Below, piece after piece: positions 1 through 33,177 of a DNA stretch of 33,177 nt (positions are counted from its first letter, which is position 1; each line of letters starts with the position of its first letter). The stretch comes from a virus: IMG/VR virus record IMGVR_UViG_3300048592_000391, positions 1 to 33,177 of that record; one strand, given 5' to 3'. The notes under the pieces are model-generated. The model saw only the letters and a list, made by a program, of their open reading frames with translations. It was not told the origin of the DNA and ran no database searches. Position numbers and translations under genes: made by a program.

Positions 1-127
1 CATCCTCCTGGCGCTTTCCATTCTCCCAATCTCTTTAATTCACCGGCTTCGACTGGGCACGACCCCTGCGGAATGGACACAGCCGCCGCCCCGTCCAGCG
101 GAGCGCAGCGCCCACACAGCGCCACCC
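1..127. repeat. Left copy of the 127-bp terminal direct repeat
   Basis: Bases 1-127 are identical to 33051-33177. A length of exactly 127 equals a common assembler k-mer, so this is most simply the overlap left when a circular molecule is assembled. A true short terminal redundancy is the alternative. The unique circle is then 33,050 bp. Confidence 0.95.
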
Positions 128-206
128 TGACCCGCAGTCCCCTGTCACGCAAGCGCGCCGCCGACCGTCTACCGCCAACCCCCGGTCATGCCCAGTCGAA
201 GCCGGT
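42..206. repeat. 23-bp inverted repeat around 119 bp
   Basis: Arms at 42-64 and 184-206 are reverse complements with one mismatch (core CCGGCTTCGACTGGGCA). They enclose 119 bp with no convincing gene. No target-site duplication is visible, so a mobile origin is not shown. On the minus strand the element lies directly downstream of the helix-turn-helix gene and before the terminator at the contig join. The left arm recurs at the right end only because of the terminal overlap. Confidence 0.75.
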
Positions 207-239
207 CAATCTCCCAATCTCCAATCTCCCAATCTCACT
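207..239. repeat. Short tandem repeat of AATCTCC(C) units
   Basis: Four imperfect units of CAATCTCC(C) follow one another just downstream of a minus-strand stop codon. The same motif occurs at 27815-27850 and as one or two units near 21-34, always between genes. Confidence 0.7.
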
Positions 240-429
240 TCCCCTCCTCCGCCATCGCCCGACACACCACCTCCGCCGTACTGCGGCACTCTCCCCGCGT
301 ACGCGCCGCCAGCGTGTGCTTCCGCACCGTCCCGTAGGCAATCCCCAGCCGGCGCGCCGCTTCTTTCTGCGAATAGCCAGCCGCCAGCAACCGCACAACC
401 TCGCGCTGTCGAGTCGTCAACTTCGCCAT
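235..429 (-). CDS. Small LuxR/GerE-type helix-turn-helix protein
   Basis: This is a 64-residue protein that is almost only a DNA-binding domain. Residues 4-58 follow the GerE pattern: LTTRQREVVRLLAAG, then a QKEAARRLG helix, then a YGTVRKH recognition helix. No receiver or ligand-binding domain is present, so it is probably a phage regulator or a DNA-binding accessory of the packaging operon. The ATG at 429 was chosen because the domain begins right after it. An ATG at 444 would add five residues. The gene is last in the minus-strand terminase operon, 37 bp after the previous stop. A 16-bp near-palindrome at 445-460 lies just upstream and could be an operator. The fold is clear, but the regulated target is unknown. 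Confidence 0.75.
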   Translation of the reverse strand: MAKLTTRQREVVRLLAAGYSQKEAARRLGIAYGTVRKHTLAARTRGECRSTAEVVCRAMAEEGK

Positions 430-444
430 CACGCCACCGTCCAT

Positions 445-460
445 GTTTTCCCAGGAAAAC
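445..460. promoter_or_regulatory. Near-palindrome GTTTTCCCAGGAAAAC, possible operator
   Basis: The 16-bp sequence is identical at 4983-4998, and a partial copy (CCATGTTTTCC) lies at 5496-5506. This copy is immediately upstream of the small helix-turn-helix gene on the minus strand. Dyad symmetry and recurrence next to regulatory genes suggest a repressor site; binding is inferred only. Confidence 0.4.
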
Positions 461-466
461 GGCCGA

Positions 467-772
467 TCAACCGATCCCGAACGACGCCAACCGACTGCGC
501 AACTGCCCCATATCGATACTCGCCACCACCACCGCCTCGCCACGCTGCAACCGCAGCACCGCATCATCGACCGTAGCACACTCCGTGCGCAGCCGCGGCG
601 CGTGCTCCGTCACCATCCGCTCATCGACCACCCGGCACCGATACGCCGACCGCACCTCACCCTGATCCCCCATTGCCCGCCCCTCCTCGTTACATTGCGC
701 CCAATACTCGCTCCACGCCAGCGCCTGCCCACCCAGGCCGCCGCCCCCATGCCCCCGTCGCCACCTCGCCAT
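467..772 (-). CDS. Hypothetical protein downstream of large terminase
   Basis: This 101-residue protein is not recognised. Its ATG overlaps the large-terminase stop codon (TGATG), so it is translationally coupled to it. The N-terminus is rich in Gly, Arg and Trp. The C-terminal half (from about residue 45) has a regular alpha/beta look with a YRCRVVDE strand and an AVLRLQRGEAVVVASID stretch. No metal-binding or catalytic motif is visible. Position between terminase and a regulator suggests a head, packaging or regulatory accessory, but that is context only. Confidence 0.6.
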   Translation of the reverse strand: MARWRRGHGGGGLGGQALAWSEYWAQCNEEGRAMGDQGEVRSAYRCRVVDERMVTEHAPRLRTECATVDDAVLRLQRGEAVVVASIDMGQLRSRLASFGIG

Positions 773-2460
773 CACAACACCAACACCCCACGCTGATCGT
801 ACACGCTGGCGCCAGCTTCCGGGTCGTGTCGCGTCGCTCGGTCGAGCGCCATCAGCAACCCGACAACCCCGTCGATCTTCTCCGTGGCCAGCGCCTTGTC
901 CGGCTTAATGTTTCCGGCCGCATCCCGCGCCGCCACCACATTATGCGCGTTCCACGCCAACACAGGATGACCACCGTGCGCCAGCCGCGCCGCCACAATC
1001 AACTCCTCCAACTTCTTCATCGGCGGCGACATCGACGCAAACCCTTGCCACATCGCCACCATCGTCATACCCGCCTTTGCCATCCTCACATAAATCTCCG
1101 CCGCCCCCCAACGGTCGAACGCAATCTCCCGCAGGTCGAATCGTTGAGCATCGGCGTCGATCTGCTGATAAATCCACTCATAGTCGATCACCTCGCCGGG
1201 GATGGCCGTCAGCCACCCCTCACGTTGCCAAACATCATACGGCACGCGCTGCGAACGGCTGCGCTCCGTCACGGCCGCCGCCGGCGCCCAAAAGCGCGGC
1301 AGCACCTGGTACACCTGCTCATCACCCATCGGCGGGAAAACCAGCACGAACGCAGTCAGGTCGAGCGTATTCGACAAATCCAAACCGCCAAAACACACCC
1401 GCCCCGCCAGCGCCTCCGGATCGACCGTTGCGCCACACGCCCGCCACTTATCCGGGTGAATCCAATGCTGCTTGGCGCGCGTCCAGATATTGACGCGCTT
1501 CGTCAGGAACGTACCGAGTACCGCCGGCATCTCCCGCGCCTGCGCCGCCATATCGCGCAGTTCATCGAGATACACGCTTACTCCCAGGTTGGGATTACTC
1601 TTTACCCACACCCTCTCATCAAACGGATCGTCGCCCTCATCCAGCGTGAAGATCGCCCCAAAAAACGCATCATTGGCGAGCACGCCGTCCAGAATCTGCG
1701 TCAGGTACGTCCGCTGCGAATAGCAAAAACTCGACTGGTTGAACCCGGCCGTAGAAATCCCAAACATCATCGACTGACGCCGCGCCCCCATACCCGTTAA
1801 CAGCACATCCCAAACTTCCGACGTGCGGTGAGCGTGCAGCTCATCAACCAGACCGAACTGGATATTGAGACCGTCCATCGTATCCGCATCGCGCCCCACA
1901 GGCTCATATTTCGACGCCGTGTCCCACTTGATGAACAGCCGATCTTTATGCACCGTGATGTGTTCGCTCAAGAAGGGCGACTTCCTCACCATCCGCGCCG
2001 CTTCGTCAAACGTCACCTTCGCTTGGTCGCGCTTAGTCGCCGCCGAGTACACCTCCGCCCCAGGCTCGCCATCCGCCAACAACATATACAGCGCCAGCCC
2101 ACTCGCAAACGTCGACTTCCCGTTCTTCCGTCCGATCTCAATGTACGCCTGGCGGAATCGCCGCGTGTGACTCTTCCGCTTGTACCAACCAAACAGCACC
2201 CAGACAATCGCCTGCTGCCACGGCTCCAGCCGCACAACCTGCCCCGCCCATTCCCCTTTGCTGTGGTGCAAAAAATCAAAGAAGTCGAGCGCGTGCTGCG
2301 CCGCGTTGCGGTCAAAATACAGTCCACGCCGGCGCCCCTGTTTCAGATCGTCCACATGCCGCTGGCACATCAGCCGCACCCAACGGCACGCCACCACGCG
2401 CCCAGCCAGCACGCCGGCAATGTACCGCTCAGCGGGCGTGCGCCTATGCCGAATCACCAT
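772..2460 (-). CDS. terL: Terminase large subunit (HK97-type TerL)
   Basis: This is the motor ATPase and nuclease that packages phage DNA into proheads. The 562-residue length is normal for the family. The N-terminal ATPase domain has a Walker A motif GRKNGKST at residues 110-117 and a Walker B motif LVDELH at about 204-209, the form typical of the Terminase_1 family. The C-terminal RNase H-like nuclease domain has its first acidic strand at GGLDLS (Asp361). The ATG at 2460 overlaps the end of the small terminase gene by 17 bp. A TTG at 2490 would add ten low-complexity residues and is less likely. The next gene overlaps the stop, so terminase and follower are one transcript. Confidence 0.95.
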   Translation of the reverse strand: MVIRHRRTPAERYIAGVLAGRVVACRWVRLMCQRHVDDLKQGRRRGLYFDRNAAQHALDFFDFLHHSKGEWAGQVVRLEPWQQAIVWVLFGWYKRKSHTRRFRQAYIEIGRKNGKSTFASGLALYMLLADGEPGAEVYSAATKRDQAKVTFDEAARMVRKSPFLSEHITVHKDRLFIKWDTASKYEPVGRDADTMDGLNIQFGLVDELHAHRTSEVWDVLLTGMGARRQSMMFGISTAGFNQSSFCYSQRTYLTQILDGVLANDAFFGAIFTLDEGDDPFDERVWVKSNPNLGVSVYLDELRDMAAQAREMPAVLGTFLTKRVNIWTRAKQHWIHPDKWRACGATVDPEALAGRVCFGGLDLSNTLDLTAFVLVFPPMGDEQVYQVLPRFWAPAAAVTERSRSQRVPYDVWQREGWLTAIPGEVIDYEWIYQQIDADAQRFDLREIAFDRWGAAEIYVRMAKAGMTMVAMWQGFASMSPPMKKLEELIVAARLAHGGHPVLAWNAHNVVAARDAAGNIKPDKALATEKIDGVVGLLMALDRATRHDPEAGASVYDQRGVLVL

Positions 2461-2881
2461 GCCTCCGCTGTAGATACTTGATGAACTCAACCGACCCGGC
2501 GGAGCTATCGGCCTGAATCCGCGCCCGCGACACCGGCGACAGGCCCAGCAGGCTCATGCACTGGCGCGCCATATCAGCCGCCTGGCGCCACGTGATCACC
2601 GACGGGTGTCGGCGCATCTCCCCACCGTGCGCAGCGTCCAGCGTCGTAATCCCGTCGCTCAGAATCTCGCCCCACGCCTTGCCCTGCACATACAGCGCCT
2701 GACAGAGCTGCACGATCAACTGCGCGTCGGCAGCCGTAGCAACGCCATCTGGCAACTGCGCCACCACGCGCCCCCAGTACGCCTGCAGTTCAGGAGCCAG
2801 ATCAGCCGGCATTACTAGCGTTTGCCCGTCCTGGTTGGCAACGCTCGTTTCAGTTCTCCTACCCGACAGGAAATTGCCCAT
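2444..2881 (-). CDS. terS: Terminase small subunit (P27 family)
   Basis: The 145-residue protein recognises phage DNA and recruits the large terminase. It matches the P27-like small terminase pattern: a helical body with a repeated LCQALY...GEI segment, and a conserved C-terminal motif HPSVITWRQAADMARQ...LGLSPVSRARI at roughly residues 92-123. The start is an ATG at 2881 with only a weak ribosome site (TGTGAG). Its end overlaps the large terminase start. An HNH endonuclease lies 85 bp upstream, the usual order in HK97-like phages. Confidence 0.9.
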   Translation of the reverse strand: MGNFLSGRRTETSVANQDGQTLVMPADLAPELQAYWGRVVAQLPDGVATAADAQLIVQLCQALYVQGKAWGEILSDGITTLDAAHGGEMRRHPSVITWRQAADMARQCMSLLGLSPVSRARIQADSSAGSVEFIKYLQRRHGDSA

Positions 2882-2966
2882 CTCACAATTTCTGGATTTT
2901 CTTGAGCGCAGAAATGTTGCTACGCTGCCGGTCTACACTCGGAACCCTGCCAACATCGCGCACCCC

Positions 2967-3314
2967 CTACCCTCCCGCTGCTGTAATTTGGCTGTGACAG
3001 GAGTGGCACAGCGGCTCCAGGTTGTCGGCGACATCGGCGCCGCCATCGCGCCTGGCGATCTTGTGATGTACATCTGTTGCGAGGGTCACACGACCGTTAC
3101 GAGCGCATTCGGCGCACCACGGACGATCTACCAGCACCATCAACCGGAGCTTGCGCCACCGCGCATCGTATCCGCGACTGGACGCCGATCCGCGCCGCTC
3201 GTCGTGTTCGGCCTGGGCACGACTCCGCACCGGCCCGCACACCGAGCACACCCCGCCGCTCACCAGCCCGGCGCAACCAGGTCGCCGGCACACCGTCGGC
3301 GCCTTCGATGGCAT
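2967..3314 (-). CDS. HNH endonuclease, terminase-associated
   Basis: This 115-residue HNH nuclease is of the kind found beside terminases in many long-tailed phages, where such nucleases assist DNA packaging. Two CxxC pairs (C67/C70 and C103/C106) form the zinc frame. The HNH core runs from DVHH (His83-84) through DNLEPL (Asn98) to CHSCHSQ (His107). An extra N-terminal cysteine cluster (C9, C14, C23, C26) looks like a zinc ribbon. The ATG has a good ribosome site (AGGAG eight bases upstream). The gene lies between a membrane protein and the small terminase on the same strand. Confidence 0.92.
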   Translation of the reverse strand: MPSKAPTVCRRPGCAGLVSGGVCSVCGPVRSRAQAEHDERRGSASSRGYDARWRKLRLMVLVDRPWCAECARNGRVTLATDVHHKIARRDGGADVADNLEPLCHSCHSQITAAGG

Positions 3315-3326
3315 AGGACTTAACTC

Positions 3327-3644
3327 CTATCTCCGCCGCTCGACCCGCACCAAACTGCGCGCATACAGCACCAGCCAACCCGCCCACACGCTGGCCGTCG
3401 CCAACGCCAACCAGCGCAGCAAATCCGCCACCTCACCGCGCCGCAACAACGGCGCCGGGCCGGCCGTCATCGCCAGCAGCCCGAACCACACCGCCAGCAT
3501 CGCCATCGCCGCCGCTCCCGGTAGCATCGTATAGCGCCGCAACCGCAGCGCCACGGCAGCCCCAAACAGCACCGCCGTGCTCATCGACGCCACCGACAAC
3601 AGCGCATAGGGCGCCATCGCCAACAAATCCTCATGCGGCGCCAT
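3327..3644 (-). CDS. Small membrane protein, three predicted helices
   Basis: This 105-residue protein is mostly hydrophobic. Helices are predicted at about residues 11-32, 39-62 and 75-95, with an Arg-rich C-terminus (RSLVRVERRR), presumably cytoplasmic. The ATG overlaps the stop of the CHAT protease gene (TGATG), so the two are co-translated. It sits in the place where holins and spanin-like proteins are found, after a two-helix holin-like gene and before HNH and terminase. It could be a second holin, an antiholin or a partner of the protease. No family was recognised. Confidence 0.75.
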   Translation of the reverse strand: MAPHEDLLAMAPYALLSVASMSTAVLFGAAVALRLRRYTMLPGAAAMAMLAVWFGLLAMTAGPAPLLRRGEVADLLRWLALATASVWAGWLVLYARSLVRVERRR

Positions 3645-4459
3645 CACGCACCACCGAGGCGCACAATCAGCGCCAGCATCAGCGACGCCAACACCACCGC
3701 CGACGCCAACATCAACATCAACGCCCGCGGCGACATCGCCACCCGCTGCTCCCGCTGCTGCTCCAGCGCCGCCAACCGCGCATCCGTCGCCGCGCGATAG
3801 CCGTCGATGCTGGCCGTCAACGCCTGCACCGTCGTCACCAACGTCGCCACCGTCGCAATCAAACCCGGCGTCCCCGTGAAGGTGTCGCCCCGAATCGCCC
3901 GCACCAGCGCCGCCACATCATCCTGCGCCTGCCCATCGCCGGCGCGCATCGATTGAGCCATAGAATCCCCACACGGAAAAAACCGATACTGCAACTGACC
4001 GGCTGCACTCGCCTGACGCGTCGCCGCTGCCAAATCGCTCGACTCCACCAACGCCCGCGCCAGAAACAGCGCCGCATCGACAGCCTCGCCATCCTCCACG
4101 CCGCTGGGCGCAATCGTGGCCACCATATCCACATTGGCGATCTGTTGGATTCTCAGCACATGCTCGGCGGAAAAACACGCATTGGCGACGAACATCCACG
4201 CCCGCACCGCCACCAACCAGCGCCCGCACTCCGCAGGCCGCCACACCCCGTCCGCCAGCGCCAGGCCGTCGCCGTCGCCGTGCCCCGCAAACCACGCCAG
4301 GTCGAACGGCCCATCCTCCAACGCATCGCGCAACCCACGCCGCGACGCATCCGCAATATGCACCATCCAGCCCGCCGCCGAGAACGTATTGGCCACATCG
4401 CCGACCTCAGCCGGCACCGCCAAATCAGGCGCAAACAGCGCAATCAAACAGACGCGCAT
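3644..4459 (-). CDS. Membrane-anchored CHAT-type (caspase-like) cysteine protease
   Basis: This 271-residue protein resembles CHAT/caspase-fold proteases. The His motif is in FDLAWFAGHGD (His60) and the Cys motif in MFVANACFSAEH (Cys95). They are followed by a strand (MVATIAPSG) and a helix (AALFLARALVES) in the order usual for CHAT domains. Residues 200-240 look like a coiled coil, and residues 248-267 are a transmembrane helix, leaving a tail-anchored enzyme facing the cytoplasm. The ATG at 4459 starts directly at the first beta strand; an upstream TTG at 4522 lacks a ribosome site. It sits between a holin-like gene and a coupled three-helix membrane protein. CHAT proteases are known in bacterial defence and separase-like cleavage, so one in a phage lysis position is unusual. 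The substrate is unknown. Confidence 0.7.
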   Translation of the reverse strand: MRVCLIALFAPDLAVPAEVGDVANTFSAAGWMVHIADASRRGLRDALEDGPFDLAWFAGHGDGDGLALADGVWRPAECGRWLVAVRAWMFVANACFSAEHVLRIQQIANVDMVATIAPSGVEDGEAVDAALFLARALVESSDLAAATRQASAAGQLQYRFFPCGDSMAQSMRAGDGQAQDDVAALVRAIRGDTFTGTPGLIATVATLVTTVQALTASIDGYRAATDARLAALEQQREQRVAMSPRALMLMLASAVVLASLMLALIVRLGGA

Positions 4460-4559
4460 CGCCACCCCCACACGCGCCGCGAGGCAGAGCGGCGCCGGAC
4501 ACCGCCCTGCCTCACGACCCAACCGTCAACCCATAGCAAGGAGAAACCCACTCAGGTAA

Positions 4560-4838
4560 TTAGCCCAACAACCAGCGCCGCATCTTCCCCGGATGCGCTG
4601 CCATCGGCTGCACATCCGCCGCCGGCGCAATCGTCGTATCGCGCACCTCAATCTGCATCCCCTGCTGGCGCGCCCACACCTCGATCGCCTTCGCAATCGC
4701 GCCAAGCAGCGCCACGATCAGCGCGCTGTACCAATACTCCGAAGAAGGGAAAAACCGCTCCAGGACACTCTGCACGCCGGGGATCAGCGCCAAAATCAGG
4801 ACCACCCACACCACGCCAGGCAACGCGTTCGCAGACAT
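4560..4838 (-). CDS. Holin-like two-helix membrane protein
   Basis: The 92-residue protein has two hydrophobic segments, about residues 6-22 and 37-53, separated by a short loop (ERFFPSSEYWY), and a longer polar C-terminus ending in KMRRWLLG. Size and topology match small phage holins, which form membrane holes at the end of infection. The ATG at 4838 has a strong ribosome site (GGAGG). It is the first gene of the minus-strand lysis/packaging operon; a candidate promoter lies at 4887-4915. No endolysin was recognised next to it, so the lysis role rests on topology and position. Confidence 0.65.
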   Translation of the reverse strand: MSANALPGVVWVVLILALIPGVQSVLERFFPSSEYWYSALIVALLGAIAKAIEVWARQQGMQIEVRDTTIAPAADVQPMAAHPGKMRRWLLG

Positions 4839-4886
4839 CGATCCTCCTCATTCCACCCCGAATGATTCTATGTCCAATCATTCAAC

Positions 4887-4915
4887 ATCATAGCATAATT
4901 GTGCTACTTATGGAA
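4887..4915 (-). promoter_or_regulatory. Candidate promoter of the holin-CHAT-terminase operon
   Basis: On the minus strand a TATGAT box is preceded at 17 bp by a poor TTCCAT box, about 50 bp upstream of the holin-like start. A 7-bp inverted repeat (AATGATT/AATCATT, 4861-4882) follows the box. The -35 match is weak, so an activator may be needed. Confidence 0.3.
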
Positions 4916-4951
4916 TCGTCAGAAGGATAGGAAATCCCGCGCTCAGGCAAC

Positions 4952-4977
4952 AAAAAAGCCGGGTCAATCGACCCGGC
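4952..4977 (-). terminator. Rho-independent terminator after the HIRAN gene
   Basis: On the minus strand an 8-bp GC-rich stem (GCCGGGTC/GACCCGGC, four-base loop) is followed by six T residues. It closes the HIRAN gene, which ends at 5000, and insulates it from the holin operon. Confidence 0.9.
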
Positions 4978-4982
4978 CTCAC

Positions 4983-4998
4983 GTTTTCCCAGGAAAAC
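4983..4998. promoter_or_regulatory. Second copy of near-palindrome GTTTTCCCAGGAAAAC
   Basis: It is identical to 445-460. Here it lies between the HIRAN stop codon and its terminator. Whether it is an operator or a residual repeat cannot be decided from the sequence. Confidence 0.35.
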
Positions 4999-4999
4999 A

Positions 5000-5410
5000 T
5001 CACCAGACGCGCCACCAGGGCCGCTCTGGCGTGGAGAACTCACGCAGAATCTCGTCTATGCTGCCATCTACCCACACGCTGTAATTGCTGGCGCCCTCGA
5101 ATGCCGTGATCTGCACCTGCACCTGCACGGCGACGAGTTTCAACTTGCGCAGCACAGGCGCCAGCCGCGCCGCGTCCGGCCTGGTCAGATAGCCAACTTG
5201 CATCTGATCTACATCGACGCGCATCGCATTGGCGTCGTGAGGGTTGCGCGGTTCCGGCACCAAATAACCAGTCTTCACCACCTCGACATCATCATGCTTG
5301 CATGAGCCGGCAATCTTAATCAGGTTGGCGCGATGGTGAGACTCACCAACGACCTCAATCTCAAACGAGTCGTTGCCCTCTAGGATAATCATTTGCGGAT
5401 TCTTCGCCAT
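5000..5410 (-). CDS. Standalone HIRAN-domain protein
   Basis: This 136-residue protein carries the HIRAN pattern: EVVGESHHRANL near residues 19-30, then GYLVPEPRNPHDANAMRV at 48-64, then QVGYLTRPDAARLAPVL at 71-87. In eukaryotic HLTF the domain binds 3' single-stranded DNA ends at stalled forks. Bacterial and phage versions are thought to act in DNA processing. Here it is not fused to a helicase or nuclease. The ATG at 5410 starts just before the domain; the open frame upstream lacks family features. It is transcribed divergently from the excisionase-like gene and has its own terminator. The role could be replication fork handling or lysogeny control. Confidence 0.75.
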   Translation of the reverse strand: MAKNPQMIILEGNDSFEIEVVGESHHRANLIKIAGSCKHDDVEVVKTGYLVPEPRNPHDANAMRVDVDQMQVGYLTRPDAARLAPVLRKLKLVAVQVQVQITAFEGASNYSVWVDGSIDEILREFSTPERPWWRVW

Positions 5411-5452
5411 CAGGGAACCTGCCTTTCGGGTCGATTCAGGGAAACTCAGGGA

Positions 5453-5482
5453 TTGACAACGCACTCGGATCGGGTGTAATCT
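5453..5482 (+). promoter_or_regulatory. Candidate promoter for the excisionase-like gene
   Basis: A perfect TTGACA at 5453-5458 is followed after 18 bp by TAATCT at 5477-5482, a moderate -10 box. It lies about 40 bp upstream of the start codon, in the divergent gap with the HIRAN gene. A partial copy of the GTTTTCC palindrome at 5496-5506 lies near the expected transcription start. Confidence 0.5.
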
Positions 5483-5524
5483 ATTTCCTGTAATTCCATG
5501 TTTTCCACAGGAGAGGATCACACG

Positions 5525-5737
5525 ATGCCTGAAGTCAATGGACCGCAGGCTGCCGAGATTATCGGAAAATCGATTCAGACCATTCACCGCCGCGTAGACG
5601 ATGGCACTCTACCAGCACGCGAAGAAGGCGCCGGTGAGCGAAAATTCGTCTACATCGAGATCGATTCTCTACGGCAGTTTGCCACGAAGTACGGCTACCG
5701 TTTTGACGAAACGATAGCCGCCCAGTACATCAAGTGA
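5525..5737 (+). CDS. Excisionase-like helix-turn-helix protein
   Basis: The 70-residue protein has a MerR/excisionase-type winged helix: AAEIIGKSIQTIHRRVDDGTL at residues 8-28, followed by a wing with FVYIEIDSLRQFA. Proteins of this size next to a phage integrase are commonly recombination directionality factors or small regulators. The ATG at 5525 is preferred because AGGAGAGG lies ahead of it; an ATG at 5498 has no ribosome site. It is transcribed toward the attP site and integrase from its own promoter, with the integrase on the opposite strand. The DNA-binding fold is clear and the Xis role is inferred from position. Confidence 0.75.
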   Translation: MPEVNGPQAAEIIGKSIQTIHRRVDDGTLPAREEGAGERKFVYIEIDSLRQFATKYGYRFDETIAAQYIK

Positions 5738-5742
5738 TCCGA

Positions 5743-5783
5743 GCGTCCGCCCCGCCACCGTGACAAGTAACCGGAGCGGACGC
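5743..5783. terminator. Inverted repeat after the excisionase-like gene
   Basis: GCGTCCGC (5743-5750) pairs with GCGGACGC (5776-5783) across a 25-base loop. It begins six bases after a stop codon. No T-tract follows, so it may be a weak terminator or an arm-type site of the recombination region. Confidence 0.35.
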
Positions 5784-5827
5784 CCTAGAAGCACGCACCT
5801 TCACAACAGCATAGCTTTATGAAAGTG

Positions 5828-5912
<85 letters not shown>

Positions 5913-6806
5913 TTATTGAGATGCACCCCTCATCTTTGCGGAAAATTCGGAGACCAACCCATCGGTCAGCCACTCCGCATAGTGTTTCGCAGTAGTCCCG
6001 ATCTGCGCATGACCCAAGACTTTTTGAACGAGAGACATGTCGCCACCCTGATTTAGCAGGTACATGGCGAGGCCGTGTCGGAATGAATGCGGGTTGAGCG
6101 GCTCGACGCCAGCAGAGCGACAACGCCGGCGCAGCATCTGATAGATTCCCTTCTCCGTGAGCGCTGTCTTGGCGTGGCGGGCACCATCCGCAGCCAGGAA
6201 GAGCGAATCGACCGGGGACGCAGGACGCAGGAAGAGGTACGCAACGAGCGCACGCTCGACCGGCGGCAGCAGGGGAACCAGGCGGATGCCGGTTTTGCCG
6301 TCCACACGCAGCAGATGCTCGGCGGTTCGGTAGTCGGCAGCGGTCAGGCGGGCACATTCGCCCAGCCGGATGCCGGTGAGGAACAACGTCGAGACGATCA
6401 GCCGGTCCCGCAGGTCGATCCAATCGCCAACCGGGATGGAGTCGAGCAGGGCGGTATAGCTGTCGAAGGTGGTGCGCTTTGGTTCTCGGCGTGGGACCTT
6501 CGGCGGCGCAACGTCGGCCATGGGGCTGGCGGCGATGTAACGCCGCTTGACCAGCCAGGCGAAGAAGCCGACCAGGGAACGGTAGTGCGTGGCAACGGTG
6601 GCCGGTGCGTTGCCGTTGGCACGGCGTTCGGCAAGGTAGCGTTCGATCACCTCGGCGTGGAGCCAGTTGCCATTGTGCAGGTTGGACGATTCCAGCCAGC
6701 GCAGGAAAGCGGTGATCGATTCTCGATACCATTGCACGGTGCGTTTTGATTTGTTCTGCGCAGACAACGATTGGCAGAACAGATCGAGGAGTTGGTAGAC
6801 GGACAC
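5913..6806 (-). CDS. int: Tyrosine integrase (XerC/D-like)
   Basis: This 297-residue site-specific recombinase should insert the phage circle into the host tRNA-His gene. An N-terminal SAM-like core-binding domain spans about residues 4-90. The catalytic domain shows all key residues: Arg147 (GIRLGE), Lys171 (DGKTG), His240 and Arg243 (HSFRHG), His266 (LGHAQIG) and the nucleophile Tyr276 (AKHYAE). It starts at GTG 6806, with AGGAGA nine bases upstream. There is no arm-binding N-terminal extension, which fits the XerD-like size class. The attP sequence begins directly after its stop codon, so the gene sits at one end of the prophage when integrated. Confidence 0.95.
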   Translation of the reverse strand: MSVYQLLDLFCQSLSAQNKSKRTVQWYRESITAFLRWLESSNLHNGNWLHAEVIERYLAERRANGNAPATVATHYRSLVGFFAWLVKRRYIAASPMADVAPPKVPRREPKRTTFDSYTALLDSIPVGDWIDLRDRLIVSTLFLTGIRLGECARLTAADYRTAEHLLRVDGKTGIRLVPLLPPVERALVAYLFLRPASPVDSLFLAADGARHAKTALTEKGIYQMLRRRCRSAGVEPLNPHSFRHGLAMYLLNQGGDMSLVQKVLGHAQIGTTAKHYAEWLTDGLVSEFSAKMRGASQ

Positions 6807-6870
6807 GGGCGGGTGTCTCCTTTCGGGTGTTGATTAAAACACCCAAGGACATTGGAAACGACCCCGCTGT

Positions 6871-6914
6871 CAGGAAGCGATGCACCGATCTCAGCATTCG
6901 TTCATCGCTTCCTG
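6871..6914. promoter_or_regulatory. 12-bp inverted repeat between integrase and early genes
   Basis: CAGGAAGCGATG (6871-6882) is perfectly repeated in inverse at 6903-6914 with a 20-base loop. It lies in the divergent gap between integrase and the rightward genes. A pyrimidine-rich tract follows on the plus strand. It could be an operator pair or a leader hairpin. No strong promoter was seen in the gap. Confidence 0.6.
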
Positions 6915-6961
6915 TTCTTCTCTTCATTCTAGCACGAAGCTCTGTCAATAAGGGGGTGGGC

Positions 6962-7195
6962 GTGCACGATTGGTTAGCGGCGCTGGGGCTGCCTGGGTGG
7001 ATTGTGGATGAGTTGGCAGGTTCGGTGCGGTGCGAGTGTGGGGCGAGGCCGGTGGCGGTAGGGGTCTTCTGCCAGCGGTGGGGGTGGCACAATGCGATGT
7101 GGTTGTGCCGGGAGTGCGCAGAGTTGGTGGACGAGGGGGTGACGGTGCATTGGGTGGAGAGCGCCCGGCGTGCGCTGGATGAGGATCGAGCGTAG
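6962..7195 (+). CDS. Small cysteine-rich (zinc-binding) hypothetical protein
   Basis: This 77-residue protein has a short helical N-terminus (HDWLAALGLPGWIVDEL), followed by a zinc-ribbon-like part: CEC at residues 23-25, a lone Cys in GVFCQRWGWH, and CREC in WLCRECAEL. It starts at GTG 6962 after a purine-rich stretch; GTG 6956 is also possible. The open frame extends upstream across the integrase start, but that part is antisense and has no protein-like features. It is the first gene of the rightward early region. No function is recognised. Confidence 0.6.
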   Translation: MHDWLAALGLPGWIVDELAGSVRCECGARPVAVGVFCQRWGWHNAMWLCRECAELVDEGVTVHWVESARRALDEDRA

Positions 7196-7275
7196 GCCGG
7201 GGTCATGCAGTCACTTCGCCGAGATTGCATGGCTTCTCGCCACAATGCCGGTAGGCCCCGGCGCAACCAAGAGAA

Positions 7276-7304
7276 GACCCGCATGGCGCAGATCCATGCG
7301 GGTC
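7276..7304. other. Perfect 11-bp hairpin ahead of an early gene
   Basis: GACCCGCATGG and CCATGCGGGTC flank a seven-base loop. It lies 40 bp upstream of the next start codon. No T-tract follows on the plus strand, so an attenuator, a leader structure or a protein site are all possible. The rest of 7196-7343 shows no gene. Confidence 0.6.
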
Positions 7305-7343
7305 GTGTTGGGTGGGGCGACATGCCCGAAAGGTTACGATTCC

Positions 7344-7640
7344 ATGATAACACAAAATGAAAGTAAACCGCAAGAGGGAATTACGCGGCGGGGGTTCCGG
7401 GCGCAGGTGCGGGATCAGATTCTGCGCGTGGAGGAATTGACGGATCGGCAGGTGAAGGCGGCGATCTCGCTGCTGGCGCTGAGCATGGATCGGCAGATGA
7501 GCATAGCGCATTGGATGGCGTATCACCTGCTGGAGGTGACGGCGGCGGAGTGGGGCGAGCTGCTCAAGGCGCTGGAGAAGGCGGGCGTGCTGCGCATCGA
7601 GAGACAGAACAATGTGCGGGCGTGGCTGCGCTGGCTGTGA
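7344..7640 (+). CDS. Hypothetical protein, helical, possibly winged helix
   Basis: This 98-residue protein is not recognised. After a polar N-terminus it is mainly helical: DQILRVEELTDRQVKAAISLL, AHWMAYHLLEVTAAEWGELLKALEKAG, then VLRIERQNNVRAWLRWL. The last part (helix, AGVLRIE strand, turn, strand) resembles the end of a winged helix. The ATG at 7344 was chosen because AAAGG precedes it. The upstream frame runs through the hairpin region and is unlikely to be coding. It is early, on the plus strand, ahead of several tiny genes. Confidence 0.6.
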   Translation: MITQNESKPQEGITRRGFRAQVRDQILRVEELTDRQVKAAISLLALSMDRQMSIAHWMAYHLLEVTAAEWGELLKALEKAGVLRIERQNNVRAWLRWL

Positions 7641-7649
7641 GGTGCGGCG

Positions 7650-7868
7650 ATGACTGCGTATTCGAGGAGTGATCGGTATGCGGCGCGTGCGGAGTGTCGA
7701 TTGGTCTGCCGGCGGGTTGTGACGGTCGGCGGGTGGCGTGTGGTGGTAGAGGAGGTTGAGATGCAAGAGGAAGGGTACTCAGGTCTTTTCTATGTGATGC
7801 TGTTCATCGGCATCATCGGGCTGCTGGGTTTTCTGGCTGTCGGCGCTGGCGCGGCAGGAGGCATGTGA
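7650..7868 (+). CDS. Small single-pass membrane protein
   Basis: The full frame encodes 72 residues with an Arg-rich start and a C-terminal membrane helix (YVMLFIGIIGLLGFLAVGAGAAGG). A GAGGTG site precedes the ATG at 7650. A second, stronger site (GAGGAGG) precedes an internal ATG at 7761, which would give only a 35-residue membrane peptide. Either or both may be made. The stop is followed at once by the next start. Function unknown. Confidence 0.5.
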   Translation: MTAYSRSDRYAARAECRLVCRRVVTVGGWRVVVEEVEMQEEGYSGLFYVMLFIGIIGLLGFLAVGAGAAGGM

Positions 7869-7869
7869 G

Positions 7870-8106
7870 ATGGCCGTCTTCAACCGACCGCTTGACGGCC
7901 AACGCGCCGCCGATGCGTTGACCGACTACTTTCAGCAGGCAGGCATCGAGCAGGCTGGTGATCAACTGGCAGCCCTGCGCCGCCGCCACGCCGTCAGCCT
8001 GCTCGCCATGTTACGCGAGGCTGGGACGGCTGGCGACCTGACGATCTACGACGTGATGGAAGGACAGGCGCTGCTGATTGCGCAGTTGGAGGCGTTGCAA
8101 CCATGA
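7870..8106 (+). CDS. Hypothetical helical protein
   Basis: This 78-residue, largely helical protein has segments GQRAADALTDYFQQAG, GDQLAALRRRHAVSLLAMLREAG and a last helix DVMEGQALLIAQLEAL. There is no recognisable family. It begins one base after the preceding stop and overlaps the next gene by four bases (ATGA), so it belongs to a tight early operon. Confidence 0.6.
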   Translation: MAVFNRPLDGQRAADALTDYFQQAGIEQAGDQLAALRRRHAVSLLAMLREAGTAGDLTIYDVMEGQALLIAQLEALQP

Positions 8107-8225
8107 CCCCGTTCTGGTTCCTAGTCGCAGCACTCGCCATCGGCGTGCCTGCCGCCTTGAGCCTGCTGCTCTGGGCCGCCTGCGCCCTGGCCGGACAGGT
8201 AGATCGGGAGCAGGGCTATGAGTGA
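8103..8225 (+). CDS. 40-residue membrane peptide
   Basis: The peptide is one membrane helix, FWFLVAALAIGVPAALSLLL continuing to about residue 30, plus a charged tail (QVDREQGYE). Its ATG overlaps the previous stop (ATGA), and its own end overlaps the next start at 8218. The coupling makes it credible despite its size. Function unknown. Confidence 0.55.
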   Translation: MTPFWFLVAALAIGVPAALSLLLWAACALAGQVDREQGYE

Positions 8226-8373
8226 TCTGTATCGCAAGCACAGCCGCTATCCGCTGGTGCGCCGTCGGCGACGGTGGCCGCAATGGTGGATCAGCAGCGA
8301 TACGCTGTGCTGGCTGGCGGCGCTGGGCTGGATCGTGGCGCTGTTGGTGGCGGCGTGGTTGTGGAGTGCGTGA
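8218..8373 (+). CDS. 51-residue membrane protein (source of a repeated helix)
   Basis: It has a basic N-terminus (KHSRYPLVRRRRRWPQWW) and one C-terminal helix (LCWLAALGWIVALLVAAWLW). The ATG lies inside the end of the previous gene. A 33-bp stretch of the helix-coding DNA (8315-8347) is repeated exactly at 9812-9844, where it forms the end of a truncated DUF3102 protein. The next gene starts five bases after the stop. Confidence 0.55.
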   Translation: MSDLYRKHSRYPLVRRRRRWPQWWISSDTLCWLAALGWIVALLVAAWLWSA

Positions 8374-8377
8374 CAGT

Positions 8378-9310
8378 ATGATCGATACGGTTATTGATTT
8401 CCTCGATAGACAAGAGCTTGCGCCGGGCGTGTACCGAACGGCTGTTCGGTTGGCACGGCTGACGGAGACGGGAGCTGGGTATGTGCGCGTGTCGCATACA
8501 GAGATGGCGGCGTTGTGTGAGAGCGAGAGCGAGAACACGGTGCGCGGTCATCTGGCGAAACTGGCGGCGACCGGGCTGTTTACGTACAAGCGAAACCACG
8601 CCGTGCACATCATGTGGGCCGATGCGGTGATCTGTGGTGGATCAATTCGCGCGGTGGTGGATCAAAACGATCCCACACAGATCACGACCAATGAGGCGGT
8701 GATCTGTGTGGGATCAATTCGCGCGGTGGGGGATCACGACGAGGCCGAAAATGAGAAAAGTGATCCACCACCGCGCGATTCGCGCGGTGGTGGATCAAAT
8801 CGCGCGGTGGGGGATCATCCTATAGGTAGGTTAGGTAGGATGGTAGGTAGGGAGATAGATGATCCTACCTACCTACCTGGGGGGTCTGGGGGGGCAGGCC
8901 AAAAGCAAAGCAACAGCGGGCCGGCGGATGACGAAGAGCGGCAACGGTCGTTTGCACTGCTGACCGATTCCGAGGTGGGGCTGGATAAAAGTTCCGCCGC
9001 GGTGCTGGCGCAGCGGTACAGGTTCGAGGCAATCAAGGCGATGGTGTTCCGGTTTGTGCGCGACCGCGACGCCGGGACGGTGCGATCGGCGGCGATCATC
9101 ACGACCCGCTTCTCCAAGAGTTACGCGCCGGGGCCGGTGCTGCGCAGTGACCGAGAGTCGGCGCTGTGGCGGCGGCACTGTGCGGAGGAGGGAGCGGATG
9201 TGACGGGGGAATCGCCGGAGGAGATACGGCGGCGGTACATGCCGCCAGGCTACGAAGGAATTATCTTGGGGTGTGAAGACGAAAGGGAAGGTTACGATGA
9301 ACGAGAATGA
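8378..9310 (+). CDS. Replication initiator-like protein 1 (winged helix) with internal repeat array
   Basis: This 310-residue protein begins with a winged-helix-like domain, about residues 10-85 (YRTAVRLARLTETG, then TEMAALCESESENTVRGHLAKLAATGLFTYK), as in phage replication initiators. Residues about 83-185 are low-complexity (repeats of SIRAV.D and GGGS) because the DNA there is an iteron-like array (8624-8877). The C-terminal part (LTDSEVGLDKSSAAVLAQRY through AAIITTRF) is helical and resembles the tail of replisome-organiser proteins. An origin inside the initiator gene recalls lambda O. The ATG at 8378 follows the membrane peptide closely. The next gene starts inside its end. Function is inferred from fold and array. 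Confidence 0.6.
   Translation: MIDTVIDFLDRQELAPGVYRTAVRLARLTETGAGYVRVSHTEMAALCESESENTVRGHLAKLAATGLFTYKRNHAVHIMWADAVICGGSIRAVVDQNDPTQITTNEAVICVGSIRAVGDHDEAENEKSDPPPRDSRGGGSNRAVGDHPIGRLGRMVGREIDDPTYLPGGSGGAGQKQSNSGPADDEERQRSFALLTDSEVGLDKSSAAVLAQRYRFEAIKAMVFRFVRDRDAGTVRSAAIITTRFSKSYAPGPVLRSDRESALWRRHCAEEGADVTGESPEEIRRRYMPPGYEGIILGCEDEREGYDERE
8624..8877. other. Origin-like iteron array inside initiator gene 1
   Basis: A 19-bp repeat TTCGCGCGGTGGTGGATCA (T/G at one position) occurs at 8646-8664, 8718-8736, 8779-8797 and, with one more change, 8799-8817. An inverted copy at 8761-8778 forms a large dyad with the third. Two 41-bp direct repeats (8624-8664 and 8696-8736, three differences) lie 72 bp apart. 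A perfect 17-bp inverted repeat pairs 8669-8685 with 8699-8715. Then come GGTAGG repeats (8825-8851) and the inverse CCTACC run (8864-8877). Repeats plus dyads inside a winged-helix gene are the hallmark of a lambda-type origin; activity is inferred. Confidence 0.65.
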
Positions 9311-9530
9311 TCCGTTGCGGTTGGCGCTGGTGGCGATCCAGGAGTTTGAGAAGGGGATGGATGCGTATGAGGCTGCTGGGCTAGGCGTTGACGGGATGTT
9401 GCAGTTCAAGCAGCGTAGCACGGAGATGCAGTATCAGCGGGCACAGTTGCGGACGCTGTGGGCGCTGGCGGGGGAGGTGCGGTTGCTGCGCTATGTGATG
9501 GAGGGCGACGATGAGACGGGCGACGCCTGA
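9297..9530 (+). CDS. Hypothetical small helical protein
   Basis: This 77-residue protein is unrecognised. It is helical, with LRLALVAIQEFEKGMDAYEAAG and a likely coiled-coil segment QRSTEMQYQRAQLRTLWALAGEVRLLRYVM. The ATG at 9297 has AAGG upstream and overlaps the end of initiator gene 1. Its end overlaps the next gene by 20 bp. It has no counterpart in the second replication module. Confidence 0.6.
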   Translation: MNENDPLRLALVAIQEFEKGMDAYEAAGLGVDGMLQFKQRSTEMQYQRAQLRTLWALAGEVRLLRYVMEGDDETGDA

Positions 9531-9864
9531 TATTTTGGGGGATGTGCTGAGTTCGGAGCCAGGTGAGAACCGGCTGGAGATTCGGCGGCAGTTGCGGTGG
9601 GACTATGGGCAAGTGTCGCCGGTGCACCGCAAGACGGTGGAGGATGCGGCGATTGATATTGCCGTGGCCGGGCGGCGGATGACATCGAGCGTGATGCAGA
9701 TCGGGCAGCGGCTGAATGAGGTGAAGAAGCTGCTGGAGCACGGGCAGTTCACGGAGTGGTGCGAAGTTGAGTTCGGGATGAACATCCGCACGGCGCAGCG
9801 GTGGATGAGCGTGGCGGCGCTGGGCTGGATCGTGGCGCTGTTGGCGCTGGCGTGGTGGAGATAA
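9511..9864 (+). CDS. Truncated DUF3102-family protein fused to a membrane segment
   Basis: Residues 1-100 of this 117-residue protein align well with the N-terminus of the full-length paralogue at 11002-11934. Shared blocks are HRK.VEDAAIDI, HGQF..WC.VEF and RTAQ. The remaining two thirds are missing. Instead the protein ends in AALGWIVALLALAWWR, a hydrophobic helix encoded by DNA identical over 33 bp to the membrane gene at 8315-8347. This looks like a recombination that replaced the C-terminal region with a membrane anchor. Whether the product is functional or a decaying copy is open. It follows initiator gene 1, just as the intact paralogue follows initiator gene 2. Confidence 0.75.
   Translation: MRRATPDILGDVLSSEPGENRLEIRRQLRWDYGQVSPVHRKTVEDAAIDIAVAGRRMTSSVMQIGQRLNEVKKLLEHGQFTEWCEVEFGMNIRTAQRWMSVAALGWIVALLALAWWR
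9812..9844 (+). repeat. 33-bp exact repeat of 8315-8347
   Basis: The stretch encodes AALGWIVALL in the same reading frame at both places. It marks the fusion point in the truncated DUF3102 gene. The two copies are 1,497 bp apart in direct orientation and flank initiator gene 1, so recombination between them would delete it. Confidence 0.9.
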
Positions 9865-9940
9865 TCAGACCGCTGCCGTGGACGCCGGGCGGGGTGTGTT
9901 ACTCCTTGTGACCTCGTTAAATAGGAACGGACGGTCAAAG

Positions 9941-10015
9941 CGCACCAGGTTCCCGGCTCTCTGGTGCGACAGCGGGGTGCGGCTAGGGCTGCAACGTATG
10001 GTCAGCCCTAGCCGC
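9941..10015. other. Two tandem hairpins between replication modules
   Basis: The first stem is CGCACCAG/CTGGTGCG (9941-9968, 12-base loop). The second is a perfect 13-bp stem GCGGCTAGGGCTG/CAGCCCTAGCCGC (9979-10015, 11-base loop). They lie in the 178-bp gap before initiator gene 2, 27 bases from its start codon. No T-tract follows, so they may be a leader structure, a small RNA or a weak terminator. No other gene is seen in the gap. Confidence 0.6.
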
Positions 10016-10042
10016 CCATTACAAACAGAAAGGACTTATTCT

Positions 10043-11005
10043 ATGGCGCGTGCCAGAATGATTTCGACAGATGCGAGCATTGATCCCGAACTAAACAGCC
10101 TCACGCTTGAATCAATGACGCTGTATCTGCTCACGATTGCGCACCTTGACCGTGACGGACTGATCGACGCTAATCCGATGCGCCTCAGTGCGCAGGCGGC
10201 TCCGCTTCGTCCTGAACTGCGTGATCGTGCCGGTGCGCTGATCAACGAGTGGATCGAGGCCGGGCTGGTCGAACGTTACCCGACGAGCCGCAACCAATAC
10301 GCACTCTATTTTCGCGGCTTCCGCAAGCACAACCGATTCGAGTACACCAAAGATCGACCTAGTGAACTGCCGCCACCGCCAGGCTGGACGCGGACAAAGC
10401 ACGGACTGGTGCCGGATGATCCGGAGGCGTGCTTTCGGATGGCCGCCGCCCTGCACCCGGAAAACAAATACCGCAAAGCCCTGATCGATTATGCTCAAGG
10501 CGAGGAAACTTCTAGAACTGTTCTAGAACCTTCTAGAAGTCCTCTAGAACAGTTCTCGCCTAGATCAGACAAGATCAGACTACATGATGATGATGATGTA
10601 CATACATACACTCTCCCACACCCTGGTTTTGGTAATGGGGGGGATGCAAGGGGGGGGACGACGCCGACCGCCATCACCGCCGCACTTGCCGAGCACAGTG
10701 ACGACGAGCTACGCATCGCCGCCGACCAGATCGGCAGCCTGCACGGTCTACACGACGATTTCAACGGATGGCCGCGGTTTCTCAGCGGCGCAACCCGCCA
10801 TGAGTTGACAATTGTTTTGGCTTGGTGCGCCCGGTGGAGCGACAGCACGCCGGACGAGCTGAGCGCCATCAAAAATCTACCGGCGCTTCTGCGCAGCAAG
10901 GTCAAGAGCGGCGATTGGCCCGGTCTGAGCCGGACGCAGATCGCCAACCTGCAGAACAGTATCGAGGACGCCCTATACTATGCGATTCCTGAGGTGAAAT
11001 CATGA
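10043..11005 (+). CDS. Replication initiator-like protein 2 with internal repeat array
   Basis: This 320-residue protein has an N-terminal winged-helix-like region. It begins with MARARMISTDASID (residues 1-14), continues with LTLESMTLYLLTIAHLDRDGLIDA, and ends in a wing-like EAGLVERYPTSRNQYALYFRGFRKH. This layout is common in phage DnaD-like replisome organisers. A charged low-complexity linker (about 155-200) coincides with a TTCTAGAA repeat array. The C-terminus (about 205-320) is helical (DDELRIAADQIGSL, TRHELTIVLAWCARW). The ATG has an AAAGGA site. The next gene overlaps its stop by four bases. A second initiator-type gene directly after the first is unusual; it could be a helicase loader instead. 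Confidence 0.6.
   Translation: MARARMISTDASIDPELNSLTLESMTLYLLTIAHLDRDGLIDANPMRLSAQAAPLRPELRDRAGALINEWIEAGLVERYPTSRNQYALYFRGFRKHNRFEYTKDRPSELPPPPGWTRTKHGLVPDDPEACFRMAAALHPENKYRKALIDYAQGEETSRTVLEPSRSPLEQFSPRSDKIRLHDDDDVHTYTLPHPGFGNGGDARGGTTPTAITAALAEHSDDELRIAADQIGSLHGLHDDFNGWPRFLSGATRHELTIVLAWCARWSDSTPDELSAIKNLPALLRSKVKSGDWPGLSRTQIANLQNSIEDALYYAIPEVKS
10510..10580. other. Second origin-like array inside initiator gene 2
   Basis: Four TTCTAGAA-like units start at 10510, 10521, 10531 and 10542, one helical turn apart. A 14-bp inverted repeat (10514-10527 with 10543-10556) gives the block an overall dyad around a central CTTCTAGAAG. Two AGATCAGAC direct repeats follow (10562-10570, 10572-10580), then an ATGATGATG run. 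Like the first array, it lies in the linker of a winged-helix protein. It may be the initiator's own binding site. Confidence 0.55.
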
Positions 11006-11934
11006 GCCGACAACCTACTCCGTCAATCCTAGATGCCGTGCTGAGCGCCGACATTGCACCAGACCGCAACGCACTGCGCAACCGGCTGCGCTACGACTAT
11101 CAGGCATTGCCGATGCTGCACCGCAAAGCCGTCGAGGACGCCGCCATTGACATTCTCGCCAACGGGCAGCGCATGAAGGAGAGCGCCGTCGTGGTTGGCG
11201 AGCGCCTGCTCGACGTGAAGCAGCGTCTCGACCACGGACAGTTCAGCGACTGGTGCACGGTCGAGTTCGACATGAGCCAGCGAACGGCGCAGAACATGAT
11301 GAATGTCGCCAAGCAGTTTGGCGGCAAAAGCGAAACTGTTTCGCTTTTGAGTGACTCGGCGCTCTACCTGCTGGCCGCACCATCTACGCCAGAGCCGGCG
11401 CGTGAGGCAGTCATCGAACACGCCAGGACGACCGGCGTATCACCGACCAAAGCCGAAGTCAAGGCCGTGATCGACCAGCACAAACCAGCGCGCACCCTGC
11501 CGCCGCTCGCCATGCCCGCACCGATCCAACCCGGATCGCCGGAAGCGAAACGATTGACACGGGAGATCAAGGCGGGCACGTGGGGCGACAAGCTGCCGAC
11601 TCCTGCTGCACCGATCACCGTGAACGGGGACCGCCCGTTGCCGGGTTGGGTGGATGCGCAGCCAGACGAGGCGTTGACGGCGGATGATCTGAGCGTGCTG
11701 AAGCCGCCGCCGACGGCGGCCGCCGACGACCGGATCGGGCAGGCCGTGAGGCTGATCGGCATCTACCGGCTGGCGATCAGCACGTTCGACGAGTACGGCG
11801 GCATCACCGGTCACCACGTCGAGACGCTGCCCGCCAAGCGAGAACTGGAGAAGCTGATCGCACGGCTGGAACGGGAGAGTGCGCTGCTTTCCGGCCAGCC
11901 GGTCGAGGCGTGGGGCGAGGAGGTGGTGGCGTGA
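11002..11934 (+). CDS. DUF3102-family protein (full length)
   Basis: This 310-residue protein has an N-terminal DUF3102-like domain: HRKAVEDAAIDILANGQRM, GERLLDVKQRLDHGQFSDWC, and a helix-turn-helix-like MSQRTAQNMMNVAKQF (about residues 38-110). A second block, SALYLLAAPSTPEPAREAV, TTGVSPTKAEVKAVI (about 118-158), is usual in this family. A Pro-rich linker leads to a C-terminal coiled-coil-like helix (LPAKRELEKLIARLERE). Such proteins are frequent in phages and plasmids; their role is unclear and DNA binding is likely. It overlaps initiator gene 2 (ATGA) and the following zinc-ribbon gene (GTGA). A truncated paralogue is at 9511-9864. Confidence 0.75.
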   Translation: MSRQPTPSILDAVLSADIAPDRNALRNRLRYDYQALPMLHRKAVEDAAIDILANGQRMKESAVVVGERLLDVKQRLDHGQFSDWCTVEFDMSQRTAQNMMNVAKQFGGKSETVSLLSDSALYLLAAPSTPEPAREAVIEHARTTGVSPTKAEVKAVIDQHKPARTLPPLAMPAPIQPGSPEAKRLTREIKAGTWGDKLPTPAAPITVNGDRPLPGWVDAQPDEALTADDLSVLKPPPTAAADDRIGQAVRLIGIYRLAISTFDEYGGITGHHVETLPAKRELEKLIARLERESALLSGQPVEAWGEEVVA

Positions 11935-12197
11935 CTTCGCAACGCGTCAACGCCCACCTGACCACCGCCTACCAGTATCACTGGGTTTGCTGCGCCTGTG
12001 GATCTGTGCGGCACCGCGCCGCCGGCATTGATCCTGGCGAATGTGAGTGCGGCTGTTCGTCATGGAAACAACGGCAGGTTAGTCCAGCCGGAGGACCCTG
12101 GTACGCGCAGATTCTTGACCCAAAGTGCCCAACCTGCCAACGCACGGCGAATGAGTTGCACGCTATGACCGCACAAATGGAGTTGATCGCAATATGA
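11931..12197 (+). CDS. Zinc-ribbon hypothetical protein
   Basis: The 88-residue protein has several cysteine knuckles: WVCCACG (residues about 18-24), CECGC (about 37-41) and CPTC (about 66-69), so one or two zinc sites. The start is GTG 11931, which overlaps the previous stop (GTGA). Its own stop overlaps the next start (ATGA). No enzymatic motif is visible. It may be a nucleic-acid-binding accessory of the replication region. Confidence 0.65.
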   Translation: MTSQRVNAHLTTAYQYHWVCCACGSVRHRAAGIDPGECECGCSSWKQRQVSPAGGPWYAQILDPKCPTCQRTANELHAMTAQMELIAI

Positions 12198-12433
12198 ACT
12201 ACTACATCTTCGACCGCGTGCCCGGCTACCATCCAAAATACACGTATGCGGTGTTGGCCGTCAACGCCAACGACGCGCGGCAATGGATGCGCACCGTCAA
12301 CAAGGGCGGCGTGATGATTCGCACGATCACAAGCGGCGAGGTAAAGGCCGACATGGGCGCACTGACCACCGCAGCAGAACAACGAATCAGGGAGCAGAGA
12401 GAACTAGAGGAAGTCCAGGAGCCGAAGCTATGA
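12194..12433 (+). CDS. Hypothetical small protein
   Basis: This 79-residue protein is unrecognised. The N-terminal half is alpha/beta-like (YYIFDRVPGYHPKYTYAVLAVNANDARQWMR, residues 3-33), and the C-terminus is a charged helix (EQRIREQRELEEVQEPKL). It overlaps both neighbours by four bases, in a strictly coupled operon with the zinc-ribbon gene before it and the Mom-like gene after it. Confidence 0.6.
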   Translation: MNYYIFDRVPGYHPKYTYAVLAVNANDARQWMRTVNKGGVMIRTITSGEVKADMGALTTAAEQRIREQRELEEVQEPKL

Positions 12434-13089
12434 CCCACTCCCTACACATCGACCTCGGCGACCGCAACGATCTCACCTGGGCGCAGCGCATCGTAGCGCA
12501 GTACCACTACCTGCGCCAGCCGGTTGACCCACGTGCGCGTCCGATGGTGTACATCGTGCGTAGCGATGATGACACGTACCAGCGTCCCCTCGGTCTGATC
12601 ATGCTCGGCATTCCGCACGCCACACGCTGCACGGGCTGGTGGGGCTATCCCGGCCTGCCCACGCAGTGGCAGGTGGTCGATCTGTGCCGCATTTGGATTG
12701 ACCCGGACTTGCAACCTGGTGGACGATGGTGCGACCCGTACACCGTCCCCGGCTTCTACGACCGCCGCGGCAAGTTTCGCCCAACCACGCCGACCTGGGC
12801 AATCAATGAGGTGCTACAGCGCGTGCAGGCTGACCGGGTGCGCCTGTGGCCGCCCGTCTATCTGGCGCAGCCCTATCACATCGAACTCGCCATCTCCTAC
12901 CATGACCCGGCCTATCACCGCGGCACCATCTACCGGCACAGCCACGCCACGCCGATGTACACCGACGCAACCGGCGCGCCAATTCCCGGCTCATCGGGAA
13001 AGTTCGGCTGGTGCTGGAAGCTGCCCAAGCCATCGTGGGAGTGGGGAGAATTGACCGACATTCGAGCAAGACAAATCAGGATGATATAA
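12430..13089 (+). CDS. Mom-like acyltransferase-fold (GNAT) protein
   Basis: This 219-residue protein resembles the GNAT-fold family that includes phage Mu Mom, the adenine hypermodification enzyme. Matching features are an N-terminal segment with HYLRQPVDPRARPMVYIVRS, a core strand RPLGLIMLGIPHA, a VVDLCRIWID strand that corresponds to the family's V.EL.RLWI, a late AISYHDPAYHRGTIYRH block (about residues 155-171), and a final WCWKLPKP. The block order fits, but the assignment is from memory of motifs and not from a search. If right, the phage may modify its own DNA to evade restriction. The ATG at 12430 overlaps the previous stop. A GNAT enzyme of another kind is the main alternative. Confidence 0.5.
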   Translation: MTHSLHIDLGDRNDLTWAQRIVAQYHYLRQPVDPRARPMVYIVRSDDDTYQRPLGLIMLGIPHATRCTGWWGYPGLPTQWQVVDLCRIWIDPDLQPGGRWCDPYTVPGFYDRRGKFRPTTPTWAINEVLQRVQADRVRLWPPVYLAQPYHIELAISYHDPAYHRGTIYRHSHATPMYTDATGAPIPGSSGKFGWCWKLPKPSWEWGELTDIRARQIRMI

Positions 13090-13102
13090 GGAGACGCACA
13101 AC

Positions 13103-13402
13103 ATGGGCATCATCGAAGCGATTGAAACCACACGAGATGTGGCGGCCAGCAACTGGCACGCCAGCGACGAAGAGCGCACGGCCATGAACATGGTGGCCGA
13201 CCTGATCGCCGCCTACGACATTGCGACAGTCGAACAGAAGCTGCGCCTGGAGCGGGCGATCTACGCCCTCGTGCCCCACCTGCTGATGACGCAGGAGGAG
13301 CGCGACGAACTGGAGGCGGAATTGGAGCACGAGGCGGAATATCAGCGCACGCTCGACGCCGGCTTTACAACGGCCTGCCCAATTTGCGGCATGGAGCATT
13401 AG
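13103..13402 (+). CDS. Hypothetical helical protein with a C-terminal CxxC
   Basis: The 99-residue protein is helical throughout (EERTAMNMVADLIAAYDIA, EQKLRLERAIYALVPHLL, and the acidic QEERDELEAELEHEAEY). It ends in CPICGMEH, half of a zinc knuckle. The ATG has an AGGAG site 10 bases upstream. It follows the Mom-like gene by 13 bp. Function unknown; dimerisation through the cysteine tail is possible. Confidence 0.6.
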   Translation: MGIIEAIETTRDVAASNWHASDEERTAMNMVADLIAAYDIATVEQKLRLERAIYALVPHLLMTQEERDELEAELEHEAEYQRTLDAGFTTACPICGMEH

Positions 13403-13404
13403 TC

Positions 13405-13665
13405 ATGATCGACTGGACACTGTTCCTGGCGGCGCTGGCACTGCCAACAATAGCCGTGCTCACGTGGATGTGGCTGGACGCCGAACGGGAGTGCAAAGCG
13501 CAACGCATCCGGGCGGAAGAGGCTGAATGCTGGCTGCAACTGGCAGATGAGGAGTCCGCCGCACTGCGCAGGCGGCTGTCCGCTGTCGAGCGCCGCTATC
13601 GCACCGTGCGCAGCCTGCCGCTACATCGGGTCAGCCGTGAGACGCTGGAGGAGATGAGGAACTAG
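13405..13665 (+). CDS. Membrane-anchored coiled-coil protein
   Basis: The 86-residue protein has one N-terminal membrane helix (WTLFLAALALPTIAVLTWMW) and a long charged helix (AERECKAQRIRAEEAECWLQLADEESAALRRRLSAVERRYR, residues 26-66), probably a coiled coil. Topology and size resemble the spanin or LysB-like accessory layout, but it is in the early region. It starts two bases after the previous stop and ends the operon before a set of hairpins. Confidence 0.6.
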   Translation: MIDWTLFLAALALPTIAVLTWMWLDAERECKAQRIRAEEAECWLQLADEESAALRRRLSAVERRYRTVRSLPLHRVSRETLEEMRN

Positions 13666-13680
13666 CCAAGCCAAATAGAC

Positions 13681-13739
13681 GCCGGTGCGATTGGATCAGA
13701 ATCGCACCGGCGAGAGGAGGGTGTGTGTCGCCACACCCT
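13681..13739. other. Two hairpins ahead of the terminator
   Basis: A perfect 12-bp stem GCCGGTGCGATT/AATCGCACCGGC (13681-13711, loop GGATCAG) is followed by an 8-bp stem AGGGTGTG/CACACCCT (13718-13739). Neither has a T-tract. With the terminator at 13756 they form a three-hairpin leader before the FtsK-type gene, reminiscent of an attenuator. Confidence 0.6.
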
Positions 13740-13755
13740 GACGCCATTGTATCAG

Positions 13756-13785
13756 GCGGATTGCAGCGACGGCAATCCGCTTTTT
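13756..13785 (+). terminator. Rho-independent terminator upstream of the FtsK-type gene
   Basis: GCGGATTGC pairs with GCAATCCGC across a seven-base loop and is followed by TTTTT. It ends 17 bases before the ATG of the next gene, so no promoter fits between them. The gene must be read by transcription through this terminator, which suggests attenuation or antitermination. Confidence 0.85.
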
Positions 13786-13802
13786 GATTGGAGATTCACC
13801 GC

Positions 13803-15104
13803 ATGATCGAAGAACAACTGAGTCAAGAAATCAGGATTATCAATCAGACGTTGGCGGCGTTCGATGTCGATGCCGGCACCAAGCCCGCATGGACGGTCGT
13901 CGCCGGATCGTCGTTCGTGGCGTATGGCCTGCGCACAGGCCCGGCGCAACGCATCAGCGACGTGCAACGCCTGCTACCAGAACTGAGCGAACGATTGAGC
14001 GCAGCACGCCGCAAGCCGACGCCGGTACGACTGCGGGAGATGCCGCTTGCGCTGGAGACGCCGCACCCTAGCCCCTCTCCGCTCGACTGGCGCGGGGCAA
14101 CCATGCGCGTTGGCGCTGGCCGGATGGTGGCAGGCCGGAACTATTCGACTAGTCCGGCAAGTGACCAGGTGCTCGACCTGGCGCAGAAGCCGCACATGCT
14201 GATTGCTGGCACGACCGGAAGCGGGAAAAGCACGATGCTGCGCATGATGCTGGCGAGTCTGGCCTACAACGGCGATCCGGATCGGCTGCGGCTGGTTCTG
14301 GTCGATCTGAAAAATGAGGACTTGGTTCCCTTCGCCGATCTGCCACATGTCGAACTGTCGGCATGGCTGGCCGACGAAGCCCGCCGCATCGTCGCCACGG
14401 TGCACGCCGAACTGCAACGCCGTGTGCAGGCCGGTGTCGGCGAGTGGTCCCGGCTGGTGCTCGTGGTCGATGAGCTGGCGCAACTGGATCAGGCGTCGCT
14501 CGATCTGCTGTCGGCGATCCTGGCCGTTGGTCGCTCGAAGCGGGTGCATGTCATCGCCGCCACGCAGCATCCAGCCGTGCGGCTGATCGGCGACAAGGCC
14601 AACTACAGCGTGCGCCTCGTCGGTCAGGTGATGGACGCACAGACGGCCGCGCTGGCGACCGGGCGCAAGAACAGCGGTGCGGAGTTGCTGCCGGGTGCGG
14701 GTGCGTTTCTCTACGTGGACGGCTCCACGCTGGATCGGTTGCAGGCGTACAACCTCAACGCCGAGGCGGCCGCCGGGCTGGTGCGGGTGGTGCGGGAAAA
14801 GTGGTGCGAGGGTGGTGCGGGCGCACCGGTGCGCACTGGTGCACCAGAGGTAGAAGCGCTGCCAGCACCACAAACGAGCGTGCCCGCACCGGTGCGCACC
14901 GGTGTGACGTTTCCGCTGCCACGCCGTGCACCGACGGCGGAGGAAGCCGCCGAGATTCGCCGGATGCGGGCGGAACTCGGCAGCCTGAACCAAACGATCG
15001 TCGCCGTCTACGGTAGCAAGTCCAGCGACACGCATCGCTGGACGAGCGAGGCGCTCAGCCAGCCGGAACCGGCGCCGATTCTAAGATTGGCGGTGCGGTC
15101 ATGA
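13803..15104 (+). CDS. FtsK/SpoIIIE-type DNA translocase
   Basis: The 433-residue protein has an FtsK-like alpha/beta entry domain at about residues 30-85 (VVAGSSFVAYGLRTG, ISDVQRLLPELSERL). A RecA-like motor follows, with Walker A GTTGSGKST (136-144) and Walker B LVLVVDELAQL (218-228). The remark HVIAATQHP after it fits the family sensor strand. A Pro-rich linker with repeated APVRTG precedes a short helical C-terminus with SLNQTIVAVYGSKSSD (about 398-413). Such pumps move double-stranded DNA, in plasmid transfer or chromosome segregation; phage copies are less usual. The next gene overlaps its stop (ATGA) and two membrane proteins follow. There is no N-terminal membrane region in the protein itself. 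Confidence 0.8.
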   Translation: MIEEQLSQEIRIINQTLAAFDVDAGTKPAWTVVAGSSFVAYGLRTGPAQRISDVQRLLPELSERLSAARRKPTPVRLREMPLALETPHPSPSPLDWRGATMRVGAGRMVAGRNYSTSPASDQVLDLAQKPHMLIAGTTGSGKSTMLRMMLASLAYNGDPDRLRLVLVDLKNEDLVPFADLPHVELSAWLADEARRIVATVHAELQRRVQAGVGEWSRLVLVVDELAQLDQASLDLLSAILAVGRSKRVHVIAATQHPAVRLIGDKANYSVRLVGQVMDAQTAALATGRKNSGAELLPGAGAFLYVDGSTLDRLQAYNLNAEAAAGLVRVVREKWCEGGAGAPVRTGAPEVEALPAPQTSVPAPVRTGVTFPLPRRAPTAEEAAEIRRMRAELGSLNQTIVAVYGSKSSDTHRWTSEALSQPEPAPILRLAVRS

Positions 15105-15622
15105 GCATTTGGATCGCACTAGAAAATCTGTCATTGGCCATCAATCCGATTAGCTGGATCGATTACCTGCACGGGATGGCGGCGCATGGACGGCTGACAA
15201 AACTCGAATGGCGAGACACGTCCGGCTGGCAGGTCGAGGACACCCTGCGCCGCTACGCCATCCACGGCTACGGTCGCGGCATCGCCGTCGAGCTGGAGCC
15301 GGGTGCGGATGGTCAGCAGCGGAGGGTCTACCGGCGCTGGGTGTGGGTAAACGCTGACCAGGCGAGTTGGGCGGAGTACCTGCTGCTGCGCTCTGGGGTG
15401 ACGCTGCTCAGCGTGATCGACCCGCGCAATGTGGAGTGGGCGCAGCGGCACGACCGAGCGCCAGCGCCGTGGCAGGGCGGCAAGAAGGCGAGGGCAGCCA
15501 CGCCGGTCGAAGGTGTCTTCGACGTGTTCGGCGGCATGTTTGGCGACAGCGACGAACCGCCGAGCAGCGCACCACGCCGGCAGAATCGCAGCCGAAGCAG
15601 ATCTACGAGGAGGAGCAGATGA
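15101..15622 (+). CDS. Hypothetical protein in the FtsK-type operon
   Basis: This 173-residue protein has a folded N-terminal region (about 1-115) rich in Trp and Tyr (SWIDYLHGMAAHGRLTKLEW, YRRWVWVNADQASWAEYLLL) and a disordered basic tail ending in RRQNRSRSRSTRRSR. The tail suggests nucleic-acid binding. It overlaps the translocase gene by four bases and the next gene by four bases. It may be the translocase partner. No family recognised. Confidence 0.6.
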   Translation: MSIWIALENLSLAINPISWIDYLHGMAAHGRLTKLEWRDTSGWQVEDTLRRYAIHGYGRGIAVELEPGADGQQRRVYRRWVWVNADQASWAEYLLLRSGVTLLSVIDPRNVEWAQRHDRAPAPWQGGKKARAATPVEGVFDVFGGMFGDSDEPPSSAPRRQNRSRSRSTRRSR

Positions 15623-16101
15623 GCCGGAAGGAATGGAGTGAGGGGGATGTGCGCAACGTGCGCACAACCAATTGGGATCGGGTGGCGCTGCTGGTGGTGC
15701 TGCTGATCATCGTCGGGCTTGCAGCCTGGTGGCTGGAGACAAGGTTCGGGGCCAACTGGGCCGCTGGCGCGCTGGGCGTGCTGGCCGGCGTGGTGGTGTT
15801 TGCGTGGGGTGGTGCGTTCGCCTACGGTGTGATGCGCAGCACCATGACGACGGCCACACAGTTCCACTCGAACATTGCCGACGTGGAGGAGCGGCGGCTG
15901 ATGGTCAACCGCAGCGCGGCGCAGGTCGAGGCCATGCGTGCACGCGCCGAACTCGACTACGACCGGGACGTCCGTCGTGTCGCCGACCAGCGCGCCAAGC
16001 TGCTGATCGATGCGCAGCGGGATGATCGTCCTGCTGCGGCTCCGGCGTGGCTGACGCTGGACGACGACGAGGCAAGCGGCACATTTCGCCGCGTCGAATG
16101 A
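15619..16101 (+). CDS. Two-helix membrane protein with coiled coil
   Basis: The 160-residue protein has two membrane helices (about residues 22-40, VALLVVLLIIVGLAAWW, and 47-70, AAGALGVLAGVVVFAWGGAFAYG). A long charged cytoplasmic helix follows (VEERRLMVNRSAAQVEAMRARAELDYDRDVRRV), then an acidic tail. The ATG has AGGAGGAG upstream. As the membrane member of the FtsK-type operon it could anchor the soluble motor at the envelope. Function is inferred from context only. Confidence 0.6.
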   Translation: MSRKEWSEGDVRNVRTTNWDRVALLVVLLIIVGLAAWWLETRFGANWAAGALGVLAGVVVFAWGGAFAYGVMRSTMTTATQFHSNIADVEERRLMVNRSAAQVEAMRARAELDYDRDVRRVADQRAKLLIDAQRDDRPAAAPAWLTLDDDEASGTFRRVE

Positions 16102-16235
16102 GCAAGCGAGGCGGGAAACCAGGTCGATCCCGCTGGATCATCTCCGAGTGGATCGACCTGGACTCCGATGACACCTGGCTGACGATCATAGCGGTCGTCG
16201 GCTGGTGTCTGTTTCTGTGGAGCCAGTTGCGCTGA
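16098..16235 (+). CDS. 45-residue membrane peptide
   Basis: It has a basic start (SKRGGKPGRSRW) and a single C-terminal helix (WLTIIAVVGWCLFLWSQL). The ATG overlaps the previous stop by four bases, so it is the last gene of the translocase operon. Function unknown. Confidence 0.55.
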   Translation: MSKRGGKPGRSRWIISEWIDLDSDDTWLTIIAVVGWCLFLWSQLR

Positions 16236-16286
16236 CCGGCTGACAAGTGTTTGTTGTCGGACGGTGAACCTTAAACTTTTTGACTT

Positions 16287-16433
16287 TTGGAAATTGGGGG
16301 GATACGCTCACGACGCAGCAACTATGTAGGGCTGCGGCCTAGCGAAACCGACGGCGAGTATATTGAACACCGAGCGAATGGAATCATCCCGTTTTGGGAT
16401 AACATCGAAGATGCAAAAGAGGAACTATCTTAA
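16287..16433 (+). CDS. Possible 48-residue ORF coupled to the RHH gene
   Basis: The frame from a TTG at 16287 ends in a TAA that overlaps the ATG of the next gene (TAATG). The end reads as a normal protein (GLRPSETDGEYIEHRANG, PFWDNIEDAKEELS). No ATG or GTG start and no clear ribosome site were found, so it may be the C-terminal remnant of a lost gene. A TTGACT box lies at 16280-16285. It would be the upstream partner of a ribbon-helix-helix protein. The remaining bases of the 197-bp gap show nothing else. Confidence 0.3.
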   Translation: MEIGGIRSRRSNYVGLRPSETDGEYIEHRANGIIPFWDNIEDAKEELS

Positions 16434-16645
16434 TGACCAACACCTACGACGCACGCCAAATCAACGTCAAGCTCCCCCGCTTGACGCAGGCGCAACTGAG
16501 CGAACTCGCCCAGGCCACGGGCATGACGGTAACGCAGATTGTTGTCATCGCCCTGGACAGGATGCACCATCAGTTAGTGGTGCAAGGCGAGACTGACAGG
16601 ATGGCGGAACACATTGCGGCGCAGAATCAGCCAAGCGCCGCCTGA
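16433..16645 (+). CDS. Ribbon-helix-helix DNA-binding protein
   Basis: The 70-residue protein fits the CopG/Arc fold: strand QINVKLPRL (about residues 9-17), helix QAQLSELAQATG, helix TVTQIVVIALDRMHHQLV, then a polar tail. Such proteins repress promoters as dimers, often as antitoxins or plasmid copy controllers. The ATG has a GAGGA site. No toxin gene is recognised beside it; the upstream coupled frame is the only candidate partner. Confidence 0.75.
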   Translation: MTNTYDARQINVKLPRLTQAQLSELAQATGMTVTQIVVIALDRMHHQLVVQGETDRMAEHIAAQNQPSAA

Positions 16646-16710
16646 AACCAACCAACACCAACACCCGGCGCAGGCCAGCCGAGCCGGGGGAAGCGGCAAA
16701 GAGGAGAATC

Positions 16711-16866
16711 ATGGAACCTGGAACAATCGTTAAATTCGCAAACCGAACCGGCAAAGTGATTATGGCGATAGCTGGACAGTCGCTAGTCGAGTACCGAACA
16801 AGTACGGTTTACGGGATGATAACTGTGCGAGAATGGTTCTGCGACGCTTATTTGCTGCGTGCGTAA
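16711..16866 (+). CDS. 51-residue beta-rich hypothetical protein
   Basis: The peptide begins MEPGTIVKFANRTGKVIMAI and continues with alternating beta-type segments (SLVEYRTSTVYGMITV), like a small SH3-type barrel. A strong AGAGGAGA ribosome site precedes the ATG, and the stop is followed by a terminator. It is the last rightward early gene. No family recognised. Confidence 0.5.
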   Translation: MEPGTIVKFANRTGKVIMAIAGQSLVEYRTSTVYGMITVREWFCDAYLLRA

Positions 16867-16905
16867 TACACCCGGCGCATTAAAGTTGGCTATCTGATTG
16901 CAATG

Positions 16906-16968
16906 CCGCCGATCACCCCTCCGTGATCGGCGGTGTGCTTTCGTCCGACAATGCGTTATTGTCGGACG
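16906..16968. terminator. Double hairpin terminator between convergent operons
   Basis: The first stem is CCGCCGATCAC/GTGATCGGCGG (16906-16933, six-base loop), followed by a short T-containing tract on the plus strand. The second is a perfect 11-bp stem CGTCCGACAAT/ATTGTCGGACG (16942-16968, five-base loop), which ends one base before the fibre gene. They stop early (plus) and late (minus) transcripts. Part of the second stem (TTGTCGGACG) also occurs at 16254-16263. Confidence 0.8.
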
Positions 16969-16969
16969 C

Positions 16970-19180
16970 TCACCACGTATTGATTCCCAGCAGCGGCGCC
17001 AAATGCCGTGCGTAGATCAGCGTCCCGGCGTCGTTCTGGTGCGTGTTGTCGCTGGTCAGTGACAGCCCGCTGGCGCTGCTGGCAGTCATCGCAGTGTAAT
17101 ACTGCCCGTTCCACCGCTGCGTGACATCGATCTCCCGCTCGAACGCCGTCGAGATGTCGATCAGTGACACGTCCCCATGCGCCACAAAAAGCGCCTTCAC
17201 CGCGTCGTATGCCTGCCGCGCCGTCACCGTGCCCAGCGCCGTCGCGCGCGTGCCATCGGCGTTGTAATATGCGCGCACAAAATGTGGCATCACCGCCAGC
17301 ACCTGCCAATCAGCCCAATCGCTGCTCTGAGTTTTCAGATTCCACGTGTTCGTCGCCCCAGGCCGGTCGCCCCAAACGGCGTCCCACACGCTGTTGCGGA
17401 TGGCGGCGACCGTTGCGCCCGCTGCCGCCAGCATGTTGATCATCGGAATCTCAAATATCACCAGATCGGGCGACTGGTCGATCACATCATCATCCATGTA
17501 ATCGTAGAGCGCATTGGCTGAGGTGTTGATCGTGTGCCCGCCGCGCGCCGAGTTGATCAGCATCGGCACGAACGCCCCATTTTTGTAATCGTAGAACTCG
17601 ACGCCCCAAAACAGCAGCCGGTTCGTGTTTGCGCTGGGCTTGCCGACGGAGATCGAAATAGCTGCGTTGATGTTGGCGGCAGCCTTACGCATATACAACC
17701 GTTTTTGATAGATCGTATTGGCGCGGCGCGCTCCCTCGTCAACCTCCGCCATTGAGAATGTGGCCGCATTCGCTTCCGCCCAGGCGCTGCCCGTCCAGTA
17801 CTCCAGATAGCCGTTGCCCTGCACGACCGTGATCGTGGCGGCAGGCTCGCCAGCCGTGTCGGTGCGGTAGATCAAATTGATCCCGCTCCGGTTGTCCGTT
17901 GTGCCCGCTGACCACGTAAACGCCGCATTTGTGCTGTCGCTGATGCGCGTCGAGGCGGGTCGATCCCCCTGGTCATCCCAGGCCGTGTTTGGCCCGCCGT
18001 TGGCCGTGTTGTCGCCGGTCGTCGACGTTGCCCACGTGCCCGCCAGAAAAAAATATCCGCCGCTCGAATGGTCGTACCGCCGATACTCCGCAGGTGGCAT
18101 CGTCGAGCGCAGCGCCTGCCACAGATACCACGCAATGTTGCGCGTCTCCAGCAGCGGCGGCAGTTCCGTCGGGTTGATCGTTCCCGCCGACGTATGCACC
18201 TCCCTGGCGAAAATCGAATCGCCCCACAGCACGACGCGCACGTGATCAGACGGATACAGAATCGCCTCCGCAAAGCCCGCCAAATTGCTCAGCACATGCG
18301 GATACAGATTCACCCACGGCGTTTGATAGGTCTCGCCCGCCAGCGGCTGGAGAAATGGCGAGCGAATCTGGCGGCTGGCTGTCGTGTAGATGGCGATCAC
18401 GTACACATCCGGGTCGCTCAGATTGCGCGTCAGCGCCGTGAACGACTCCACCAAGATGTTGCTGGTCGAATAGCCCGCCTGCACTGCCGTTGGATCGACG
18501 CCGACCACGTAGGCGTAGATCGTATTGTTGCCGCCGACGAACGAGGAGAAGTTGAGCGTAATCGTACTGATGAAGCTTACATACGTCCCGCTGCTGCCGT
18601 GGATGATGTAGCTGTTGGCCGGAATCGTCAGAATGTAGGTGTTGGCATCCCAGAAGACGCCGCCGCGCGCCTCATACGCCGCGCCGCTGCGCCACCGCTT
18701 CTCCAGGTCGAGCGCCTTCTTCACTTCCAGGAAGGGCGAGCGAATGCCGTTATCCGCCGACGTGTACACGGCGATCACGTACACATCCGAATCGCTCAGA
18801 TTGCGCGTCAGCGCCGAGAATGCCTCGATCTTGATGTTGCTGGTCGAGTACGCCGTCTGCACCGCCGTTGGATCGACGCCGACGACGTAGGCGTAAACGA
18901 TGTTGTTGCCCGTGTAGCTGGAAAAATCGAGCGATACCGGGCTGGTAAACGACAGATATTTCCCGCTGTTGCCGTGCAGGATATAGCTGGTCGCCGGAAT
19001 GCTCAGGATTTTTGTTGTGGCGTTCCACGTGATCCCGCCGCGCGCCTCATACGTGGCGCCGTTACGCGTCGCATTGACCCGATCCACAATCGCCGCATCC
19101 AGCGTGCCCAGCGGCGTGTTGATCGTGCTCGCATTCGCCGCCGCCCCGGTCGAAATCGCTGTGTGAAAAGTAGTCGTCAT
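16970..19180 (-). CDS. Tail fibre/spike with SGNH-type hydrolase domain
   Basis: This 736-residue protein is the last gene of the late operon, where receptor-binding fibres lie. Residues 41-151 and 166-277 are a tandem duplication (shared AYEARGG or TYEARGG, VYAYVVGVDPTAVQ, TRNLSD.DVYVIA). From about 310 a lipase/esterase-like SGNH domain follows: block I LWGDSIF (Ser322), then a Gly-rich SARGGHTIN, an Asn-containing FEIPMINML strand, and the catalytic DxxH as DNTH (711-714). It probably removes acetyl or ester groups from surface glycans during adsorption. The N-terminus (residues 1-40) probably joins the tail tip. The ATG at 19180 lies 12 bp after the preceding gene. Confidence 0.85.
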   Translation of the reverse strand: MTTTFHTAISTGAAANASTINTPLGTLDAAIVDRVNATRNGATYEARGGITWNATTKILSIPATSYILHGNSGKYLSFTSPVSLDFSSYTGNNIVYAYVVGVDPTAVQTAYSTSNIKIEAFSALTRNLSDSDVYVIAVYTSADNGIRSPFLEVKKALDLEKRWRSGAAYEARGGVFWDANTYILTIPANSYIIHGSSGTYVSFISTITLNFSSFVGGNNTIYAYVVGVDPTAVQAGYSTSNILVESFTALTRNLSDPDVYVIAIYTTASRQIRSPFLQPLAGETYQTPWVNLYPHVLSNLAGFAEAILYPSDHVRVVLWGDSIFAREVHTSAGTINPTELPPLLETRNIAWYLWQALRSTMPPAEYRRYDHSSGGYFFLAGTWATSTTGDNTANGGPNTAWDDQGDRPASTRISDSTNAAFTWSAGTTDNRSGINLIYRTDTAGEPAATITVVQGNGYLEYWTGSAWAEANAATFSMAEVDEGARRANTIYQKRLYMRKAAANINAAISISVGKPSANTNRLLFWGVEFYDYKNGAFVPMLINSARGGHTINTSANALYDYMDDDVIDQSPDLVIFEIPMINMLAAAGATVAAIRNSVWDAVWGDRPGATNTWNLKTQSSDWADWQVLAVMPHFVRAYYNADGTRATALGTVTARQAYDAVKALFVAHGDVSLIDISTAFEREIDVTQRWNGQYYTAMTASSASGLSLTSDNTHQNDAGTLIYARHLAPLLGINTW

Positions 19181-19192
19181 CCTGCCTCGCTC

Positions 19193-21154
19193 CTAACTAT
19201 ATGCAATTGCCTGGATCACCGTGCGCCGCTCGATCTGCGCCGTGACCTGACATCGTTTATCCGCTTTGCTCGCCGCCTTGACTTGCACCGTCACCGCGTT
19301 GGCAGCCTGCACAGGCCGCAGCCCGTCCGCCGTCACCACATCCGGCGTGATGTCGAGCGAGAACCAGCCGCCGCCCACATCCACCGGCGAATTGCTGGCC
19401 GCCGAGCCATTGACCAGCCACTCTAGGTCGCTGGCGGCATAGGTGTTGCCGCTCGAATCCTCATAGATGCCATACTCCAGCGACAGCGCCGACGACAGGT
19501 CAAGCTCCAGCCCGGTCTGGCTGCCGCCGCTGCTGCTCGTCGTGCCGCCCTCGCCGCTGTTCGTCGGGTAATCGAAATCGCTGGCGCTGGCATTGTGAAC
19601 CAATCCGCCCGCTGTCCCCGCTGCGCCAAATCCGATCGGATACGTTGGCGCCGCCCCGCCGCTAATCTCAAATGTATGTTGGTGGTCCGGCGTCGTGTGC
19701 GTGTGGCTCGGAATATCCACCGACCCCGACAGCGTGCCGCCCACCGTTTTTGCCGTGCTGCGAAACGGATCGACCCGAAAGCGCACCAGCACCTGGTTGA
19801 CGGTCGTCGTTTCGTCGCCAAGCCAAAAGCGCATGTCGGCGCTATAGTCATCGTCAATCGGTTCGCTGTAGCTGATCGTGTCGATGGACGGCCCCATCTG
19901 CGGCAGCGCCTCCATGATTTGGCTCTGCCGAATCTCCTGTACCAGCGTCTCGTTGTCGCTTTCCGGCCACCGATCCGCCGTCGCCACTGTCAGGCCGGTT
20001 GTCTGCACGCCGTTGGCGTCCACCGTCGTGCGCACTTCCAGCACGCGCACATTGGCCGTGATGTTGATCGGCTTCTCGCCGTCCACGAACTTGCGCGCCG
20101 ACACATGCACCAGGTCGCCGGGCAGAATCTCCTGGCGCACCCCGGCCACGCTCAGCGAGTACGCCGTGATCGGCTGCCGATGATTGATCAGGTACTGGCA
20201 CGCCGCAGCCACCAGCGTATTTGCAGCCGCCTGCAAGTCCGCCGTGTTGTTGGATAGCGGCGCAATGTCTTTCCACGCCAACGCCCGCTGCAGCACACCG
20301 TGCAGCAGCAGCGGCGCATCCGTGTTGAGAATCGTGTTGTCGCCGCTGTTGTAGGTGAAAGACACGCCGGAAAAGGGCACATAGATGCCGCTGAGCGCCG
20401 ATCCATCCGGCCACTGCGTGCCGAGCGCCATCGTCAGCCGCGCGTCGCCGTTGCCTGCGCCGAACGCAATCGCCGAGTACACCAGGTCATTCGCCTGGCG
20501 CTCCTCGCTGATCTCCGTGATCAGGCACATGGCGTCATTCGCCTCAATCGCCACCGGGTCAGCGTTCGCCACGTAGAGCGCCACCGTCGATGGCAGCGAC
20601 AGGAAAATGTCCAGATTGCGCGGGTTGCCGCTTGCCGTCGAGCGCCGGAACCAGATCGGGAACTTATCCGCCAGCGACGTCAGACCGCCGAGGAACGTGT
20701 CATAGACGAACCGCGCCACGAACGCAGGCGGCGTGCCGGTCAGCGTGCCGCCCGACCATCCGGCCGGCAACCCATCGGCAATGTAATCCGCCAGGTCATA
20801 CGCGCCGCCCGGCTGCTCGATGCTCACATCGCCCACCGGCGCACGCGCAAACTCCTCTAGCAGATCACGCCCCGACACCTCCAGCATCGGCGCATCGCCC
20901 GCCCCCATGCGCACGCGCAGCGACTCGATCACCCCGCCGCCGAGAAAGCGCTTCTCCCCGTCGATCCAGCCCCACGCCAGCACCGTGCGCCGCGGCTGCA
21001 ACAGATCGACGCTGCGGTCATCCGCCGCCGGGACCAACGCCGACCACGTGCCCGCCTGGTTCAGCCGTTCTGCCGCCGAAAACGACGCCAGCGCCACCAC
21101 AGGCCCCGGCCCCGTCGTCGTGCCGCCTGATTGCACATCCAGCCACAGGCGCAT
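19193..21154 (-). CDS. Tail tip / baseplate protein (Tal-like)
   Basis: This 653-residue protein follows the Dit gene and precedes the fibre, the usual place of the tail-associated hub protein. The first about 380 residues resemble siphovirus tail-tip proteins (an LNQAGTWSALVPA strand region, LEVSGRDLLEEFA, and EILPGDLVHVSARKF near residue 350). The C-terminal part is fibre-like, with a histidine-rich SHTHTTPDHQHTF motif (metal-binding HxH type seen in tail fibres) and Ser/Gly-rich turns. The ATG at 21154 overlaps the preceding stop (TGATG); upstream codons in the frame are inside that gene. No lysozyme domain is visible. Confidence 0.75.
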   Translation of the reverse strand: MRLWLDVQSGGTTTGPGPVVALASFSAAERLNQAGTWSALVPAADDRSVDLLQPRRTVLAWGWIDGEKRFLGGGVIESLRVRMGAGDAPMLEVSGRDLLEEFARAPVGDVSIEQPGGAYDLADYIADGLPAGWSGGTLTGTPPAFVARFVYDTFLGGLTSLADKFPIWFRRSTASGNPRNLDIFLSLPSTVALYVANADPVAIEANDAMCLITEISEERQANDLVYSAIAFGAGNGDARLTMALGTQWPDGSALSGIYVPFSGVSFTYNSGDNTILNTDAPLLLHGVLQRALAWKDIAPLSNNTADLQAAANTLVAAACQYLINHRQPITAYSLSVAGVRQEILPGDLVHVSARKFVDGEKPINITANVRVLEVRTTVDANGVQTTGLTVATADRWPESDNETLVQEIRQSQIMEALPQMGPSIDTISYSEPIDDDYSADMRFWLGDETTTVNQVLVRFRVDPFRSTAKTVGGTLSGSVDIPSHTHTTPDHQHTFEISGGAAPTYPIGFGAAGTAGGLVHNASASDFDYPTNSGEGGTTSSSGGSQTGLELDLSSALSLEYGIYEDSSGNTYAASDLEWLVNGSAASNSPVDVGGGWFSLDITPDVVTADGLRPVQAANAVTVQVKAASKADKRCQVTAQIERRTVIQAIAYS

Positions 21155-21996
21155 CACGCCCACCTGTCCCGGAACGCAACCGCCCACGTCGCACCCGTCA
21201 GCGTCCCCGTGATTGCCAACTCAATATCAGTGCTGCCCGGCTGTAGCCTGCACCAATCCTCAATGGCGTGGTTGGCGCCCAGCGCCAGCCCGCTGTACGC
21301 GTTGGCGCCATCATTCAGCACGCTCAGCGCGCCGCAGTCGATCACCAGCGACTTGGTTGCCGCAATCGTGCCCGTCCAGCGCAAATCCATGCCGCCGCCG
21401 CTCAGGATCGGATTGCTCAGCCCCGTCGCCCCTGCCATGATCGTGATATGCACATCCGTCACCGGCAAATTGCCGCCGTTGCTCACGCTGCGAATCGTCG
21501 GCGACGATCCAATCGACCAACTGTAGCTGGTCATGTCCAGCGTCAGCCCATCGTCGAACAGTTCCCCGCTATCCAGCGTCCACGCCGAATGGCTCGCCCC
21601 CTCCCACGCCGCCAACTGCTGAAATTGCAGCGTCACCGGCTGATACGCCCGGCGCTGCTCGTAGGAGCGATTGATCTCCATTGACACCAACCGGCACAAC
21701 GCCCGGTGGATCGCCCCATCATCGTCGGCCACTCGATACAGGTACGCCCGTGTCCCCACCGCGGCGCGCAGCGCATCCAGCGCCGCCCGCAGATCGGCGG
21801 CTGCGTCCTCGTAGACAATCGCCTCGACCGACAACGCGTGGGGAAACTGCTGCGCGCTGCGTCCGCTGCCGTCGCTGTCGAATGCGCCTGCCGTCGTCGC
21901 CACCAGCCGCTGCACGGCCGGCGCGGGCGCCTGGCTCATCTCCCGGTTGTAGGCTGGCAACACCAGCGTGCCGAAGCGCTCGAACGAATAGCCCAT
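21154..21996 (-). CDS. Distal tail protein (Dit-like)
   Basis: The 280-residue protein comes directly after the tape measure gene and before the tail-tip gene, matching the Dit position in siphoviruses. The N-terminus (YSFERFGTLVLPAYNR) and a following beta/alpha region with DLRAALDALRAAVGTRAYLYR fit a Dit ring domain. The C-terminal half is a beta-rich, carbohydrate-module-like region (SWSIGSSPTIRSVSNGG, TDVHITIMAGA, DIELAITGTLTGATW). It overlaps both neighbours by one base, so the tail-tip genes are translated together. Assignment is by order and general features. Confidence 0.7.
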   Translation of the reverse strand: MGYSFERFGTLVLPAYNREMSQAPAPAVQRLVATTAGAFDSDGSGRSAQQFPHALSVEAIVYEDAAADLRAALDALRAAVGTRAYLYRVADDDGAIHRALCRLVSMEINRSYEQRRAYQPVTLQFQQLAAWEGASHSAWTLDSGELFDDGLTLDMTSYSWSIGSSPTIRSVSNGGNLPVTDVHITIMAGATGLSNPILSGGGMDLRWTGTIAATKSLVIDCGALSVLNDGANAYSGLALGANHAIEDWCRLQPGSTDIELAITGTLTGATWAVAFRDRWA

Positions 21997-23996
21997 CAGC
22001 GCAGCCCCTTCGCCCGCAACGCCGCCAACACCCCGTCACGGCTCGCCCGGCCTGCGCCCTCGGCATCCGCCACGCCCGAAATGTTGATCGTAATCGTCAT
22101 CGGCGCCCCCACTGTCGCCCCGGCCACCGCAGGCATTCGCAAATCGGGCAGCGTCCACGCGGCCGCCCGGTCGATCCCAAGTCGCACCTGCTCGACAATC
22201 GCCTCGCCCGCTTTGGCGAGACCCCGCAACGGGCTGGACGGGTCTTTCGGCTCGCTGAATGGCAGCATGTTGCGCCACTCCTGGAGCCGGTCGCCGAACC
22301 AGTTTTGCAAGCCGCCCCACGCCGCCCGCAGCCCGGCCCAAATGCCGTCCACAATCGCACGCCCGATGCCTCCCCAGTCCACAGAGCGCCAGAGCTCCAC
22401 AATCGAAGCGATCATTTCTGAGAAAATGCGCTGCAACGTCGTCCACCAGTCGCGCACAATCGCTTGCAGCGTCTGCCCTGCGCCCTCCCAGTCACCCGTC
22501 AGCACCTGCAGAAACACCTGCACGATGTTGAGCAGCGTGCGGAAGATCATGCTCCAAAAGTCCATCATCCAGCCGAGATAGCGCTGCACCGTCGCCACAA
22601 TCGTCGCGCCGTGCGTGCTCCAGAAGCCGGTGATGGCGGTCAGCACGTTCGACACAATCTGCTGGATGCGCGGCATGTTCTGTGCAATCCAGCCGTTGAA
22701 ATAGTTCAGATTCTGATCGACGAACTGGCGCGCCGCCGCACCCACCACGCCGAGAAGCTCCTGCGCCCGTTGCAGCGCCGGGCCAAACATTGATTCCAGC
22801 GACCCGGCCACCGCGCCAAAACTGCCGACAACCTGGTCGTTGGCAGCGACCACCCCGGTCAGCGCGTCGATCCCCTCGACCAGCCAACCGATCAGCGGCG
22901 TGATCACGGCGATCACCGATTCGATGGCAGCCACGAGCAACGGCATCAGCCGCACGCCCAGCTCCTCCATCTTCGAGCCAAGTGGGATGAGCGCGTCGGC
23001 CATCTTCGCCATCGACATCTCCCACCGCTCGCTGAATCCCAGCGTCTCGACGTTGGCGCTCGCCAGGCTGCCCTGCGTGCCCTGCAAGGTCGCAATCGCC
23101 TCGTCAAGCTCGAAGCGCCCCTCCCGGATTGCCGCAGCCATATCCGGGCCAGCCCTCGCCCCAAACACATCCATCGCAATTGCCAGCCCTTCGGACTCCG
23201 TAGCGGCGCCCTTGATCGCCGCCATCGTCTGGCGCAGCCCGTCCTGCAGCGGAATGTTCTCTTTGGCAAACTTCCCGGCGGCGATGCGAAGAGAGCCGAT
23301 CACCAACTCCGTGTTGACGCCCTCTTTCTCCCACTTGCCGAGCATGGCGGCAGACTCTTCGAGGCTGAATCCCATCTGCCGCAGCGGCGCGCCAAACTGG
23401 ACCAGCTTCCCGGCCAGCGAATCGACCGAAATGCCGAACGCCTGCCCGGCTCCGTACATCATATCGAGCAGTTGGTTGCTGTCCTCCATGCCCACGCCCC
23501 AGTCGCCCATCGTGCGCGTGAGCAACTGGACGTTCGCCACGCTGTCAGTTCCGGTCAATCGGGAAAACTGCAAAATGCGTCCGGTCAGCGTTTCGAGTTC
23601 GCTGCCGGTTGCGCCGGTGCGGGTGTTGACCTCGGCGAGGGTTGCGCCGATCTGTTCCATGCTCACGCCCAGCCCTGCGCTGGACGTTTTCAGGTTGCGC
23701 ACCGACTGCCCCATGGCGTCGAGCGCCTCCCCGCTGGCGCCCGTGCCATTGATGATTGCATCGAGCGCGCTGTCGTACTCCTGCCCCATGTCCCAGGCCG
23801 CCTTACCGACGGCAATCGTCGCCCCGACCAGCGCAGCGCCCGCCGCAGCCGCAATGCCCACCGCAGCCCCACCGATAGCGCCGCTGAGCTTCCCAGCCCA
23901 GCCCGTCACCTCGGCATCGGCGGCGCCCAGTCCGCTTTTTAGTTCCTTGTCGTCTGTGCGCAGAAAGGCGACTGCATCGGCCAGCTTGACGGCCAT
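21996..23996 (-). CDS. Tail tape measure protein
   Basis: This 666-residue protein sets tail length and is ejected with the DNA. It has an N-terminal Ala/Gly-rich hydrophobic stretch (about 36-65) and a PhageMin_Tail-like region at about 75-320 (QSVRNLKTSSAGLGVSMEQ, DVFGARAGPDMAAAIREG). Several hydrophobic helices lie at about 355-395 and 480-510, followed by amphipathic helices rich in Trp. At about 0.15 nm per residue the tail would be near 100 nm, short for a siphovirus. It follows the tail chaperone frameshift pair and its stop is shared with the Dit start, as expected. The ATG is at 23996. Confidence 0.9.
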   Translation of the reverse strand: MAVKLADAVAFLRTDDKELKSGLGAADAEVTGWAGKLSGAIGGAAVGIAAAAGAALVGATIAVGKAAWDMGQEYDSALDAIINGTGASGEALDAMGQSVRNLKTSSAGLGVSMEQIGATLAEVNTRTGATGSELETLTGRILQFSRLTGTDSVANVQLLTRTMGDWGVGMEDSNQLLDMMYGAGQAFGISVDSLAGKLVQFGAPLRQMGFSLEESAAMLGKWEKEGVNTELVIGSLRIAAGKFAKENIPLQDGLRQTMAAIKGAATESEGLAIAMDVFGARAGPDMAAAIREGRFELDEAIATLQGTQGSLASANVETLGFSERWEMSMAKMADALIPLGSKMEELGVRLMPLLVAAIESVIAVITPLIGWLVEGIDALTGVVAANDQVVGSFGAVAGSLESMFGPALQRAQELLGVVGAAARQFVDQNLNYFNGWIAQNMPRIQQIVSNVLTAITGFWSTHGATIVATVQRYLGWMMDFWSMIFRTLLNIVQVFLQVLTGDWEGAGQTLQAIVRDWWTTLQRIFSEMIASIVELWRSVDWGGIGRAIVDGIWAGLRAAWGGLQNWFGDRLQEWRNMLPFSEPKDPSSPLRGLAKAGEAIVEQVRLGIDRAAAWTLPDLRMPAVAGATVGAPMTITINISGVADAEGAGRASRDGVLAALRAKGLR

Positions 23997-24604
23997 CTAT
24001 TCGACTCCCATCATTTTCAGCAGTTCGTCAGGCGGCACGCGCTGCAGGCGCTGGCTGTCGTCGCGGCTGAAGAGCCTGCCGATCTCCATCGCAAACAGTC
24101 TCGCCTCGAAGCGCTTGCGCCGCACGTAACTCGACAGCAGATCGGCGGTCGCAATCTCATCGATCCACGCTGCGCCGCCATACTCCGCGGCAATCAGCTC
24201 GTCGAGGTCGAGGCGTTGAACGTCGGCGTCCAGCCATTCGCCAGCGTCAGCAAATCGCCGAAAGGGTAGGCCAGCTTCAGCACCTCCACGAAGGCGCCGA
24301 TCAGCTCGCTTTCGTACACATCCGCTTCGATGCGTGCGCGGTCTGCCGCCAGCACCGGCGAATAGTCGAAAAGCATCGCCGTCAACCGGTCCGGCGCCGC
24401 CAGAATCACATCCTGAATCTGGCGCACCACGCCGATCAGATCGGCAACGCTGTTCAACTCCACCGTGCTGGCGCTCTCCATCAGCTCGCCCAGATCGACC
24501 AGCAGCGCCGACAAGCCAGCCCGCCACGCCGCATTTTTGCGCATCGGCGCCTCGGCGATCTCGTAGCTCTTGCCGCCCAGGGTAATCGTTACACTCTTGC
24601 TCAT
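23997..24604 (-). CDS. Tail assembly chaperone, -1 frameshift product (gpGT-like)
   Basis: The long product starts at ATG 24604, follows the short chaperone frame for 115 codons, then shifts back one base at CCCTTTC (24260-24266). It continues as RRFADAGEWLDADVQRL to a stop at 23997, total 202 residues. The downstream frame has no start codon of its own near the overlap. It is rich in charged helices (YVRRKRFEARLFAMEIGRLF) and ends one base before the tape measure gene. Paired chaperones with a -1 shift between major tail protein and tape measure are conserved in long-tailed phages, so this is a confident call by position and sequence. Confidence 0.85.
24194..24604 (-). CDS. Tail assembly chaperone, short product (gpG-like)
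   Basis: Without the shift the frame gives 136 residues. The N-terminus (TITLGGKSYEIAEAPMRK) is a beta hairpin, followed by helices (AAWRAGLSALLVDLGELM, LNSVADLIGVVRQIQDVIL). It ends in a low-complexity NASTSTS tail, typical for the abundant chaperone form that coats the tape measure during tail assembly. The ATG overlaps the major tail protein stop by four bases. Confidence 0.85.
   Translation of the reverse strand: MSKSVTITLGGKSYEIAEAPMRKNAAWRAGLSALLVDLGELMESASTVELNSVADLIGVVRQIQDVILAAPDRLTAMLFDYSPVLAADRARIEADVYESELIGAFVEVLKLAYPFGDLLTLANGWTPTFNASTSTS
24260..24266 (-). promoter_or_regulatory. Ribosomal -1 slippery site CCCTTTC
   Basis: In the zero frame the minus strand reads C CCT TTC, an X XXY YYZ heptamer. 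A -1 shift gives CCC TTT and opens the downstream frame to 23997. The zero-frame stop is 60 bases further on. Confidence 0.8.
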
Positions 24605-25203
24605 GTCGTTGTCGTCGGCGCCGCCGTCACGTTGTGGATCTGCAGAATCTGCTTGCCTGCCGCTTTGGTCGTGTCCGGCATTGCCTCAATGCGCAGCGGA
24701 ATGCCCACCCCGGCGCTCTTCGCAAAGGTCAACTGTCCGTTGAGCGTCGCCACCCCGCGGTACACGAACACCCGCACCGGCAGCTTGCTGTCCGTCGATG
24801 TCAGCCGGTAGCCTTCGAAGCCCCAGGCATACTCGCTGATGCTGACGCTGCCGCCTGCCTCAACCAAATCGTAGGCCACCTGGTTGACGCCTGCGCTCGT
24901 CGCCGTGTTCGTGCCGTCCATCGCCATCGCCAGGTTGGCGCCGGTGATCTCTGCCAGCACCGTCTCAATCGTGATCGTCTCCTCCTGGCGCACGGCTCGC
25001 ACCGGCGCCGTGAGTTGCTCGACCATCAACTTGAAAGTCTCCGTCTCGTAGCTCAGGCTGACCGGTTCGAGCGTATAGCCCAAATCCGTCCAGTTCCCAC
25101 CCCACGCCGCGCCGTAGGCCACTGTCGATTCGTCCGGCACGGCCTCGCCCACCGGCGCCCGGTAGATTTTGGCTGGCGTGACCAGAATATCTGTGACTGC
25201 CAT
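24601..25203 (-). CDS. Major tail protein (tail tube)
   Basis: The 200-residue protein, starting at ATG 25203, precedes the tail chaperones and is the expected tube subunit. It is beta-rich with a characteristic N-terminus (TDILVTPAKIYRAPVGE), then GYTLEPVSLSYETETFKL, and a TIETVLAEITGANLAMAMD segment at about residues 77-95 as in siphovirus tube proteins. The C-terminus (GVGIPLRIEAMPDTTKA) is a conserved tail-tube ending. It overlaps the chaperone gene by four bases and follows the tail terminator gene by seven bases. Confidence 0.88.
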   Translation of the reverse strand: MAVTDILVTPAKIYRAPVGEAVPDESTVAYGAAWGGNWTDLGYTLEPVSLSYETETFKLMVEQLTAPVRAVRQEETITIETVLAEITGANLAMAMDGTNTATSAGVNQVAYDLVEAGGSVSISEYAWGFEGYRLTSTDSKLPVRVFVYRGVATLNGQLTFAKSAGVGIPLRIEAMPDTTKAAGKQILQIHNVTAAPTTTT

Positions 25204-25210
25204 CTTTCCC

Positions 25211-25591
25211 CTATCCTTTCACAATCCAGCCCGCAAACGTCGCCAGGCGTCCCCACAGCGCCATCTCCGGGTCACGAAACTCGCTAGTATCCGACAGCGA
25301 CAACGACCGGGCCGCGACGCCCGTCCCGTTGCCGTCGAACCCATCCAAAACCGCACGCACCGCCGCACCGACGCTCTCCGCCGAGGCGTCCGTCGCCGCA
25401 TAGCAGTTCGCCGTCACATTGCAGCGCACCATCGGCGCCGAACCGTCCAGCCCCTCCGCCGTGCGCACCGTGTACACGATCAGCGGCAGATCGGCCTCGT
25501 CCGGTGCAATCTCCGGGTAGATGCGCGTGCCCACCAGCGCAGCCACCGCCGAATTGCTGGCAAGCGCCTGATAGATGATGGCGCCGATCAC
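25211..25591 (-). CDS. Tail completion / tail terminator protein (DUF3168-like)
   Basis: The 126-residue protein begins with a helix (IIYQALASNSAVAALVG), then RIYPEIAP.EADLPLIVYTV, then a mixed region NVTANCYAATDASAESVGAAVRAVLDG. This is the DUF3168 pattern of proteins that cap the tail tube. The start is GTG 25591, overlapping the previous stop (GTGA), with GGGAGGG upstream. The major tail protein gene follows directly, in the canonical order. Assignment rests on motif order and position. Confidence 0.78.
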   Translation of the reverse strand: MIGAIIYQALASNSAVAALVGTRIYPEIAPDEADLPLIVYTVRTAEGLDGSAPMVRCNVTANCYAATDASAESVGAAVRAVLDGFDGNGTGVAARSLSLSDTSEFRDPEMALWGRLATFAGWIVKG

Positions 25592-26100
25592 GGTCGCCCT
25601 CCCAGCAGCTTGTCCAGCCACGACCCATACACTTTGGCGATCTCCCTCGGCACCGCCTCCCGGCTGGCTTCGAGCGCAGGCCCCAGGAATGGCCGCGAGC
25701 TGGCGCGCTTGTAGCGGCTCTGGCTCACGAACTTACCGTCAATGCGCAGCGCCTTCGCCCGCCGTGGCGTGATTTTGCCAACCCGCCGTCGCCCGGACTC
25801 AATCAGGTGTGCGTGCGGCGCCGAGAAGCCGATCACCGCTTCGGCGTCACGGGCAAACTTCTCCCGTCGCCAGTAGCGCCGCTTGGTGTAGGTGCTTTTG
25901 CCTTTGACGCCGATGTAGCCCGACCCGGCCAGCTTCCCCGTTTTCCGCGGCGCCCGTCTGGACGCCTCCGCCAGCACCACCTTCGCCGCCTCGAAGAGCG
26001 CTTCCGGCCCATGCTCGCGCACGATATTGACGAACTCGTCGCCGTACCATTCGATCTCGAACTTCTGAAACTTCCGCCGTGCCCCACGTCGCCGCGCCAT
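25588..26100 (-). CDS. HK97 gp10-like head-tail / tail completion protein
   Basis: This 170-residue basic protein carries the gp10-family signature: EIEWYGDEFVNIV, an ALFEAAKVVLAEASRRAPRKTGKLAGS segment at about residues 35-60, and a later AHLIESGRR and SSRPFLGPALE (typical RPFL.PA end, about 140-150). The gp10 family joins the head connector to the tail. Its ATG at 26100 overlaps the head closure stop (TGATG), and its end overlaps the tail terminator start. The N-terminal MARRRGARRKFQK is likely disordered. Confidence 0.88.
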   Translation of the reverse strand: MARRRGARRKFQKFEIEWYGDEFVNIVREHGPEALFEAAKVVLAEASRRAPRKTGKLAGSGYIGVKGKSTYTKRRYWRREKFARDAEAVIGFSAPHAHLIESGRRRVGKITPRRAKALRIDGKFVSQSRYKRASSRPFLGPALEASREAVPREIAKVYGSWLDKLLGGRP

Positions 26101-26459
26101 CAGAGCACCCGATCCTCGCCGACCAACTCCATGCACGACAGCGACACCATTCGCCCGCGATTATCCGGCTCCCCAATCGCCGTGATCCCGAAGTACCGGC
26201 TCACGCCACCGTCCAGCCACTCGATCCGGCTCTTCGTCGTCAGCGTCACGCCATCCGGCAGCGGCCAGCGGATCACCACCTCATGCACCGCCACCGCGAT
26301 CACCTGGTCATCGCGGCTGCGTTCGTCCCCGCCCACCGTGCGAATCCGCCCACGCAGCGCCGGCGACCTCGACCACGTGATCGTCTCCGCCCCGCGGCTG
26401 CTCTGCGTCGCCGTCGGCGTGTGAATGTAAATCAGGTGCCGCAGTTCGTTGATCTTCAC
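26100..26459 (-). CDS. Head closure protein (SPP1 gp16-like)
   Basis: The 119-residue beta-barrel-like protein follows the connector gene and matches the phage head-tail joining pattern: MKINELRHLIYIHTPT, then GAETITWSRSPALRGRIRTVGG, a DQVIAVAVHEVVIRWPLPDGVTL region, and a late RYFGITAIGEPDNRGRMVSLSCMEL end. It seals the connector once DNA is packaged. The start is GTG 26459, overlapping the previous stop (GTGA); an upstream TTG at 26471 is less likely. Confidence 0.85.
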   Translation of the reverse strand: MKINELRHLIYIHTPTATQSSRGAETITWSRSPALRGRIRTVGGDERSRDDQVIAVAVHEVVIRWPLPDGVTLTTKSRIEWLDGGVSRYFGITAIGEPDNRGRMVSLSCMELVGEDRVL

Positions 26460-27040
26460 CGCCAGCCCCAATGCCGCTTGCAGCTATTGAGCACGCGCGT
26501 GCGCTGCTCGGCGGCCTGGCTGCTCAGCGCCTCACGCGCCTCATAATCGACCGCCACCAACGCCTTCACCAACTGCACCAGGTCGCCCTGCGCCGAGGCC
26601 GTCACCGCCGAACCCGCATCCCCATACCCGGCCGTATAGCGAATCCGGATCGGCGACTGGCTACGCAAATCAGTCGGCCAACTCCTCCCCGGCGCCGGCG
26701 CCACCAACCCCGGCGTCACATCGGCGATCACCATATAATCCGCCGGCGCCACCGTCTGCTCGACATTGTCGGCGTCGAAGTACTTCACGCTCACCACTGC
26801 CTGTAGCGGAGGATGCGGCAGCCGCACTACACCATCATCCGGCCACCCGTCGAGCGCCACCTGTAGCGTCTGCGTCACCAACGCCCGCGCCGCCGCGTCC
26901 TGCACCTCGACCGTCGCCGCCGCCACCAGCGAAGTAATCAGCGCATCGTCCGCCGTGTGGTCGACCAGCAGCATCGCCTTCGCTTCCGCCAGCGACACCA
27001 CCGGCGCCGCTGGCGGCGTGATCACCGTCATCGTATTCAC
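26456..27040 (-). CDS. Head-tail connector protein (gp6-like/phiE125 gp8)
   Basis: This 194-residue protein forms a ring under the portal. Family features are VVSLAEAKAMLLVDHTADDALITSLVAAATVEVQ (about 14-47), a beta segment TLQVALDGWP with VRLPHPPLQAVVSVKYFD, the usual SPIRIRYTAGYGD, and a C-terminal helix (LVQLVKALVAVDYEAREA). The start is GTG 27040 with AAGGTG upstream, overlapping the preceding stop by four bases; ATG 27031 is an alternative. It precedes the head closure gene as expected. Confidence 0.88.
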   Translation of the reverse strand: MNTMTVITPPAAPVVSLAEAKAMLLVDHTADDALITSLVAAATVEVQDAAARALVTQTLQVALDGWPDDGVVRLPHPPLQAVVSVKYFDADNVEQTVAPADYMVIADVTPGLVAPAPGRSWPTDLRSQSPIRIRYTAGYGDAGSAVTASAQGDLVQLVKALVAVDYEAREALSSQAAEQRTRVLNSCKRHWGWR

Positions 27041-27264
27041 GGCGTCACCTTGCGCTTGCGCTTTTCCACTGGCGCCACCGTCTGCTCAGGCGTCAGGAAC
27101 ACGCCCGGCGCCTGCGCATCCCCATCGATCAGCGCCGCCTTACCCAATGCCAGCAACTGCATCGCCACCGCTGCGTCGAGTTCGACAATCGTCCCTGCGT
27201 CCACCGGCGCCGCCGCCTGGCCTGGCCGTGCCACCACCGTATTCCGCAGCATCAACACGTGCAT
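27037..27264 (-). CDS. Small head-module protein, unknown
   Basis: The 75-residue protein begins HVLMLRNTVVARPGQAAAPVD and continues AGTIVELDAAVAMQLLALGKAALID, a pattern seen in small proteins between major capsid and connector genes of many HK97-like phages. A charged end (PVEKRKRKVTP) follows. The ATG at 27264 begins at the first strand; codons upstream lie in the intergenic stretch. It overlaps the connector start by four bases. The exact role is not known. Confidence 0.65.
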   Translation of the reverse strand: MHVLMLRNTVVARPGQAAAPVDAGTIVELDAAVAMQLLALGKAALIDGDAQAPGVFLTPEQTVAPVEKRKRKVTP

Positions 27265-27313
27265 CGTCGTGCCCCTATCGGGCGAGGGGCGAGGATCGCT
27301 CGCCCCTTCGCTC

Positions 27314-27778
27314 CTACTTAGCAATCGCTTTCGCCGTGATCGTCACCGTCTGCGAATTGGCCACATCCGCCAGCAGGCAGAAATACCGGCCAAACAGTTG
27401 CACCTGCTGCATGTCGGTCGCATCGGCCGCGTTGCTGGCCACCACATTGACCCCGCTCACCAGCGTCCCACCGTCCACCGACCACTTTGTCGTCAGCGTG
27501 GTCGTATTCGTCGTGCCCTGGTCGATGGTGTACTGCACATCCGCCACCACAAACCGCCCGACATCCACACAGGCCGAGGTCGTATCCGCCGTGATCGCCG
27601 CGTTATTGAACAGATCGAACGTGATGAAACTGCCATCGCCTGGCCGTGTCACGCTGACCGGCGTAGGCCCAGCCGCCGGCGCCGCCTGCACGCCCAGCGA
27701 CCCATCGCCCACCATCACCCCCACCAGCAGCGCCAGCACCAGCACGCCGCCCGCAATCCCGCCAATCACACCCTTCAT
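27314..27778 (-). CDS. Exported or membrane-anchored protein in the head module
   Basis: The 154-residue protein has an N-terminal hydrophobic segment (KGVIGGIAGGVLVLALLVGVMV) and a possible signal peptidase site after VQA, about residue 32. The rest is beta-rich, Thr/Ser/Val-rich and without charge clusters (PVSVTRPGDGSFITFDLF, TNTTTLTTKWSVDGGTL, SQTVTITAKAIAK). It lies between the major capsid and connector genes, where a capsid decoration protein would be expected, yet it appears to enter the membrane. The ATG has AAGGAG upstream. Two Cys residues (in SACVDVG and FCLLAD) could form a disulfide. Function unknown. Confidence 0.65.
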   Translation of the reverse strand: MKGVIGGIAGGVLVLALLVGVMVGDGSLGVQAAPAAGPTPVSVTRPGDGSFITFDLFNNAAITADTTSACVDVGRFVVADVQYTIDQGTTNTTTLTTKWSVDGGTLVSGVNVVASNAADATDMQQVQLFGRYFCLLADVANSQTVTITAKAIAK

Positions 27779-27814
27779 GTCTCATCGCTCCTTATGAATA
27801 GGGAGACCGAAGAC

Positions 27815-27850
27815 CAATCTCTCAATCTCCAATCTCCCAATCTCCTAATC
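27815..27850. repeat. Short tandem repeat of CAATCTCC units
   Basis: Five imperfect CAATCTCC or CAATCTCCC units lie between the capsid gene end and the exported protein gene. The same motif is at 207-239. It separates two late transcripts' coding blocks and has no terminator features. Confidence 0.7.
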
Positions 27851-27854
27851 CCAC

Positions 27855-29168
27855 TCACGCACTCGTGTCTGCGTCCAGACAGGCCGCAAACGACTGCGCA
27901 TGGCGCACGCCGATGTCCGTCTCCACGATGGCCGCGACGCGCACCGTGCCCGTGCGGTTATCCGGGATGTCCGCCGTGATGTCGATCACGCCCCACAGCC
28001 CCACGACCAAATCTGCCCAGTTCCCGAAGAAGACCGCCGACAGGTCACTCGACCCGCCCTTCGTGATGTCGCCCCTCACCTGGTTCGTCACCCACGGCGT
28101 GTAGCCATTCAGCATCGCGTCATCGCCCCAGATCATGCGGCTGTCTGTGCCCGCCACCCGTGCCGTGGTCTTCAGCGCGCCGCGCACCTTTGCGTTGAGC
28201 ATATAGCCCAACCGCCCCACGTCGGCGTTGTCCACGGCGACCTCAGTCTCCAACTTCACGATGTCCGCCCAGATCAGCGCGGCGCCGTTGGCGTTCGTGC
28301 CGTTGTTGGCCGCCCCGCCGGCATACACGGCCCCGATCCCGCTCGTGCTCGCAATGCCCGTCGGTGCGTTGCTCAACCCGTCGCCGTGCAGCGCAGCATA
28401 GTCGATGCCGAGCTGCACCGCCGCGGCCAGGTCGTCACGCACCAGCATCTCGATGTCCAGCGAAGTCTGGTTGAACATCGTGCGATAGATGTCCACGTAT
28501 GCGCTGCCCGTCTTTGCGCGCAACTGCACCGCCCCAAACGTCTGCGTCGCCTCACCGCTGGGCGCCGAACCCGCCGCCACCCACGACAGCGAAGCGCCCG
28601 CCGTGCGCGCCGGCAAATCGACATTGCCGATCAGCCCATCCAACACCACCGCCCCGGCCGCCCGCACCATCATGCGCGAGCGCAGCACGTCGATGAAGCC
28701 GAGTTTCTGGGTTGGGATCAGGCTCGATCCCGTGCTGGCCGTGATGGCGCGCTGCTCGACGCCGCTATGCTGCGAGCGCAACCAGTCGTAGGGCAAGAAA
28801 AATCCCTGCGGTTCACGCCCGATGCGCTTTGCCGTCGCGTCGCTCGCCTCACGCTCCAGGCCGGCCCGGCGCCAGTCGCCCGTCGCCACCGCCTGAATCG
28901 CCCGCAGCAGCGAGAACTGGCGCAGGTCGCCGTCACTCATGCCGATGGCCGGCGTCTCGACGCGCCCGCCGGCCTGCGCCGGCACCGCATTCATGCGCTC
29001 TTCCGTCTCGATGGTCTCCTGCAGCCGATCCACCTCAGCGCGCAATTCGTTCAGCTTCTGGCTTTCCGCCTCCGTCAAATCACGCTCGGCGCGCAGCCGA
29101 TTGATCTCCTTCGCCTGATTTGCCGCCGCCGTTTGCCGGCGCCGCATCTCAACAATCGTATTGTCCAC
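27855..29168 (-). CDS. Major capsid protein (HK97 fold)
   Basis: This 437-residue subunit has an N-terminal coiled-coil scaffold region (about 5-62, with MRRRQTAAANQAKEINRLR and QKLNELRAEVDRLQETIE). That region is usually cut by the protease. The HK97-fold part follows: GSSLIPTQKLGFIDVLRSR (E-loop entry), VDIYRTMFNQTSLDIEMLVRDDL, an AALHGDGLSNAPTGIAS motif typical for the family, LGYMLNAKVRGALK, and a C-terminal TVRVAAIVETDIGVRHAQSF. The start is GTG 29168, with GGGAG six bases upstream, two bases after the protease stop. Position after portal and protease is canonical. Confidence 0.93.
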   Translation of the reverse strand: MDNTIVEMRRRQTAAANQAKEINRLRAERDLTEAESQKLNELRAEVDRLQETIETEERMNAVPAQAGGRVETPAIGMSDGDLRQFSLLRAIQAVATGDWRRAGLEREASDATAKRIGREPQGFFLPYDWLRSQHSGVEQRAITASTGSSLIPTQKLGFIDVLRSRMMVRAAGAVVLDGLIGNVDLPARTAGASLSWVAAGSAPSGEATQTFGAVQLRAKTGSAYVDIYRTMFNQTSLDIEMLVRDDLAAAVQLGIDYAALHGDGLSNAPTGIASTSGIGAVYAGGAANNGTNANGAALIWADIVKLETEVAVDNADVGRLGYMLNAKVRGALKTTARVAGTDSRMIWGDDAMLNGYTPWVTNQVRGDITKGGSSDLSAVFFGNWADLVVGLWGVIDITADIPDNRTGTVRVAAIVETDIGVRHAQSFAACLDADTSA

Positions 29169-29169
29169 G

Positions 29170-29823
29170 TTACACTCCCTCCCGGATGATGCGCCGGGCC
29201 GCCAACTCAATCTCCATCTCCGTCATGGCCGCCAGCCGCGCCCGCCTGGACACATCCGCCGCCATCCTATCGACCTCGACGCCGCCAGCCGCCCGGCGGA
29301 TGGCATCGGGAATCTGCACTTCATCGCCCAACATCTCAGCGCGCACGCCAACCGATGTGGCCGGGTACGCCGGGAACGTGACGGGGCTGACCTCCAACAA
29401 ATCCGCCTTGAGCAGCCGCCGGATATATTGCCCGTCCTCGTCGATGCGCCACTCGCTACCATCGGGCAGCGACCGGAAACCAAACGACATCTGCGCCACG
29501 TCCCCGCGCTCGATCAGCGTATAGGCATCGCGCCCGCGTTGCGTGTCGGGCAACTCCAACTCGAAGCGCAGCCCCGTGGCATCCTCAGCCAGGTACAGCG
29601 TCCCGTTCGCCGACGCCCCCAACACCTCGCTCGTGTCATGGTTCCACAACGCCCGCACATTGTTCTTGGCAATTGCCTCCGCAAACGCACCGGGCGCAAT
29701 CTCCTCCCGAAAATCCCACAGCACCACCGACAGCGAATTGAAGACCGCCGCATACCCGCCGATCTTCCGCTTACCATCTTCTGTCGTAGCGCGCAGTTCA
29801 GTCGTGATCAGTCGCCGTTCCAC
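29170..29823 (-). CDS. Prohead protease (HK97 family)
   Basis: This 217-residue serine protease cleaves the scaffold part of the capsid protein. Family motifs are GGYAAVFNSLS (about 22-32), FREEIAPGAFAEAI, the catalytic His62 in ALWNHDTSEVLG, Ser113 in VAQMSFGF, and a later LLEVSPVTFPAYPAT at about residues 140-155. The start is GTG 29823 with GGAGG six bases ahead; a TTG 12 bases upstream is also in frame. It overlaps the end of the portal gene by 26 bp and precedes the capsid gene. Confidence 0.93.
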   Translation of the reverse strand: MERRLITTELRATTEDGKRKIGGYAAVFNSLSVVLWDFREEIAPGAFAEAIAKNNVRALWNHDTSEVLGASANGTLYLAEDATGLRFELELPDTQRGRDAYTLIERGDVAQMSFGFRSLPDGSEWRIDEDGQYIRRLLKADLLEVSPVTFPAYPATSVGVRAEMLGDEVQIPDAIRRAAGGVEVDRMAADVSRRARLAAMTEMEIELAARRIIREGV

Positions 29824-31408
29824 TCTGCCCTCCAATCAATTCCCTCACCGCCGCCTGGTACGCCGTGGCGACCCACTCACCTACACCTGGCTCAGCCGCA
29901 GGCCGCACCCCACGCAGCGCCGACAGCATCCCCTCGCCCGCCAGCCGCCATTCGTGCATCATCGACTCACCCCACTCGCCCAGTGCGCCCCGGCCACCCT
30001 GCCGCAGCATCTTCGCACCCTGCTGCCGCACATCGTTGGCGATCCGACTCTCCAGCCGCTGGCGCACATCGGCGATCCACGCATTGGTCAAATCCGCTGC
30101 CAGCCCTGCCTGCTCCAGCAGCGCCGCCCGATTATCCGTCTCCCCGTCTCCCTCTGCCCCACTCTCCCCCTCTGCGCCCGTCGCCGCCCCGACCATCACG
30201 CCGTCGGCGTCGATCATCTGCATATTCAGCGGCATCAACAACACATCCCCGCCGGGCAGCGGGTCGAGGTTCTCACGCTCACGCGCTTCATTCGGCATCA
30301 ACATGCCGTTCTGAATCATCGTCGCGTACGCCTGCGTGCGCGTGTCGAGCGTGGCGCGCTCCAGCCCGTCCAACAGATATTCAATGTAGTAGCCCTGGCG
30401 CCGCTCTTCCGCCGTCAGCAGATCGGCCATCAGCCGCTGCTCGTCGCGCTTCGCCCACTCCAACAGCGTAAACTGCCGGAAATTGATCGCATGTTGCTCC
30501 GCGCTCGCATAGGTCGCCGTCTCGCCCACCGCCAACATATCCAGCGGCACGCCATACAGCCGCGCAATCTCCTGCACCTGGTACTGCCTGGTGCCCAGGA
30601 ACTGCGCCTCCTCCGGCGGAATCCCCACCACCTCTGGGGTTATACCCTCTTCCAAAATGTTCACGCGGTGGGCGTTGTCCAGCCCCTGCCACGTATCGGC
30701 AAACGACTCTCGCAGCCGCTTGAACGACTCCGGGTTCAGCCGTCCCGGATGCTTCAAAATAATCGACGGTCGCGACCCATTAGCGAAATAGCGCCCGCCG
30801 TACTCCTCCGTCGCCTGCGCCACACCCAACGCATTCATCGCCTGGCGCACCGGCGACATCCCCAGCGCCCCGCGCAGCATCGTATAGCGCAGATGGAGCA
30901 CCCGATAGCCAGGCAGCACGAACCCCTGCCCCATCGCGTCCGACCAGTACGTGTACTGCAGCCGGCCCGCCGCATTGCGCTCCACCCCTACCCGATCCGG
31001 CGCCAGCGGCCACAGCCCCCGCACCTGGTAATTGCTATCGTACTGAATCTCGGCGTAGGCATTGCCCCACGCCATACAGTGCGACACGCGCGTCTCGCGC
31101 ACCTCGTAGGCCGTCATCTCCGCATTGCCCGTCTGCGCCAGCACCGCGTACACCGGATGCTCCGTCGCCCGCGTGCGCTGCCGCCCCTCCCGCCGATACA
31201 GAATCAGCGGCACCGACGCCAGGCTCTGCCCCACAATGCGGATGCACGCCAACACCGTCATATTGCGCAGCGCACTATCCGCCGTCACCGTCACCCCGGC
31301 CACCGACGGCTGCATCGCCGCCAGCGACCCCAGCCGCGCCGACTCATCCAGCGCAATCGCCCGCTGCTCTGGCAGCCCCACCAACGAACGCACGAACGCC
31401 CCAATCAT
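29798..31408 (-). CDS. Portal protein (HK97 family)
   Basis: The 536-residue protein forms the dodecameric gate for DNA at the head vertex. It shows the family pattern: an N-terminal VTVTADSALRNMTVLACIRIVGQSLAS segment, an LYRREGRQRTRATEHPVYAVL strand, MTAYEVRETRVSHCMAWGNAYAEI, a RVLHLRYTMLRGALGMSPV stretch and a long ALGVAQATEEYGGRYFANGSRPSIIL helix. Later QYQVQEIARLYGVPLDMLAVGETATYASAEQHAINF and the TLLEWAKRDEQRLMADLLT core are typical. The ATG at 31408 overlaps the small membrane gene (ATGA). The acidic C-terminal part (from about 380) with MIDADGVMVGAATGAEG is variable. Confidence 0.94.
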   Translation of the reverse strand: MIGAFVRSLVGLPEQRAIALDESARLGSLAAMQPSVAGVTVTADSALRNMTVLACIRIVGQSLASVPLILYRREGRQRTRATEHPVYAVLAQTGNAEMTAYEVRETRVSHCMAWGNAYAEIQYDSNYQVRGLWPLAPDRVGVERNAAGRLQYTYWSDAMGQGFVLPGYRVLHLRYTMLRGALGMSPVRQAMNALGVAQATEEYGGRYFANGSRPSIILKHPGRLNPESFKRLRESFADTWQGLDNAHRVNILEEGITPEVVGIPPEEAQFLGTRQYQVQEIARLYGVPLDMLAVGETATYASAEQHAINFRQFTLLEWAKRDEQRLMADLLTAEERRQGYYIEYLLDGLERATLDTRTQAYATMIQNGMLMPNEARERENLDPLPGGDVLLMPLNMQMIDADGVMVGAATGAEGESGAEGDGETDNRAALLEQAGLAADLTNAWIADVRQRLESRIANDVRQQGAKMLRQGGRGALGEWGESMMHEWRLAGEGMLSALRGVRPAAEPGVGEWVATAYQAAVRELIGGQSGTATDHD

Positions 31409-31569
31409 GGCAGCCCCCGTTCGCGCAGCTCCGCCACCGTCGCCGCCAACAACAGCGCCACGCCGGCATACACCAACGCCGGCGCCGCCCCCAGCAGCCA
31501 ATACACCCCGATGCCAATCAGCACCAGCGCCAACACCCGGATCAAATCGAGCAAAACATTCCTGCGCAT
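31405..31569 (-). CDS. 54-residue two-helix membrane protein upstream of portal
   Basis: The peptide has a helix VLLDLIRVLALVLIGIGVYW, a short turn and a second helix (APALVYAGVALLLAATVAEL), ending RERGLP. The ATG at 31569 is followed by a stop that overlaps the portal start (ATGA), so it is coupled. It is the first gene of the structural operon. No family recognised; a holin-like or membrane-targeting role for head assembly are both possible. Confidence 0.65.
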   Translation of the reverse strand: MRRNVLLDLIRVLALVLIGIGVYWLLGAAPALVYAGVALLLAATVAELRERGLP

Positions 31570-31585
31570 TCGTCACCAATCCCAA

Positions 31586-31614
31586 AGGGTCGCTACACCC
31601 ATTGTAGCGACCCT
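31586..31614. promoter_or_regulatory. 12-bp hairpin in the leader of the portal operon
   Basis: AGGGTCGCTACA pairs with TGTAGCGACCCT around a five-base loop. It lies 16 bases upstream of the small membrane gene start. It could be a leader structure, an operator or a terminator-like element. On the minus strand a TACAAT hexamer lies in the stem, but without a good -35 box. Confidence 0.55.
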
Positions 31615-31655
31615 CCCGCCCCCGCATAGATGCACAATTGTTCCATTGCGCCCGC

Positions 31656-31678
31656 CAACGAGTTTTGAAAACTCGTTG
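31656..31678. promoter_or_regulatory. 23-bp perfect palindrome, candidate operator
   Basis: Arms CAACGAGTTTT and AAAACTCGTTG (11 bp each) meet at one central G. It is 9 bases upstream of the -35 box of the promoter at 31688 and between divergent operons. The symmetry suits a dimeric regulator. Confidence 0.65.
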
Positions 31679-31687
31679 AAAAATCTA

Positions 31688-31716
31688 TTGACAATTCAAT
31701 TGAATTGCTCTATTAT
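31688..31716 (+). promoter_or_regulatory. Strong sigma70-type promoter
   Basis: TTGACA (31688-31693), a 17-bp spacer and TATTAT (31711-31716) make the best promoter seen in the window. It drives the 31761-33020 gene pair, 45 bp upstream of the first start. The spacer is almost filled by a palindromic candidate operator. Confidence 0.85.
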
Positions 31717-31740
31717 TAGGTTATAGAGTTCAATTGAATT
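31692..31740. promoter_or_regulatory. Pair of palindromic operators over the promoter
   Basis: A 16-bp palindrome CAATTCAATTGAATTG (31692-31707) lies in the spacer, and a second TTCAATTGAA core (31729-31738) lies just downstream of the -10 box. The centres are 34 bp apart. A repressor binding both would shut the promoter. The AT-rich sites contrast with the GC-rich surroundings. Confidence 0.7.
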
Positions 31741-31760
31741 AGCAAACAGGAGTAGACACG

Positions 31761-32402
31761 ATGACAACCGCAACCAGCAATCTCGAACAGGCCGCCCGCA
31801 CATTCATTGCCCGCCGCGACCGTACCGCCCACCCGACCGGGAAATTCGACAACGCCGGTCGCTGGTATCCGTCCGAGTCCGAAACCTGCTCGTGCTGCTC
31901 ATCTGTGCGCAGCCCCAGCCGCAGCTACCCGTACAGCTACATGACCCACTGCCGCACGATGGCGCACGTCGCCAATCTGTACGGCGTCAGCGTCAGCGAA
32001 CTGCGCAAGGAAGTGCGCCGCCTCGACCCCGACAGCGCACCGGCAAAGCCAACGCGTGAGGGCGGCGAGCATTACTTCAAAGCCGTGCGCCGTATCACTG
32101 ACGAACTGTTTGTCAGCATCCACGACGGCAACACCACCTACCAAATCGGCAAGGAAATGAGAGAGCGTGCCCGCCAGCAGCACGGCGGCGGCTTTTACGC
32201 CTACCGCTCAATCGAAGCTGCAATCAAATTCGCCCGAACGGCAGAAGTCGACGATTTCGAGATCATCCAGGTGGAATGCGGCGGGCACTATTGTGTCTAC
32301 GGCGACAAGCTGGCTTTTAGCTACATGAAGCCGGTCGCCGTCGTCGGCCCGCAGGCATGGCCGCCATGCGCCGAGCGCGCGCAGCGGATGAATGCAGCGT
32401 AG
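31761..32402 (+). CDS. Hypothetical protein with Cys cluster and HTH-like segment
   Basis: This 213-residue protein is not recognised. A cysteine cluster ETCSCCSSVRS with a later HCR (residues about 40-65) may bind zinc. MAHVANLYGVSVSELRKEVRRLD (about 67-89) looks like a helix-turn-helix. The C-terminal half (about 100-190) is alpha/beta with SIHDGNTTYQIGKEMRERA, FYAYRSIEAAIKFA and VYGDKLAFSYMKPVAVV. It is the first gene behind the strong promoter with palindromic operators, divergent from the portal operon. It may be an autoregulated phage control protein, but that is inference. AGGAG precedes the ATG. Confidence 0.65.
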   Translation: MTTATSNLEQAARTFIARRDRTAHPTGKFDNAGRWYPSESETCSCCSSVRSPSRSYPYSYMTHCRTMAHVANLYGVSVSELRKEVRRLDPDSAPAKPTREGGEHYFKAVRRITDELFVSIHDGNTTYQIGKEMRERARQQHGGGFYAYRSIEAAIKFARTAEVDDFEIIQVECGGHYCVYGDKLAFSYMKPVAVVGPQAWPPCAERAQRMNAA

Positions 32403-32426
32403 TCAATCAATCGCCAACCAAAACCA

Positions 32427-32444
32427 GGGACGGGCAACCGTCCC
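32427..32444 (+). other. Hairpin in the gap before the last gene
   Basis: GGGACGG and CCGTCCC enclose a GCAA loop, a stable small hairpin. It lies 24 bases upstream of the next ATG and ends before its ribosome site (AGGAG). It could protect or process the mRNA. Confidence 0.45.
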
Positions 32445-32468
32445 CAATCTATTTAGGAGTCAAGTCCC

Positions 32469-33020
32469 ATGACAAACGATGAAAAACGTGCAGAGGTAGA
32501 GCGCATTGTGCGCGAGTTCACGACGCAGTACATCGAGCGCCGCCTGTTGTGGCAACTGGGACAGATCGTCCCTGGCGCCGACCAGAACGACGCGGTGCGC
32601 CATGCTCTCGTCCAGCTATATGCTGGTACGCCCGATGCTCTCCAATACACGATGGAGCCGCAAGAATGGCGCACGCTAGCGTTATACGGCGCTGGCGTCA
32701 TCGATGGCGACCCCGCAGAAATGCAAGAGATCGCACAGAGTATGGCCGAATGGCTGTTCAGCCTGCCAACGTACAACAGTTATCAAATTCCAGATTTTTG
32801 GGCAGACACTGAACTGGGGTCGTTGTGGTGGGCTGCTGTCATTCGCAACCGAGGAGACGAATTGATTACCATCAGTGAGGCCGCACGGCTGGCCGGCGTT
32901 ACGGTGCAGGCAATCTCTCAGCGCATCGAACGTGGCAAGCTCGACGCATTTATCGATCCGCTTGCGCCCGAACGGCAAGGCCGTCAAAAAGTGCGCCGCA
33001 GCGACGTAATGTCAGCCTGA
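32469..33020 (+). CDS. Hypothetical protein with C-terminal excisionase-like HTH
   Basis: This 183-residue protein has a helical N-terminal part (AEVERIVREFTTQYIERRLLWQL, PAEMQEIAQSMAEWLF, to about residue 125) without a known family. A C-terminal winged helix (ITISEAARLAGVTVQAISQRIERGKL, residues 133-158, then a basic RQGRQKVRRSDV) follows. The helix-turn-helix resembles that of the protein at 5525-5737. It is probably a regulator. AGGAG precedes the ATG. It ends just before the hairpin at the circle join and converges with the terminase operon. Confidence 0.7.
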   Translation: MTNDEKRAEVERIVREFTTQYIERRLLWQLGQIVPGADQNDAVRHALVQLYAGTPDALQYTMEPQEWRTLALYGAGVIDGDPAEMQEIAQSMAEWLFSLPTYNSYQIPDFWADTELGSLWWAAVIRNRGDELITISEAARLAGVTVQAISQRIERGKLDAFIDPLAPERQGRQKVRRSDVMSA

Positions 33021-33033
33021 GTTCGCGTACAAT

Positions 33034-33067
33034 AAAAGCGCCAGGCGGATCATCCTCCTGGCGCTTT
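33034..33067. terminator. Bidirectional terminator across the contig join
   Basis: AAAGCGCCAGG (33035-33045) pairs with CCTGGCGCTTT (33057-33067) across an 11-base loop. On the minus strand TTTTATT follows, on the plus strand a short TTT. It ends both the rightward control genes and the leftward terminase operon. The right arm equals bases 7-17, so the hairpin exists only in the closed circle. Confidence 0.85.
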
Positions 33068-33177
33068 CCATTCTCCCAATCTCTTTAATTCACCGGCTTC
33101 GACTGGGCACGACCCCTGCGGAATGGACACAGCCGCCGCCCCGTCCAGCGGAGCGCAGCGCCCACACAGCGCCACCC
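33051..33177. repeat. Right copy of the 127-bp terminal direct repeat
   Basis: It is identical to bases 1-127. One of the two copies should be dropped when the circle is closed. Confidence 0.95.

Follow-up and report, generated by a model that had tools for sequence, protein, structure and literature searches.

A divergent, membrane-anchored CHAT-family protease homologue between the holin-like and terminase genes of a temperate phage

Introduction

CHAT proteases are effectors of bacterial death and immunity. What, then, might a gene for a small membrane-bound relative be doing among the late genes of a temperate phage? The question is raised by a stretch of 33,177 nucleotides (hereafter the window), a complete temperate siphophage genome that has an exact 127-bp repeat at its two ends and encodes integrase, portal, capsid, tail and terminase genes; the phage is taken to be temperate because of its tyrosine integrase (5913-6806, minus strand; PF00589, 2.4e-23). 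A sequence-only reading of this DNA had proposed that a CHAT protease occupies the lysis position there. I asked whether the protein belongs to the CHAT family, and whether its surroundings speak for lysis, for defence or for some other function.

Results

Three genes, all on the minus strand, make up the cassette, and the earlier description of these reading frames and their coordinates was accurate. The first gene of the unit (4560-4838) encodes a holin-like membrane protein of 92 aa with two strong hydropathy helices (residues 8-26 and 38-56). It is followed by the CHAT gene (3644-4459, ATG at 4459), encoding 271 aa, and by a gene for a small membrane protein of 106 aa (3327-3644; 105 aa counted from the ATG) whose ATG overlaps the CHAT stop codon (TGATG). 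The translational coupling proposed for this third gene agrees with that overlap; of the three membrane helices ascribed to its product, hydropathy gives two clearly and a third more weakly, and a search for homologues of the protein found none. As had been noted, the cassette lies directly upstream of HNH and terminase genes, which come next on the same strand: an HNH endonuclease (2967-3314; PF01844, 4.9e-12; phrog_144, 6e-29), the small terminase subunit TerS (2444-2881; PF05119, phrog_83) and the large subunit TerL (772-2490; PF20441/PF03354, phrog_9). On its other side, beyond a terminator, a HIRAN-domain gene (5000-5587, minus strand; PF08797) adjoins the integrase gene; a HIRAN-domain gene also adjoins the integrase in the related phage L003 (3383-3907).

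The window protein is by itself almost invisible to searches. Compared with Pfam, PHROGs, PDB sequences, phages, plasmids and viral contigs it matched nothing, and PADLOC gave one weak match of the protein (P0001), to BovA (E 0.0083, residues 18-62). Relatives were reached exclusively through TerL scans, which led to CHAT homologues in the same slot upstream of HNH-TerS-TerL in L003 (TerL 71% identical to that of the window) and in L058 and L059 (65% each); these three loci, a small sample, represent two further lineages, and the L059 sequence is incomplete at its 5' end. The window and L058 proteins match with a phmmer E of 1.5e-9. Against the curated PF12770 CHAT cut-off of 24 bits, L058 (45 bits) and L059 (40.6) pass, L003 scores 19.1 and the window protein has no match. 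The proposed catalytic pair, His60 (codon 4280-4282, minus strand; DLAWFAGHGD) and Cys95 (codon 4175-4177, minus strand; FVANACFS), is invariant in the four phage homologues, at about 25% identity, which bears out the conservation expected in related phages. Profile comparison by hhalign of the four phage proteins with ten Chloroflexota CHATs gave a probability of 98.6 (E 9.7e-16); with the window protein by itself the probability was still 88.7 (E 2.5e-6). These alignments place His on His, in the GHG motif, and Cys on Cys, in NxC. Scanning for the pattern WFA[C/G]HGD returned L003, already known, and chance frames only.

The GC content of the three codon positions in the CHAT gene (0.68/0.52/0.80) resembles that of the other phage genes of the window. 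Since it does so, and since three other phages carry homologues that keep the dyad, the gene is neither a chance nor a shadow open reading frame, a possibility dropped also in view of dN/dS. Between L058 and L059 this ratio is 0.17 for the CHAT gene, 0.23 for its CHAT domain, 0.056 for its tail and 0.072 for TerL: the gene is under purifying selection in the relatives, with the domain more loosely held than the tail.

Structure prediction gave a divided answer. The AF2 model of the L058 CHAT domain (pLDDT 79.7, pTM 0.80) is of the caspase type: Foldseek ranked SAVED-CHAT first (E 1.5e-8, TM 0.74) and, next among caspase-like folds, separase (E 1e-3). The model of the window protein, the earlier of the two and built on two sequences, is of low confidence (pLDDT 59.6); it has the same strand order, but it gave no significant caspase match and was too poor to assign a fold. 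The caspase/CHAT fold claimed for the window protein stands on the retained dyad, the Chloroflexota profile match and the L058 domain model, its own model at 3644-4459 being too uncertain to add to them. The coiled coil and C-terminal membrane helix described earlier both reappear, as a long helix or coiled coil at residues 197-240 (3740-3871, minus strand) predicted by AF2 with low confidence, and as a transmembrane helix at residues 248-266 (3662-3718, minus strand) seen by hydropathy. The number of helices in the membrane tail varies: L003 has two by hydropathy and L058 apparently two from its sequence, against this single one in the window.

A search with the L058 CHAT profile also brought up L056 7542-8087, which was rejected as a CHAT gene because the match covers only coiled coil and membrane tail. 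This gene lies in a head-tail connector region and its coiled coil and two-helix tail are homologous to the L058 CHAT tail; its start carries GAQNVVVG/DQNVTIN motifs, and a Chloroflexota CHAT protein (L216) begins with a loose form of these. No tail relatives were found in 301 Chloroflexota genomes, in a scan run without a positive control.

Because of the dyad-keeping homologues in the same slot, the two PF12770 passes, the profile comparison and the L058 model, the product of 3644-4459 is almost certainly a divergent, membrane-anchored homologue of CHAT-family cysteine proteases, and a putative protease itself. A catalytically dead CHAT, serving as a scaffold or as an inhibitor of host CHAT effectors, would agree with the low identity to known CHATs and with the failure of the window protein to reach the PF12770 threshold, but a His and Cys invariant in four of four homologues that otherwise share about a quarter of their residues make this highly improbable.

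How would such a gene be expressed? An intrinsic terminator (4955-4980, minus strand; 11-bp stem and T run) separates the HIRAN gene from the cassette; it is conserved at L058 5799-5824, and downstream of it a presumed promoter region (4885-4940, minus strand) is conserved with L058, its core (4913-4940) being identical at 26 of 28 bases. A consensus sigma-70 scan scored no promoter upstream of the cassette in the window or L058, so that promoter activity is presumed from this conservation. A pattern scan for the upstream block found it in L058 only. Just downstream of the presumed -10 is an operator-like palindrome, GAATGATT-8-AATCATTC (4860-4883, no strand assigned), present as a single copy in the window; L058 has a different palindrome near its presumed transcription start. 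A further palindrome, GTTTTCC(CA/TG)GGAAAAC, occurs at window positions 445-460 and 4983-4998, a count exceeding that in all of 100 shuffles, and also in DNA of its relatives, at L114 (169, 15167 and 17692), L115 (9725) and L056 (2126 and 8469); its sites appear to sit where genes end or in the gaps separating transcription units, in the manner of stoperators or repressor sites.

The gene preceding CHAT bears directly on a role in lysis. In L003 it is a Holin_LLH gene (31.5 bits, cut-off 24.9) that overlaps CHAT by ATGA. In L058 a holin-like gene (5927-6238) encodes a homologue of the window 4560-4838 product (phmmer 6e-9), and the CHAT ATG comes straight after the stop codon of this gene. The holin-like neighbour named in the sequence-only reading is thus a family member in L003, while the two-helix proteins of the window and L058 reach no holin family cut-off. 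Directly before the holin-like gene of the L058 phage, L115 8698-9720 encodes a DUF4236-SH3_3 protein, whose SH3_3 part could bind cell wall.

Likewise, the remark that the genome has no recognisable endolysin holds for the complete window, and for the L058 phage, a second complete genome (127-bp end repeats): no endolysin family appeared among the matches listed, which were the best 25 families per scan, reaching about E 0.0035 for the window (Pfam for its longer ORFs, and PHROGs) and 8e-5 for L058 (Pfam for chosen ORFs). Amidase_2, M23 and SLT (PF01510, PF01551 and PF01464) were absent from the records tested. A tail protein of the window (16970-19180), with no family match, has a by-eye SGNH-type hydrolase motif (VVLWGDSIF).

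The host is probably a Chloroflexota bacterium. An initial scan of genomes with TerL found no prophage; a second had Chloroflexota among its best matches (56-57%), and the nearest prophage hosts are Chloroflexota. The CHAT cassette was not found in the DNA examined around these second-scan matches. Two further features of the phages may be recorded: an FtsK/HerA-like ATPase in the early region of the window (13788-15104), with an FtsK/SpoIIIE match in the L058 phage too, and ParA- and ParB-like proteins alongside the integrase in the latter (L114 15184-18046).

The position of CHAT after a holin, where LLH-type cassettes carry their endolysin, and the lack of a recognisable endolysin among the matches listed for two complete genomes might suggest that CHAT replaces that enzyme: it might attack a proteinaceous wall once the holin has opened the membrane, or switch on a pore in the way that CHAT proteases activate bacterial gasdermins. 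A Dehalococcoidia MAG with a related prophage would fit such a replacement, as a penicillin-binding transpeptidase was looked for in it and none was shown. However, transpeptidases are present in the three best-matching Chloroflexota MAGs, whose hosts therefore presumably have peptidoglycan, and no gasdermin-like family was recognised among the listed matches of the CHAT neighbours. Relatives lacking CHAT, described below, also lack an endolysin by the families tested; the missing endolysin is therefore not tied to CHAT carriers, and the enzyme may simply go unrecognised. Replacement of the endolysin by CHAT is accordingly distinctly unlikely.

Several relatives keep the slot without CHAT. G005 (TerL 69%) has, in order, an integrase, an LLH-like holin with weak similarity to that of L003, a coiled-coil protein, a membrane protein and then HNH; L062 (TerL 54%) and L124 (TerL 56%) have holin-like and TM-coiled-coil proteins. 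In L002 (TerL 88%) HNH is preceded by a tail-like gene and a short ORF, with no CHAT there. Since the close relatives G005, L062 and L124 retain holin, HNH and terminase genes without it, CHAT is an optional, dispensable occupant of a variable slot. These findings cut both ways for the lysis part that had been proposed: the position in a holin module and the absence of a recognisable endolysin favour it, but CHAT is not retained in G005, L062 and L124. Of the two observations that were to count against it together, absence of the gene from close relatives was found and a normal endolysin elsewhere was not, the tested relatives included.

The main rival to a role in lysis, and a real possibility, is that CHAT is a prophage-borne effector of defence or superinfection exclusion, a moron whose membrane-bound product would sense another phage and kill or arrest the cell, like the CHAT proteins of Borvo and of type III-E CRISPR. 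CHAT proteases are known effectors of abortive infection (PMC10952713). The weak BovA match, the optional occurrence of the gene, its place near the integrase, as is usual for morons, and the faster evolution of the CHAT domain relative to tail and TerL all point the same way. Against this, CHAT lacks a separate transcription unit: it is packed in among the holin-like and terminase genes and shares an upstream block with them, start and stop codons overlap in L003 and in the window, and four phages retain the slot.

Discussion

The reading I tentatively prefer, at somewhat less than an even chance, makes CHAT a membrane protease that is expressed late, as an accessory to the holin/lysis module. 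As the second gene of a unit behind a conserved terminator and a presumed promoter, one running from the holin-like gene to TerL, CHAT should be made late. The long helix and the C-terminal membrane helix would hold its domain at the cytoplasmic side of the host membrane, an orientation suggested by the lack of a signal sequence. I infer proteolysis, its timing, its target and its part in lysis: late in infection the enzyme may cleave a membrane-proximal host or phage protein, and this cleavage may aid killing or set the timing of lysis, peptidoglycan not being expected to be cut by CHAT itself. Two further considerations count against a place in the lysis module: the protease is expected on the cytoplasmic side, away from the wall, and known CHAT proteins are mostly immune effectors.

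With the CHAT family (PF12770; SAVED-CHAT, PDB 8tl0; the Chloroflexota CHATs) the phage protein shares a caspase-type fold, GHG and NxC motifs, a beta hairpin after the His and the domain boundaries. It differs in being a stand-alone domain of 150 residues with a C-terminal membrane tail and no sensor, encoded in a packaging/holin operon. Both architecture and context are new for this known family, and full-text literature searches found no paper that places CHAT in a phage lysis cassette. Viral CHAT-like folds are nevertheless not unique to the group formed by the window, L003, L058 and L059, since the viral protein A0A1P8DJ94 has the fold of the L058 domain model.

Among known systems, Borvo is linked to CHAT, BovA being its CHAT protease (PMC10952713). 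BovA, like the window protein, is a CHAT protein without other known subunits, but the resemblance is local, 45 residues matching weakly to a profile of 711 positions. Borvo is not known to include a membrane-anchored holin neighbour. Type III-E CRISPR TPR-CHAT (Craspase) and the gasdermin-activating CHAT proteases share the theme of a CHAT protease as a cell-death switch; unlike them, the window has no recognised adjacent Cas or gasdermin gene, and no TPR or other sensor. The LL-H-type holin-endolysin cassettes of temperate siphophages are close in layout, as in L003 too Holin_LLH comes first, a second gene directly after it overlaps it, and HNH and terminase follow, but that second gene encodes a CHAT protease homologue instead of a peptidoglycan hydrolase. 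Foldseek also matched the CHAT domain model weakly (E 9e-4) to DdvA, a bacterial transmembrane anti-sigma factor (PDB 8rw5); compared by this match alone, its 872-residue chain has an arrangement unrelated to that of the phage CHAT.

A small membrane CHAT fixed in the holin-terminase operon of temperate phages would mean that this bacterial effector has been adopted into the phage late programme or, alternatively, that phages carry CHAT as a weapon on a shared holin promoter. It also raises the question of how Chloroflexota-type phages without a recognisable endolysin leave the cell. A bolder idea is that their lysis programme uses a membrane-tethered caspase-fold protease for a pyroptosis-like exit from hosts with unusual envelopes, proteolysis replacing or supplementing the endolysin; this is unlikely.

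One more explanation is host take-over or counter-defence, in which the protease would cleave a protein of the host's membrane, division machinery or immune system. Many CHAT proteins matching the phage profile are encoded in Chloroflexota genomes, the hosts being rich in multidomain CHAT/STAND-type systems, and a membrane tether would suit a membrane target; the late-operon position argues otherwise and nothing specific in the sequence points to such a target, which makes this explanation very unlikely. One compact Chloroflexota protein (L215 880-2079) has a CHAT domain followed by an apparent TIR domain.
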